Origin: Levilactobacillus parabrevis ATCC 53295
GTDB taxonomy: Bacteria; Bacillota; Bacilli; Lactobacillales; Lactobacillaceae
Direction of reading: 5' to 3'
Assembly (NCBI RefSeq): GCF_001434055.1
Contig: NZ_AZCZ01000018.1
Coordinates: 1 to 53,093 of the forward strand
Length of the DNA stretch: 53,093 nucleotides
Both the position numbers and the translations under genes were made by a program. Below the pieces are notes generated by a model. It was not told the DNA's origin and searched no databases. It worked only from the letters and a program-made list of their open reading frames with translations. Positions 1 to 53,093 of this stretch are shown piece after piece; the stretch's first letter is position 1; every line of letters begins with the position of its first letter.

Positions 1-123
1 TACGGTCAGTTATTAGGTGCTTACGTTTGTTGGTTTAAACGGTTAAAAAAAATCCCCATAGCACGGCAACACTGGCTGTTAACAACCACGTTTGTCCTGC
101 TATGGGGATTTTCTAAATTCTAA
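1..123 (+). CDS. Possible C-terminal fragment of a membrane protein (left edge)
   Basis: Frame 1 is open from the window edge to a TAA at 121-123 and encodes 40 residues. They include a basic stretch (WFKRLKKI) followed by a hydrophobic segment (WLLTTTFVLLWGF) that could be a last membrane helix. No start is visible and no family can be named. The reading frame runs through the strong terminator hairpin at 49-112, which argues that it may be chance. Kept only as a possible partial gene. Confidence 0.3.
   Translation, partial: YGQLLGAYVCWFKRLKKIPIARQHWLLTTTFVLLWGFSKF
49..112 (-). terminator. Terminator of the mevalonate operon
   Basis: Arms 49-63 and 98-112 are perfect 15-bp reverse complements around a 34-nt loop. 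Read leftward, the hairpin is followed by a run of eight T (on the minus strand), the classic intrinsic terminator layout, 34 bp past the fni stop codon. It may also slow rightward transcripts (TTTT on the plus side). Confidence 0.85.
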
Positions 124-145
124 TGTTTGTAAGGGCCAAAAAGCG

Positions 146-1186
146 CTACTGCGTTAGGCCGCGTTGTCGGCAATAACTCTCTAATTCGGGGGACAAAAGA
201 AGCTGCTGTTCCCGGAGTGCCGCCAAATTGCGAGTACCAAGTAACGTCATGATCGTTTTGAGTCCGGTTTGCCACTCCAGCAGCATTTGCGTGGTCGTGG
301 CTTCATCGGTCTTGATTAAGCTGTGTAACACTTGACCGGCACTTCCAACCACCGATGCGCCCAAGGATAAGGCTTTGGCTGCATCGAGCGGTTGGCGAAC
401 CCCACCAGTCGCGATGACCGTTAAATCTGGCGCCTGTTGGGTTTCCAACAGGGACTCGACCGTTGATTGTCCCCAACCGGCCAGGTAGCTGAGTTCCTTT
501 TCTGGACGGCGGAAGTTTTCAATCTGCGCGAAGTTCGTCCCGCCACGGCCGCCGAGATCAACGAGCTTTACGCCGACATTGGCCAACTGTGCCAGCGTCT
601 CGTGGGCCATTCCGAAGCCGACTTCCTTGACAATCACTGGAACGTCGAGTGCAGCCACAATTTCACCGATTTCATCCAACCAGTGAAAGTCGCGATCACC
701 CTCGGGCATGACCAACTCTTGGGCCACGTTGACGTGGACTTCCAGAGCATCTGCCGCCAGCATGGCCACGGCTGCTCGGGCTTGGGCTACCGAGTGACCG
801 GCACCAATGTTGGCAAAGACCAGACCGTCGGGATTGTTTTCCCGTAACACGGTGAAGGTGGGGACAGCGGCGGCATTCTTGAGTGCGATGCTCTGAGAGC
901 CACTGGCTACGGGCATCCCCGTAGCGGCGGCAATCCGACCCAACATAGCGTTGACCTTGCCCGTCCGTGGACTCCCACCGGTCATGGCTTCAATCATCAA
1001 CGGCACGGGTAGCGTTAACGGTCCGAGCTGAGTTTGCAGGCTCACATCACTGACCGCCATTTCTGGCAGACTCTGGTGCACGAACCGCAACTGGTCGAAT
1101 TGACTGGCGGCGTGTTCCTGATAAAATTTTTCAGCCAGCGAAAGGTGTTCGTCCTTCCGGTGGGCGTGGCGGGATAGTTGTGCCAT
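146..1186 (-). CDS. fni: Type 2 isopentenyl-diphosphate delta-isomerase
   Basis: This 346-residue enzyme is the FMN- and NAD(P)H-dependent isomerase that interconverts isopentenyl and dimethylallyl diphosphate, the last step of the mevalonate route. It acts in the cytosol and feeds undecaprenyl-lipid and isoprenoid synthesis. Visible family motifs are MTGGS (68-72), HVNVAQE (151-157) and the flavin/phosphate segment [12 protein letters not shown] (212-223). Length is normal for the family. The ATG has an AAGGAG ribosome site, and the gene begins 11 bp after the mvaK2 stop, so it is the last gene of a four-gene leftward operon. No unusual residues were seen. Confidence 0.95.
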
Positions 1187-1197
1187 AAGTGGTCTCC

Positions 1198-2271
1198 TTA
1201 CTCAATCACGTGATGGACGTTTAGTTTCAATGGTTCGATACCGCGGTGCTCCCATTCTTTGAGCAGGCTGGCCAGGTCTTTGGCAGCGTTGATGATGACA
1301 ATACCGCAGTCACCACCACCGGCACCGGAAGACTTAGCCGCACCGCCGATATGAACGGCGATATCGCACATGGTTCTCAGTAGTTTCGTTTCAATGGTAA
1401 CGTGGCTCAAATTGGCCAGTTGATTCAACAGTTGCCGGTTGACGGCAATTTCTTTTTGAATGGCATCGAGGTCTTGGTCGTGGAAACCGGCGATCATCCG
1501 TTGTAGACAAGCTTTACTTTCCCGTAGAAAGGCGTGATAGTCGTCACGGCGGGTGGCCTTAAAGAGGGCGACCTTATCGACGAGGTGGGAGGTGGAAGCC
1601 GGTGTACCGGTCCAGCCGATCATCAGGCGTAACGATTCTGGTGGCGTCAGTAGCTCGATCTGCAGGCCAGGCCAATCCATCGTCAACAGGTCGGTCAGAC
1701 TAATCTCACGGCGTGCGGAAGCCAGCCAGTCACGGTCGAAGGCTTGATAGGCGATCCAGCCGCCGTAAACGGAGGCGGCGATATCACCCAAAGAGCCGTT
1801 GCCTTGGACGTCTAGATGCGCGATGGCGGCTAGCTTGAACAGCCGGTCCTTAGGCATCTCGATGTCGTAGAATTGGCACAGAGCCTTCACGGTCGCCACA
1901 GTGACGGCAGCGGAAGATCCTAACCCGTATTTCTTACCATCGGCGCTGTCGAGGTCACTGTTGACGTTCAAATGGTAAATAGCTAAGGGTTTGCCCAATG
2001 CTTGAGCGTACTGTTCGGTCAAGCGAATGGCCGACAGAATATAGTGGAAGGGGTTATCCCGGTTGTCAAAAACGAGCTCGGTTCCCTGGCGTTGCCAGTA
2101 GAGGGAGTTCTCTTGGTATTGTTTGGAGGCGATACGTCCATAGTCGTGGCTAGGGGTAATTGTGACGGTCACAAATTGGTTCAAGGCCACAATAATGGCC
2201 GGATAGCCCGGCTCAACCACGGCGTATTCACCAGCAATATAGAGTTTTCCGGGTGCTTGCGCGGAAATCAA
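1198..2271 (-). CDS. mvaK2: Phosphomevalonate kinase
   Basis: GHMP-family kinase of 357 residues that phosphorylates 5-phosphomevalonate to the diphosphate. The N-terminal [20 protein letters not shown] stretch (6-25), the GHMP ATP loop [10 protein letters not shown] (114-123) and the C-terminal [10 protein letters not shown] motif near residue 315 are all present. The frame begins with a TTG (2269-2271) about a dozen bases after an AGAAGGGA sequence; no in-frame ATG or GTG fits as well. It lies 68 bp downstream of mvaD and 11 bp upstream of fni, in the standard lactobacillus order. Confidence 0.94.
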
Positions 2272-2339
2272 AAAATCAGGTCCCTTCTGTAACAGTTAAT
2301 ATTTTTTATGGTTTGTCATTGATTTAAGTTCTGAAGCGA

Positions 2340-3323
2340 TTAGGCTTCGTTTAGAAACTGAATACCAGGTCCTGGATGGGCCACAATAACGTTGTCGCTC
2401 CCAAACTGGCGAGCGAAACGGTCTTGAATCGCGGGAACGTCCGCCGTCTGGCAGAAGACCTTCAGATTCGGACCGGCATCTAGGGTGTAGTAGCATTCTA
2501 AGCCAGCTGCTCGGAGACCCTTGACCATCTGCATGGCGATAAGGGTGTCGCCGTTGAAGTAGCTAAAGGGTGGCCAGGCGCTGAGCGTCAGGGCGTGCAT
2601 GCGCATGGCGTTCGTTTCCAGCGTTTCCCCCATCGTCGTGAAGTCCTGCGCCCGAATGGCGGGCTTGATGGCGTCGAGGTCATCGACAACCACCTGTTTC
2701 CAAGCCGGATAGAACGGTGAGGTGGTCACACTACTCTGCATCCCTTGGCGTGAACTGACTTTTTTGTGGTGAGGGTCCAAGACCAGTGCCACCACGGCGA
2801 TTGGCCAAGTTACCTCTTCAATCAGGGGAACGGCACGGGAACTGAGGTCATCATGACCTGCTTCCCATTCGACAAAGCCACCAAAGATGGAGCGAGTGGC
2901 GGAACCGGAACCACGGCGTGCAAGTCGTGACAGGGCGGTCTTGTCGAGGTTCATGCCGGCAGCCTTACTGGCGGCACCGGCTAACGCCGCAAAAGCGGAG
3001 GCCGAGGACGCCAATCCCGCAGCGGTTGGTACGTGATTCACGGAAGTTACTCGCGCAAAAGAGGTGCGCGAAGCTTGTTGGCGCACCAAGTTGAGAAAGT
3101 TATGTACTTTTTTAGCTGCTGTCGGCGAGAGCAACTGATCGTTAACAGTCACCTCATCGGCAGTCAGTTGGTCATCGAATGTGACCGTAGTATCCGTGTA
3201 GAACTGGTCGAGAGTCAGTGAAAGACTGTTCGTTTGGGGCAGCATCAACTCGGTGTCGGCCTTGCCCCAATACTTGACTAGAGCAATGTTGGTGTGGGCT
3301 CTTGCGGTTACGGGTGCGTTCAT
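2340..3323 (-). CDS. mvaD: Diphosphomevalonate decarboxylase
   Basis: GHMP-family enzyme of 327 residues that decarboxylates mevalonate diphosphate to isopentenyl diphosphate, using ATP. Diagnostic motifs are NIALVKYWGK (12-21) and the ATP loop PTAAGLASSAS (99-109). I start it at ATG 3321-3323 because an AGGAGGAACC ribosome site precedes it and the protein then begins at the family N-terminus. An upstream in-frame extension of 34 residues lies inside mvaK1 and is basic junk. The start overlaps the mvaK1 stop as ATGA, so the two genes are translationally coupled. Confidence 0.95.
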   Translation of the reverse strand: MNAPVTARAHTNIALVKYWGKADTELMLPQTNSLSLTLDQFYTDTTVTFDDQLTADEVTVNDQLLSPTAAKKVHNFLNLVRQQASRTSFARVTSVNHVPTAAGLASSASAFAALAGAASKAAGMNLDKTALSRLARRGSGSATRSIFGGFVEWEAGHDDLSSRAVPLIEEVTWPIAVVALVLDPHHKKVSSRQGMQSSVTTSPFYPAWKQVVVDDLDAIKPAIRAQDFTTMGETLETNAMRMHALTLSAWPPFSYFNGDTLIAMQMVKGLRAAGLECYYTLDAGPNLKVFCQTADVPAIQDRFARQFGSDNVIVAHPGPGIQFLNEA

Positions 3324-4273
3324 TCGGGTTCCTCCTCTAAGTTGAAGGCTTCGATCCACGTCGCCGTGGCGCCGGCAGCGACTAAGCTTTGCTGGACGCG
3401 CTGGGTGGTGGTCACGTCGGGACACAGGGCGATGAGGCAGCCACCCATGCCGCCGCCAGTGAGCTTGGCGCCTAGTGCACCGTTAGCTGTGGCGACCTGT
3501 GTCAGATGGTCCAGTTCGGGTGAACTAACGCCCAGACCGCGTAACTGGGTTTGCGCCTCACTGATGATGGCTCCCAGACGGGTTAGGTCGGGCTTAGCCA
3601 GTGCCGTTCGGGCTTCACCACTCAAGCGGCCCAACGTTTGAATTTGTAAATCCGTTTCGGTGGGCAACGTCGTCTTCCGCCGAGCCACGGCAGAAACGGC
3701 CTTACCAGTTTGCCCCTTGATGCCACTATCGGCAATCACTAAGTATCCTCGTAAGGCGAAAGGAATCTGCGTCGTTTCTTGGTGGGGGACAAACCAGATG
3801 GGGACGTCCGAACTGACCGTTGCGGCGTCGATACCACTGGGATTCCCGTGGGTGATCTTCTCTGCAATCTCGGCATTGGCCAGCAAGAGATCGCGATTCA
3901 ACGGGCGGTCAAAAAAAGCGTACATGGCCCGGGTAATCGCCACGGCGACGGCCGCAGAAGATCCCATGCCACGTTCGGCCGGTAAATCACTGGTGATATT
4001 CATTTCAAACGGTGTTTCGTGACCGTCAAAACGGGTGAGCAAGGTGTCAATCAGCTTGGCAACGCCGGCCAGGTTTTGACCCAATTGGGAAATGGGACCG
4101 TCGAAATACCGGCTAGTCAGGCGTTGTCCGGCGGTCACTGACCGCATCGCAACGTTAGTCGTTACGGATGGTAGTGGCAGGGCAATCGCAGGCTGACCAT
4201 AGACCACGCTATGATCACCAATAAGAATAATTTTGGCATTACTTTGTCCGCTGACGGTTCTACCCAAGGTCAC
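3320..4273 (-). CDS. mvaK1: Mevalonate kinase
   Basis: First gene of the operon, 317 residues, phosphorylating mevalonate to 5-phosphomevalonate. Motifs: SNAKIILIGDHSVVYG (11-26), GHMP loop PAERGMGSSAA (98-108), GNPSGIDAA (143-151) carrying the catalytic Asp, and KLTGGGMGGCLIAL near 270. It starts with GTG (4271-4273). The preceding GAAAGTGAG is only a fair ribosome site, so the first gene may be translated weakly. Its TGA overlaps the mvaD ATG. About 630 bp of gene-free DNA lies upstream. Confidence 0.94.
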   Translation of the reverse strand: MTLGRTVSGQSNAKIILIGDHSVVYGQPAIALPLPSVTTNVAMRSVTAGQRLTSRYFDGPISQLGQNLAGVAKLIDTLLTRFDGHETPFEMNITSDLPAERGMGSSAAVAVAITRAMYAFFDRPLNRDLLLANAEIAEKITHGNPSGIDAATVSSDVPIWFVPHQETTQIPFALRGYLVIADSGIKGQTGKAVSAVARRKTTLPTETDLQIQTLGRLSGEARTALAKPDLTRLGAIISEAQTQLRGLGVSSPELDHLTQVATANGALGAKLTGGGMGGCLIALCPDVTTTQRVQQSLVAAGATATWIEAFNLEEEPE

Positions 4274-4353
4274 TCGCTCACTTTCTTCATTAAATTTCCT
4301 ACCAGAATATCATACTCTACTGATTGGTATTGCGCTAGTTTTGCCGTCGAAAA

Positions 4354-4392
4354 TTCGTAAAACTACGAAAAATTAACCCTTTCTATAGAAAG
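4354..4392. promoter_or_regulatory. Two short palindromes upstream of mvaK1
   Basis: TTCGTA-aaac-TACGAA (4354-4369) and the perfect 14-bp palindrome CTTTCTATAGAAAG (4379-4392) lie 80-120 bp upstream of the mvaK1 start. They could be operator sites or leader structure for the mevalonate operon. The minus-strand stretch between them and the gene contains TATGAT-like -10 candidates. No regulator can be named from sequence. Confidence 0.35.
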
Positions 4393-4589
4393 TTTCCCAA
4401 AAAACGGCGAAATCTAGTAGAAAGTGCGGATAATTGGTGGCTGTTTACGGTAGTTAGGAACTTTGTTGCTATTGGAGACCAGATGAAATCGAAGAGCATC
4501 CGGCCTCCAGCAGTTTTGTTTAAAAATCGAAAATCAGATAATGATGGTGGCACATTGATAAGAGGTGCGAGAAAACTGTTGTAGCCATA

Positions 4590-4860
4590 GGAGGACGAGG
4601 GTGTAGCCGGCCGTGACGATGCCGTTAGGACGGGCGCTTGGTCTTACCCGTGCTTACGGCATGGGATGAGCTTGAAGCCTTGCTGGACTTTGGCAAGGCT
4701 TCAAGTCAAGGTGAAAGACCGCCTTCTTAGGCTTTCACCGGTCCCCACAGCAGGCGGAACCCTGGGCATCCGGAGGCGGCGTGCAGCGACAGTGTTGCCT
4801 GGACCATATTTAGACCGAGACCGTAGTAGCGCTACTGGCTCAAGTGGTGTATCATAGTGC
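4590..4860. other. Gene-free structured region with nested hairpins
   Basis: Between mvaK1 and dinG there are about 630 bases without a credible gene. The right half is GC-rich and strongly self-complementary. ATGCCGT (4619-4625) pairs with ACGGCAT (4656-4662) around an inner ACGGG/CCCGT stem. A perfect 13-bp stem joins 4671-4683 to 4693-4705. GGTGAAAG (4710-4717) pairs with CTTTCACC (4732-4739). AGTAGCGCTACT near 4836 is a 12-bp palindrome. Three stacked hairpins suggest a structured RNA or a dispersed intergenic repeat. No T-run or clear promoter is seen, so the type is open. Confidence 0.55.
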
Positions 4861-4900
4861 CAGTTATTAACGCAATTATGCAGAAATTGGTGAGCATATT

Positions 4901-7744
4901 ATGGATAAAGACACGGTTTACGCGGTGGTCGATATTGAGACTACCGGAACCAGTGTGACAGATGGCGACCGCATTATCCAGATCGGGTGCGTCTTCGTCC
5001 AACATAATCGGATTATTAATCACTTTGAGACCGATGTGAATCCGTTGCGGGAGATTCCCGCGTCGATTTCACGGTTGACCGGAATTACGAACAAACGAGT
5101 CCGTCACGCGCCGCTCTTTGACGACGTTGCCGCGACGTTGTACAGCCAGCTGACCAATACGGTCTTCGTGGCCCACAACGTTAACTTTGATTTACCCTTT
5201 ATCAATGCGGAATTTGCTCGGGTGGGGTATCCGGAACTGACGATTGAAGGCCTCGATACGGTCTCACTCAGTCAGATCTTACTTCCTACGGCGGCTAGTT
5301 TCCGTCTTCGTGACCTGAGTAGTCTCTTCAACATTGAGCATGACAATCCGCACTCCGCGGACAGCGATGCCAGTGCTACCGCAGAACTCTTTATTTTCCT
5401 CTTTCGGCGGTTGCGGGCCTTGCCGCTGGTCACACTGCAACAGATGATCGATTTGCACCCTGAACTACCGCTACAAACGGCGGCACTTTTTGACGTGGCA
5501 ATGCGGCTGAATCATGAGAAGCCTCGGAAGCTGCCAGACTATCTGTACATTAAGAATGGCTTGGCTCTGAGACACGCGTCAGCGCTACCGGCAACGACCT
5601 TGGCGGAACCGGTCAAGTATCCTAAGACCAAGAAACAGAAGCAAAAGCTGATGCCGGACAACCTGGAATGGCGGCCGGAACAGGCTAAAATGATGAATTA
5701 CATCTACAATAATTATGCCAACAGCGACCAGCATCCCGTCAAGCAGATGATCGTCGAGGCGCCAACTGGGATTGGGAAGAGTCTGGGCTACCTATTGCCA
5801 ATGGCTTACCTGAATCAGCAAGGGCCAACGGTGGTGATCAGTACCGCGACAACGCTTCTGCAGGAACAGCTATTGGATCAGACTTTGCCACTGCTCAATC
5901 AGATTGTGCCGTTTCAGATCAATGCGGTGCTGGTCAAGGGGAGTCGCCACTACCTGGACTTACAGAAGTTTGCGGCGACCTTAAAAGTGGCGGAAACCTC
6001 GAAGCAAACGCAGCTACTGAAGCTCCGCCTGCTGGTTTGGTTGACGATGACCACGACCGGTGATTTGGATGAGTTGCATTTAGCTACGTACCGGGCGCCG
6101 TACTTCCAAGAGGTCGTCCATGAGGGAACGATTCGTGAAGATAATCCGTTTTATGAGGACGACTTCTTACGACGGCGGGATCAGCAGATGACGCAGGCTC
6201 AAGTAATCATCGTCAATCACGCCTACCTTAGCGAGCATGCCAGTGACTTAGGTGAGCGCCTCGATCGGCCATATCTGGTCATCGATGAAGCCCAACATCT
6301 GGCAGAGAATACCTTGCGACAGCGGCGAACCCAGATTAAATTTGCCCAACTGACTAATGCGTTGCACCATATTCAACGCGATATTAACCGGGAGATCGGT
6401 CCGAGCCTGTTGGCGCTGTTCACCGGTGATACGCAAGCAACCAACACGTTACATCGGTTGGTTCTACTGAGTGAAGAGCTAGAGGAAACGCTGAATCAAT
6501 TGGTTAATCAGTTGTTCCTAGCCTTTCTCGCCCGCCAACGAGGGAACAATCAGAACCAAACGATTGAAAAGTTAATTCCAACTGAAGAGCTCGATGCCTT
6601 GCGTCCGCAGACCGATCCACTGGTTGCGACGATTGTGGGCGACACGACCGATCTGTTAGCCCAGTTAGGCGGACTACGGCAGAGCTTCGATCGCCAGCAG
6701 GACCGCTTTTCGGCATCCGAACGCCACTTATTCGAGCAGGTCGATACGCGAATTCATCAGTTTGATGACGAAGTCTCACAGTTACAAGACATCTTTGCTC
6801 AGGTGACGAAGACCCATACGGCCAGCCTCTTTTGGGTGACCATCAATCATGTGGGTGACCGTAACAGTTTACAGTTTGCGAGTGGCTTGTTGGCAACTGA
6901 GGGCTTCCTGCGTCGCCAAATTTATGCGCACTTCCAACCGGTTCTGTTAACGGGGGCAACCCTCTTTTCTTCCGGTCGTTCCCAGTACATTCTGGACCAG
7001 TTTGATTTGGACCGGGATGAGACTGTGACTCACCGAATGCGGTCAAGCTTTGACTACAGCGAGCAAGCCCAGTTATTCATTGCCAACACGGGTCCCGAAC
7101 TGAGTCGCGTGGCACCGGCAGACTATGTGGTCTACCTAACCGCGGCGATCAGTCAGATTGCGGGGGCCGTCAATAAGCAAACCCTGATTCTGTTTAATTC
7201 CCTGAGTGTCATTGAACAAGTTTACCAGCAGTTGGTCGAACAACCCGAGTTTGCCCAACGAGAGATCTTCGCCCAAGGTATCAGCGGCAGTCGGGAACGA
7301 ATTGCTAAACGATTTGCCACCAGTCACGGCGCCATCTTGTTAGGGGCAGCTAGTTTCTGGGAGGGCATTGATCTGCCCGCCGAACAACTAGAATTGCTGA
7401 TTGTGACGCGGTTGCCGTTCGATTCACCGGACCGGGTCTTCGTGAAGGCCGATTATGCACGGTTAGAGGCGGCGGGAAAGAATCCATTCTACAACGCGGC
7501 CTTACCCGCGGCTACCCTGAAGCTTCGGCAAGGGGTGGGCCGGTTGATTCGGACGCCGACGGACCGTGGTGCCATTGTGCTTCTGGATCAGCGGCTGATT
7601 GAGCGTCATTACGGTCAAAGCATCCTACGCGCACTGCCGGCTGATTTGCCGCGGACGACCGGGGATGTTACGGCTATTTCCCAAGGTTTAGTTAATTTTT
7701 TCGAAAAAAAGCCAGCCAAACCGGTGACACCGCCAGAAGTTTGA
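4901..7744 (+). CDS. dinG: DinG-family helicase fused to a DnaQ-type 3'-5' exonuclease
   Basis: 947-residue protein of the Gram-positive DinG type. The N-terminus is a DEDD exonuclease with ExoI DIETTG (12-17), ExoII AHNVNFDLPF and ExoIII HSADSDA, all acidic residues intact. The rest is an XPD-like superfamily 2 helicase: Walker A EAPTGIGKS near 287, motif II VIDEAQHL near 460 (DEAQ rather than DEAH), SFWEGIDLP near 820 and QGVGRLIRT near 876. No four-cysteine iron-sulfur set is seen, as in other Gram-positive DinG. Likely role is nucleic-acid processing in repair. It heads the conserved dinG-ypmB-aspB-dnaD series. The ribosome site (GGTGAG) is modest. Confidence 0.93.
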   Translation: MDKDTVYAVVDIETTGTSVTDGDRIIQIGCVFVQHNRIINHFETDVNPLREIPASISRLTGITNKRVRHAPLFDDVAATLYSQLTNTVFVAHNVNFDLPFINAEFARVGYPELTIEGLDTVSLSQILLPTAASFRLRDLSSLFNIEHDNPHSADSDASATAELFIFLFRRLRALPLVTLQQMIDLHPELPLQTAALFDVAMRLNHEKPRKLPDYLYIKNGLALRHASALPATTLAEPVKYPKTKKQKQKLMPDNLEWRPEQAKMMNYIYNNYANSDQHPVKQMIVEAPTGIGKSLGYLLPMAYLNQQGPTVVISTATTLLQEQLLDQTLPLLNQIVPFQINAVLVKGSRHYLDLQKFAATLKVAETSKQTQLLKLRLLVWLTMTTTGDLDELHLATYRAPYFQEVVHEGTIREDNPFYEDDFLRRRDQQMTQAQVIIVNHAYLSEHASDLGERLDRPYLVIDEAQHLAENTLRQRRTQIKFAQLTNALHHIQRDINREIGPSLLALFTGDTQATNTLHRLVLLSEELEETLNQLVNQLFLAFLARQRGNNQNQTIEKLIPTEELDALRPQTDPLVATIVGDTTDLLAQLGGLRQSFDRQQDRFSASERHLFEQVDTRIHQFDDEVSQLQDIFAQVTKTHTASLFWVTINHVGDRNSLQFASGLLATEGFLRRQIYAHFQPVLLTGATLFSSGRSQYILDQFDLDRDETVTHRMRSSFDYSEQAQLFIANTGPELSRVAPADYVVYLTAAISQIAGAVNKQTLILFNSLSVIEQVYQQLVEQPEFAQREIFAQGISGSRERIAKRFATSHGAILLGAASFWEGIDLPAEQLELLIVTRLPFDSPDRVFVKADYARLEAAGKNPFYNAALPAATLKLRQGVGRLIRTPTDRGAIVLLDQRLIERHYGQSILRALPADLPRTTGDVTAISQGLVNFFEKKPAKPVTPPEV

Positions 7745-7793
7745 TATAATTGAACAAGATTGAATTCTGACAAGGGAGTACGATGGAAAATTG

Positions 7794-8297
7794 ATGAGAC
7801 AACAATATCAGCGGCGCCAGCGACCACGGCATTGGGTGTTACTCAGTGTGTTAATCGTGATCCTCGTGCTGTTGCTGAGCGCGGGCTACGTGATCAATAA
7901 AGCCACGAAACCCCTCAGCCAAGACCAAACGCGGGCCGAGTCGGTCGCTAAGAAGTCTGGCCACCTGACCAGCACCAGTGGGTTCTACTGGACGAATCTG
8001 GATACGACTTACTACACGGTTGCTGGGAAGAACAAGGCCAAGCAGGCTGTCTACGCCATTGTGCCCAAGTCAGGGGATAATGTGACGGTGCTCAAACAAA
8101 GCGAGGGTCTTTCTCGGAATGCGGCCCTTCAACGCGTTTGGAATCGGAATCCGAAGAAGGTTCTGTCGGCGGCGTTGAGTATGTTTAATGGCAAACCGGC
8201 TTGGCAGATCAGCTACTTGAATAAGAGTGGCAAGCTCTGCTACCTGACGTACGAGTATCGTAATGGTAAAGTATTACAACAAATTTCTAATATCTAA
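7794..8297 (+). CDS. ypmB: YpmB-like membrane-anchored protein (DUF5590/PepSY-like)
   Basis: Protein of 167 residues: short basic N-terminus (RQQYQRRQRPRH), one membrane helix (about 15-37), then an extracytoplasmic domain of the YpmB kind with the pattern FYWTNLDTTYYTVAGK and AIVPKSGD. Position directly after dinG and before aspB matches Bacillus ypmB, whose function is unknown. I prefer ATG 7794; a TTG lies one codon earlier. An AGGGAG site sits about 14 bases upstream, and a four-codon ATG...TGA mini-frame overlaps the start, which may tune initiation. Confidence 0.82.
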   Translation: MRQQYQRRQRPRHWVLLSVLIVILVLLLSAGYVINKATKPLSQDQTRAESVAKKSGHLTSTSGFYWTNLDTTYYTVAGKNKAKQAVYAIVPKSGDNVTVLKQSEGLSRNAALQRVWNRNPKKVLSAALSMFNGKPAWQISYLNKSGKLCYLTYEYRNGKVLQQISNI

Positions 8298-8347
8298 TTG
8301 TGATGATCGAGGCGGCGGTTAGCGTCGGCTTGGCCATCGAATAAATG

Positions 8348-8379
8348 CCACCCGCACAACAACTCTGTCGTGCGGGTGG
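8348..8379 (+). terminator. Hairpin between ypmB and aspB
   Basis: CCACCCGCAC (8348-8357) and GTGCGGGTGG (8370-8379) form a perfect 10-bp GC-rich stem with a 12-nt loop. The downstream sequence lacks a proper T-run, so this may be a weak terminator or a processing hairpin rather than a full stop. Confidence 0.5.
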
Positions 8380-8412
8380 TCCTACATAATCGTTTAACGG
8401 AGGCAGATTCAC

Positions 8413-9588
8413 ATGCAATTGTCTAAGCGAGCTTCAGCAGTCAGTCCCTCAGCAACGTTGGCGACCGGTCAGCGGGCCCAAGCCTTGCAAGCACAGGGCA
8501 TTGATGTCATTAATTTAAGCGTTGGTCAACCAGACTACGCCACGCCACAGACCATCAAGGATGCAGCGGTTATGGCGATTCAGGCCGACCAAGTCAACGG
8601 GTACACGGCAACGGAAGGGGTCTTACCCTTACGGCAAGCGATTGCGGCGAATCTAGCCGACTTGCATGGTGTGCAGGTCGATCCCAGCCAAGTAGTGGTG
8701 ACGACTGGCGCCAAGATGGCGCTCTATGCGCTGTTTCAAGTGCTATTGAATCCTGGCGATGAGGTGCTCTTACCGGCACCATACTGGGTCAGCTACAGCG
8801 AACAGGTCAAGCTGGCTGGTGGCCAACCAGTCGAGGTGGCGCCAACGGCTAGCCTTAAAGTCACGCCCGACCAGTTAGCCGGTGCACTCACGCCGGCAAC
8901 CAAGGCCATTGTCTTGAATTCGCCACAGAATCCGAGTGGGACGACCTATACGCAGCCTGAACTACAAGCGATTGGCGATTTCGCGGTGGCTCATGATCTG
9001 ATCGTTGTTGCCGATGAAATTTACGGGGAACTGCTGTATGATCAAACGACGGCAGCGCCCTCCATGCTGGGCATCTCAGCGGCTATCGATGACCACACCG
9101 TGTTGATCAACGGGGTCTCGAAGACTTATGCGATGACTGGGTGGCGGATTGGCTACGCCGTGGCAAATACAGCGATTGTGGGTGCACTGAAGACGGTGTT
9201 GTCCCACATGACGGGAAATCCGGCGGCCGTGAGTCAAGCCGCGGCTACAGCGGCTTTGACGGGGAGTCAGGAGTCGGTCGTTCAGATGAAGGCCGGTTTT
9301 AAGCAACGGCGCGATGTGATCTATCCACAATTGGCGGCTTTACCAGGGTTTAAATTGGCCAAGCCGGCCGGGGCCTTTTACTTCTTCCCCGATGTGACGG
9401 GCGCGATGGCCTTAAAGGGTGTGACCTCGACCGCAGAATTTGTGACGCTGATTCTGAATGAGGCACACGTGGCCACGGTTACTGGTGAAGCTTTTGGTTT
9501 GCCGGGACATATCCGACTGAGCTACGCGACGGATTTGGATACGCTTCAGACGGCGGTAGACCGGCTCAAGACGTTTATGAATGCTTGA
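8413..9588 (+). CDS. aspB: Class I pyridoxal-phosphate aminotransferase (aspartate aminotransferase type)
   Basis: 391-residue fold-type I aminotransferase, probably transferring amino groups between aspartate and 2-oxoglutarate. Motifs: LSVGQPDYATP near 36, TTGAKMALYALFQ, NSPQNPSGT (substrate/PLP Asn and Pro-rich loop), ADEIYGELLYD, and the Schiff-base lysine K237 in GVSKTYAMTGWRIG. Length is typical. ATG follows an AACGGAGGC ribosome site. Position between ypmB and dnaD matches Bacillus aspB; the asnS gene usually found between aspB and dnaD is absent here. Substrate is inferred from context, not proven by motif. Confidence 0.88.
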   Translation: MQLSKRASAVSPSATLATGQRAQALQAQGIDVINLSVGQPDYATPQTIKDAAVMAIQADQVNGYTATEGVLPLRQAIAANLADLHGVQVDPSQVVVTTGAKMALYALFQVLLNPGDEVLLPAPYWVSYSEQVKLAGGQPVEVAPTASLKVTPDQLAGALTPATKAIVLNSPQNPSGTTYTQPELQAIGDFAVAHDLIVVADEIYGELLYDQTTAAPSMLGISAAIDDHTVLINGVSKTYAMTGWRIGYAVANTAIVGALKTVLSHMTGNPAAVSQAAATAALTGSQESVVQMKAGFKQRRDVIYPQLAALPGFKLAKPAGAFYFFPDVTGAMALKGVTSTAEFVTLILNEAHVATVTGEAFGLPGHIRLSYATDLDTLQTAVDRLKTFMNA

Positions 9589-9623
9589 CTAAACGGACTA
9601 ACACGTGTTTTAGAGGAGTTGGT

Positions 9624-9658
9624 GAGACGATCGAACTGTAAGTGGGTTCGGTCGTCTC
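9624..9658 (+). terminator. Hairpin between aspB and dnaD
   Basis: Arms 9624-9636 and 9646-9658 form a 13-bp helix with a single U-G wobble and a 9-nt loop. Only a weak T-rich tail (TTGCCTTTAA) follows. Probably a partial terminator for aspB transcripts. Confidence 0.6.
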
Positions 9659-9729
9659 TTGCCTTTAATCGGTCAACTTAATTAATGCCGAAATTCAAAC
9701 GACAAGTTTTAGAATCAGGGGGACCTTTC

Positions 9730-10428
9730 ATGGAAGACTTTACACAGCGCTACATTCAAGACGGACAGACGAGCATTGCCAACTACTTGCTCGATCATTT
9801 TCGCGAAGTGGGGATGACGACCGACCAACTGTTGGTCTTTCTCCAACTACGACGCTACATGGATCGGGGGCAATCGATGCCTGAAGCCGATGTCATGGCG
9901 GCTCACTTGGGGTGGGACAAGCAACGCGTCTACCAGATCTTACACGAGCTGATTGCGAATAAACTCATGGTGATTACCAGCGTACCAGACGGCAACGGGC
10001 AGAAACGCGATGCCTATGACTTCCGGCTGTTAACGGAAAAATTGAGCCAACTGGCGGTTCAGACCACGCAAAGGGAAGTCAAGGCGGCAGTCACCAATGA
10101 CCGATCAACTGTGTTCAATCAGATTGAAACGGAGTTTGGCCGACCACTATCGCCTCTCGAGATGGAGAGCATCAATCAGTGGCTGGATGACGACCACTAC
10201 CGACCAGAGTTGATTCAGCTGGCTCTGAAGGAGGCCGTCCTGAGCCAGGCATATAGCCTCAAGTATATGGACCGAATTCTGTTGAATTGGGAAAAGAAGA
10301 ATTTGAAGACGGCCGCCCAGGTCCAGCGTGATAAGGAACGTCAGAATCCGCGGCCATCATCGAAGCCAACCGCAACGCCGGGTAATGATATTCCGGACGT
10401 GCCGATTTTTAAGTTAACTGATCACTGA
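9730..10428 (+). CDS. dnaD: DnaD replication-initiation/primosome protein
   Basis: 232-residue DnaD, which helps load the replicative helicase at oriC and during restart. An N-terminal winged-helix (about 20-90, TTDQLLVFLQLRRYMDRG...) is followed by a DnaD-like C-terminal domain (about 120-205, with SPLEMESINQWLDDD and YSLKYMDRILLNWEKKNLKT) and a disordered Pro/Thr tail. I chose ATG 9730 because AGGGGG lies just upstream and the family starts here. An in-frame ATG at 9685 has no ribosome site. In Bacillus the next gene is nth; here the neighbour is ponA, convergent. Confidence 0.92.
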   Translation: MEDFTQRYIQDGQTSIANYLLDHFREVGMTTDQLLVFLQLRRYMDRGQSMPEADVMAAHLGWDKQRVYQILHELIANKLMVITSVPDGNGQKRDAYDFRLLTEKLSQLAVQTTQREVKAAVTNDRSTVFNQIETEFGRPLSPLEMESINQWLDDDHYRPELIQLALKEAVLSQAYSLKYMDRILLNWEKKNLKTAAQVQRDKERQNPRPSSKPTATPGNDIPDVPIFKLTDH

Positions 10429-10458
10429 CTTCTAGGATACGCTATGCTAACTGAAAAA

Positions 10459-10505
10459 GGGCGCCACCAATCAATCTCGTTTGAGATGAATGGTGGCGCC
10501 CTTTG
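10459..10505. terminator. Bidirectional terminator between dnaD and ponA
   Basis: GGGCGCCACCA (10459-10469) and TGGTGGCGCCC (10491-10501) pair perfectly with an inner ATCTC/GAGAT stem. A-rich on the left and T-containing on the right, it sits between the convergent dnaD and ponA genes. Confidence 0.8.
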
Positions 10506-10519
10506 TGTTTGACAATCAG

Positions 10520-12850
10520 TTAATCTTTATTATCATCCTTATTTTTCGTAGTTGTTGCGGATGACGTGTTCGTGGAACTTGAATTGGTCGTGGTGTCGTT
10601 GTCGTCATTCCCATTGTTACCGCCAGGCGTTTGTTCCGTACTGGAAGATTCCTTGCTGGTACTGGACTCAGTGGTGGATGACTCAGTCTTCGAGCTGCTG
10701 GAGTTGGTCGTGACTTGACCATTGCTGCTGTAGACCGAAGAACTCGTGGTGTTCGTGGACCCATACGGACTAGTTGCCGTTGCGTCGGTAACGGTACCCG
10801 GATGACCGGTAACGTAATACTCGGTCTTACCGTTCTGTGAAGTCTGGGTGACCGTGCTTGGCTTAGTCCAGTCGGTATTGGTACTCTTGGTGGCCAGGTA
10901 GCTCATGGTGTACTTGTAAATTTCTTGAGCAATCGTAGTCTGGGTTTCGCTGACGTAGTGACCGGCCTGGAACTGCTTATCGTATCCGGTCCAAACGGAA
11001 ACGGCGTAGTTCTTGGTGTAACCAGTGAACCAGGAGTCCATCGTGGCACCATCTGGAACCTTGTCCGCGTAGTCGTCAGGGTAGGAGTCCGTCCCGGTCT
11101 TCCCAGCTTGGTACAGGCCGGAAATGGCAGCGGAACGTCCAGACCCATTTTCATTGGTCATAACATCCTTCATCATATCCGTTAACATGAAGGCGGTCGC
11201 TGCGCTCATGGCACGTTTGCCAGTCGAAGCGTAGTTGTGAGCCTTGCCGTCCTGGGTAACAATCTTAGAGACCAGGTAAGGCTTGTAGTACGTTCCACCG
11301 TTGGCGAAGGCGGCGTAGGCCGCGGCTTCCTGCTCGGTTGAGATGTACAGGCCAATCCCGTTTTGTAAGGTTAACGTCTTATCAAAGGACATCCCGAGAC
11401 CGTCCAAGAAGGTCGTGGCTTTCTTGATGCCTACGTTTTGGAGAGTCCGAATAGCGGGGATGTTCCGTGATTCGTAAAGGGCCTTGCGCATGGTGATGGT
11501 CCCTTGATACTGACGGTCCCAGTCGTAAAGGTTTTTCGTCGTGCCGGGATACGTGAACGCGGTATCCTTCACGGGTTCATACGTCGGATACTTGAGGTAT
11601 TCGATGGCAGGGCCGTAGTCCATCAGGGGCTTGGCGGTTGAGGCACTGGACCGGTCGGTTTGGACGGCCCGGTTCAGCCCGAAGGTCACGTTACCAGTCT
11701 TCCGGCCACCAATCATGGCCACGACTTTCCCGTTGTTTGGATCAACAATGGTCGAGCCAACTTGGAATTTGCTAGATGGGAAGTTCACGTAACTACTGCC
11801 GTTAACGATGTTGTAGAGCTTCTTTTGGGCGCCCATATCGAGGTTGGTGTAAACTTTCAGGCCACCGGTAGTGGTGTTATAGCCCTTGGACTTAAGTTCA
11901 GCATAAACTTGTTTAAGGTAGGCGTCGATGACCTTGGTGGTCTTGGCACTGGCCACGGCCGTTGACTTGTGGGTCTTGGATAGGCCGGCTTTGATGCTGG
12001 TAGCCTTGGCCTGTGCGGCTTGTGCCGAGGTGATCGCGTTGTTCTTGGCCATGGCATCCAACACGAGATCCCGTCGCTTCTTGGCTAGTGCGGGGTAGGT
12101 AGTGGGATCATAGTTGGTTGGGGACTGTGGCATCCCGGCCAGCATGGCGAGTTGAGACAAGTCCAGGCTATTGAGGTTCTTACCGTAGTAGTACTGGGCG
12201 GCCGTCTGCATCCCGTAGACCCCGTTACCCATGTAGACCTTGTTAATGTAGTATTCCAGAATTTGATCCTTAGAGTAGTTGTGATCGACCTTTAAGGCTA
12301 ACCAGGCTTCTTGAGCCTTACGCTTGAGCGTTCGGTCCGAGGCAGCTGTGGAGAAGACGGAGAGCTTGACCAGCTGTTGCGTCAAGGTACTCCCACCTTG
12401 CATCCCCAGTGAGGAACCGGTGACGTTGGCGAGGGCGGCCCCGACGATTCGGATGGGGTCGACCCCGTTGTTCTTGTAGAAGCGTCGGTCTTCGGTGGAG
12501 ACGACGGCTTGTTTCAGACCGTCCGGAATATTGCTGGACTTCACGTAGCTTCTGTTCTGGGCACCTAAGCGCGAAATGACGGCGCCGTTGGCATCGTAGA
12601 CCCGCGTAGAAGCATCACTGGACAGTGCGGACTGTGAGATCTTTGGTGCGCTTTGTGCGTAGAAAAAGAACAATCCGGCGCCGAACAGAATTCCTAAGAC
12701 GCCAATGGCGACGATGACGAAAAGTACCCGGCGGAAGGTCCGCCAACCGTTGCGCGGTCGTTTGGGCCCGCCGGATTTGCCGGTTGGACTCGGATTACGC
12801 TCAGCGTTGCGGCTCATCCGAGTCTCTCTGGTTGAATTGTTACTAGACAT
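10520..12850 (-). CDS. ponA: Class A penicillin-binding protein 1A (bifunctional peptidoglycan synthase)
   Basis: 776 residues. A basic cytoplasmic N-terminus and one membrane anchor (about 41-66) precede the family 51 glycosyltransferase (ED at 120-121, QGGSTLTQQ 151-159) and the transpeptidase with STAK (404-407, active Ser404), SRN (461-463) and KTGT (584-587). The last ~90 residues are a Ser/Thr/Asn-rich low-complexity tail, common in lactobacillar PBP1A and probably exposed in the wall. The enzyme polymerises and cross-links peptidoglycan. ATG has AAAGGAG upstream; the gene starts 30 bp after recU, the standard recU-ponA operon. Confidence 0.95.
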   Translation of the reverse strand: MSSNNSTRETRMSRNAERNPSPTGKSGGPKRPRNGWRTFRRVLFVIVAIGVLGILFGAGLFFFYAQSAPKISQSALSSDASTRVYDANGAVISRLGAQNRSYVKSSNIPDGLKQAVVSTEDRRFYKNNGVDPIRIVGAALANVTGSSLGMQGGSTLTQQLVKLSVFSTAASDRTLKRKAQEAWLALKVDHNYSKDQILEYYINKVYMGNGVYGMQTAAQYYYGKNLNSLDLSQLAMLAGMPQSPTNYDPTTYPALAKKRRDLVLDAMAKNNAITSAQAAQAKATSIKAGLSKTHKSTAVASAKTTKVIDAYLKQVYAELKSKGYNTTTGGLKVYTNLDMGAQKKLYNIVNGSSYVNFPSSKFQVGSTIVDPNNGKVVAMIGGRKTGNVTFGLNRAVQTDRSSASTAKPLMDYGPAIEYLKYPTYEPVKDTAFTYPGTTKNLYDWDRQYQGTITMRKALYESRNIPAIRTLQNVGIKKATTFLDGLGMSFDKTLTLQNGIGLYISTEQEAAAYAAFANGGTYYKPYLVSKIVTQDGKAHNYASTGKRAMSAATAFMLTDMMKDVMTNENGSGRSAAISGLYQAGKTGTDSYPDDYADKVPDGATMDSWFTGYTKNYAVSVWTGYDKQFQAGHYVSETQTTIAQEIYKYTMSYLATKSTNTDWTKPSTVTQTSQNGKTEYYVTGHPGTVTDATATSPYGSTNTTSSSVYSSNGQVTTNSSSSKTESSTTESSTSKESSSTEQTPGGNNGNDDNDTTTNSSSTNTSSATTTKNKDDNKD

Positions 12851-12880
12851 GGTAATCTCCTTTACGTTTAAACGTGTCAG

Positions 12881-13489
12881 CTACCGCTTTAGCAGCTGGT
12901 CCACGGCGTTAAGATAGGGCACCGGCAATTGAAGCTGCGCGGTGAGCTTGATACCGCTAGCGGCGATCTCCGTGTAGGGGATGGACTTGCGCCCACCGTT
13001 AGCTTGGTCATCCCAGAAGTGAAACAGATCTTCAGCGGGGTACAGGTAGGTCTCTTGGCGGCTAACGAATTTGATAATGGCAAAACAGATACCGCCTTGA
13101 GCCGTGCAGGCCCGCATATGATCAATCTGGTGTTGATGGAAATTTTTAAGTGGAAATGACCCCTTGTTCTTCGTTTCCTTGGCGTCAAAGTCCAGGTAGT
13201 GTCCTTGGTAGACACCGTTGTAGTCGGTGGTCGATGCCGTACTGAAGTAGGCTTCTTTGATGACTGCCGCACTTCGCTTGGGGTAATCGACCTTGACGAT
13301 ACGGATGGGGGTCGGCTTCTTGTGAACGACGGCGAGCCCATGCGTCTGATAATAGGTATTACTCTGGTTCAATTCCTCTTCCAGCGTCATACCCCGTTTA
13401 CCATAGTTGGTGTAGTGGCTGGCAAACTTGGGCCGCGTAGCTGATACTGGCGCTTGGTAGGCATTCCCATTGGGATACCGAATAGTCAT
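12881..13489 (-). CDS. recU: Holliday-junction resolvase RecU
   Basis: 202-residue RecU, a PD-(D/E)xK-type nuclease that resolves Holliday junctions in recombination and segregation. Seen: NRGMTLEEELN-like segment (YGKRGMTLEEELNQSN), DYNGVYQGHYLDFDAKET (catalytic Asp, Glu and Lys region) and FPLKNFHQHQIDHM. I start at ATG 13487-13489 with a GGAGTGAGGAG ribosome site; an upstream in-frame extension of 30 residues has no family character. Upstream and co-directional with ponA, as in Bacillus. Confidence 0.95.
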   Translation of the reverse strand: MTIRYPNGNAYQAPVSATRPKFASHYTNYGKRGMTLEEELNQSNTYYQTHGLAVVHKKPTPIRIVKVDYPKRSAAVIKEAYFSTASTTDYNGVYQGHYLDFDAKETKNKGSFPLKNFHQHQIDHMRACTAQGGICFAIIKFVSRQETYLYPAEDLFHFWDDQANGGRKSIPYTEIAASGIKLTAQLQLPVPYLNAVDQLLKR

Positions 13490-13682
13490 TGACTCCTCAC
13501 TCCTTATTGAAAGCTGGCTTTCATTTGTGGCCCAGTTATTGACATTATACCAAGGTGACCGTGAAATAAAAACTCCCAAACGTTCGGTTGAGAATTGTTT
13601 TCCTATAACTTAACTATTTTAATTGCGTCCACCCCTAATTTTCGCTACACTTGAATAGACCAGTCAAAAAGGGGGTAGTTTG

Positions 13683-14252
13683 GTGAGTCGACTTTGGTTA
13701 ACGGGGTATCGGAGCTATGAACTGAGTGTTTTTGGGAATCAGGACCCGAAACTCCTGGTCATCAAAGATACCCTGCGTAAATTGTTGATCAATAAGGTAG
13801 AATCAGGAACGGATTGGTTGATTACCGGTGGCCAATTAGGCGTTGAGCAGTGGGCTGCCGAGGTGGGACTGAAGCTCAAAGCGGATTATCCGGAGCTGAA
13901 GGTCGCCATGATGACGCCGTTCGCCGAATTCGGTGGTAATTGGAATGAGGGCAATCAGGCTCAGTATGCGACCCTGGCCAGTCAGGTTGATTTTCACCAA
14001 TCCGTTAGCGAGCAACCCTATCATGGGCCCCAACAGTTAAGAAACTATCAAGAATTTATGTTGACCCATACAGACGAGGCCGTAATGGTATATGATTTAG
14101 AGGTTGAAGGGAAACCGAAGTATGATTACCGCGCTGTTACGCAGTTTCAGAAGCAACATACTTACCCCCTAACACTAATCGATATGGATTGGTTACAAGA
14201 AAGTGCCAATGAATATCAAGAAAATTTAAATAATGGTTCCCAAATCGAATGA
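13683..14252 (+). CDS. ypsA: YpsA-family protein (DUF1273, SLOG-like fold)
   Basis: 189-residue cytosolic protein with the YpsA opening (SRLWLTGYRSYELSVFG) and a central WLITGGQLGVEQWAAE motif, a Rossmann-type loop of the SLOG/DprA-like superfamily presumed to bind a nucleotide-like ligand. In Bacillus and Staphylococcus YpsA is linked to cell division, and it neighbours gpsB here as there. Start is GTG 13683 (or the TTG one codon before) after GGGGG. Its exact biochemical role is unknown. Confidence 0.88.
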   Translation: MSRLWLTGYRSYELSVFGNQDPKLLVIKDTLRKLLINKVESGTDWLITGGQLGVEQWAAEVGLKLKADYPELKVAMMTPFAEFGGNWNEGNQAQYATLASQVDFHQSVSEQPYHGPQQLRNYQEFMLTHTDEAVMVYDLEVEGKPKYDYRAVTQFQKQHTYPLTLIDMDWLQESANEYQENLNNGSQIE

Positions 14253-14306
14253 AAACTGGTATTATATTAATTGCCGGTTTGATAAGACAACGAGGTGTAA
14301 AGATCA

Positions 14307-14660
14307 ATGGAAAACGTTAATTTCACTCCCAAGGAAATTTTGCAAAAGCAATTTCGACAAAAGATGCGTGGTTACGATCCAGATGATGTTGATAGTTTCT
14401 TAGACAACGTCATTAAGGACTATGACACCTTTGTTAAGGAGAATCAGCGGCTTCAAGACGAGAACGAACGGTTGTTGGCGAAAGTTGATGAGCTCACGAA
14501 GCAAGTGCAAGTGGGCGGTAGTCAACGGCAAGCTTCGACGACCAGCCAACCCACTTCAAGTGCCACTAATATGGATATCTTGAAGCGGCTCTCCAATTTG
14601 GAACGGCACGTTTTCGGTTCACAATTAGATAATGATCCAAACGAATCACATCGTTTGTAG
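14307..14660 (+). CDS. gpsB: Cell-division regulator GpsB (DivIVA family)
   Basis: 117-residue DivIVA-like coiled-coil protein. The N-terminal lipid/PBP-interacting motif ([26 protein letters not shown], given here as residues 6-31) is followed by a coiled coil (about 35-70), a Ser/Thr/Gln linker and a conserved C-terminal trimerisation helix ([16 protein letters not shown]). GpsB shuttles PBP1 between septum and side wall; ponA is close by. ATG with a GAGGTG ribosome site. Confidence 0.94.
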
Positions 14661-14672
14661 AATTATAAAGAC

Positions 14673-15070
14673 TGGTGTAAATCCTGAGTAATCGCGGTCG
14701 GCTTTTGTCGGCTGAGGAAAGTCCATGCTCGCACAGACTGAGATGTCTGTAGTGTTCGTGCTCGGTGAAAAAATAAGCCGGGGGACGTTAGCAATAACGT
14801 TACGGCGGGAAAACACGGCTACGGCTTCGGCTATGTCCTAGTATCCCTGAAAAGTGCCACAGTGACGATACGTCTAAGGAAACTTAGGCGGTGGAACGCG
14901 GTAAACCCCTCGAGCGGGCAACCCAAACTTTTGGTAGGGGCGCTTCACATATGGAAATGAACGAAATGTGGGGGGAGAGGAAACTCTCGAGATAGATGAT
15001 TACTGCCAGTCAGCCGTTTGCCTGAAACGGTTGGGTGGTACAAAACATGGCTTACAGGGATTTACACCAT
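14673..15070 (+). ncRNA. rnpB: RNase P RNA, Bacillus type (class B)
   Basis: Ribozyme subunit of RNase P, which trims tRNA 5' ends. The 5' end GGTGTAAATCC (14674-14684) pairs with GGATTTACACC near 15058-15068 to close P1. Hallmarks inside: GAGGAAAGTCCATGCTCGC (CR-I, about 14713-14731), the CCCTCGAGCGGGCAACCC-like segment near 14906, and the terminal AGATAGATGATTACTGCC segment (about 14990) of CR-V, followed by TACAAAACATGGCTTACAG. It lies between gpsB and rlmL as in Bacillus. Confidence 0.95.
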
Positions 15071-15078
15071 GTCAGGTT

Positions 15079-15107
15079 GGGTGGGAGCTTGCTCCCGCCC
15101 TTTTTTT
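15079..15107 (+). terminator. Terminator of rnpB
   Basis: GGGTGGGAGC (15079-15088) and GCTCCCGCCC (15091-15100) form a 10-bp stem with one wobble, followed by seven T. It ends the RNase P RNA transcript. The next 170 bases up to rlmL hold no gene. Confidence 0.9.
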
Positions 15108-15282
15108 AGACATTAAAACGGGGTAACCCCCTCTGATTGGTGGTAAAATCAATGTGTATGGGATCTTACTGCAGAATCAACATTGAGGTCGAGAAGTGAA
15201 AGATGTTTGGCGCTAAGAAGATTAGTTGCCACCTTTCAGCCTTTAACTGCTTCATTTAACACGTGTAAATAAGGAGGATTTT

Positions 15283-16428
15283 ATGAAGAAATTTCATTTA
15301 TATGCCGCAACTGCCAGCGGAATCGAAGCCTTGGCCGGTCGGGAATTACGCGATCTGGGCTACGAGACGCAGGTTGAAAACGGTCGGGTTCGGTTCGATG
15401 GGACGATTGAGGACATCTTGCGGGCCAACCTTTGGCTGCGGACGGCTGACCGCATCCGAATCATCGTGGCTGAATTCGATGCTGTGACCTTTGACGAACT
15501 GTTTGAAGCCACGAAAGCCGTTGCCTGGGATGAACTGCTGCCTATGGACGCGGCGTTCCCGGTTGAAGGGCGTTCAAAGAAGTCACAGTTACATAGTGTG
15601 CCGGATGCTCAAGCCATCGTGAAGAAGGCCGTTGCTACTAAGCTGGCTGCTGTTTATCACCGGCGGACGCGGATGCCCGAAACTGGGGCTAACTATCCGT
15701 TGGAAGTCATGATCGACAAGGATCACGTTATGCTGACGCTGGATACGACCGGACCAAGTCTCTTTAAACGGGGCTACCGGGTTGGTAAAGGTGGCGCGCC
15801 AATTAAGGAAAACATGGCCGCAGCCTTGATTGCCTTAACCAGCTGGCACAAGGACATGCCATTCTGGGATCCCGTGTGTGGGTCTGGGACAATTCCGATC
15901 GAAGCCGCTCTGATTGGCCGCAACCTAGCTCCTGGGTTTAACCGCGATTTCACCTGCGAACATTGGGACTGGGTACCACAAGAACTCAGTGACAAGGTGC
16001 GTGATGAGGCGGATGCCAAGGCTGACTACGATACGCCACTGCAGATTTTTGGGAGTGACATTGACGAAAACATGGTCGCCATTGCCAAGAAAAACGCCGA
16101 AGAAGCTGGGTTGTCGCAAGACATTACGTTCACTCAGTTGGCGGTTCAAGATTTCAAGACGGATTTGGAACATGGGGTCATCGTCGCTAACCCACCTTAC
16201 GGGGAACGGCTGAGCGACCAAGCCAGTGTACGGGAACTGTATACGCAGATGGGCAAGGTTTTCAAGCCTTACACGGACTGGTCCAAGTACATCTTGACGG
16301 CTGACCTGGAGTTCGAACACTTCTATGGCCAAAAAGCCACCAAAACGCGGAAGCTTTATAACGGGGCATTACGGACGGATTACTTCCAATTCTGGGGTAA
16401 GCGTAAGCCACGGCAACACAAGGAGTAG
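15283..16428 (+). CDS. rlmL: 23S rRNA guanine-N2 methyltransferase RlmL/YpsC-like (THUMP domain)
   Basis: 381 residues: an N-terminal ferredoxin-like region with THUMP RNA-binding domain (about 40-160) and a Rossmann methyltransferase with DPVCGSGTIPIEA (SAM-binding loop, near 193-205), FGSDIDENM, and catalytic VANPPYGERL (near 299-308; NPPY flips out the guanine base). This matches Bacillus YpsC, which sits beside rnpB there too. Good AAGGAGG ribosome site. The exact rRNA position is inferred from family. Confidence 0.9.
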   Translation: MKKFHLYAATASGIEALAGRELRDLGYETQVENGRVRFDGTIEDILRANLWLRTADRIRIIVAEFDAVTFDELFEATKAVAWDELLPMDAAFPVEGRSKKSQLHSVPDAQAIVKKAVATKLAAVYHRRTRMPETGANYPLEVMIDKDHVMLTLDTTGPSLFKRGYRVGKGGAPIKENMAAALIALTSWHKDMPFWDPVCGSGTIPIEAALIGRNLAPGFNRDFTCEHWDWVPQELSDKVRDEADAKADYDTPLQIFGSDIDENMVAIAKKNAEEAGLSQDITFTQLAVQDFKTDLEHGVIVANPPYGERLSDQASVRELYTQMGKVFKPYTDWSKYILTADLEFEHFYGQKATKTRKLYNGALRTDYFQFWGKRKPRQHKE

Positions 16429-16434
16429 ATCGGC

Positions 16435-16815
16435 GTGATCAAGACGGACTGCATTTTCTGTCAAAAGACGGATATCGTGCTTGAAAATGAGCTAGCCAAG
16501 GCGTTCTGGGATATTCATCCCGTACGCGAGGGGCACCTCTTGATTGTGCCCAAGCAACACTACACCACGTACTTTGATGTACCGGCAACGACTAAGCAGG
16601 CATTAGATGATCTGTTGACGGCGTCGAAGGCGTTCTTGGATGAACGTTATCACCCGGCCGGTTATAATATTGGCATCAACGTCAATCCAGCGGCTGGGCA
16701 AACCGTGATGCACGCGCACATTCATCTGATTCCGCGCTATGAAGGTGATGTCAAGGACCCACGCGGCGGGATTCGTAAGATGATTCCGCATGCCGTTAAG
16801 GGCTGGTTGAAGTAA
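16435..16815 (+). CDS. HIT-family nucleotide hydrolase
   Basis: 126-residue histidine-triad protein. It has the CIFC zinc-type N-terminus (6-9) and the HAHIH triad (93-97) in QTVMHAHIHLIPR. HIT proteins hydrolyse nucleotide phosphoramidates or dinucleoside polyphosphates; the substrate here is not deducible. GTG start, with AGGAG overlapping the last codons of rlmL (6-bp gap), so it is probably co-transcribed. Confidence 0.9.
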   Translation: MIKTDCIFCQKTDIVLENELAKAFWDIHPVREGHLLIVPKQHYTTYFDVPATTKQALDDLLTASKAFLDERYHPAGYNIGINVNPAAGQTVMHAHIHLIPRYEGDVKDPRGGIRKMIPHAVKGWLK

Positions 16816-16842
16816 AGGCTAGCTGAGAAATATGAAAACGAG

Positions 16843-16882
16843 AGGCCGTTCAGCGTTATTTAGCGCTGGATGGCCTTTTTTG
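16843..16882 (+). terminator. Terminator after the HIT gene
   Basis: AGGCC (16843-16847) with GGCCT (16872-16876) and inner CAGCG/CGCTG form an interrupted stem followed by TTTTTT. It isolates the amtB regulatory region. Confidence 0.8.
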
Positions 16883-16919
16883 TGCATAGAAGCTGATATT
16901 TATATTTTTGTATAAAACA

Positions 16920-16936
16920 TGTTAGGAAAAATAACA
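16920..16936. promoter_or_regulatory. GlnR box, distal, upstream of amtB
   Basis: The 17 bases read TGTTA-GGAAAAA-TAACA, an exact match to the Firmicute GlnR/TnrA operator TGTNA-N7-TNACA. It lies about 160 bp upstream of amtB. Confidence 0.85.
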
Positions 16937-17056
16937 CGTTAAGCCGGTCTAGTGGGAGCGTAATTAGACCAAAGCTTTGAATTACCCTCGTTAGTAAGTC
17001 AAAACCGCAAACAATAGGCCAAATCAAAGTCAGTGGTGGACGTAGACCATTTTTAA

Positions 17057-17073
17057 TGTTAGGATTTATGACA
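17057..17073. promoter_or_regulatory. GlnR box, proximal, upstream of amtB
   Basis: TGTTA-GGATTTA-TGACA, a second exact match to TGTNA-N7-TNACA, 25 bp before the amtB start. Two boxes 137 bp apart are compatible with cooperative repression by GlnR under nitrogen excess. The glnR gene is not in this window. Confidence 0.85.
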
Positions 17074-17098
17074 TTAAGAGATAAAGAGGGCGTCGTTG

Positions 17099-18442
17099 AT
17101 GAATCTTGCAAACACTGCATTCGTTTTAATCGCTAGTATCTTGGTCTTATTCATGACTCCAGGACTGGCTTTCTTCTATGGGGGACTGGTCTCGGAAAAG
17201 AACGTGGTCAACACTATGCTGTCGGTCTTTATCATGACTGGTGTGGCAATTCTGCTGTGGATCTTCCTGGGCTACAGCTTGGCATTTTCCGGGAACATTG
17301 CGGGGATCGTGGGTAATTTACACCACGTCTTCATGGCTGGGGTCAACCTGGCTAGCTTGACGGCGACTCACATTCCGGTCGGGGCCTATTCTTTATTTCA
17401 AATGATGTTTGCCATCATCACCCCGGCACTGTTTGTGGGAGCGGTCGTTGGCCGGATTCACTTTAAGTTCTTGTTGATCTTCCTGATTGCTTGGTCGATC
17501 TTCATTTACTACCCGATGGTTCACTTGGTTTGGAGCCCGCTGGGGTGGCTGGCCAAGCTGGGTGTACTGGACTTCGCCGGTGGGACCGTCGTTCACATCA
17601 ACGCGGGGGTTACGGCACTGGTGCTCTCCGCTTGGTTGGGGCCACGGTTGTCGGGCAATCGGGACAATCCGCATTACAACTTACCTTGGGTTTTGCTGGG
17701 AACGGCGATTCTCTGGATTGGTTGGTACGGCTTCAACGCTGGCAGTGCCTTAGCCGTAAACGGGGTGGCTCTACAAGCAGCCATCACCAGTACGGTGGCC
17801 ACGGCTATGGCTATGGTGACTTGGATGTTCTTGGATATTTGGACCACGGGTAAGCCAACGCTGGTCGGTGTTTGTACCGGGACTCTCTGCGGTTTGGTTG
17901 CGATTACGCCGGCGGCCGGCTACGTCACGATTATGGGGTCGGTAGCCATTGGCTTGATTGCGACGATGACCAGTTATGCCTTCATTCGCCTGCTGAAGCC
18001 ACGCCTGGGTGTGGACGATGCGCTGGATGCCTTTGGCTGTCACGGTGTGAGCGGGATCGTTGGGAGTATCTTGACCGGTGTCTTTGCGACCAAGGCAGTT
18101 AACCCAACGATTGTAGAAAATGGCTTGGCCTATGGTGGCGGCTGGCACCTGTTAGGTGTTCAGATTCTGGCAACGGCTTTCACGATTGCCTTCGTTGCCG
18201 TGATGGGTTGCTTGCTAGTTGTCATTTTACGGCGGTTCATGCCCATGCGGGTCACAGCTGGTGAAGAAGAGCTCGGCCTGGATCAGGGCGAACACGGCGA
18301 GCAGGCCGACTATGCGGTTGGTCTGAGTGAACGTCTTTCAGAGTTCCAGCCGGATCAGGCGCGGTACGCTTCCGAATTTCGTGGGCAACTACAGCACTTG
18401 GAACACCCGCTACCACAGTCGAATCACAGCGGCGGTAATTAA
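17099..18442 (+). CDS. amtB: Ammonium transporter AmtB
   Basis: 447-residue Amt channel with about 11 membrane helices. The twin pore histidines are visible in GGTVVHINAGVTAL and FGCHGVSGIVGSILTG, as is the PGLAFFYGGLV helix 1 signature. The C-terminal cytosolic tail (RVTAGEEELGLDQGEHGEQAD) is the PII-contact region, but no glnK gene follows, so PII control is uncertain; the tail is extended by ~45 polar residues. ATG 17099 with AGAGGG upstream; a TTG precedes by one codon. Two GlnR boxes upstream tie it to nitrogen control. Confidence 0.95.
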   Translation: MNLANTAFVLIASILVLFMTPGLAFFYGGLVSEKNVVNTMLSVFIMTGVAILLWIFLGYSLAFSGNIAGIVGNLHHVFMAGVNLASLTATHIPVGAYSLFQMMFAIITPALFVGAVVGRIHFKFLLIFLIAWSIFIYYPMVHLVWSPLGWLAKLGVLDFAGGTVVHINAGVTALVLSAWLGPRLSGNRDNPHYNLPWVLLGTAILWIGWYGFNAGSALAVNGVALQAAITSTVATAMAMVTWMFLDIWTTGKPTLVGVCTGTLCGLVAITPAAGYVTIMGSVAIGLIATMTSYAFIRLLKPRLGVDDALDAFGCHGVSGIVGSILTGVFATKAVNPTIVENGLAYGGGWHLLGVQILATAFTIAFVAVMGCLLVVILRRFMPMRVTAGEEELGLDQGEHGEQADYAVGLSERLSEFQPDQARYASEFRGQLQHLEHPLPQSNHSGGN

Positions 18443-18572
18443 GGCGGAAAGGCTGCAAAAGTTAGTGACTTTATTAAGCTTGGTCAAAGTCGTTGTCGTT
18501 TTCGTGGAGACCTGCTAAACTATGAATTGTGGTTAGGGGCCACAGAAAATAACTTAGCTTGGGGGGAGCAAA

Positions 18573-18761
18573 ATGACAAAAGACATGGTTGCTTTAACAG
18601 TCTTGGTCATACTAGCAGTTGGCTTCTTAAGCCTGGTGCTAGTGTTAATGAAGTCACCGCTTTGGATCGTCTTTCCACTGGCATTTGCCGGTTTGGCAGC
18701 GGTCTGCTACAGCGTTGATGGCTTAGTTGAAAAATTCAAAAATCGCGAACGCGAAGCTTAG
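18573..18761 (+). CDS. Small two-helix membrane protein
   Basis: 62 residues with two hydrophobic segments (about 6-27 and 31-49) and a charged C-terminus (EKFKNREREA). A strong GGGGGGAG ribosome site and its own downstream terminator support a real gene. No family recognised. It follows amtB by 130 bp and may have its own promoter. Confidence 0.7.
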   Translation: MTKDMVALTVLVILAVGFLSLVLVLMKSPLWIVFPLAFAGLAAVCYSVDGLVEKFKNREREA

Positions 18762-18773
18762 TGAAGAAATAAA

Positions 18774-18797
18774 AGAGGCCAGTGAGCCTCTTTTTTT
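18774..18797 (+). terminator. Terminator after the 62-residue protein
   Basis: AGAGGC (18774-18779) pairs with GCCTCT (18786-18791), followed by a run of seven T (18791-18797). Confidence 0.8.
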
Positions 18798-18856
18798 GTC
18801 TTTACAGACCTGTCGCCGGATTGCTAAAATGAAAAGGGTAAAGGCGATGACGACAA

Positions 18857-19957
18857 GTGAAGAATGAAGAATTGCATGCAGTAGCGGATGGCGGTGACTA
18901 CCTGAAAGTATTTGCCTGCACGGCAGTGATGCTACAGTCCGTTCTAGGATTCGCTCTAGGGCTGACACAGCCGGTTGCACTTCAGCGTGGTTTGGCGTGG
19001 GCCTATCTGCTGGTGAAGTTTACGGCGCCGGCGTTTATCTGTGGCATCCTGTTGACGACCATGCGAACGACGGCTCGTCGACAGCCAACCTATCGGTATT
19101 ACCTGAAGCAACAGTGGTCGGCACTGTTTTTCCCGACAATCTGCTGGACACTGGCCTACATGCTGATTTTTCCAGGCTTGCAGCAACAGCGGGCCTATCA
19201 CGATGGACTAAGCTTTGTCTGGCAATTTGTGAATGGCAATGCTGCCCCGCATCTGTGGTATAACACGATGATGTTGCAAATGATTTTCTTAATGCCTCTT
19301 TTCTGGGCAATTCGGCGGTTGATTCACAGTCGTTGGACGGCCTGGTGGACGCTGGGATTGACGGCGATTGGTTATCTAGCGTGGGTGGTTTGGTACACGC
19401 TACGGGTTTACCCCACGGCTCAGTTTACAGATTGGTATCTCTTGGATCGGATCTTTCTGGGGTTCTTCCCATACGCAATTTTGGGAATCTTGGCGTGGTA
19501 TGGCTGGTCCACGGTTCAGCGGCAATTGCGTCGTTGGTGGTGGCTGTTGCTGGTGATTGGCGTTGTGGCATTGGTCGAACAGGACCGTACGTTATTGGAC
19601 TGGTCTTTGCCGGTGAGCTTTAGCCATACCAGCTATTATTTACCGGCGACGGTGATTTACATATTAAGTATTATTGGGCTGATTTTGGCGTTGGCCGGTC
19701 ATCAACAGTCACGACATTCCCGGTGGCTACCGGTGATTCATCGGCTGGCGGGTTACGCGTACCCCTCGTATTTAGCCAATGTCTTTTGGCTACAGTTAAT
19801 CTGGCTGCTAGGGGGTGCGGCGTTCACACGTCAACATGTATTGTTAGGAATTGCAAGTTGCTACCTATTAACATGGTGTTGGTCATTTGGATTCACGGCA
19901 CTACTAGATAAAGCTTTGAAATGGAGGAAGACGAGATGGCAAGAACGCAACCGGTAG
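18857..19957 (+). CDS. Membrane acyltransferase (acyltransferase 3 family)
   Basis: 366-residue polytopic membrane protein with about ten helices. Start-region YLKVFACTAVMLQSVLGF and the loop HLWYNTMMLQMIFLMPLFW match acyltransferase-3 proteins, which O-acylate wall or exported sugars. The canonical early His (usually R-x10-H) is not obvious: the position reads KVFACTAVMLQ, so activity may differ. GTG start after AAGGCGATG-type sequence. It overlaps the next gene by 22 bp, so the two are coupled. Substrate unknown. Confidence 0.75.
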   Translation: MKNEELHAVADGGDYLKVFACTAVMLQSVLGFALGLTQPVALQRGLAWAYLLVKFTAPAFICGILLTTMRTTARRQPTYRYYLKQQWSALFFPTICWTLAYMLIFPGLQQQRAYHDGLSFVWQFVNGNAAPHLWYNTMMLQMIFLMPLFWAIRRLIHSRWTAWWTLGLTAIGYLAWVVWYTLRVYPTAQFTDWYLLDRIFLGFFPYAILGILAWYGWSTVQRQLRRWWWLLLVIGVVALVEQDRTLLDWSLPVSFSHTSYYLPATVIYILSIIGLILALAGHQQSRHSRWLPVIHRLAGYAYPSYLANVFWLQLIWLLGGAAFTRQHVLLGIASCYLLTWCWSFGFTALLDKALKWRKTRWQERNR

Positions 19958-20406
19958 AATTGGTAACAATGGTGATGGTGACCGATCCACGGACGGGCAA
20001 TGTATTGGTAGAAGATAAAGTTAACGTTCCCTGGAAGGCTGGCTACAGTTTTCCGGGCGGTCACGTAGAAGTCGGCGAGAGTTGTGCGGCCGCGGCCATG
20101 CGCGAAGTCTTCGAGGAAACGGGATTGTCACTGAAGACGGTTGATTTCTGTGGGACCTGCGAATGGTTCAGCACCGACCGGCAGCAACGAAAGCTGGGCC
20201 TTTTGTATCGTGGTGACCAATTTACCGGTGAAATTAAGGCTAGTGAAGAGGGACCCATCTACTGGTTAGCGCCACAGAAATTGACTGTCGAAAATAGTGC
20301 TGAGAGTCTACTGACACTGCTACGGGTCTTTCGCAGCGAAGTACCGGCCGTCACTAGTGCTGAATGGAACGGCGAACTTCACGTCGATGCGAGTCAACAA
20401 CTGTAA
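19936..20406 (+). CDS. NUDIX hydrolase (MutT/8-oxo-dGTP type)
   Basis: 156 residues with a perfect NUDIX box (residues 42-64: G-x5-E-x7-RE-V-F-EE-TG-L, containing R56, E57, E60 and E61). It hydrolyses a nucleoside diphosphate derivative; similarity in layout to lactococcal/lactobacillar 8-oxo-dGTP diphosphatases is only suggestive. The ATG 19936 is favoured over one at 19921 because GGAGGA lies between them at proper distance. The start lies inside the end of the acyltransferase gene. Confidence 0.88.
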   Translation: MARTQPVELVTMVMVTDPRTGNVLVEDKVNVPWKAGYSFPGGHVEVGESCAAAAMREVFEETGLSLKTVDFCGTCEWFSTDRQQRKLGLLYRGDQFTGEIKASEEGPIYWLAPQKLTVENSAESLLTLLRVFRSEVPAVTSAEWNGELHVDASQQL

Positions 20407-20469
20407 ATGATTTGAAAATAATCGCGTGGGCCACTACACTGAGGGTAGATCCAAAAGGAAGCGATAATC

Positions 20470-20814
20470 GTGAAATCCATTAAGGAAACCCAACGCTGGT
20501 ACGGTTACTTCTTTATCGTACTCAGTGCGGTGGCACTGCTGTTGGCGGCGGTCATAGGAGTCACTTTGCTTCAACGGGCTCTCTTGTTGACGACCGCGTT
20601 AACGCTATTGGTCTACGGCCTCACGTATGAAGCGCGGATCACCCGTGACTGGTGGCGAGCTTTGCTGGCTGTCAGTGTGGTGGTGTTAGTTTTGGACGTC
20701 GGCGTGACGTTTGCCACGACCTCGGCATTAGTGACACCCTTGCTAAGCTTTTTGTTGCCGCTGGCATTTCTGGCGATTCTGCTGGGTTACTTGCGACGCT
20801 ATATCAGCCGCTAA
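20470..20814 (+). CDS. Four-helix membrane protein of unknown function
   Basis: 114 residues, GTG start after AAAAGGAAGCG. Four hydrophobic segments (about 13-33, 36-50, 60-80, 87-108) with basic loops. No recognised family. It ends just before a bidirectional terminator, facing the CPBP protease gene. Confidence 0.7.
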   Translation: MKSIKETQRWYGYFFIVLSAVALLLAAVIGVTLLQRALLLTTALTLLVYGLTYEARITRDWWRALLAVSVVVLVLDVGVTFATTSALVTPLLSFLLPLAFLAILLGYLRRYISR

Positions 20815-20816
20815 TC

Positions 20817-20855
20817 AAAAAATCTCGTCCCCCATTTCGGGTGGCGAGATTTTTT
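20817..20855. terminator. Bidirectional terminator
   Basis: AAAAAATCTCG (20817-20827) pairs with CGAGATTTTTT (20845-20855), giving an A-run/T-run on both sides of a GC-rich core. It separates the convergent small membrane gene and the CPBP protease gene. Confidence 0.85.
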
Positions 20856-20867
20856 GTCTACTGACGA

Positions 20868-21533
20868 TTAGGCAAATAACGTGACTAAAATATCCCAAGT
20901 CATGTGGACGATGATTCCGGGCCACAGTGAACGGCTCTTGGCATACAGCCAACCGAAGAGGGCCCCGAGGGCAGTGACGGTGATCAGGTTACCCACCCAG
21001 GTCATCGGACTCATCGCTGGTACCGTGGTTAGGTAGCGTGGAATGTGGAGACTGGCAAAGGCCAGTGCTTGAATCAGGTTAGCTTGGGTGAGACTGAACT
21101 TCTTTAGAAGGACGTTGAAGAAGTATCCCCGAAAAAGAAATTCTTCCGCCACACCGACGACCAAGAAATACCGTCCCCAATATTCTGGGGTGAAACTGGG
21201 ACTAATGCGCAGGCCATGGTGCACGACCCAAAACTCAACTAGGAGATACACCACGATGGCTGCCCAAACGATGTAGCCGGTCGTAAAGTGCCAGTTGGGC
21301 CGCCACTGCTCGCGGCGACCGATGGCTAGTTCTTCGGGATGGGCTTGGTGAAGGAGCCAGGCGGCAGCGCCAACCCAGACGATCAGTTTGGTGGCATCGA
21401 GGGCTAGCTCCTCTGGCCAGCCATTCAGATGGTGTTCGATAGGGGAATTTACCCCAACCTGGACAATTAACCAGATTAGCCAAAAGCCGATAACTTGAAA
21501 GGTGAAGCGACGGGTGGAAATGGTTCGTGACAT
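20868..21533 (-). CDS. CPBP-family intramembrane metalloprotease
   Basis: 221-residue protein with about six helices and the CPBP (Abi) motifs EEFLFRGYFF (catalytic Glu-Glu and Arg), ASLHIPRYL (His) and HMTWDIL (His, Asp). Such proteases process membrane proteins or peptides; in lactobacilli they often act in bacteriocin immunity, but no bacteriocin genes are nearby. I start at ATG 21531-21533, as AAAAGAG is about ten bases upstream; a GTG three codons earlier is too near the ribosome site. It is divergent from the TetR gene and shares its operator region. Confidence 0.87.
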   Translation of the reverse strand: MSRTISTRRFTFQVIGFWLIWLIVQVGVNSPIEHHLNGWPEELALDATKLIVWVGAAAWLLHQAHPEELAIGRREQWRPNWHFTTGYIVWAAIVVYLLVEFWVVHHGLRISPSFTPEYWGRYFLVVGVAEEFLFRGYFFNVLLKKFSLTQANLIQALAFASLHIPRYLTTVPAMSPMTWVGNLITVTALGALFGWLYAKSRSLWPGIIVHMTWDILVTLFA

Positions 21534-21631
21534 AGACGGCACTCTTTTCTAAAATTAGGTTTGGTTTTATTATAAGGCTTTTAATGGGATAACGGTGTAA
21601 AGCTTCTGTAAGGATTCGTAATTCAAAGTAC

Positions 21632-21694
21632 ATGTTATCACTGTTTACATATAATGTGAACAGTGATAACATAGGGCGTAAATAGCGATAACAT
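21632..21694. promoter_or_regulatory. 41-bp palindromic operator with overlapping divergent promoters
   Basis: Arms 21632-21645 and 21659-21672 are perfect 14-bp reverse complements (ATGTTATCACTGTT / AACAGTGATAACAT). The 13-bp centre is itself nearly symmetric. A third half-site, GATAACAT, is at 21687-21694. Rightward, TTTACA (21644-21649) and TAACAT (21667-21672) are spaced 17 bp; because of the symmetry the complement carries TTCACA and TAACAT, also 17 bp apart, reading leftward. Probably bound by the adjacent TetR protein. Confidence 0.8.
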
Positions 21695-21719
21695 CGCTTT
21701 TCGAGGAGTGTGAGTAATT

Positions 21720-22244
21720 GTGGCAAAACAACCGTACCATCGTCAAAATTTAGCGGCGGCCATCGCGCAGCAGGCCCGAATTCAATTAGAAAATGAGGGA
21801 GCCACCCAGCTTTCTCTGCGTCAAATTGCCCGATTTTTGGCGGTGACGCCGGCTGCCGTTTATCGACATTTTCCGGACAAAGCGAGTCTCTTGGCCCAGC
21901 TCCGCACGGATATCGTGGCAGAGATCACGGCTGCTTTGCGGGAAGGAGTCTTGGATTCGGCCAACGCCAAGGCCATGCTCCAACGGATGGTGACCAATCT
22001 CCTGGACTATGCGCGAGCACATCCAAACGCCGTCGCCTTCAGCCTGACCGGACCATTACCCGTGCCACAGAGCCTACAGACAGTGGTGACCTTACTGGCG
22101 GCCCAACAACAGGTTACGACGCCGGTTGAACAGGTCACGCCGGCCATCTGGACGTTTTTACTGGGCGTCTTACTGCGGTTGCCATTTACGGAGATTGATG
22201 AAGCGTGGGTGACGGCTCATCTGTTGGCGTTGCTTGGAGGGTAA
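21720..22244 (+). CDS. TetR/AcrR-family transcriptional regulator
   Basis: 174 residues. The N-terminal helix-turn-helix is LSLRQIARFLAVTPAAVYRHFPDKASLL (about 32-59, the TetR signature). The C-terminal half is an all-helical ligand domain of the WHG kind. GTG start with GAGGAG upstream. It is likely to bind the large palindrome 50-90 bp upstream and control itself and the divergent CPBP protease. Confidence 0.9.
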   Translation: MAKQPYHRQNLAAAIAQQARIQLENEGATQLSLRQIARFLAVTPAAVYRHFPDKASLLAQLRTDIVAEITAALREGVLDSANAKAMLQRMVTNLLDYARAHPNAVAFSLTGPLPVPQSLQTVVTLLAAQQQVTTPVEQVTPAIWTFLLGVLLRLPFTEIDEAWVTAHLLALLGG

Positions 22245-22261
22245 GCATTTAAATTCGGAGT

Positions 22262-22343
22262 GGCGGTGAGTAATACTACCGCCCTGAATGTTTTAGTAAA
22301 ATCAAAATGGCCAGTAAAAATGTTTAGTTAATAATTTACTGGC
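22262..22343 (+). terminator. Two hairpins after the TetR gene
   Basis: GGCGGT/ACCGCC (22262-22267/22278-22283) followed by a T-containing tail is a possible terminator. A second stem, GCCAGTAAA/TTTACTGGC (22310-22318/22335-22343), is perfect over 9 bp. Neither has a full T-run. Confidence 0.45.
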
Positions 22344-22478
22344 TACTATGCCGACTGGGGTTACTGGTTGCCATGCTAGCGCCGTTCACTAAATTAAAAA
22401 GCAATGAGGAATTTCACGAGATTTTTACAATCAACCATGCTAGACTTAATCTAACTAAAAAAATGGAGGCGGATAGCC

Positions 22479-23984
22479 ATGGCGACACAGGAACAGGATT
22501 TTCTGGCATTGGTTAAGCAAATCAACCTATTAGATATGAATTTAACGCTGATTGATTGGGATTCTCACACGAACTTACCGCAGGACGGGGCAAGTTTTCG
22601 GGGTGAATTGACCGGCTACATCAGCGGACAGGAGCTGGCTTTGCGGACGGGGACGGCAATGGGGCAATTCCTCGATTACTTTGCGGCACACCCTACGGCA
22701 CTCGACGAGAAGGGTCAGCAGGTCTTGCGACTGGTCAAGAAGGATTATGATCTGAATCATGACATCCCCGCCGAAGACTACGCAGCGTACCAGCAGGTTG
22801 TTTCCGATGCCCAACAGGTCTGGGAACAGGCCCGCGTGGCTCAAGACTTCAGCTTGCTGCAACCGTATTTGGAAAAAATCGTGGCATTCAAGAAGCAGTT
22901 CATTCCTTACTGGAAACGAGGCCAAGCGACCGATTACGACGTGCTCCTCGATCAGTTTGAACCGGGGATGACCGTGGTCCAATTGGACCCTATCATGGCT
23001 ACCCTGAAGGCCGGCATTCAAAAGATTCAACGGACCTTAGCAACGCGGGGCACGCAGCCCAGAACGGACTTCATGAGTCGTGCGGTTCCCGAGGCTGTGC
23101 AAGAACGGTTGGTTAGAGCGACCGTCTCGCGGCTGGGCTACGACTTCAAAAAGGGGAACCTGTCACGGAGCACGCATCCCTTCACCGTGGCTTTGAATCG
23201 TGGGGATGCCCGGATCACCAACCGCTACGGCGTCCACGACTTTCAAATGGCCCTGCTTGGTGGCATTCACGAGGCGGGTCATGGCCTGTACATGCAAAAC
23301 TTCAATCCCGATTACGACTACACGCCGCTGGCGGATGCGCCATCGATGGGGTTGCATGAATCACAGTCATTGTTCAATGAAATCTTTATCGGTCGTAACG
23401 CGGCGTTCTGGCAAGGTGAATATGGTCGCTTCCAGCAGACAACTGGCGATATCTTTGCGGACATTGACGAGGCGACCTTCTACCAGGGATTCATGGCAAC
23501 CAAGCCAACCATGATCCGGACGGAAGCCGACCCGTTGACGTATCCGCTCCACATCGTCGTGCGCTACGAGCTCGAGAAGGCGTTGTTTAATGGCGACACC
23601 ACGGTAGCGGAGTTACCCGCACTGTGGCGGCAAAAGTACCAGGAATACCTGGGGATCACGCCCGCTAACGACACGGAGGGTATTCTCCAAGACATTCACT
23701 GGGCGGGTGGCGACCTGGGATACTTCCCAACGTATCTGCTGGGCCAAATCTACGCGGCTCAGTTCTATCACACCATGAGCCAGGCATTGCCGGTTACCGA
23801 TATCTTGGCCAGTGGGGACTATTCGCAGATTACCCAGTGGCGTAAGGATAATATCCACTGGTTCGGTGCTAGTTTGACGCCCCAGGCCTTGATCAAGCAG
23901 GTTTCCGGGGAAGCCCTCAATCCGCAGTATTGGTTAGATTGGATGACGGCAACCTTTGAAAATGCCTACCAGGTTCCTAAATAA
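22479..23984 (+). CDS. M32-family metallocarboxypeptidase (Taq carboxypeptidase type)
   Basis: 501-residue cytosolic zinc carboxypeptidase that trims C-terminal residues from peptides. The HEAGH zinc motif lies near 264-268 in GGIHEAGHGLYMQN, and the downstream metal-binding Glu region is SMGLHESQSLFNEI. DWDSHTNLPQDGASFRGE near the start and the DIHWAGGDLGYFPTYLLGQIYAAQ C-terminal block are family hallmarks. Length is normal. ATG with GGAGG upstream; apparently monocistronic. Confidence 0.92.
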   Translation: MATQEQDFLALVKQINLLDMNLTLIDWDSHTNLPQDGASFRGELTGYISGQELALRTGTAMGQFLDYFAAHPTALDEKGQQVLRLVKKDYDLNHDIPAEDYAAYQQVVSDAQQVWEQARVAQDFSLLQPYLEKIVAFKKQFIPYWKRGQATDYDVLLDQFEPGMTVVQLDPIMATLKAGIQKIQRTLATRGTQPRTDFMSRAVPEAVQERLVRATVSRLGYDFKKGNLSRSTHPFTVALNRGDARITNRYGVHDFQMALLGGIHEAGHGLYMQNFNPDYDYTPLADAPSMGLHESQSLFNEIFIGRNAAFWQGEYGRFQQTTGDIFADIDEATFYQGFMATKPTMIRTEADPLTYPLHIVVRYELEKALFNGDTTVAELPALWRQKYQEYLGITPANDTEGILQDIHWAGGDLGYFPTYLLGQIYAAQFYHTMSQALPVTDILASGDYSQITQWRKDNIHWFGASLTPQALIKQVSGEALNPQYWLDWMTATFENAYQVPK

Positions 23985-24088
23985 TTGCTTTACTTCCTAA
24001 AAGTAAGTGGTAAACTTAATGCCAGCGTTTGAATCACCACTCATCGCTCTAAAATGATGACAACTTTAAAAGTGAGGTTTTTTAAATT

Positions 24089-24691
24089 ATGGAAACTAAG
24101 TTTATTGAATTAGCTAAGCAACGGCGCAGCATCTACGCATTAGGCAAGAACGTTGCCTCCTCTCAGGACGAATTGGTCGAGCTGATTAAAGCCAGCATTA
24201 AGCAAGGACCCTCTGCCTTTAACAACCAGACGACGCGGGCCATCATTTTATTTGATGATTCCCACGACAAACTCTGGGACATCGTTGCCGGTTCACTGCG
24301 TAAGGTTGTCAAGGACGATGCTGCTTTCGCTAAGACACAGGCTAAGATCAACGGCTTCAAGGCTGCCTATGGAACCATCCTGTACTTTACCGAAACCAAG
24401 ACGGTTAGAGAGTTTGAAGAGAACTTCCCACTATACGCGGACAACTTCCAAGATTGGTCCGAACAGTCACAAGGGAACGCGCAGTATGCCGTGTGGACGT
24501 CACTCGCCGAAAACGGCTTGGGTGCGAACCTCCAACACTACAATCCTCTGATTGACGACGCTGTCCGTGAAGCTTTCAATGTCCCAGCAAGCTGGCGGTT
24601 ACGGGCACAGATGGACTTTGGGTCCATTGAATCCCCGGCCGATACTAAGACCTACATGGATGATGACGAACGTTTCCGGGTTTTTAAATAA
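24089..24691 (+). CDS. Nitroreductase-family flavoprotein
   Basis: 200 residues, of the small HBN1/YdgI-like branch of FMN nitroreductases: QRRSIYALGKN (phosphate-binding Arg-Arg-Ser), IKQGPSAFNNQTTR (FMN ribityl contacts), and AENGLGANLQHYNP. Probably NAD(P)H-dependent reduction of quinones, flavins or nitro compounds; substrate unknown. GTGAGG ribosome site is fair. Closed by its own terminator. Confidence 0.88.
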   Translation: METKFIELAKQRRSIYALGKNVASSQDELVELIKASIKQGPSAFNNQTTRAIILFDDSHDKLWDIVAGSLRKVVKDDAAFAKTQAKINGFKAAYGTILYFTETKTVREFEENFPLYADNFQDWSEQSQGNAQYAVWTSLAENGLGANLQHYNPLIDDAVREAFNVPASWRLRAQMDFGSIESPADTKTYMDDDERFRVFK

Positions 24692-24702
24692 TCTGCTAAT
24701 GC

Positions 24703-24741
24703 AAAATGGATTTTGCCGAAGAAGGGCAAGATCCATTTTTT
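24703..24741 (+). terminator. Terminator after the nitroreductase gene
   Basis: AAAATGGAT (24703-24711) and ATCCATTTT (24731-24739) with an inner TGCC/GGCA stem, followed by T's. Confidence 0.85.
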
Positions 24742-25001
24742 GGCATAACTTCTGTTTTAAGGGGACACTCCGAGCATGATGGGTGAGATCGTGATGGTTG
24801 TTGATGGCCTTCGATTTGTGCCGAGGGCCTGTGCACATGAACGTGAGGCTTTAGTCACCAATCGGCCTATCAAAGGATAGCATCGACTGGTTAGCACCCA
24901 AACGCAACCCAATAATCGTAGATTAACTAAGCGTTATCTGGCGCAAGTTATGCTAAAATGAAAATTAGTGAAGTAGTGACTTGATTAGGAGGTCAATTTG
25001 C
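24742..25001. other. Intergenic stretch without visible gene
   Basis: About 260 bases between the nitroreductase terminator and the FAD oxidoreductase. I see no ribosome site with an open frame, no strong hairpin and no known riboswitch. Only a probable promoter for the next gene (TATGCTAAAAT-like -10 near 24950) can be suggested. Confidence 0.4.
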
Positions 25002-26126
25002 ATGCAAAAGAGAATTGCCATCATCGGTGGCGGTATCGTTGGTGCCACCGCGGCTTATTATTTGAGTAAATTACCAGGTAGTGAAAAGATCAAGGTCACG
25101 CTGTTTGATGACGATGTGGGCCAGGCGTCAAAGGCCGCAGCGGGGATCATTTCACCGTGGCTCTCTAAGCGCCGGAATCAGCAGTGGTACCGCCTGGCCA
25201 AGGCCGGTGCCGATCTCTATCCGGAATTGATCCACGATGCGCAGCTGGGTACCGACGTCTATCAACAGACGGGGACCATCGTGACGCGTGAGGATGAAGC
25301 GGACCTGGAAACACTGTTTGCATTGGCCCAAGATCGGCGTAAGACCGCCGCAACCATGGGGGATGTTGCCACGTTAACGGCGCAAGAGGTACAGGACCAG
25401 GTGCCATTATTGACTAATCCGCAACCCGGTGTTGTCATTACCGGGGGGGCACGGGTCGATGGTGCTGCCTTGGTTAACGGCCTGCTAGCGAGTGCCAGCA
25501 AACGCAACCTGAAAGTCAGTCACGAACGCGTCAAGCTCAATGCACAGGGACAAGTCATCACGTCACTGGGGGCGCGTCAATTTGATCGCGTCATCCTGGC
25601 TGTCGGGGCCTGGCTCAAGGAATTGATTGCCCCATTGGGAGTGAACGCCGACGTTCGACCACAGAAGGGTCAACTGATTGAGCTCGCCGTGAAAGACTAT
25701 CCCTTACAAGAACACATGCCCGTCGTGATGCCTGAAGGTGAACGGGACTTTGTACCATTTGGTCACGGGAAGCTGATCGTTGGGGCCACCCATGAAGACG
25801 ATGGCAAGTTCGATATCAGCGTCAATTCGGAAGTGACGGCCGACCTGTTGGGCAGTGCCCAGCGACTGGTCAAGAGTGTTACGGCGGATAGTCTCACCGG
25901 TGTGCGGGTCGGTACACGGGCCTACACCAGCGACTTCGCCCCATTCTTTGGGCTGGTTCCGGAACACGAGGACTTCCTGGTGGCGTCCGGTTTAGGCTCA
26001 TCAGGGTTGACGACTGGTCCTCAGATCGGGAAGTTTCTAGCGGGTTCCGCATTGTATGGCGGGACACCGGACTGGAGCCAGTACGAGAAGCCACTGACGA
26101 CTTATTTAGCCTCCTCCGCGGAGTGA
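25002..26126 (+). CDS. FAD-dependent oxidoreductase (D-amino acid/glycine oxidase family)
   Basis: 374 residues. The N-terminus (RIAIIGGGIVGATAAYYLSK) is a Rossmann FAD-binding GxGxxG; the C-terminus LVASGLGSSGLTTGPQIGKFLA closes the FAD site in DAO-family enzymes. Probably oxidises a small amine or amino acid; substrate unknown. I start at ATG 25002 because AGGAGG is just upstream; a TTG 21 bp earlier overlaps the ribosome site. The last 25 bp overlap the convergent RNase H-like gene. Confidence 0.88.
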   Translation: MQKRIAIIGGGIVGATAAYYLSKLPGSEKIKVTLFDDDVGQASKAAAGIISPWLSKRRNQQWYRLAKAGADLYPELIHDAQLGTDVYQQTGTIVTREDEADLETLFALAQDRRKTAATMGDVATLTAQEVQDQVPLLTNPQPGVVITGGARVDGAALVNGLLASASKRNLKVSHERVKLNAQGQVITSLGARQFDRVILAVGAWLKELIAPLGVNADVRPQKGQLIELAVKDYPLQEHMPVVMPEGERDFVPFGHGKLIVGATHEDDGKFDISVNSEVTADLLGSAQRLVKSVTADSLTGVRVGTRAYTSDFAPFFGLVPEHEDFLVASGLGSSGLTTGPQIGKFLAGSALYGGTPDWSQYEKPLTTYLASSAE

Positions 26127-26509
26127 AGGGCCTGATTGGCCAACGTGTGTGCGCCCTGGTTCTGTTTCTCAGGGACCCATTGCGTCAGCACCAACTGAAA
26201 GGGTGCCTGAGCGGCTAGGAGTGCGTCCACAAGGTTTTGGTAATGTTTTGCATAATGTTTCTGTAAACTATCGCTAACAATCTGGCTATCGGTATAGAAT
26301 AAGACGGTAGTCGTTGCGCAAGCGTCCCCGGCAATCTCTGCCAGTCGTTGAAATCCCAATCGGGCGATCTCGAACTCGGCAGCGTGATTGTTGGTGGCAG
26401 ACAGGCGGCTCTTGAGTTGGGTCTGTTCGTGGTCGTGAATGATCAGAATGCCCCCAGCACTCAGGCCGCTTTGTGGTTGTGTTGCGGCATCGGTATACAA
26501 AGAAAACAC
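26102..26509 (-). CDS. RNase HI-like protein with altered fourth catalytic residue
   Basis: 135 residues of RNase H fold. Acidic residues D7 (LYTDAA), E45 (NNHAAEFEIA) and D74 (FYTDSQIV) are in place, but the fourth position, normally Asp in an AD-x-LA motif, is His121 (GAHTLANQAL). GTG start with TTGGAGTG upstream. It might degrade RNA in RNA-DNA hybrids with reduced or changed metal use. The 3' end overlaps the oppositely transcribed FAD oxidoreductase. Confidence 0.82.
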   Translation of the reverse strand: MFSLYTDAATQPQSGLSAGGILIIHDHEQTQLKSRLSATNNHAAEFEIARLGFQRLAEIAGDACATTTVLFYTDSQIVSDSLQKHYAKHYQNLVDALLAAQAPFQLVLTQWVPEKQNQGAHTLANQALHSAEEAK

Positions 26510-26547
26510 AGAATCACTCCAATCTTTTTCGTGAGGTGTTGTAAATT

Positions 26548-26964
26548 ATGATAACCCAAGAACGGCGATTTTTGTATCAACCCAACCCCGTTAGCAGCAT
26601 TATTAATTGGAGTTGGACGCTGATGGTCCTGATGGTTGGGGCCATCTTCTGGCTGGAAGTGACCCACTTTAACTGGTGGACGCTCGGCTTCTTCGTGGCC
26701 TTTGCTATTTTATGTTGGGTGGAGGTTCACTATCGTAATATCACCATGGCCAATGGTGTCTTGACGGTTAGCACCGTCTTGAACCATCGCCATCTGGTCA
26801 TTCCACTGGCGCACGTCAGCGCGGTCCGCGTTTCGCGTTATCGGATGGGGATCGTTGCCCAGGGTAAAATCTATCAATTTTTACTGCCCCGTAACTCGGC
26901 CATTGAATTGGCTGGGCTGATTCAAGCTGCCATGCCGGGAACAGTGAAGGAGGAAATCAATTGA
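26548..26964 (+). CDS. EbsA-like membrane protein
   Basis: 138 residues with two close membrane helices (about 19-40 and 45-62) followed by a small beta-rich domain resembling a bacterial PH-like fold ([20 protein letters not shown]...). Layout and neighbours (RNase H-like gene on the other strand) resemble EbsA proteins of lactobacilli and enterococci; EbsA was named for pheromone-related surface functions, but the molecular role is unknown. GTGAGG ribosome site. Its stop overlaps the fhs start. Confidence 0.65.
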
Positions 26965-28616
26965 GCGACATTGAAATTTCACAGGGAACACCGTTAGAAC
27001 CTATCGAAAAAATTGCGGCAAAGGTGGGGTTAACGCCCGATCAAATCGAACCCTACGGTCACACTAAGGCTAAGATCAACCTGCCACTGGCCGGCGATCA
27101 TCAAACGGGGAAACTCGTTTTGGTCACGTCGATCAACCCAACTCCGGCTGGGGAGGGAAAATCGACCGTTGTCGTCGGCCTGGGGGATGCCATGAACCGT
27201 GCGGGCCACAAGACCGTGCTGGCGCTGCGGGAACCCTCAATGGGCCCCGTCATGGGACTCAAAGGTGGCGCGACCGGTGGGGGCTATGCTCAGGTAGTGC
27301 CCATGGAAGATATCAACCTGCATTTTACGGGGGACTTCCACGCCTTGACCGAGGCTCACGATACCTTGGCGGCGTTGATTGACAATCATATTCAACAAGG
27401 CAACGAATTACGGCTCGATCCGCGGCGTATCGTGTGGAAACGGGTGCTGGATATCAATGACCGTGAGCTGCGGCAAACGGTCATCGGTCTCGGTGGTCGC
27501 ACGTCTGGGGTACCACGCCAGGATGGCTTTGACATCACGGTTGCCAGTGAACTGATGGCGGTCTTGTGCTTGAGTGAAGACCTCAGCGACTTAAAGCGCC
27601 GGGTCAACCGTATTCTGATCGGTTACAACGAGGACAAGGAGCCGGTCACGGTCGGTGATCTGAAGGTTGGCGGGGCAATTACCCTGTTACTGAAGGATGC
27701 CATCAAGCCTAACCTGGTCCAGACGTTGGAACACAACCCAGCCATTATTCATGGGGGGCCATTTGCTAACATCGCCCACGGGTGTAACTCCGTCTTGGCG
27801 ACGCAGACCGCGTTGCAACTCGGCGACTACGCCGTGACTGAAGCCGGCTTCGGGGCCGACCTCGGTGGTGAGAAGTTCATGGATATTAAGACACCGGTGC
27901 TCGGCAAGACACCGGATGCCGTGGTCATTGTGGCTACCGTTCGGGCGCTGAAGTACAACGGTGGTGTCAAGCGTGCTGACTTGGAAACGGAAAACGTGGC
28001 GGCTCTCCAGACGGGAAGCGCCAACCTGAAACGGCACATCGCCAGCATGCAACAGTACGGCGTGCCGGTGGTCGTGGCCATCAATCGCTTCACCAGCGAT
28101 ACCGATGCCGAAATTGCTGCACTGACGGCCAACATCGAAGCGCTGAACGTGCCCGTTGCAACGACGACGGTGTGGGCCGATGGTGGTGCCGGGGCTATGG
28201 ACCTGGCTGACAAGGTCGTTGCGGCAACGCAGCAGCCCAGTCACTTTACCCGTTTAACGCCAGAACATGCCGATCTGGTCACCCAGATGACGGCCATTAC
28301 GCAGAAAATCTACGGTGGGGCTAAGGTTGAACTATCGACCAAGGCGACTCGTCAACTGAAGACCTTTGCCAAGCATGGTTGGGACAAACTGCCCGTCTGC
28401 ATGGCCAAGACACAGTATTCACTGACTGATGATGCCCACCAGCTCGGGGCGCCCACGGACTTTACGATTCACGTCCGCGAGTTCGCGCCACGGTTAGGTG
28501 CCGGCTTCGTGGTTGCCTTGACGGGAAACGTCTTGACAATGCCGGGGTTGCCTAAACATCCAGCGGCGTTGGATATGGATATTGACGCTGACGGGAAGAT
28601 TACGGGCCTGTTCTAG
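26961..28616 (+). CDS. fhs: Formate-tetrahydrofolate ligase
   Basis: 551 residues. It joins formate to THF with ATP to give 10-formyl-THF, feeding purine and formyl-Met synthesis. P-loop-like [16 protein letters not shown] near 62-77, [22 protein letters not shown], and the C-terminal [10 protein letters not shown] motif are all present. Start is TTG (26961-26963), overlapping the EbsA-like stop, with AAGGAGG properly spaced. Length is family standard. Confidence 0.95.
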
Positions 28617-28650
28617 ACTATCTGAATCCGATTATTAAAATTATTTTGTG

Positions 28651-28683
28651 AACGGTCAACCTACCGGAGTTGGCCGTTTTTTT
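28651..28683 (+). terminator. Terminator of fhs
   Basis: AACGGTCAAC (28651-28660) pairs with GTTGGCCGTT (28669-28678) with one wobble, followed by a run of seven T. Confidence 0.9.
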
Positions 28684-28761
28684 ATATCGTCGCGCAATTA
28701 ATGTGAACTTTGACAGTCGGTGCGTCAGTGCTAAACTAGCCAATAGTGGGAGGAATTTAGT

Positions 28762-29532
28762 ATGAAAAAAGTGATTCAAATCATGACGATTATCGGTGTT
28801 GGCATTGGCCTTTCAAGTGTTGTCAGTATGACGGCTTCTGCAAGTAGCCAGTATTCGGCTTCGCGTGCCAGTTCGGTACGGTTAGTTTGGCGGAAGGCCA
28901 TGAAACGGCATGCTTACACGGCAACGACCGGTTCACGGTTCTCGAAACACCTCAGCATCCGTTATGGCAACAATAAGACGACGGCGAAGGTGACGTGGTA
29001 CACGGATGCCCATGAAATGTTGTATAAGAAGTACGCGGGACACAATGCCATTTACTATCACGTGAAGAGCGCAGATGGATCCTTGCAGGGGTGGATCTGG
29101 CGTGGTTACCTGAAGGCTAGAAATGGCAAAACGACGAAGACACAGGTCACAGATGATGTGACTGTCGATAGTAAAACTATGATTCGGACCATGTTTCCTA
29201 AGTCTACATACAATTCAAAATTGACGGATGCGGCAAACTCCTTTGAAACGATTGATGATTCCGCTGACGTTAACGAACTGCGTAGCCAAGAAGGCATGAG
29301 TCAGGTGATTTCCAGATACGTGTCATTCAAGAGGATGAAGTATATCGATTTTTACAGCAAAAATCCGGCTAGTATGAAGTCGATTGACCAAGCCCTGACT
29401 GCTCAGGGATACGATGCGGCAACCAGGAAGAACTTCAAAGGGTGGTCCGTTGGTGGTAGTGTCACGGGGCTAGATGATGCGCTGGAAGGCATTGACCCAG
29501 GAGAAGGTATTATTTATCTCATTCAACAATAG
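28762..29532 (+). CDS. Secreted protein of unknown function
   Basis: 256 residues. A classical signal peptide (MKK..., hydrophobic core to about 22, cleavage near ASA-SS) precedes a basic region and a segment, WYTDAHEMLYKKYAGHNAIYYH...GWIWRGYLK, that resembles the short SH3/GW-like wall-binding or surface-layer-associated repeats of lactobacilli. The C-terminal 120 residues are unassigned; no catalytic motif seen. Good GGGAGG ribosome site and its own terminator. Likely cell-wall associated. Confidence 0.75.
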   Translation: MKKVIQIMTIIGVGIGLSSVVSMTASASSQYSASRASSVRLVWRKAMKRHAYTATTGSRFSKHLSIRYGNNKTTAKVTWYTDAHEMLYKKYAGHNAIYYHVKSADGSLQGWIWRGYLKARNGKTTKTQVTDDVTVDSKTMIRTMFPKSTYNSKLTDAANSFETIDDSADVNELRSQEGMSQVISRYVSFKRMKYIDFYSKNPASMKSIDQALTAQGYDAATRKNFKGWSVGGSVTGLDDALEGIDPGEGIIYLIQQ

Positions 29533-29548
29533 TCAGTTTTTCCGAGAG

Positions 29549-29579
29549 GCGGTCATCAGTGGTGGTGACTGCTTTTTTT
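29549..29579 (+). terminator. Terminator after the secreted protein
   Basis: GCGGTCATCA (29549-29558) pairs with TGGTGACTGC (29563-29572) with wobbles, followed by seven T. Confidence 0.85.
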
Positions 29580-29629
29580 AGATCCGCTTTTAACTTGAAT
29601 CAGCTGAGCTGAATACTTAGAATTGTCTC

Positions 29630-29779
29630 TCAGTCGGCACTAACGTCATTCGGTGAACAGATTGTCGCCAATAAAAAGATGCCGTTTGAGCTGTCTCGGA
29701 TAAGCTCAGAGGAAAAACGCAGCCAAATAGTTAGAAGAACATGACACGATTAAGGCGATGAACAATCATCGCTTTTTTT
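29630..29779 (+). ncRNA. Candidate small RNA
   Basis: A promoter-like pair TTGAAT (29595-29600) and TAGAAT (29618-29623), spaced exactly 17 bp, is followed about 130 bp later by an intrinsic terminator: GCGATGA (29755-29761)/TCATCGC (29766-29772) plus seven T. Between them TGAGC/GCTCA forms a small stem near 29690. A 21-codon frame beginning near 29682 lacks a ribosome site. The promoter-terminator pair without a gene suggests a ~150-nt RNA. Confidence 0.45.
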
Positions 29780-30035
29780 ACACTCTCCATTTACTACTAA
29801 TGTAATTTTCACAATTTTAGTCTCATAATTTTTCAAAATAGCTGTAATATTTGTTTTAATTCGCAATTCATTGCGGAGATGATCGATCGGCAAAACTCCG
29901 GCTAAACGCCAAACTCGGCACGTGTTCACTCGTCATCACACCCCAACAAGAATTCTGTTGCCCCTGAATCCATAACCCCCATGAAATGGTTCTCCAATTT
30001 TTATTTTGCCCAAACCGTCAGAGCCCGGCTTTTTC
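29780..30035. other. AT-rich intergenic stretch before lspA
   Basis: About 255 bases with no open frame carrying a ribosome site. The first 80 bases are AT-rich. No perfect repeats longer than about 8 bp were found by eye. Confidence 0.4.
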
Positions 30036-30044
30036 TGGTATAAT
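30036..30044 (+). promoter_or_regulatory. Extended -10 promoter of lspA
   Basis: TGGTATAAT is a consensus extended -10 (TG-N-TATAAT), 38 bp before the lspA start. A -35 element is weak, as expected for extended -10 promoters. Confidence 0.65.
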
Positions 30045-30082
30045 TTTCAACAACGACTTATAGGAAAGGTGCTCCAGAAGTT

Positions 30083-30547
30083 ATGCTGATTGCTGATACC
30101 ATCTTAATTATTCTGCTGGTTGGGCTCGACCAGTGGATCAAATACGCCGTGGTGGCCAACATCCCCCTCGGTGGCGAACAGAGCTTCATCCCCGGGCTGG
30201 TATCGTTGACCCACTTGCGCAACGATGGGGCCGCCTGGAGTATCTTACAGGGCCAAATGTGGTTCTTTGCCGTCATCGCCATCGTGGCGTTGGGCGTCAT
30301 GGGCTACTTCTTCTGGCAGTACCGCAATCGTGGTGAACACTGGCCGGAAGAATTGGGGCTCGCCCTAATGATGGCCGGAACCATTGGGAACTTCATCGAC
30401 CGGCTCACACAGGGTTACGTCGTCGACATGTTCCAACTCGACTTTATTAATTTTCCAATCTTTAACTTTGCCGACAGTTGTTTAACGGTCGGTGTGATAT
30501 TTATTGCGATCGGGGTCTTTCTCGCCGATCGTCGGGAGGCACATTAA
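30083..30547 (+). CDS. lspA: Lipoprotein signal peptidase (signal peptidase II)
   Basis: 154-residue four-helix membrane aspartyl protease that removes signal peptides from prolipoproteins. Catalytic aspartates are D106 in GNFIDRL and D131 in NFADS; the conserved N-terminal DQWIK (16-20) and RNDGAAWS (46-53) are present. GGAAAGGTGC serves as ribosome site. The TAA overlaps the ATG of rluD by one base. Confidence 0.96.
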   Translation: MLIADTILIILLVGLDQWIKYAVVANIPLGGEQSFIPGLVSLTHLRNDGAAWSILQGQMWFFAVIAIVALGVMGYFFWQYRNRGEHWPEELGLALMMAGTIGNFIDRLTQGYVVDMFQLDFINFPIFNFADSCLTVGVIFIAIGVFLADRREAH

Positions 30548-31470
30548 TGCAAACACATGAATTTACGGTAACGGAGACGGCGCGGCTGGATAAGCTCGTT
30601 GCCGAAACGGTAACCACAATTTCTCGCTCACAGGCCAAAGGCGCCATTGAAGCGGGACAGATCACGGTAGACGGCCAACCGGCCAAGCCAAAGGATAAAC
30701 CGGCCGTGGGGGCTACAATTCACATTGAATTGCCCGCCCCACAGCCACTCGATGTCACTCCGGAAAACATTCCGCTGGATATCGTTTACGAAGACGATGA
30801 TGTCATCGTCGTGAACAAGCCGCAGGGGATGGTCGTTCATCCCGCACCGGGGCATCCTAATCACACGTTGGTCAACGCACTCCTGTATCATAGCCCCTTG
30901 TCTAGCATCAATGGGACGTTGCGGCCGGGGATTGTGCATCGCATTGATAAGGATACATCGGGCTTACTGATGGTGGCCAAGAACGACCACGCCCATCAGA
31001 GCCTCTCTGCGCAACTGCAGGCCAAGACCAACCTCCGAGAGTACGTGGCAATCGTGCACGGTAACTTCAAGGAAGAAGAGGGCGTAATTCGCGCGCCACT
31101 TGGTCGGGCGCCTAAGGACCGTAAGAAGCAGGCCGTCGTGGCCGATGGTCGCCCTGCCGTGACTCATTTCCGCGTATTGGAACGCTACGGCAACTACACG
31201 CTGGTTTCCTGTCGCTTGGAGACCGGTCGGACCCATCAGATCCGCGTGCACATGGCGTACATTAACCATCCGGTTGCGGGTGATCCGTTGTATGGCCCTA
31301 AGAAGACGCTAAAGGGTGAAGGTCAGTTCCTGCACGCTCGCGAATTAGGGTTCGTCCACCCGACAACGGGTGAGCAGTTAGACTTCACTGCGCCCGTTCC
31401 GCCGCACTTTATGGCGGTCGTCAATAAGCTACGGCACGAGGCCGGTTTACCGGTTGACAAAGTAATCTAA
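30547..31470 (+). CDS. rluD: RluD-family pseudouridine synthase
   Basis: 307 residues: an S4 RNA-binding domain (about 12-60) and the RluA/RluD catalytic domain with HRIDKDTSGLL (131-141, catalytic D134) and GRTHQIRVHMAYINHPVAGDP. Modifies rRNA (large-subunit uridines by family inference). ATG 30547 has GGGAGG upstream inside lspA, and a longer upstream frame belongs to lspA DNA. Conserved lspA-rluD operon, normally followed by pyrR as here. Confidence 0.94.
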   Translation: MQTHEFTVTETARLDKLVAETVTTISRSQAKGAIEAGQITVDGQPAKPKDKPAVGATIHIELPAPQPLDVTPENIPLDIVYEDDDVIVVNKPQGMVVHPAPGHPNHTLVNALLYHSPLSSINGTLRPGIVHRIDKDTSGLLMVAKNDHAHQSLSAQLQAKTNLREYVAIVHGNFKEEEGVIRAPLGRAPKDRKKQAVVADGRPAVTHFRVLERYGNYTLVSCRLETGRTHQIRVHMAYINHPVAGDPLYGPKKTLKGEGQFLHARELGFVHPTTGEQLDFTAPVPPHFMAVVNKLRHEAGLPVDKVI

Positions 31471-31518
31471 GCTTTTTAAACTAAATGTACGAGATAAGCG
31501 GGTTTGCCGGTAGCTAGG

Positions 31519-31559
31519 CGGGCGGGTTTCTTCACCATTTTGCCGAAGAGATCTGCCCG
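31519..31559 (+). promoter_or_regulatory. Long leader hairpin before pyrR
   Basis: Arms 31519-31533 and 31545-31559 form an unbroken 15-bp helix (three G-U wobbles) with an 11-nt loop ACCATTTTGCC. Only a weak T-rich tail follows. It sits in the 132-base space between rluD and pyrR where PyrR-controlled attenuators are usually found, but I do not see the conserved PyrR-binding loop (a CC-N-GNGAGG-like sequence). Could be a terminator or a changed attenuator. Confidence 0.55.
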
Positions 31560-31581
31560 TTTCCTGCACATGAACGCGTGA

Positions 31582-32136
<555 letters not shown>

Positions 32137-32160
32137 ACTTGACGAAGGGGCCGATTTAGC

Positions 32161-33240
32161 ATGGAAAAACGCTATTTGATTTTAGAAGACGGCTCGGCCT
32201 ACGCCGGTGAAGGATTTGGTGCCGGCGCGACAACGAGTGGCGAAGTCATTTCCAACTTGAATCTCTTAGGCTATCAGGAAACAATCACCGATCAGATTTA
32301 TCACAACCAAATCATCATTTTTGCGCAGCCAGCCATTGGTAACGTGGGGATCAACCACGATAGTTACGAGTCGATTCTGCCCACGGCTAAGGGGATGGTG
32401 GTCCGCGATGTCACGAACATCTCGACCAACCGCCTGTCCCGGCTGTCGCTTGATGAATTTTTACAACAACACAACATTCCGGGGATCAGTGGCATCGATA
32501 CCCGCCACCTGATTCGTAAGCTCCGCAAAATGGATGGGCCGGTCAAGGGGAGTATCGTGGACGTTGCGGACGCCCACGCCTTTGATCAGCTCAACGCCAC
32601 GGTGCTGACGAATCGCCAGGTCGATCAGGTCGCCACGCCCAAACCGTATCCCAACCCGGATACCGGTAAGAACGTGGTCGTGATCGACTTTGGGCTGAAA
32701 CACGGGATTTTACGGCAGTTGTCCGAGCGCCGGTGCAACGTCACGGTTCTACCATGGACAGCGAGTGCTCAAGACGTGCTGAACTTGGATCCGGATGGGG
32801 TGCTCCTGTCGACGGGGCCTGGTTCACCCTTAGACCTCGGTGAAGGGGTCTTAGAGATGATTAGAGCCGTTCAAGCGGAGATTCCGTTATTCGCTATTGG
32901 CTTGGGCCACGAGCTCTTTGCGCTGGCTAATGGGGCGAAATTAGAGGCACTGCCCGTGGAGTATCACGGCAGTAGCCATCCCATTCGCCGGATCATTACG
33001 AACGATATTATTTATGCCACGCAGGGTCAGGGATACGCCGTCACCGCCAAGACGATTGACCGTGACCGGCTGATCACCACCTACGTGGACCTGATCAACG
33101 GCACCGTTCAGGGACTGCGACACCGTGACTACCCAGCATTCTCCGTGCAGTTCTTCGCGGATGGTGCACCGGGACCTCATGAGAGTCGGGACCTGTTTGA
33201 TGAATTCATGGAAGCCATGACAGCACGGCGGGAGGGATAA
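32161..33240 (+). CDS. Carbamoyl-phosphate synthase small-subunit homologue lacking the glutaminase triad
   Basis: 359 residues, co-linear with CarA. The N-terminal CarA domain is well kept (GYQETITDQIYHNQII, IGNVGINHDS, IPGISGIDTRHLIRKLR). In the class I glutamine amidotransferase domain the nucleophile Cys is Gly247 (AIGLGHE instead of xICLGHQ; codon GGC at 32899-32901), the catalytic His is Phe332 and the Glu is Asp334 (FFADGAPGP for YHPEASPGP). GPGDP reads GPGSP and SQNHG reads TQGQG. It should be unable to hydrolyse glutamine. The frame is intact, with GC and codon use like its neighbours, so it is not a fresh pseudogene. Co-transcribed with pyrR and the carB-like gene. A new non-catalytic or ammonia-independent role is inferred. 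Confidence 0.9.
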   Translation: MEKRYLILEDGSAYAGEGFGAGATTSGEVISNLNLLGYQETITDQIYHNQIIIFAQPAIGNVGINHDSYESILPTAKGMVVRDVTNISTNRLSRLSLDEFLQQHNIPGISGIDTRHLIRKLRKMDGPVKGSIVDVADAHAFDQLNATVLTNRQVDQVATPKPYPNPDTGKNVVVIDFGLKHGILRQLSERRCNVTVLPWTASAQDVLNLDPDGVLLSTGPGSPLDLGEGVLEMIRAVQAEIPLFAIGLGHELFALANGAKLEALPVEYHGSSHPIRRIITNDIIYATQGQGYAVTAKTIDRDRLITTYVDLINGTVQGLRHRDYPAFSVQFFADGAPGPHESRDLFDEFMEAMTARREG

Positions 33241-33242
33241 GT

Positions 33243-35816
33243 TTGCAGAACTTGGATGACTTACAAAAAGTTTTGATCATTGGGAGTGGTCCGACGGAAA
33301 TTGGTCATGAGACCGAGCTCGACAGTGCCACCGTCCAGATCATTACGGGCTTCAAGAAACACGGCGTCCGGACGCTGGTGATCGATAACAATCCATTCTC
33401 CGTGGCGCTGGAAGAAATTCAGCCAACCAACATGTACGTCCAGGCGGTGACGACCGCTAACGTGCGACACATCATTGAACGTGACCAGCCGGATGCCATC
33501 TTACCGACGCTGGGTGGCCTGCTGGGTATTCGAATCACTCAGGAGCTCATTGAAAATGGTGATATTGGTCGTTTTGGCGTCACTATTTTAGGGATGCCCG
33601 CTGCGACTCTACGGCAGATTAACAATCCAGCCGCCTTAAACGCCACGCTCAAGGAGATTCACGAGCCAGTCATCGAGGCACAGGTCGTGTCTACAGAAGA
33701 CGAGGCTCTGGGGTTGGTTGAGTCGATTGGTTTTCCACTGATTGTAAAGCCGGTGGCACCACGCTTGGATACCAACCGCACAATCTGTGAAAATGTCGAT
33801 GACATGCTGGACGCCCTGAATCAGGGGTTCGCTCAGTCACGATTTGACCAATGTACGCTGGAACGCAGTGTCGTTGGTTACAAGGAAATTGAAATGGTTG
33901 CGGTTCGCGATGTGGCCGATACCAAGATCCTGATCGCAGGGTTGGAAAATATCGACACCGTTGGGATTCACTCGGGAGACTCGATTGTGGTGACGCCACC
34001 ACAAACGTTGAATGACCGGGAGTACCAAGACCTGCGGGACGCCACCTTTCGGATTGCAACCGAACTGGGAATTGTGGGAGTCATCCACATTCACTTTGCG
34101 TTGAATCCAAATAATCAGCATTTCTACGTGACTAAGATTGCCCCGTACTTTACGCGAGGGGTGGCCTTGGCCGCGCGGACGACCGGTTATCCACTGGCGC
34201 TGGTCACCGGCGCTCTGCTGATCGGTCAACGACTCGTCGACATCAAATTGCCGAGCCGCTTTGTTAAGCAGACCGCTATCATGGAGCCGACCATCGACCA
34301 TGTCAGCGTGCGCATCCCAATCTGGCCCTTCCAGGAGGTACCCGATGCCGATCAACACTTGGATACCGTCATGAAGGCGGTTGGGTCCACGGTTGGTGTG
34401 GGCCGGTCTGTCGAAGAGGCTATGTTAAAGTCCGTGCGGAGTTCGCAGTTCTCGCCTCGAGATGTGCTACCCAGCGTCAGCAACCTAACCGACGGGGAAA
34501 TGATCAGTCAATTGATTCATCCGTTGGCTAACCGGATTCTGGTGCTGATTGAAGCACTTCGGCGCGGGTACACCCCCGATGAACTGAGTGAACTGACCAA
34601 GATCGATGTCTTCTACTTCGTTAAGCTCCAACATTTATTGAAAATCGAGAAACAAATCAAGGAAAATCCCCTGGACGTGGACACACTCAAGGATGCCCGC
34701 TACTACGGGTTTGGGGATGGGATGATTGCCCGCATCTGGCAGACGGATACGGCAACCATTCGGCGATTGTCTGCCGAGGCGGATATCAAGCCGACCTACA
34801 AGATGATTGAGCCTACCGCTGGGGAGTTTGACGAGCATGCTAGTGGCTACTACAGTACCTTTGAGTATGAGAACGAAAGCAAACCATTAGGCGACCGGAC
34901 GGCATTGGTACTGGGACGTGGTGGTAATCAGCTCGGTCCCAACTCCGCAGCGGAGTATTTCACAACTGAAATGCTCAAGCAGCTGAAGCGAGCGGGGTAT
35001 CACACGATCCTGATGAATACCAATCCAAATGCCATCGGGATTGCCCCTGAATTCACGGATAAGCAGTACGTCGATCCCATTCAACTGGGTGACGTGCTCA
35101 ACGTGATCAAGGTCGAGCACCCCGACATCGTCATTGTTCCAGGAAATCGGCATTACCTGACACGTGAGCTGGGTAAGCTGAACTTGAATCTGCATGTGCT
35201 GCCCCCAGATCAGGAGAGTAGTAAGTCACAACCGAAGACAGCGACCATCAGTGTGAGTCTGTTCGTCCACAAGCAACACAAGATTGCGGTGGGGGTCATG
35301 GACATGATTGCCCCGGGGATGAATCAGGATATCGCCCAAGTCACCGCCTTTCGGATGCCCGCTGAACGGGCCAAAGCTGATCGACTGAAGTTGGTCGAAC
35401 AAGCTAAGGAAGCCGTTAGCGAGCATCAGCTGACGGGGATGGTGCAAGTGTTATTTGCACCGAAGAGCAAGGACAGTCAACAACTGACGGTCGTTGGCAT
35501 CCGACCGACGCGTTTGACGGAGATGGCCTTTCTGAGTAAAGTCACCGGCGTCAACTGGGTACGAATGCTCACCCGACAACACATCGGAACGCTGGACGAG
35601 AAGGAACTGGCCGCCATTAAGATTGACCTGAATAGTAAGCGTGTCGCCTTAATGAACGCCGTCTTCCCATTCCAGCAGCTCCACGTCTTGAACCGGCCGG
35701 GAACGACCGATCAGGAAATGGGGGCCACAATTGCCTTTGGGTCGAGTGAGGCCTTAACTCTGAGTAATTTGAGCGATACCGAACAGCTCGATAAGATTAT
35801 TAACCGGACGATTTAA
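33243..35816 (+). CDS. Carbamoyl-phosphate synthase large-subunit homologue, truncated and lacking ATP-grasp residues
   Basis: 857 residues against about 1060 in CarB. First half: ATP-loop RP-x4-GGTGGG is KPVAPRLDTNRT (169-180), the position of Arg129 is Pro, and the metal-binding E-x-N-P is KIAP (298-301); Glu215 (GYKEIE) and ENID-x-VGIH-x-GDSIVV are kept. The middle oligomerisation domain (RRGYTPDELSELTKID, ~450-470) is good. In the second half the opening GSGPIRIGQ-x-EFDY reads GRGGNQLGPNSAAEYF, the ATP-grasp core is shortened, and the C-terminal MGS-like allosteric domain (~140 residues) is missing. TTG start with GGGAGGG, 2 bp after the carA-like stop. Likely a pseudoenzyme partner of the preceding gene. 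Confidence 0.9.
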   Translation: MQNLDDLQKVLIIGSGPTEIGHETELDSATVQIITGFKKHGVRTLVIDNNPFSVALEEIQPTNMYVQAVTTANVRHIIERDQPDAILPTLGGLLGIRITQELIENGDIGRFGVTILGMPAATLRQINNPAALNATLKEIHEPVIEAQVVSTEDEALGLVESIGFPLIVKPVAPRLDTNRTICENVDDMLDALNQGFAQSRFDQCTLERSVVGYKEIEMVAVRDVADTKILIAGLENIDTVGIHSGDSIVVTPPQTLNDREYQDLRDATFRIATELGIVGVIHIHFALNPNNQHFYVTKIAPYFTRGVALAARTTGYPLALVTGALLIGQRLVDIKLPSRFVKQTAIMEPTIDHVSVRIPIWPFQEVPDADQHLDTVMKAVGSTVGVGRSVEEAMLKSVRSSQFSPRDVLPSVSNLTDGEMISQLIHPLANRILVLIEALRRGYTPDELSELTKIDVFYFVKLQHLLKIEKQIKENPLDVDTLKDARYYGFGDGMIARIWQTDTATIRRLSAEADIKPTYKMIEPTAGEFDEHASGYYSTFEYENESKPLGDRTALVLGRGGNQLGPNSAAEYFTTEMLKQLKRAGYHTILMNTNPNAIGIAPEFTDKQYVDPIQLGDVLNVIKVEHPDIVIVPGNRHYLTRELGKLNLNLHVLPPDQESSKSQPKTATISVSLFVHKQHKIAVGVMDMIAPGMNQDIAQVTAFRMPAERAKADRLKLVEQAKEAVSEHQLTGMVQVLFAPKSKDSQQLTVVGIRPTRLTEMAFLSKVTGVNWVRMLTRQHIGTLDEKELAAIKIDLNSKRVALMNAVFPFQQLHVLNRPGTTDQEMGATIAFGSSEALTLSNLSDTEQLDKIINRTI

Positions 35817-35858
35817 CAGCCGGTATTCTTCGGGAATAAAAAAGAAATTGTAACTAGC

Positions 35859-35898
35859 AAAAAGTACGCCATCAACGTTAATTGATGGCGTACTTTTT
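35859..35898. terminator. Bidirectional terminator between the carB-like gene and rqcH
   Basis: A perfect stem of about 16 bp (AAAAAGTACGCCATCA with its complement ending TACTTTTT) with A and T runs outside; serves both convergent genes. Confidence 0.93.
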
Positions 35899-35929
35899 AT
35901 TTGGAAATTATTTGTATCGTACAATTAAG

Positions 35930-37639
35930 CTAATTATCTGCTAGCTTTTCGACTAAGTCACTTTCAGGCGTGACGTAAACGGTCCGTTGGCCGGTAAAGA
36001 TCACGTAACCGGGTTTGGCACCGTTAGGCTTATGCAGACGCTTGACTGGCAGGTAGTCCACGGGAACGTTGCTGGAGGCCCGCCCCTTGGAGAAGTAAGC
36101 AGCTAGATTAGCGGCTTCCATGATGGTTGCCTCACTAGGGTCATCGTCGTGAATGATGACGTGAGACCCCGGCATATCCTTTACGTGCAACCAGATGTCG
36201 GTTCGCTTAGCCGTGTGCAGGCTGAGTTGATCATTTTGCAGGTTGTTCTTCCCAACAGAGATCTTGGTGCCATCGCTGGCAGTGAACCGATCTGGCTTGC
36301 TGACCTTTTGCCGTTTTTGCTTCTTGTTCTTCTTTTGGTGATCGTGGTCGCGGAGGTAGCCACCTTGTTGGAGCTCCAAGCGAATGTCGACGAGGTCCTT
36401 AGGTGCGGCCAGTTCGATCTGGGCCATGATGTTAGAGAAGTAGTCCACATCGGCCTGGGTAATTTTAAGCTGTTCGTTAACGTAGATCACCGCATTTTTA
36501 GCCTTTTGATACCGTTTGAAGTACTTTTGCGCATTTTGGTTTGGAGAGAGTTGATTGCTGAGCTTGATCTTCAGTGGATTATTCTCATCGTAAAAGTTGG
36601 GTAGGGAAACTTCGGTTTGACCACGGTCAACTTGGTTGAGATAAGTCGTGAGGATTTCACCCTTGATGCGGTAGTCATCGGCGTTCTCTGTCTCGGCTAG
36701 CGTTCGCTGTAATTTTTTGAGCTTGTTGCGGTTCTTCTTAAGTTCATTACGAACGACCCGAATCAAGACGCTCCCTTGTTGCTGAACACGGTCCCGTTCG
36801 GCCTTGTCCTGATAATAGGCATCCAGTAGCGCGGACAGGCTTTCAGAGGTGTGTTGCGTGCCAGCCGTCGGATAAGGAAAGGCGGTAAAGCTGGTCTTGC
36901 CCTTTGGCGAAATGGTCAGCGTGGGTTGTGGCGCGTCGAAACGAGCGAAGAAGTCACGGAAATGTTGGTCAGCGTCGCCGGGTTCGTGTAGAACCGTTGA
37001 CAGTGCGGCGACCGTATCCTTGCCCAGTCCCTGGTATTGATGTTGCAAGGTTTGAGCGAGAACCTCTTCGTTGGGGAAGTCGCGTAAGGTTTGGGCGAGA
37101 TCGGCCCGGGGACCATCGAAGGGGTTGTCGAGGTCCTGCTTCGGTGGGGTGATGTATTGTGCACCCGGGAGCAGTAACCGGTAACGGTTCTGATCGGAGC
37201 CGACGTGCTTGATAGCGTCTAGGATCTTACCACTGGCACTGTCGACGAGAATGACGTTACTGTGCCGGGCCATGATTTCGATGATCAGGAGCAGTTCCTG
37301 CTGATCCCCTAATTCGTTACGCGACGTAAAGTGGAGGTGAACGACCCGGTCGTTAGCGGCCTGGGTGATGCCTTTGACGATGGCTCCCTGCAGGTATTTC
37401 CGGAGAATCATCGTGAAGTTGGTGGGAATGGGTGGGTTGACGTAAGGAATCTGCGTCACTTGGATCCGCGCGTAGGTTGGATTAGCCGAAAGAAGGATCG
37501 GATAATTATGGCCGTTGGTGCGAATCGTCAGGACGACTTCGTTATCGTAAGGTTGGTTAATCTTACTAACGCGGCCGGTCGTCAGATTTTGGCTGAGTTC
37601 CTGAACCATTGCGTGGGTAAAGGATCCGTCAAATGACAT
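35930..37639 (-). CDS. rqcH: RqcH/NFACT-family ribosome quality control protein (formerly FbpA)
   Basis: 569 residues. NFACT-N begins at the N-terminus (MSFDGSFTHAMVQELSQ...), with HhH/coiled-coil parts in the middle (about 280-440, rich in Lys/Glu/Gln) and NFACT-R near 470-560 (DIWLHVKDMPGSHVIIHDD, DYLPVKRLHKPNGAKPGYV). In Bacillus RqcH adds C-terminal alanine tails to stalled nascent chains on 50S subunits. Older annotations call it fibronectin-binding protein. ATG after AAGGTGTTG. Convergent with the carB-like gene. Confidence 0.92.
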   Translation of the reverse strand: MSFDGSFTHAMVQELSQNLTTGRVSKINQPYDNEVVLTIRTNGHNYPILLSANPTYARIQVTQIPYVNPPIPTNFTMILRKYLQGAIVKGITQAANDRVVHLHFTSRNELGDQQELLLIIEIMARHSNVILVDSASGKILDAIKHVGSDQNRYRLLLPGAQYITPPKQDLDNPFDGPRADLAQTLRDFPNEEVLAQTLQHQYQGLGKDTVAALSTVLHEPGDADQHFRDFFARFDAPQPTLTISPKGKTSFTAFPYPTAGTQHTSESLSALLDAYYQDKAERDRVQQQGSVLIRVVRNELKKNRNKLKKLQRTLAETENADDYRIKGEILTTYLNQVDRGQTEVSLPNFYDENNPLKIKLSNQLSPNQNAQKYFKRYQKAKNAVIYVNEQLKITQADVDYFSNIMAQIELAAPKDLVDIRLELQQGGYLRDHDHQKKNKKQKRQKVSKPDRFTASDGTKISVGKNNLQNDQLSLHTAKRTDIWLHVKDMPGSHVIIHDDDPSEATIMEAANLAAYFSKGRASSNVPVDYLPVKRLHKPNGAKPGYVIFTGQRTVYVTPESDLVEKLADN

Positions 37640-37712
37640 GGAAACAACACCTTTCTAGTGAAAATTTTATTTTTAAAAGAGATTTGTGATGGTGGGGGAG
37701 CTGTCTGTGCGG

Positions 37713-37762
37713 GCTCACGGATGAATAAGAATCCGGATAATGGCGAAGGATTATTCGTGAGC
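37713..37762. repeat. Long inverted repeat upstream of rqcH
   Basis: GCTCAC (37713-37718) pairs with GTGAGC (37757-37762). Inside, GAATAA-ga-ATCC pairs with GGATTATTC with a 2-nt bulge. It lies about 75 bp before rqcH and about 200 bp before the MarR gene, in a 318-bp divergent intergenic space. Possible operator or leader structure of rqcH. Confidence 0.45.
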
Positions 37763-37904
37763 TAAGTTGAAGCTGATAAGCGTTCGGTCACAGATGGATT
37801 CCTAAAAATGACGCAACTTTAAGTATAACTGGCCGGTGGATTAAGTGCAAAGAAGATCCCTTATAATCCCAATAATATTAAGATAAAATCGTCATCAAAT
37901 TGAC

Positions 37905-37938
37905 TTGTGGTTAGCAAGCAAATCGTTGTACAATACAA
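37905..37938 (+). promoter_or_regulatory. Promoter with palindrome over the -10, MarR gene
   Basis: TTGTGG (37905-37910) and TACAAT (37929-37934) with an 18-bp spacer form a promoter 20 bp before the MarR gene. The palindrome TTGTA-caa-TACAA (37926-37938) covers the -10, a layout fit for autorepression by MarR-type proteins. Confidence 0.55.
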
Positions 37939-37957
37939 GCAAAGGAGTGAGGGCAAA

Positions 37958-38389
37958 ATGAAATCCAGTCTAGCCGCGTTAATGGCCATCAATAAGGTGC
38001 AGCAAACGCTGCTGCAGCGGATGACCAAGCAGCATCACCTGACCGTTTCCGAGTGGCAGTTACTCGACCACATTGGCGGCGGTGAAAATACCCAAGAAAT
38101 TCTTGCCCAACAAACGAAGTTGGATACCTCGACTTTGAGTCGTCAACTGAAGGGCTTGGTTGCCAAAGACATGGTCACCAAGAAAGCCATTGGGCGAGAC
38201 AAACGACAGTTGGTATATACAATAACGGATAACGGTACAGAAACGGCCGCCACAATCAATACGGCGTTTGAGACCTTATCCGATGATGTTTTTGAACATT
38301 GGTCAACCGATGAACGCAATTTATTACAAATATTATTAAACCGGCTCGATAAGAGTATGGACCGGCAACGTACCGTCAAGGAACCTTGA
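37958..38389 (+). CDS. MarR-family transcriptional regulator
   Basis: 143 residues, winged helix with HHLTVSEWQLLDHIGGGENTQEILAQQTKLDTSTLSRQLKGL, and the wing KKAIGRDKRQLVYTIT. Dimerisation helices flank it. Start ATG 37958 chosen because AAAGGAG lies upstream; an in-frame extension begins in the promoter. It heads a likely operon with the phosphodiesterase and the transporter (24-bp gap to the next gene). Confidence 0.9.
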   Translation: MKSSLAALMAINKVQQTLLQRMTKQHHLTVSEWQLLDHIGGGENTQEILAQQTKLDTSTLSRQLKGLVAKDMVTKKAIGRDKRQLVYTITDNGTETAATINTAFETLSDDVFEHWSTDERNLLQILLNRLDKSMDRQRTVKEP

Positions 38390-38412
38390 GGACGTTTGAG
38401 CATAAGGAGTGA

Positions 38413-39723
38413 ATGATTATTCAGCAAAGATTAGTTGTGATTTCTTTAGATGCAATGGGGAGTCGAGACTTGGATGAACACTTAGAAGAGTTGCCCAACC
38501 TGCGGCGCCTGGTGGTCACGGGAACCCGAGTTAGAAAGGTGCGGGGCATTTATCCGACATTGACTTATCCCTCACATACCACGATCATTACCGGGCAGTA
38601 CCCGGCGGTTCACGGTATCGTGAATAATACCAAAATGCAGCCGCAACGGCAGTCACCAGATTGGTACTGGTATCAACGTGATGTGAAGGTGCCAACGCTG
38701 TATGATCTTGTACGACAAAAGCACGAGAAAACCGCGGCTTTCTTGTGGCCCGTTACGGCTGGAAGTAAAATTACTTATAACCTAGCAGAGATCTTTCCCA
38801 ACCGAATCTGGACGAATCAAGTGCTCGTTTCGTTAAAGGCTAGCAGTCCGGCCTTTCTGCTGCGGATGAATCAGCGTTACGGTCACTTGCGGCGGGGAAT
38901 TCAACAACCAGAGCTGGATGACTTTATCACGGCCTGTGCAATTGACACACTGGTCCATAAGAAGCCGACGTTGACCCTGATTCACCTGGTCGATATGGAT
39001 AGCATGCGCCATCGTTACGGGGTTCGGTCGGAAGAGGCGATGGCGGCTCTGAAACGTCTAGATGCTCGAGTCGGCAAGTTGATTGATGCGACGATTGCGG
39101 CGGGAACCTTCTCGGCTACGAACTTTGCCATTCTAGGCGATCACTACCAGATCAACGTGGATCACATGATTCACTTGAATCAGGCTTTTGCTAAACGTGG
39201 GTGGTTGACGCCTACAGCCAACGGGACGGTTAAGAACGACTGGCACGTGTGGGCCAAGTCCTGCGATGGGAGTACTTACGTGTATACCCGCAACTTTGCG
39301 GATAGCAAGCACCTGCAACAAGTGCTCGAAGAGACTCCCGGGGTTGCCCGGGTGATCGATGGTCGCACGGCAGCTAAACGCGGTGCCGACCCGCACTGCC
39401 GGTTCATGGTAGAGGCGGATGCTGGATATTACTTTACGGATGAGACCGGTCGTCCTGATGTGGTGGAGGCGGTTGACCCAGAGAGTCTCGGGCAACCGGA
39501 CCGCTATCACGGAGTTCACGGGTATGATCCGGATAAGCCGGATTATTTTACCACGCTGGTACTGAACGGACCGGCGATTAAACCTAACCAAATCATTGAT
39601 GAGGCACGGCTGATCGCTGAGGCGCCAACCTTTGCGAAACTCCTGAATGTGCAGTTCCCTGAAAAATTACCGGGCCAAGCTTTGACCGCGGCCTTTAAGG
39701 AGGGCCACGATGACGTTAAATAA
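38413..39723 (+). CDS. Type I phosphodiesterase / alkaline-phosphatase superfamily protein
   Basis: 436 residues without signal peptide. Metal and nucleophile sites are recognisable: SLDAMG (D13), PTLTYPSHTTIITG (probable nucleophile T51), HLVDMDSMRHRYG (Asp/His pair), LGDHYQ (Asp-His) and HGVHGYDP (His). Related proteins cleave nucleotide or sugar-nucleotide phosphodiesters; substrate unknown. It overlaps the following transporter gene by 14 bp, so the two are coupled. Confidence 0.85.
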   Translation: MIIQQRLVVISLDAMGSRDLDEHLEELPNLRRLVVTGTRVRKVRGIYPTLTYPSHTTIITGQYPAVHGIVNNTKMQPQRQSPDWYWYQRDVKVPTLYDLVRQKHEKTAAFLWPVTAGSKITYNLAEIFPNRIWTNQVLVSLKASSPAFLLRMNQRYGHLRRGIQQPELDDFITACAIDTLVHKKPTLTLIHLVDMDSMRHRYGVRSEEAMAALKRLDARVGKLIDATIAAGTFSATNFAILGDHYQINVDHMIHLNQAFAKRGWLTPTANGTVKNDWHVWAKSCDGSTYVYTRNFADSKHLQQVLEETPGVARVIDGRTAAKRGADPHCRFMVEADAGYYFTDETGRPDVVEAVDPESLGQPDRYHGVHGYDPDKPDYFTTLVLNGPAIKPNQIIDEARLIAEAPTFAKLLNVQFPEKLPGQALTAAFKEGHDDVK

Positions 39724-40957
39724 GGAGCAGTGGAGTTGGGTTTTCTACGACTGGGCCAACTCTGGTTACGGCATCATCGTGACCACGGCAGTCCTGCCAA
39801 TCTACTTTAAGGGTGTTGCCGAGAGCAGTGGGGTTGCGGCGGCGAATGCCACGGCCTACTGGGGTTATGCCAATAGTTTTGGAACGCTACTCGTGGCCAT
39901 CTTGGCGCCCTTCCTGGGAGCGTTGGCCGACTACCGGGGATTCAAGAAGCGTCTGATGACTGGATTTGCCAGTCTGGGGATGGTGATGACATTGGGGTTA
40001 GCCCTGTTGCCGTCCTCGCAGTGGCAGTGGTTGCTGTTGATCTATATTCTGTCGATTTTAGGGTATTCGGGTGGTAATCTTTTCTATGATAGCTTTTTGA
40101 CTGATGTCAGTGATGATCGGCAAATGGACCGGTTGTCCAGCGTGGGTTACGGCTTTGGCTATTTAGGGGGCGTGATTGCCTTTCTCCTGTTTATGGTTCT
40201 CGAGTTCACCAATGGCTTTGGTCAGCTGTCGAGTCTGGCTGTTGCGCGCTGGGGGTTCGCCTTAGCGGCCGTGTGGTGGATCGTCTTCTTCATCCCGTTC
40301 CAGCGTAACGTGCACCAACGTCACGCCTTAGACGTCGCGTCAGCGCCACTGAAGCAGAGCTGGCATCGCGTCTGGCAGACCATTATTCATCTGCGGCAAC
40401 ATAAATACTTAGCTTGGTTCCTGATTGCTTACTTCTGTTATATCGATGGGGTCGATACCATCTTTACCATGGCGACCTCCATCGGCTTAGACATTGGCAT
40501 TAACAGTACCACGTTGATCATGGTACTGCTGGTCGTCCAACTGGTGGCTTTTCCGTTTTCCATCTTCTACGGGTGGCTAGCCGGTAAGACGAGTACGCGG
40601 ACGGGGATTCTCATTGCGATTATGGTTTACCTGGTAATCTGTGTGGATGCCTTGAATCTAAAATCGACTACGGACTTTTGGATTCTAGCCGTGCTGGTTG
40701 GGACGAGTCAAGGGGGGATTCAAGCCCTATCTCGGTCCTACTTCGGTCGGTTGGTCCCTAAGGAGCGGTCGAGTGAGTTCTTTGGTTTCTATAACATTTT
40801 GGGAAAGTTTTCGGCAGTGCTGGGCCCCATTTTGGTTGGGGTCATTACCCAAATGACGGGACAATCCCGTATTGGGGCGGCATCGCTGTCGATCTTGTTT
40901 GTAATTGGTCTGATAATTTTTCTCACAATTCCACGGTCGGCGACGGGTAAATCCTAG
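39710..40957 (+). CDS. MFS transporter of the UMF1/Atg22-like family
   Basis: 415 residues with about 12 helices. The opening WVFYDWANSGYGIIVTTAVLPIYF is the signature of the UMF1 (Atg22-like) family; DxxNSxY-type residues and YGFGYLGGVI are also typical. Atg22 exports amino acids from yeast vacuoles, but bacterial substrates are unknown. Start ATG lies inside the phosphodiesterase gene with GGAGGG upstream. The pair may release and move a product of the phosphodiesterase reaction. Confidence 0.88.
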   Translation: MTLNKEQWSWVFYDWANSGYGIIVTTAVLPIYFKGVAESSGVAAANATAYWGYANSFGTLLVAILAPFLGALADYRGFKKRLMTGFASLGMVMTLGLALLPSSQWQWLLLIYILSILGYSGGNLFYDSFLTDVSDDRQMDRLSSVGYGFGYLGGVIAFLLFMVLEFTNGFGQLSSLAVARWGFALAAVWWIVFFIPFQRNVHQRHALDVASAPLKQSWHRVWQTIIHLRQHKYLAWFLIAYFCYIDGVDTIFTMATSIGLDIGINSTTLIMVLLVVQLVAFPFSIFYGWLAGKTSTRTGILIAIMVYLVICVDALNLKSTTDFWILAVLVGTSQGGIQALSRSYFGRLVPKERSSEFFGFYNILGKFSAVLGPILVGVITQMTGQSRIGAASLSILFVIGLIIFLTIPRSATGKS

Positions 40958-40964
40958 TCGTCTC

Positions 40965-41006
40965 GTCAAAATTATGGTATTCTAGTTTTTGAAACTTAAT
41001 TTTGAC
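40965..41006. repeat. Inverted repeat between the transporter and degV
   Basis: GTCAAAATT (40965-40973) and AATTTTGAC (40998-41006) are perfect reverse complements 24 bp apart. A T-run (seven T) follows about 20 bases later but is not adjacent. Could be a loose terminator or a control site for degV. Confidence 0.4.
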
Positions 41007-41140
41007 CCCCAGTGGACTTCTGTTTTTTTGTTATTCTGCTGGCCGTACCAGTTGATCCTGCTCACTGAGTAGTGATTAATGGTGCGGTTTAATTGTGGGG
41101 GAAATGAGTCCTAAACGAAAGATAAAGTAGGTGTACAAAC

Positions 41141-42007
41141 ATGAAGATTGCTGTGGTCACCGATAGTACCAGCTATTTGTCCGCAGAAGAGGTCGAGCGG
41201 TATCACATTCACGTCGTACCTATTCCGGTGATCATTGATGGTCGCTCCTATGATGAAGATGTTGATATTACCACGAGCGAATTTTACGAGCGATTACGAA
41301 ATTCCAAGTCCTTCCCCAGCACGTCCCAACCGCCATTAGGTGAAATGATCAACTTATATGATCAGTTGGCTGACGAGGGGTACGATGCGGTTATCAGCAT
41401 TCATTTGGCCAGCACAATTTCTGGGTTCGTCAACCAGTTAAAGGCGTTGGCACCAACGATTGAAAACATCAAGGTCATTCCATATGATTCACAAATTACC
41501 GTTAAATTAATGGGTTACTTAGCGATTGAAGCGTCACGCATGGCCGCAAAGGGTGCCGAGCCAGACGAGATCATCGCCCGACTCGACGACTTGCGGTCAA
41601 CAATTGGCGAATACTTCGTGGTTGATGACCTGCAGAACTTGGTGCGTGGTGGACGGTTGTCCAACGCATCTGGGTTCATCGGAAGTGTCCTACGGATCAA
41701 GCCATTATTGACCTTTGACGACGAGACCCACGAGATTGTCGCCTTCGAAAAGGTTCGGTCGCGTAAGAAGGCGTTAGCCCGCGTGGAGGACCTCTTCGTC
41801 GAGGCGCAGTCCAAGGTCGACTATCCACTCCGAGCGTTAGTTTTAGATGCTAACGATCCCGAGGGTGGGCAGGCTTGGGCTAACAAGATTGCCACGCAAT
41901 ACCCCGAGATTCCGGTGGAACGGTCGTACTTTGGACCGGTCATCGGGACCCACTTAGGGGAAAAGGCTTTGGCCTTAGCTTGGTTAAAAGATTTCGATCG
42001 CGCTTAA
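41141..42007 (+). CDS. DegV-family fatty-acid-binding protein
   Basis: 288 residues. VVTDSTSYLS at the N-terminus, SQPPLGEM (lipid-head contacts, Thr/Ser-Ser-Gln-Pro), ISIHLASTISG, and RGGRLSNASGFIGSVLRIKPLL all match DegV/FakB. FakB proteins present fatty acids to the FakA kinase for lipid synthesis; fakA is not in the window. Weak ribosome site (AAAGTAGG). Apparently monocistronic. Confidence 0.92.
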   Translation: MKIAVVTDSTSYLSAEEVERYHIHVVPIPVIIDGRSYDEDVDITTSEFYERLRNSKSFPSTSQPPLGEMINLYDQLADEGYDAVISIHLASTISGFVNQLKALAPTIENIKVIPYDSQITVKLMGYLAIEASRMAAKGAEPDEIIARLDDLRSTIGEYFVVDDLQNLVRGGRLSNASGFIGSVLRIKPLLTFDDETHEIVAFEKVRSRKKALARVEDLFVEAQSKVDYPLRALVLDANDPEGGQAWANKIATQYPEIPVERSYFGPVIGTHLGEKALALAWLKDFDRA

Positions 42008-42060
42008 AGCGTGCATCTTCTATGCGGTTATGGTAAGCTATTCGCTGTAATTAAATTTAC

Positions 42061-42179
42061 GGAGTAGGAAATAAAGCGTCAAGTGCTGGTGGAACGCAAT
42101 GTGAACACCGGACGAAGGGCAATTGGCCCGCGATTTTATTTCCGCATTGGCCGCAGCGATGTGGCAACTCCCTTAGGAG
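42061..42179 (+). promoter_or_regulatory. Tetrahydrofolate (THF) riboswitch
   Basis: GGAGT (42061-42065) closes P1 with ACTCC (42167-42171). Inside lie the conserved AGCGTCAAGTG segment (42075-42085), a GGTG/CACC hairpin, the GACGAAGGGC...GCCC hairpin, and AAATAAA (42070-42076) against TTTATTT (42136-42142). The order and sequence match the THF aptamer consensus seen before folT genes. Directly after P1 comes AGGAG (42175-42179), which can pair alternatively with CTCC of P1 (C42168-C42171). Confidence 0.9.
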
Positions 42180-42188
42180 ATGTCTGAA

Positions 42189-42722
42189 TTGAAGATGACT
42201 GTAGAGACTCGGCTACCTAAGCTGAGCACGTTGAGTTTGGTCACGATGGGCCTATTGATGGCGTTACAATTGGTGATCAAGAGTTTTTCGGTGGGACCAG
42301 CATTCTTGAAGTTTAGCTTCACGTTTCTGGTCGCGGCACTGGTCGCCCGGTTATTTGGCCCCTGGTGGGGGATGATGACGGCGGCAGTGGTCGATGTGAT
42401 TGGTACGTTGATGTCGGGTGGCCCGTTCTTTATCGGGTTTACGATCTCGGCGGTATTGGGTTCACTGATTTATGCGCTGTTCCTGTATGGAAAGCCGGTG
42501 AGCTGGCCGCGGTTGATCATCGCACAGGTTATCATCTCAGTGGTGGTTAACGCGCTGCTGAACACGTTGTGGGTGGCTATCATGTATAAGACCCCATTCT
42601 GGGGACTATTCCCCGTGCGGCTCTTAAAACAGGTGATTATGACCCCGATTCAAGTCGTGTTGCTCTATGCGCTATTCAAGAGTCATATCGTTAACTTAAT
42701 TCAAAAACGTTTAAACCTTTAG
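42189..42722 (+). CDS. folT: Folate ECF transporter substrate-binding subunit FolT
   Basis: 177 residues, six helices, FolT-like pattern LVTMGLLMALQLVIKSFSVGP, FLKFSFTF and VDVIGTLMSGGPFFIGFT. As an S component it needs the shared EcfA/EcfA'/EcfT module, which is elsewhere. The THF riboswitch upstream confirms folate as substrate. I prefer TTG 42189 as start: an ATG at 42180 is in frame but touches the AGGAG ribosome site, leaving no spacer, whereas TTG has 9 bases. Confidence 0.93.
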   Translation: MKMTVETRLPKLSTLSLVTMGLLMALQLVIKSFSVGPAFLKFSFTFLVAALVARLFGPWWGMMTAAVVDVIGTLMSGGPFFIGFTISAVLGSLIYALFLYGKPVSWPRLIIAQVIISVVVNALLNTLWVAIMYKTPFWGLFPVRLLKQVIMTPIQVVLLYALFKSHIVNLIQKRLNL

Positions 42723-42731
42723 AGAAAACGG

Positions 42732-42767
42732 ACACCATTTCGGTTGAGAAACTGGGATGGTGTTTTT
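42732..42767 (+). terminator. Terminator of folT
   Basis: ACACCAT (42732-42738) pairs with ATGGTGT (42757-42763), followed by TTTTT. Confidence 0.8.
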
Positions 42768-43008
42768 AGTTGGTATGGGGCGAGATAGGCAAGATTAAAT
42801 AAATTACTTTAACTTAGTCTATTCAAAAAAAACACCACACCAATTTCACTTGCTAAACCCACACCACAGCCAAACTGGTCCCTAGAGAATGTATGGTCAA
42901 GTACGTGAACCTTTAACTTTTTCTATTGAATCGGGGATTTGCCTTGTTTCCCGTTGCTTTTTCAGTTATAACAAGGATTGACGAGGTGCCATTTCGGGGA
43001 GGATATTT

Positions 43009-43449
43009 ATGAAGCAATTACTGCAACTCTATGACAAGTATAAGAGCGTCATTGCGTACCTATTTTTCGGAGGGCTCACCACACTAGTTAACCTGGTCGT
43101 CTTCTTCGTGACGGCGACAATGTGGGGCTGGAACTACCAAATCGCAACGGCGATGGCGTGGTTTGTTTCCGTACTATTTGCGTACGTGACGAACCGGGTA
43201 TGGGTCTTCCATTCCCATTTCACCACGTTTGAAGCCCTGTGGCGCGAGATCATTACATTCTTCTCCGTCAGAGCGGCCACGCTGATTATGGATGAAGGTA
43301 TCATGTGGATTGGGGTATCCTTATTATCGCAAAATGAAATGCTGACTAAGTTGGTTGACCAAGTTATTGTTGTCTTGGCAAACTACTTCTTCAGCAAATG
43401 GTTCGTCTTTCGCAAGACCAAGGCAACCTCATCGTCAATGAATGAATAA
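43009..43449 (+). CDS. GtrA-family membrane protein
   Basis: 146 residues with four helices (about 13-33, 40-60, 78-100, 110-130) and GtrA features: YLFFGGLTTLVNLVVFF, FVSVLFAYVTNRVWVF and ANYFFSKWFVFRK. GtrA proteins are thought to flip undecaprenyl-linked sugars for wall glycosylation. GGGGAGG ribosome site. No glycosyltransferase is adjacent. Confidence 0.92.
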   Translation: MKQLLQLYDKYKSVIAYLFFGGLTTLVNLVVFFVTATMWGWNYQIATAMAWFVSVLFAYVTNRVWVFHSHFTTFEALWREIITFFSVRAATLIMDEGIMWIGVSLLSQNEMLTKLVDQVIVVLANYFFSKWFVFRKTKATSSSMNE

Positions 43450-43457
43450 ATGAGTAG

Positions 43458-43490
43458 ATCACGCTGTCTGAATGGATGGCGTGATTTTTT
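43458..43490 (+). terminator. Terminator of the gtrA-like gene
   Basis: ATCACGC (43458-43464) pairs with GCGTGAT (43479-43485), followed by TTTTTT. Confidence 0.85.
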
Positions 43491-43532
43491 AGAATTATTG
43501 ATAATAATGATTGAAAGAATAGGAGACCTATT

Positions 43533-43811
43533 ATGAATTCCAATAGTGATGCTAAAATTATAAAAATGTCTAGTGAAGGTCGAGTAGTTATACCGGCTAC
43601 GTTTAGAGAAAAGATGGGACTTTCGAGTGGCGATCACTTGCAGGCCACACTGAATGCCGAAGGAAAATTGTGCCTTGAAAAGCTCCTGTCTGCTCTTGAT
43701 TGGCAAGCCTTAATTGCTGGAATTCCAGTTGAACACGTTGATTTCGATGCGGCGGGCAATTATGATGCGACAAAGTCACCGAATTTTGATGAATGGATGC
43801 ACGAAGAGTAG
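43533..43811 (+). CDS. AbrB/MazE-type DNA-binding protein (orphan antitoxin-like)
   Basis: 92 residues. The N-terminal swapped-hairpin domain reads IKMSSEGRVVIPATFREKMGLSSGDHLQATLN (about 11-43). The C-terminal acidic tail (FDEWMHEE) resembles antitoxin tails. AGGAGACC ribosome site. No toxin gene follows: the next 288 bases contain only short frames. AT-richer than the neighbouring genes. Either a stand-alone regulator or the survivor of a toxin-antitoxin pair. Confidence 0.8.
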   Translation: MNSNSDAKIIKMSSEGRVVIPATFREKMGLSSGDHLQATLNAEGKLCLEKLLSALDWQALIAGIPVEHVDFDAAGNYDATKSPNFDEWMHEE

Positions 43812-44042
43812 TTTGTATTTTAAGCTAGTTGTGGCAAACTATGCATTTGACGACAAGATTAGTCCTTATTGCGGTCTAGATAATCCGTAGGGATAATTGA
43901 TTGATGAATTAGATGCTCAACGTAAAAGTCTAACAAATTTATAATTATGTCGTTAAAACGATTCTTCCATTTTTCCTAAAAAAGATGAGACAGATTTTTC
44001 GAAAATTACATTAGTAGTAAGTAGGGACACCATTTGCTAAGC
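43812..44042. other. AT-rich gene-free stretch after the orphan antitoxin
   Basis: About 230 bases, clearly more AT-rich than the surroundings. A 19-codon frame from GTG 43831 (starting VANYAFDD) could be the remnant of a toxin N-terminus, but the similarity is too short to support. Confidence 0.35.
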
Positions 44043-44089
44043 AAAAAGCCAAGCCCTGATTCGGTATTAACCGAATTGGACTTGGCTTT
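44043..44089 (-). terminator. Terminator of the VanZ gene
   Basis: AAAGCCAAG (44045-44053) with CTTGGCTTT (44081-44089), and an inner perfect ATTCGGT/ACCGAAT stem. Read leftward it ends in a T-run (TTTTT) suited to the minus-strand gene. Confidence 0.85.
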
Positions 44090-44099
44090 AACTTTCACA

Positions 44100-44615
44100 T
44101 TAGGCAACTGCACGCTGCCGTTGTCGGTTGCGATGGCCAACGCGAACGCGGTAATAGATGGCAACCAGGACGCCACCAATCACGATACCGATGGCATTGG
44201 CGAGGACATCGTTGATATCACTACTCCGGTTGATCAGCCAGTGTTGTGAGAGAATATACTGAATGGTTTCGATGCTGCTACCGGTGAAGAGACCCAGTAC
44301 CCCAACCCCCCAGATGGAAAGCTTCGGGACGAGCCATTTTAGTAGGAGACCCAGTGGCAGGGTCAGAAGAATGTTTTCCGCAAAGCCGAGATTAAAGGCA
44401 TCTAGGTTCGTTAAGTTCACGCGGCCGAAGCCAACGGGCATAATGTAGACGCCAGTGCCAGAGAAAGAAATCGGGGTAAATAGGATTGCTGCTAAGCCAG
44501 TTAAGTAGGCTAAAGTCAGCAGGGCGAACCATCGATGTTTGTGTGTGGTTGTGACGATGAGCAGGCCGCTCAAGCAGGTCATGAGTAAGATAATTAATAG
44601 GGGTTCCCAGCGCAT
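44100..44615 (-). CDS. VanZ-like membrane protein
   Basis: 171 residues with about five helices. VanZ motifs are NILLTLPLGLLL (the usual NxxxFxPxG-like helix), SSIETIQ and NRSSDINDVLANAIG. VanZ relatives lower binding of teicoplanin or lipid-active peptides; natural role unknown. ATG 44613-44615 is preceded by GGAGGTGA, an ideal ribosome site; a 16-residue upstream extension has none. Confidence 0.9.
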   Translation of the reverse strand: MRWEPLLIILLMTCLSGLLIVTTTHKHRWFALLTLAYLTGLAAILFTPISFSGTGVYIMPVGFGRVNLTNLDAFNLGFAENILLTLPLGLLLKWLVPKLSIWGVGVLGLFTGSSIETIQYILSQHWLINRSSDINDVLANAIGIVIGGVLVAIYYRVRVGHRNRQRQRAVA

Positions 44616-44892
44616 CGAATCACCTCCGAAAGATGCTAACCATTTATACGTGTCGTTCAACATGTTCCTAGACTACCGCAGAATGACGTGTCTGTGGGAA
44701 AAATACCAGGGTTTTTAAGGTTTCTTTGGCCCTTTAGTAAATTCATAAGTTTTTGGGCAAGGAAACAGCACATTCTTTCGCGGCTTCGGTGTACGGCGTG
44801 GGAGATTTCGACTGAGAAAGTGGACGACGGGTGTCGCTGGCACTCTGTCTGCGTGGTATGATAACTACAAATTAATTGAGGAGGTGGCAGGT

Positions 44893-45741
44893 ATGGATCA
44901 GTCAGATTATCAAAGTGAGTTGCGAGACAATCAAGCCAATTGGAACGACCGTGCTAAGGTCCACATGATCTCGGACTTTTACGATGTCGATCACTTGGTG
45001 GCAACCCCAGACGAAACGACGGTGACCGTTCAGCATGACTATGCCGTTCTGCGGAAATGGCTACCTGACAACACGATTAAGGGCTGCGACCTGCTTCATC
45101 TGCAGTGTCACATTGGAACGGATACGCTGTCCTGGCAACGTCTCGGCGCTACCCACGTCACGGGTTTGGATTTTTCATCACAATCGCTGACGTATGCCAG
45201 AGAGATTGCACAACGAGCGCGGGCGGAAATTACATACGTGCAGGGCGATGCCCGCTTTGCCAGTCAGCGGATTCAACGAAAGTTTGACGTCGTGGACACC
45301 AGTATGGGGACGATTACATGGTTGCCGAATCTGACGGACTGGGCCCAGTCGATTGCGGCGTTGCTGAAGGCTGGCGGCACATTTATGATTCGTGATGATC
45401 ATCCTTTTCTAAATGCCTTAGATTTCGAGTCGATGGTCGTTCACGCCGATTACTTCAACGACGGCACGTTGACCTACGAACAGGATGGCTCATATACCGA
45501 CCACTCAACTCATCGCGTGCAACATACGACAAATCACAATTGGAATCATGATTTTCAAGAAATCACCACAGCCCTCCTGACAGCGGGATTGACCATTGAA
45601 TTTCTAGGTGAGTATCCACGAACGGAGTGGCCAGCGCTACCAAATTTGGTACAACGCGACGGTTGGTTTGAACTGCCGGCTGATGCGCCGAAGATTCCAC
45701 TGACGTTTGCGTTGGTGGCGAAGAAGCCAGCTTGCGGATAA
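44893..45741 (+). CDS. Class I SAM-dependent methyltransferase
   Basis: 282 residues. Motif I is LLHLQCHIGTDTLSWQRLGA, motif post-I VTGLDFSSQSLTYAREIAQ, and motif II/IV FDVVDTSMGTITWLPNLTDWAQSIAALLKAGGTFMI. N-terminal NQANWNDRAKVHMISDFYD is common to a small-molecule methyltransferase group. Substrate unknown. ATG 44893 has GAGGAGG seven to nine bases upstream; a GTG at 44884 overlaps that site. Monocistronic. Confidence 0.87.
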   Translation: MDQSDYQSELRDNQANWNDRAKVHMISDFYDVDHLVATPDETTVTVQHDYAVLRKWLPDNTIKGCDLLHLQCHIGTDTLSWQRLGATHVTGLDFSSQSLTYAREIAQRARAEITYVQGDARFASQRIQRKFDVVDTSMGTITWLPNLTDWAQSIAALLKAGGTFMIRDDHPFLNALDFESMVVHADYFNDGTLTYEQDGSYTDHSTHRVQHTTNHNWNHDFQEITTALLTAGLTIEFLGEYPRTEWPALPNLVQRDGWFELPADAPKIPLTFALVAKKPACG

Positions 45742-45836
45742 TGGAATGAGCGTTACTGACGGTGGAGTTGAAACGATTGGGTGAGACTGGAGAGTAGTTG
45801 GTTTCGGGATTGAAATGGACATTTTAACAGGGAAAA

Positions 45837-45889
45837 GGAATCATAATGCCTTACTTTAGATATTTGAAGAAAAATGGCATTATGTTTCC
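45837..45889. repeat. Inverted repeat with 14-bp arms
   Basis: Arms 45837-45850 and 45876-45889 (GGAA-t-CATAATGCC / GGCATTATG-t-TTCC) match except for one T-T position, around a 25-bp AT-rich centre. No T-run follows. It lies in the space between the methyltransferase and the MazG-like gene and is not explained by either. Confidence 0.6.
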
Positions 45890-45974
45890 ATTTGACTAGG
45901 GCTCAAGTTTTAATGATTAATTGCGTGGCAACCAATATAATTAGCAAATTCTTAAACTAAAGGAGACAGACAAT

Positions 45975-46298
45975 TTGACAATCAATGATCATCAACAGTG
46001 GCTTGTCGATTTCTATACACATCGCAATTGGTATCAGTATTCCCCCTTTGTTCACGTGGCGATTCTCACGGAGGAAGTGGGTGAGGTCTCACGAGCAGTT
46101 CGTGCGAACGAAATTGGCCGCGACCATCCCGGTGAAAAAGCCGCAACGTCTGCTGAGAAACGGGCGAATTTGAAGGAAGAACTGGCGGATACGCTGGACT
46201 TGGTTCTAGTGCTCAGTAGCCTTTACGATATTGACGCACAGGACCTGCTTGAGGCGAGCGAGAAGAAGCTGACGGCACGATTTAAGAATGAAAAGTAA
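45975..46298 (+). CDS. MazG-like nucleotide pyrophosphohydrolase
   Basis: 107 residues of the all-alpha NTP-PPase kind: first metal pair in LTEEVGEVSRAVR (E-E-x-x-E) and second in NLKEELADTLDLVL (E-E-x-x-D). Probably hydrolyses a (d)NTP or modified nucleotide. TTG start with AAGGAGAC upstream. Short family members like this act as house-cleaning enzymes; substrate not deducible. Confidence 0.87.
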   Translation: MTINDHQQWLVDFYTHRNWYQYSPFVHVAILTEEVGEVSRAVRANEIGRDHPGEKAATSAEKRANLKEELADTLDLVLVLSSLYDIDAQDLLEASEKKLTARFKNEK

Positions 46299-46423
46299 AA
46301 CATTATCTGTTACGTCTGAAGGATGGTCGTAGAGAATAGTTGTTTTATTGCAGACATGGCCGCATAATGAGACTGCTAGAGATAGACTGGGTAGCTCAAC
46401 GACGAGGAGAGGCGTACACGAGT

Positions 46424-46675
46424 ATGAAAGTTATCACCTATCGTAATTTTTGTAAGAACCCGAAGCACTATCTGGATCAGGTGACAGAAAATCTTGAACC
46501 TTTAACCATCGCACGTAAGAATCATCGAAATGCGGTTCTCATGTCAGCAGAGACTTATCACAATATGCGCGAAAATCAATATGTACTGGAAAATTCAGCT
46601 AATCGTGGCTGGTTACAGGAATCTTTGAATCAGGCACATCAGGGCCAAACGATTCAGCATAATTTGATACAATGA
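46424..46675 (+). CDS. Phd/YefM-type antitoxin without visible toxin
   Basis: 83 residues. KVITYRNFCKNPKHYLDQV is the DNA-binding N-terminus, and EPLTIARKNHRNAVLMSAETYHNMREN the conserved YefM core. ATG 46424 has GAGGAGAGG upstream; 28 extra in-frame residues upstream lack family character. The RelE/YoeB-type toxin that normally follows directly is missing: a terminator begins 34 bp after the stop. Confidence 0.88.
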   Translation: MKVITYRNFCKNPKHYLDQVTENLEPLTIARKNHRNAVLMSAETYHNMRENQYVLENSANRGWLQESLNQAHQGQTIQHNLIQ

Positions 46676-46708
46676 GTAACTGTTGGATGAGTTAAAATAC
46701 GACTAACG

Positions 46709-46750
46709 AAAACAAAGGAGCCATGACGTCCGTCACAGCTCCTTTGTTTT
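46709..46750. terminator. Strong terminator after the Phd-like gene
   Basis: AAAACAAAGGAGC (46709-46721) and GCTCCTTTGTTTT (46738-46750) are a perfect 13-bp stem with A and T tails, working in both directions. Confidence 0.9.
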
Positions 46751-46751
46751 G

Positions 46752-47040
46752 CAAAATTTAGCTTTATTTGTTGCGAAGTGCTCGCTGGCGTTCGTGACAA
46801 TCATAACGATTCTCGGCTTGTAAGGTTGCGTTGGCCCGCGTCCCTGCTGAGTATTGGCGCCGAGCGAGTAGCCAGACGCAACTTCGCTGAAGCAGCAGCG
46901 GAGGCGTCCAGGTGGAGCACGTTGAGCTACCCGTTCACGGACGGTCGACGACAAGGTAGCCAGCAATGCCGACCACCCACAGGGCCACCGTTAGCCAGTT
47001 GCCTTGCCGCATGACGAGACCATCGTCATTTACCCAAAGA
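46752..47040. other. GC-rich gene-free element before nth
   Basis: About 290 bases, GC-rich compared with the AT-rich flanks, with no frame carrying a ribosome site. Long-distance complementarities include GTTGCGT (near 46829) with ACGCAAC (near 46876), GTGCTC (near 46779) with GAGCAC (near 46915) and GCTGGC (near 46785) with GCCAGC (near 46961). Translated in any frame it is Arg/Ser/Pro-rich junk. It may be a structured RNA or one copy of a dispersed intergenic repeat. Confidence 0.5.
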
Positions 47041-47137
47041 TGGTAAGCCTCGAAATTCAAACAAAATAACTATATGCGGATCCTTTGCAGTACTATTAAG
47101 AGGACAACTACAGAACGATAGAAGCGGGAGGCTATTT

Positions 47138-47788
47138 ATGTTAAAAGACGAACAGATTGTCTGGGCCATTCATCAAATGGAAGACGACATTGGACCGGTG
47201 GGGTCGTCACTGGATGCTCGGACGCCCTTCCAGTTTTTGGTGTCCGTTATTTTGAGTGCACAAGCTACGGACGTCTCGGTCAATAAGGTGACGCCAACCT
47301 TGTTCGCCAAGTATCCGAATCCTGCGGCGTTAATGGTGGCAGATGTGGGCGACGTTGAAACGATTATTAAAAGCGTTGGTCTATTTCACAACAAGGCTAA
47401 GAATATCATCAAGACCGCGCGCATCGTTCACGAGAACTTAAACGACGTGGTGCCGACTGATCGTAAGGGTATCATGGCTTTGCCCGGTGCCGGCCGGAAA
47501 ACGGCCAACGTTGTTTTGAGCGATGTCTTTGGTCAGGAGACATTTGCCGTGGATACCCACGTCTCGGCTATTTCCAAGCGCCTTCATTTTGTAGAGCAGT
47601 CGGCCTCACCTTTACAGGTGGAGAATAAGATTGTCAGCGTTTTGAATCCGGCAGAATTGCATCAGGCGCATCACACCATGATTGAATACGGCCGCAAGTA
47701 TTCGATGAAGTTAGCACCAGAGAAGGAAGTTTGCCAGCTGATCATCGACTGTGACAAGTTGAACGAAGAGAATGAGGCAGAGATTTAG
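47138..47788 (+). CDS. nth: Endonuclease III without its [4Fe-4S] motif
   Basis: 216-residue base-excision repair glycosylase/AP lyase. The helix-hairpin-helix LPGAGRKTANVVLSDVFG carries catalytic K121, and FAVDTHVSAISKRL carries D139. The C-terminal C-x6-C-x2-C-x5-C cluster loop is not intact: after YGRKYSM only C199 and C205 remain, so no cubane cluster can form. Iron-free Nth variants fit manganese-rich, iron-poor lactobacilli. It stands alone rather than between dnaD and ponA as in Bacillus. Good GGGAGG ribosome site. Confidence 0.92.
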   Translation: MLKDEQIVWAIHQMEDDIGPVGSSLDARTPFQFLVSVILSAQATDVSVNKVTPTLFAKYPNPAALMVADVGDVETIIKSVGLFHNKAKNIIKTARIVHENLNDVVPTDRKGIMALPGAGRKTANVVLSDVFGQETFAVDTHVSAISKRLHFVEQSASPLQVENKIVSVLNPAELHQAHHTMIEYGRKYSMKLAPEKEVCQLIIDCDKLNEENEAEI

Positions 47789-47903
47789 AAACGGGTAGCG
47801 GGGTGATGACTCTGGTATCGCGTAGACTAGTGGACCTGCGTTTGCTCAAAGACTCGGCGTATGTTACGGTTAACACAGTAAATAAGGACGAGGAGTGACG
47901 TTA

Positions 47904-47957
47904 ATGAGTGTGCGAAATTGCCGTGAAGTGTCCGGCACGAGATCGTGCAAGTCATAG
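47904..47957 (+). CDS. 17-codon leader peptide upstream of the MutS2-like gene
   Basis: ATG 47904 is 8 bases after GAGGAG (47890-47895). It encodes MSVRNCREVSGTRSCKS and stops with TAG 47955-47957. Three Arg (CGA, CGT, AGA), two Cys and a terminal Lys-Ser. A small hairpin GCACG-agat-CGTGC (47935-47948) lies inside it. The stop codon overlaps the 5' arm of the long hairpin at 47956. Arrangement is that of a regulatory leader ORF; expression is inferred. Confidence 0.55.
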   Translation: MSVRNCREVSGTRSCKS

Positions 47958-48020
47958 CAAATAGCAGGACCGACAAGCCAATAACTGAAGGTCTCTCCAT
48001 GCTGTTTGCTGCAAGGAGAG
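47956..48020 (+). promoter_or_regulatory. Two mutually exclusive hairpins, one masking the MutS2-like ribosome site
   Basis: Structure A: AGCAAATAGCAGGA (47956-47969) pairs with 47996-48010 (one bulged A, one wobble). Structure B: CTCTCC (47993-47998) pairs with GGAGAG (48015-48020), which is the Shine-Dalgarno sequence 3 bases before ATG 48024. A and B share TCC 47996-47998 and cross topologically, so they compete. A leaves the ribosome site free; B hides it. Confidence 0.6.
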
Positions 48021-48023
48021 TAA

Positions 48024-49538
48024 ATGAATTTAAAGGAAATTACCCAATTAGATCAAATTTTAGCAACAGTTGCCACGTACACGCACAGTGATCGGGCAGC
48101 CAAAGCACTACAGGAAACGGCCAATCAAACCGAATTGATGGCTGTTCACACACAATTAACGTTAACGGCGGAAGCCCACCGGCTACTGGCCAATGATGTG
48201 ACGTTTACTTATTTTGACCTAGATCAACTAGCGGCGTTACAGGCCAAGCTTGATCAGGGCCTCATGTTGAACGCGCAACAGCTAGACCAGATCAATCACT
48301 TTTTGATTAATCTGCGGCGGCTAAAGGCCATCTTACACACACACCAGCAGTTAGCACCACATCTGGCAGCGTTCATGCAATCCACCGCGCAATTGGGAAG
48401 TCTTCAACAAGAGCTGGAGCATATGATCATCTACGGCCAAATTGCCGACAACGCAACGCCGGAACTGGCCGAGATTCGTGGGAAAGTTGTAAAGCAACGC
48501 CAACAGGTTCAGACGGCGCTGACACAGTTCGTTCAGAAGCATCCCCGTTCCGTGCAGAGTAACCGGCTGATCACGCGAAATGAGCGGGTCTGCGTGCAGC
48601 TCAAGGCCGGTGAAAAGAACCGATTCAAGGGGCAGGTCATCGATCAGTCGGCGACCGGTTCAACCATTTTCTTCGAGCCAGCCACGGCAGCTAAGAAGGG
48701 CGCCGTCCTCGCAGAACTCATTGCCGATGAAAGTGCCGAAGTCTACCAATTGTTGGTAACTTTGACTGGGGACGTACTGGATAACTGGGACGCGTTGACT
48801 AAGAATCAGGAGCTACTCAGCCAGTTCGACCAGATCATGGCACGTGGTCAGTATGGATTGGAAACGGCTAGTCGTTTACCCGAGTTAAATACGGATCAGC
48901 ACATTAAGATCGTTGCGGGTCGTCATCCCTTGCTCAAGAACGCCGTACCGCTCGATATTGAACTGACACCGCAGCAGGGACTGATGATCACTGGAGCCAA
49001 TTCGGGTGGGAAGACGGTTGTCTTGAAGACTATCGCGCTATTTGCCCTGATGATTCAGGTTGGCCTTGAGTTACCAACTGCTGCTGGAACCCAGATGGCA
49101 GTCTTCAGTCAGTTTTGGGTCGACATTGGCGATAACCAAAGTATTACGGCTCAACTGAGTACGTTTGCCGCTGAAATGACGACGCTGGTTGATATGACGG
49201 ATAATATTAAGGAGAACGCGTTGGTCTTATTGGATGAAATTGGGAGCGGGACTGATCCGGAAGAAGGGTCTGCACTGAGTATCTCGATCATCGAATATCT
49301 TCGTCAAAGAAAGGCAACCATCATTGCCACGACCCACTTTAGTGCGATCAAGGAATATGCCGTTGATTGCCCGACGTTTATGACGGCCACGATGGCCTTC
49401 GATCCGCAGACGTTGGAGCCAACGTATCGCTTGTTGCTGAATCAAGTCGGCGCAAGTGAAGCAATCTGGCTGGCCGAACGTTTAGGTTTGGCGCAACCAA
49501 TTCTGGATGCCGCACGTCAGCGACTTGTTACGAAATAA
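48024..49538 (+). CDS. Short MutS2-like ATPase lacking KOW and Smr domains
   Basis: 504 residues against about 785 for MutS2. The N-terminal core/clamp region (1-300) keeps the pattern ASGSTIFFEP-like (SATGSTIFFEPATA, 209-222), and the ATPase has Walker A GANSGGKT (324-331), DIGDNQSITAQLSTFAAEM and Walker B LVLLDEIGSGTDPEEG (400-415) plus the ATTHF switch. It ends just after the ATPase (RLGLAQPILDAARQRL), so the KOW, coiled-coil and Smr nuclease parts are absent. MutS2 in Bacillus (RqcU) splits collided ribosomes; a related job without cleavage is possible. Controlled by the leader described above. Confidence 0.88.
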   Translation: MNLKEITQLDQILATVATYTHSDRAAKALQETANQTELMAVHTQLTLTAEAHRLLANDVTFTYFDLDQLAALQAKLDQGLMLNAQQLDQINHFLINLRRLKAILHTHQQLAPHLAAFMQSTAQLGSLQQELEHMIIYGQIADNATPELAEIRGKVVKQRQQVQTALTQFVQKHPRSVQSNRLITRNERVCVQLKAGEKNRFKGQVIDQSATGSTIFFEPATAAKKGAVLAELIADESAEVYQLLVTLTGDVLDNWDALTKNQELLSQFDQIMARGQYGLETASRLPELNTDQHIKIVAGRHPLLKNAVPLDIELTPQQGLMITGANSGGKTVVLKTIALFALMIQVGLELPTAAGTQMAVFSQFWVDIGDNQSITAQLSTFAAEMTTLVDMTDNIKENALVLLDEIGSGTDPEEGSALSISIIEYLRQRKATIIATTHFSAIKEYAVDCPTFMTATMAFDPQTLEPTYRLLLNQVGASEAIWLAERLGLAQPILDAARQRLVTK

Positions 49539-49561
49539 ATTAGACTGAAATTCAAATATAT

Positions 49562-49600
49562 AAGGCTCATCCATCGTTGTTAGAGCGATGAATGAGCCTT
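49562..49600. terminator. Terminator of the MutS2-like gene
   Basis: AAGGCTCAT (49562-49570) pairs with ATGAGCCTT (49592-49600) with an inner CATCG/CGATG stem. The T tail is short (TTTATT). Confidence 0.8.
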
Positions 49601-49762
49601 TATTCGTGTAGATTAGATCTCTGTTTCGAATCTATTATTGACGAATCCAGTTCGGACGCCAACAGCTAAGTGGGTATATACGATAACCATTGTCGCGATG
49701 ACACGGGCATGTTAAGGTTGGGAAAAGTCGGCGCTTGAGATTCAGTCTGATGAGATATTTGA

Positions 49763-50032
49763 CTAAACTAAATGTGGTCGTGCCACCAAGAAGAGCTTGG
49801 TCAATGTGGTTACCACTAAGACGAGTTGAAGAATGAAATCAGCTTCGTTCAGAAAGTGTCGGTCGTGGGTGGAGGCAAAGAGGTCGAAGTGAAACGTCAG
49901 CGTTGCCAGGGAAAGGAAACCGATGACTGCCAAGGCAACGGGTTTAAACAAGACGATTGTAAGTCCCATCAAAATTAGCGTGGATCCAAATAAAAGATAC
50001 TGTGCGGTTGTGTTTTGTCGAACCATACGCAT
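49763..50032 (-). CDS. Small membrane protein with three helices
   Basis: 89 residues with hydrophobic segments about 11-29, 31-49 and 66-83. ATG with GGAGGGG upstream. No family recognised. It is transcribed leftward and stands apart from the qor operon by 180 bp. Confidence 0.65.
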   Translation of the reverse strand: MRMVRQNTTAQYLLFGSTLILMGLTIVLFKPVALAVIGFLSLATLTFHFDLFASTHDRHFLNEADFILQLVLVVTTLTKLFLVARPHLV

Positions 50033-50211
50033 AATTATCCCCTCCAGAAATAACTTATTTCAGCGAAAGGTACACCCAATTTAACGTCCGTATCGTATCA
50101 TTACCTTTGAAGTAAGGCCACGCCAAAGGACTGGAATGTTAAGGTTAGTTTTCATGTATAACGAAGGCCTGACCCTTTGGACGGATGTGTCAAGGTGCTA
50201 GTAGTTGGGGT

Positions 50212-50352
50212 TCACCGACAGTGACTGCGCTTAAACAGCCAGAACAGGCCACCGACAATCACCCCAACTAATAGGGCGCGAACGCCCCAGCCAATGAGCC
50301 ATAGTGAGAGAAGTTGTGGTAACAGGTGATTCCAATCAATCGTTAATAACAT
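50212..50352 (-). CDS. 46-residue membrane protein
   Basis: Starts at ATG 50350-50352, 5 bp after the quinone-oxidoreductase-like gene, with AGGAGG inside the end of that gene. It encodes an amphipathic start (LLTIDWNHLLPQLLSLWL) and a strong helix (VRALLVGVIVGGLFWLF) ending in KRSHCR. Looks like a small single- or double-span membrane protein; no family recognised. Too short to be found by many gene callers. Confidence 0.6.
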   Translation of the reverse strand: MLLTIDWNHLLPQLLSLWLIGWGVRALLVGVIVGGLFWLFKRSHCR

Positions 50353-50357
50353 TCTTG

Positions 50358-51284
50358 TCAAGCCTCCTGATTGTAGGTTAATAGAATTCGTCCGGCCGCG
50401 TGTTCCGACAACAGGTGGTGTTGCGCTGTCTTGACAGCGGTGAACGGGAATTGCTCGTGGATTACCGCCCTGAGTTTGTGTTGGGCGAGTTGCGTTAGTA
50501 GCCAACGGTAATCACTCGGAGTAATGGCACCACTTACGAAACTAAAGGACTGCTGCGGTCGTGTGCGATACTGTTGCTGCGCCAATGAAAGAATTTTGAC
50601 TGGTCCCAACGCAGCCGTCAGTTGGTCGAGCAGTGCGGTTGAACCGGCCAGATCAATCACTTGGCTAACGGCAGGTGCCTCAGCTAACTGCTGGTCGAGT
50701 GGGAGATCATAGTCGAGCACCTGTTCTGCCCCCAGTGTTTGCAAAAGCTTGTGACGGCTGGAATGGCCAATGGCGATGGTGTGCACACCAAAGAACTGAG
50801 CCAGTTGTAGAAAGTAAGTGCCAACGCTGCCGCTCGCGCCAGTGACTAAGGTGGTTTCACCAGCTCGCAGTTGACTCTTCTTGAAGGCAAAGTAGGCAGC
50901 ATCCGCACCACCGATGAGGGTGGTCGCGTCCGCCAGCGAGACATTCTGTGGAACCGGAAACAAGAGTGGTGGCAACGTCGACAGGACTTGTTCCTGATGA
51001 CTGCCGGTTGGTTGGATGCCGATGACGGGACGATTTAGCAACTGAGAATTGCGTAGACCGCCGACCTCACGAACGATGCCACCAAAGCCGTAGCCGATGA
51101 CAATTGGTAATTTGACAGGGCGCAAGGCTTTTAGCTGTCCCGTCTCCGTGAGAATGTCGTAGGGCATGATGGGTGTGTAGCGCGTTTCGATACGAACGGC
51201 CAGCGGATTTAGTCGGGGTATCGGGCATGACGTTAAGGTTAGCGCATCGATACCTTGATATGATGTTTGTGTAATGGCGCGCAT
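50358..51284 (-). CDS. Zinc-free quinone oxidoreductase-like protein (MDR superfamily)
   Basis: 308 residues. N-terminal GroES-like fold (ARITQTSYQGIDALTL-type opening; PYDILTETGQLKALRPVKLPIVIGYGFGGIV) and Rossmann NADPH domain with TLVTGASGSVGTYFLQLAQFFG. No structural zinc cysteines. Probably an NADPH-dependent enone or quinone reductase. Its ATG overlaps the SRPBCC stop by one base (TGATG), so the genes are coupled. Confidence 0.88.
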   Translation of the reverse strand: MRAITQTSYQGIDALTLTSCPIPRLNPLAVRIETRYTPIMPYDILTETGQLKALRPVKLPIVIGYGFGGIVREVGGLRNSQLLNRPVIGIQPTGSHQEQVLSTLPPLLFPVPQNVSLADATTLIGGADAAYFAFKKSQLRAGETTLVTGASGSVGTYFLQLAQFFGVHTIAIGHSSRHKLLQTLGAEQVLDYDLPLDQQLAEAPAVSQVIDLAGSTALLDQLTAALGPVKILSLAQQQYRTRPQQSFSFVSGAITPSDYRWLLTQLAQHKLRAVIHEQFPFTAVKTAQHHLLSEHAAGRILLTYNQEA

Positions 51285-51712
51285 CAGTCACTCACCTCCC
51301 AATCCGATTCGGCAAGGGCGACCAATGCCGCTAGCTTTTGTGCAAAAGCGTGTTTGGCAATGGGGGCTAGCAGGTTGAGTGGAACAAGGTTCCCAGCAGT
51401 AGCGGGTACGGTGAGCGTTTCCGTGAGGGTTGTCTGGTTATCAACCCCAGATAGCGTGAAAGTTAACTGATAAGCGAGGTTTCCGTCCTGACTGTGGTAA
51501 ATGACTTGGTTGGCTGACGCGGTAACAGTCAGATGTTCGTGCGTATTGAGTGCGGGTGCTTGCCGAGTGATGTCGACGCCATTGCCTACCGCGGCGATCT
51601 GCGTAATCTCGTTGTCCCAAAGGCGCAAAGTTTCTGGATTGCTAAGAATTGTTTGTAGTCGCTGCTGGGGTGCACGGGTGAGTACGTGGTTTTGAAATAG
51701 GATTTCTGACAT
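51284..51712 (-). CDS. SRPBCC-family lipid/small-molecule binding protein
   Basis: 142 residues of the START/Bet v 1-like kind: first strand ILFQNHVLTRAPQQRLQTILSNPETLRLWD, central beta strands, and a long C-terminal helix (IAKHAFAQKLAALVALAESDWEV). Binds a hydrophobic ligand by family inference. ATG with AAGGAGG. First gene of the SRPBCC-qor-46 residue operon, and 75 bp downstream of the XRE regulator gene. Confidence 0.8.
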   Translation of the reverse strand: MSEILFQNHVLTRAPQQRLQTILSNPETLRLWDNEITQIAAVGNGVDITRQAPALNTHEHLTVTASANQVIYHSQDGNLAYQLTFTLSGVDNQTTLTETLTVPATAGNLVPLNLLAPIAKHAFAQKLAALVALAESDWEVSD

Positions 51713-51787
51713 AAAAAGGCCTCCTTGATTGGATGGCCTTACTTTAACCGATAATTGTTTGCTTTAAAAATCAGGATACTGATACTT

Positions 51788-52606
51788 TCAAAATTTTTTC
51801 GGTACTTGCTCGTGAAAGAGATCCGTTAAGAATTGTTGCTTTTGACGTGCGTCGGTAGCTTCGTTCTCCCGTCCGGCACGATCGGCAATTTCCGCCAGCA
51901 GGCGATAGCTGTTGGCCAGCATATAATGAGAATTGTGGGCAGTGATGTAGGCAATGCCTGTTAATAGTCGCTGGGTAGCCAACGTGGCATTTTGTAAAAA
52001 GTACGCGGTTAACGCGGCGAGGTAGAAAATGATGTTGCTGTTCTCTTCGTAGGGGGCTTGTTCAATGGCGGCGAGTGCCTGATCGCTCAATTGGGTGGCG
52101 CTGTGGCGGAGGCCCTGTTTGGCTTGAACGGTGGCGAGCGATGCCATGGCTAGGCGGGGCAGCATTGTGGGCATGCGTTCTTCTGTCATGGTCATCGCAA
52201 ATTGCAGGTTCTGCTTGGCGTCATCCAGTTTGGCATCAACGTGTAGCTGGGCCACGCCAAGGTAATAGTAATAGGCCTGGGTCTGTTGTGCTGTGGTCAC
52301 GGCGGCGACCGTTTCGGGTGCGAATAGAAAGTCCCGGAGCTCCTGATAACAGTGTTGGTTGCAGAGCGCCTGCATACGTGTGTTCAGGTCGTCATCTCCA
52401 CTGATGGCAAAGTCTGTAGCTAAGCTGATCTCATCGAGTGAGATGGCTAATCGGCGGCACAGTGCGACCAGCAATTTTGCATTGGGCGTGTACCGATCAT
52501 TTTCAATTGCCGATAGCATGGATTGTGCACAGATGCCAGTTGCGACATCTTTCTGCGAGCGGCCTTGTTGCTTGCGAACGCGTTTGAGCGTGGTTCCGAG
52601 TGACAT
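51788..52606 (-). CDS. XRE-family regulator with TPR-like C-terminus (Rgg/PlcR-like)
   Basis: 272 residues. N-terminal HTH (about 5-60, TLKRVRKQQGRSQKDVATGICAQSMLSAIEND) and a helical repeat C-terminus typical of RNPP/Rgg regulators, which sense small peptides or other ligands. GGAGGGA ribosome site. No adjacent signal-peptide gene was found. Probably controls the downstream SRPBCC operon. Confidence 0.87.
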   Translation of the reverse strand: MSLGTTLKRVRKQQGRSQKDVATGICAQSMLSAIENDRYTPNAKLLVALCRRLAISLDEISLATDFAISGDDDLNTRMQALCNQHCYQELRDFLFAPETVAAVTTAQQTQAYYYYLGVAQLHVDAKLDDAKQNLQFAMTMTEERMPTMLPRLAMASLATVQAKQGLRHSATQLSDQALAAIEQAPYEENSNIIFYLAALTAYFLQNATLATQRLLTGIAYITAHNSHYMLANSYRLLAEIADRAGRENEATDARQKQQFLTDLFHEQVPKKF

Positions 52607-52678
52607 TGTGATTCCCTCCTCTGGTCGATGGTTTACGTTAAATTTACACAGCTTGCGTTGAGAATGCTAGTGAGAAGG

Positions 52679-52700
52679 TCGTGATTCGCAAAAATCACGA
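52679..52700. promoter_or_regulatory. Perfect inverted repeat, candidate operator
   Basis: TCGTGATT (52679-52686) and AATCACGA (52693-52700) with a 6-bp spacer lie between the divergent XRE and ArsR genes. The ArsR gene start is 44 bp to the right. TTGCGTT (52709-52715) and TAGGAT (52730-52735) could be the ArsR promoter. CTTGCGTT is directly repeated at 52652 and 52708. Confidence 0.55.
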
Positions 52701-52743
52701 GTAACCACTTGCGTTAAAAAATAAGTCTAGTAGGATAAGGGTT

Positions 52744-53031
52744 ATGAAAAAACAAGCGCAGACAACTGAAGAGAGCATCAAAGTCTTTAAGGCACTAGCT
52801 GATCCAATTCGTTTGGAAATCGTTAAGTATCTGAGTCAACTGGCCCACGAGGTTTCTTGTGGTGAGATCAGTCAGGCGATGCAGATTAGCAAGACGTCCG
52901 GTTCGTACCATTTTAAAATTTTACAGGAGGCGGGTTTGATCACGGTGCGGAAGGTAGCACGTGAAAAGTATGTTATTTTAGATCGGTCGACTTTTGATCG
53001 ACACCTAACCCATTTCTGGCAAAGCCTATAA
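52744..53031 (+). CDS. ArsR-family winged-helix regulator
   Basis: 95 residues: FKALADPIRLEIVKYL opening, recognition helix KTSGSYHFKILQEAGLI and wing VRKVAREKYVILD. No CxC-type metal motif in the helix 3 position (a single Cys in VSCGEIS), so it may sense something other than arsenic-type metals. A weak AAGGG is the only ribosome site (GGATAAGGGTTATG). Divergent from the XRE gene; monocistronic within the window. Confidence 0.88.
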   Translation: MKKQAQTTEESIKVFKALADPIRLEIVKYLSQLAHEVSCGEISQAMQISKTSGSYHFKILQEAGLITVRKVAREKYVILDRSTFDRHLTHFWQSL

Positions 53032-53050
53032 CCGATTAGACCACTGGAGA

Positions 53051-53078
53051 GACGCTCATTGAGAGCGCCCCTTTTTAG
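53051..53078 (+). terminator. Weak terminator after the ArsR gene
   Basis: CGCTC (53053-53057) pairs with GAGCG (53063-53067), followed by CCCCTTTTT. Short stem, so low confidence. Confidence 0.45.
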
Positions 53079-53093
53079 ATTTAGCATCTTGTC

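Follow-up and report, generated by a model that had tools for sequence, protein, structure and literature searches.

The window, meaning the whole stretch of 53,093 nucleotides analysed from Levilactobacillus parabrevis ATCC 53295, contains an operon in which pyrR is followed by carA' and carB', encoding homologues of the small and large subunits of carbamoyl phosphate synthetase (CPS). The features of the locus are listed in Table 1. The gap between carA' and carB' is 2 nt. Elsewhere, the window holds an RNase P RNA of class B at 14680-15059 (RF00011, 334 bits) and a tetrahydrofolate riboswitch at 42058-42155, directly 5' of the gene for an ECF transporter substrate component (42180-42722), which is probably a folate transporter.

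Table 1. Features of the pyrR-carA'-carB' locus, with positions in the window.
Feature	Position	Strand	Description
lspA and rluD, upstream flank	30083..31470	+	Mark the ancestral pyr-operon site
Promoter-like TTGACA-17-TAAACT before pyrR	31454..31482	+	10/12 consensus positions; a consensus match only, with 10 such sites against 5.2 expected in the region
pyrR, first gene of the operon	31603..32136	+	177 aa; NF003548 268 bits against a cut-off of 218 bits
carA', dead small subunit	32161..33240	+	359 aa; profile and residue comparison
Codon 247 of carA'	32899..32901	+	Gly at the catalytic Cys269 (E. coli); Gly in 69/69 loci and in 16/16 further dead CarA
carB', dead truncated large subunit	33243..35816	+	857 aa, TTG start; domain and residue comparison
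Codon 179 of carB'	33777..33779	+	Arg at E. coli G179, in the old ATP glycine loop; Arg in 68/69 loci
Codon 282 of carB'	34086..34088	+	His at E. coli N283; His in 64/69 loci
Codon 298 of carB'	34134..34136	+	Lys replaces the metal-binding Glu299; Lys/Arg in 69/69 loci
Inverted repeat flanked by A and T runs	35860..35899	+	Probable terminator common to rqcH; found by eye, absent from the scan list
rqcH (NFACT), downstream flank	35930..37639	-	Convergent; same ancestral site

The frame at 33243-35816 on the plus strand is open throughout, in agreement with the initial annotation of an 857-residue CarB homologue without internal stop. Pfam matches in CarB' comprise the CPSase preATP-grasp domain, the first ATP-binding domain (residues 133-331) and the oligomerisation domain, the last at residues 423-499 and retained as the initial annotation had claimed. 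No MGS match was given by Pfam, confirming that the C-terminal MGS domain is absent. Against the equivalog model TIGR01369, CarB' scores 560 bits, below the cut-off of 1027 bits. The main match stretch stops at residue 632, and the TIGR01369 profile matches of the own genome end at profile position 901 of 1052. Comparison with E. coli CarB revealed that both ATP-grasp halves are degraded, as the same annotation had proposed. In the first, the glycine loop MGGSGGG reads RLDTNRT and E299-x-N301-P reads K-I-A-P, with R303 replaced by Tyr and Q285 by His. In the second, E841 is Gly, N843 is Arg and the region of D753/E761 is gone, in a part where the alignment is uncertain. The residues E215, G241, H243 and R306 (E. 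coli numbering) are retained.

Degradation of the small subunit had been claimed as well and is equally found. CarA' reads GLGHE in place of GICLGHQ (C269G, Q273E) and carries the substitutions H353F and S47I. It nevertheless passes the small-subunit cut-offs, with 399.8 against 221 for NF009475 and 327.6 against 307.35 for TIGR01368. In E. coli CarA, the glutamine contacts are S47, Q273 and N311.

To count these replacements, 69 loci (32 from Levilactobacillus including that of the window, and 37 from other genera) were aligned to E. coli CarA/CarB (L076); L001-L003, duplicates of the window's own locus, were left out, and the alignment to E. coli is uncertain in the second half of CarB'. In CarA', His353 and Ser47 are each lost in all 69 loci, Gln273 is Glu in 67 and N311 is replaced in 67, whereas G241 and G243 are Gly in all 69. 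In CarB', R303, E841 and N843 are each lost throughout (69/69) and N301 in 60 of the 69; the retained residues are Glu215 (67/69), His243 (64/69) and Arg306 (53/69). Positions 174-178 of the glycine loop are variable among the loci, and residues 641-840 form the least conserved stretch of CarB'. Between genera, the mean frequency of the top residue in 40-residue windows is 0.62-0.76 for CarA' versus 0.31-0.62 for residues 1-840 of CarB'.

Judged from these alignments, the first CarB' site is more than eroded, as a fixed Arg, a His and a Lys/Arg are predicted to add positive charge at the old place of the ATP phosphates and metal. Carbamoyl phosphate synthesis by the known route would not be expected for CarA'-CarB'. 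AlphaFold2 models of the single chains gave a pLDDT of 37 for CarB' (31 of the 32 Levilactobacillus rows as alignment, L028 out) and 36 for CarA' (28 of the 32 rows, with L014, L017, L028 and L035 out), probably due to the poor diversity of the alignments. Models at pLDDT 36-37 are unusable, so the pocket is read from the E. coli alignment alone.

CarB' was counted with profile A4 of its C-terminus, which distinguishes CarB' from canonical CarB as long as A4 contains the genus in question. A full-length CarB' profile was discarded for counting, as canonical CarB scored nearly as high. When one genus at a time was left out, some genera (g37, g5, g23 and g27) dropped to the level of canonical CarB, so that A4 may miss genera outside it; it did miss dead CarB forms of 800 aa and of full length. 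By this profile, 148 of the 251 Lactobacillaceae genomes and 21 of 38 genera carry CarB' of the 857-type. It is present in every sampled genome of the 21 positive genera (148/148), and the 103 A4-negative genomes coincide with the complete sample of the other 17 genera, indicating no loss in the sampled genomes of positive genera. A search of the order (295 genomes; E <= 1e-100) showed the short form in Lactobacillaceae alone among the matches listed.

Canonical CarB above the TIGR01369 cut-off occurs in 202 of the 251 genomes. In 117 of the 148 CarB'-bearing genomes, TIGR01369 matches at E = 0, which we read as canonical CarB, whereas 31 (12 genera) have no match better than 1e-170, which is about the score of CarB' itself; in these genomes the dead pair is therefore kept without a live CPS. 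The genome of the window is of the latter kind. A normal carAB elsewhere had been suggested by the initial annotation as something to look for, and none was found in its 133 contigs (99.8% complete), where no TIGR01369 match is over the cut-off and no aspartate carbamoyltransferase is over its cut-off either. Canonical CarB is likewise absent from 11 of 12 sampled Levilactobacillus genomes, and aspartate carbamoyltransferase is over the cut-off in just 4 of 35 genomes of this genus, g1 (G251, G266, G106 and G273). The aspartate carbamoyltransferase gene of G106 lies inside a pyrR-pyrB-carA-carB operon (L084), which was perhaps regained, because its CarA clusters with the g37 CarA (SH-aLRT 92).

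Nineteen genomes picked for hints of a second or odd CarB were re-examined, and 16 of them contain another dead CarAB, in 8 genera beyond the 21. A dead pair is thus present in 29 of 38 sampled genera, the last eight being judged on 1-3 genomes each. The dead CarB has 789-800 aa in g4, g9 and g34 (9 loci) and is of full length, 1054-1067 aa, in g11, g15, g20, g26 and g36 (7 loci). Degradation of the CarB sites is uneven among the 16 pairs. Glu299 is kept in g4, g9 and g34 and the first ATP-grasp residues in g20, which makes the signature of Lys/Arg plus Arg specific to the 857-type (g15 also has Lys). Four loci with a dead full-length CarB (L159, L160, L164 and L165, from g15, g11 and g20) show the order pyrR-pyrP-carA*-carB*, an arrangement that resembles a transitional stage from the live pyr operon to the short operon pyrR-carA'-carB'. 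In G010 (g11; L139/L164, L104), a live CarAB occurs together with a dead full-length CarAB, the latter at the ancestral rluD-rqcH site. The remaining three genomes (G028, G065 and G207) have two copies with catalytic residues; in G028 (g28; L125/L108), a canonical carB is split in two frames (853 + 207 aa) and the second carB is intact.

Comparison of the gene neighbourhoods places the pairs at one site. Five genera (g12, g13, g24, g30 and g32) have a live operon of the order lspA-rluD-pyrR-...-pyrB-...-carA-carB, as do 4 of the 8 other-family loci (f2, f3, f9). Two other-family loci (f8, f9) show the live operon from rluD on, and two (f4, f5) are without rluD in view. Within the stretches fetched, rqcH follows the live operon in 4 of these 5 genera and also at a single f2 locus. 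Upstream of CarB', rluD is present in 36 of the 37 non-Levilactobacillus and 31 of the 32 Levilactobacillus loci, both exceptions lying at contig starts; in the stretches retrieved, rqcH is downstream in 22/37 and 30/32, respectively. Of the 16 further dead pairs, all have lspA-rluD upstream, 13 have pyrR upstream and 15 have rqcH downstream. The dead pairs thus stand at the ancestral pyr-operon site (lspA-rluD-pyrR-...-rqcH). The fetched live pyr operons of CarB' genera are located elsewhere, or a few kilobases upstream in 2 of 3 g6 loci. In the g6 loci L098 and L119, the live and the dead pair are close neighbours, with some 2-4 kb from the live carAB to the downstream lspA-rluD-carA'-carB'.

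Phylogenetic trees recovered CarA' as one clade with SH-aLRT 100 (42 rows, of which 3 from Levilactobacillus, with two identical pairs), and CarB' also as one clade with SH-aLRT 100 (40 rows). On a free quick tree of CarA, the dead and live states call for two changes. Holding all 55 dead CarA rows together gives a tree that is better by 16 log units, with a p-AU of 0.764, and therefore a single origin of the dead pairs is allowed and favoured. One origin for all dead pairs would thus be compatible with the tree, albeit not proven by it.

The product of pyrR is the sole PyrR found in its genome, the only other match being 31% identical over residues 61-154. The gene precedes carA' in 32/32 Levilactobacillus loci (in L021, close to the start of a contig, it is shortened) and adjoins it in 31 of the 37 other loci, the 6 without it belonging to g3 and g6. 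Among the 16 further dead pairs, those of g36 and g26 (3/16) are without an adjoining pyrR; in g11, g15 and g20, the gene of the uracil permease, pyrP, separates pyrR from carA*, and in g26 it precedes carA*. The operon of the window is not preceded by any PyrR element, as searched at the gathering score over the window and at E up to 5 over 29400-36000, and none was found at any of 9 CarB' loci searched. Of 9 further dead loci, two have such elements, before pyrR in L164 (g11) and before pyrP-carA*-carB* in L161 (g26). In the own genome, PyrR elements precede the genes of a nucleoside deoxyribosyltransferase (56 bits, over the cut-off) and of a uracil permease (44.7 bits, under it), and PyrR therefore probably governs salvage. 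Co-occurrence with PyrR was discarded as evidence of a partnership: PyrR is found in 26/26 genomes with CarB' and in 16/17 without the 857-type (two weak), and being near-universal its presence alongside CarB' is uninformative. Two g37 genomes carry pyrR-carA'-carB' plus a second pyrR at the canonical operon, the two PyrRs being 64% identical; we infer that g37 is Lactiplantibacillus.

Selection was estimated with the Nei-Gojobori method on the Levilactobacillus loci (n = 32), using only pairs with a dS of 0.05-1. The median dN/dS values of carB' and carA' are 0.017 (17 pairs) and 0.013 (37 pairs), respectively, and those of the neighbouring genes are 0.020 for pyrR (43 pairs), 0.017 for rluD (20), 0.023 for rqcH (19) and 0.065 for lspA (52). 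The C-terminal remnant of CarB' (residues 641-857) is constrained as well, with 0.023 (21 pairs). In Levilactobacillus, carA' and carB' are under constraint as strong as the housekeeping genes rluD and rqcH. The closest named genome is that of Levilactobacillus fuyuanensis, 98% over CarB'. No frameshift was seen in relatives of other species, the frame of carB' extending over 818-900 aa in all 69 loci, and in each of the 148 genomes the CarB' match sits in an open frame, with lengths of 820-906 aa. A stop falls within the aligned part in 11 of the 148 rows; the three loci examined (L043, L056 and L060) have frames of 828, 832 and 818 aa, and in these three the stop is therefore the end of the gene itself. 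A decaying pseudogene pair, intact by chance, might account for the loss of the catalytic residues and of the C-terminal domain, but the low dN/dS values of both genes and the frames open in every locus and genome argue against it, and we give it practically no weight. Because the dN/dS of carB' is 0.017, the changes in CarA' and CarB' are not decay, the word that the initial annotation had used for them. Frameshifts in sister strains had been named there as a refuting sign; checked on relatives of other species, the proposal was not refuted. The annotation's proposal of a paired pseudoenzyme with maintained frames is supported, since the catalytic residues are gone in 69/69 loci, each subunit forms one clade, and the constraint is at housekeeping level.

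Strict conservation of CarA' and CarB' without the catalytic residues makes a role other than the CPS reaction very probable. The pair very probably does something other than synthesize carbamoyl phosphate, and we are confident that CarA'-CarB' is a functional non-CPS pseudoenzyme. We propose that CarA' and CarB' together make up an ancient CPS complex that is non-catalytic. The two dead proteins would still pair, and carA'B' would be co-transcribed with pyrR. The old ATP/bicarbonate pocket, now carrying Arg, His and Lys/Arg, would be a metal-free binding site for an anionic metabolite, and its occupancy would tune pyrimidine uptake or synthesis, most simply via PyrR or its ligand supply. That the complex is retained to act in the PyrR pyrimidine system as a regulator that binds a metabolite is a tentative reading of the sequence data, which we put at somewhat less than an even chance. 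Bicarbonate or carbamoyl phosphate as the ligand is a long shot.

Other explanations can be weighed against the same data. The derived residues fixed at the old site (R179 in 68, H282 in 64 and K/R298 in 69 of the 69 loci), together with the retention of the pair in genomes without canonical CarB, might reflect a new enzyme whose rebuilt active site performs another reaction, such as phosphate or carbamoyl transfer, unrelated to regulation. However, the glycine loop at 174-178 is variable, the stretch 641-840 is the least conserved and the metal ligands are absent, and we consider a new enzyme unlikely. A similarly low probability applies to the possibility that CarA' is the working part, a dead amidotransferase binding glutamine or a relative, with CarB' as its docking scaffold. 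CarA' is indeed better conserved between genera than CarB', and Gly at G241 and G243 is invariant (69/69), but the glutamine contacts S47, Q273 and N311 are replaced in 69, 67 and 67 of the 69 loci, and the first half of CarB' also has fixed derived residues. The retained oligomerisation domain and the co-existence with canonical CarB in 117 of 148 CarB' genomes would suit a regulatory, inhibitory companion that joins canonical CarA-CarB in mixed complexes. Such a companion is made unlikely by the 31 genomes from 12 genera that have CarB' without canonical CarB, and by the housekeeping-level constraint in Levilactobacillus, where 11 of 12 sampled genomes are without it; we rate it clearly below the two preceding alternatives.

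The tentative regulator in the PyrR system can be related to Lactiplantibacillus plantarum, where the genes beside pyrR2 are reportedly named pyrAa2/pyrAb2 in the primary study of that locus. The L. plantarum locus (pyrR2, lp_1782) is similar in having a second PyrR distinct from the PyrR of the pyr operon, as in the two g37 genomes. The PyrR2 paralogue is reported to respond to inorganic carbon (PMC3582564). This response suggests that the pair may have a role as a sensor of bicarbonate or carbamoyl phosphate. A dead CPS, fixed early in Lactobacillaceae, might then be a dedicated inorganic-carbon/carbamoyl-phosphate sensor whose rebuilt pocket reports to PyrR, a speculative idea that is more probably wrong than right by a wide measure. 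If true, it would explain the inorganic-carbon control by L. plantarum PyrR2, and the sensor pair would be a new class of two-subunit pseudoenzyme sensor. As the pair mostly adjoins PyrR, inorganic-carbon sensing via PyrR2 in L. plantarum becomes directly testable.

A catalytically dead complex in 29 of 38 genera of the family, under housekeeping-level constraint in Levilactobacillus, points to an unrecognised role. There is also a practical consequence. Since CarA' passes the small-subunit cut-offs, metabolic models may wrongly credit CarB-less lactobacilli with carbamoyl phosphate synthesis, a risk that concerns 31 of the 148 genomes here. The literature search, for which subscription texts were mostly outside the scope, gave no publication on a dead CPS pair among the matches listed.

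Similar to CarA-CarB of E. coli (TIGR01368/TIGR01369), both subunits of the pair are homologous to those of CPS, with the same gene order, the N-terminal half, the oligomerisation domain and the ancestral operon site. In contrast to the E. coli enzyme, the pair is without Cys269, His353, E299, R303, E841 and N843 in 69/69 loci and has no MGS domain. Vertebrate CPS1 likewise has an amidotransferase domain without the catalytic Cys, and its two ATP-grasp sites are kept, and it makes carbamoyl phosphate from ammonia. Loss of the catalytic Cys is common to CPS1 and CarA'-CarB', whereas both ATP-grasp sites are gone only in CarA'-CarB'.
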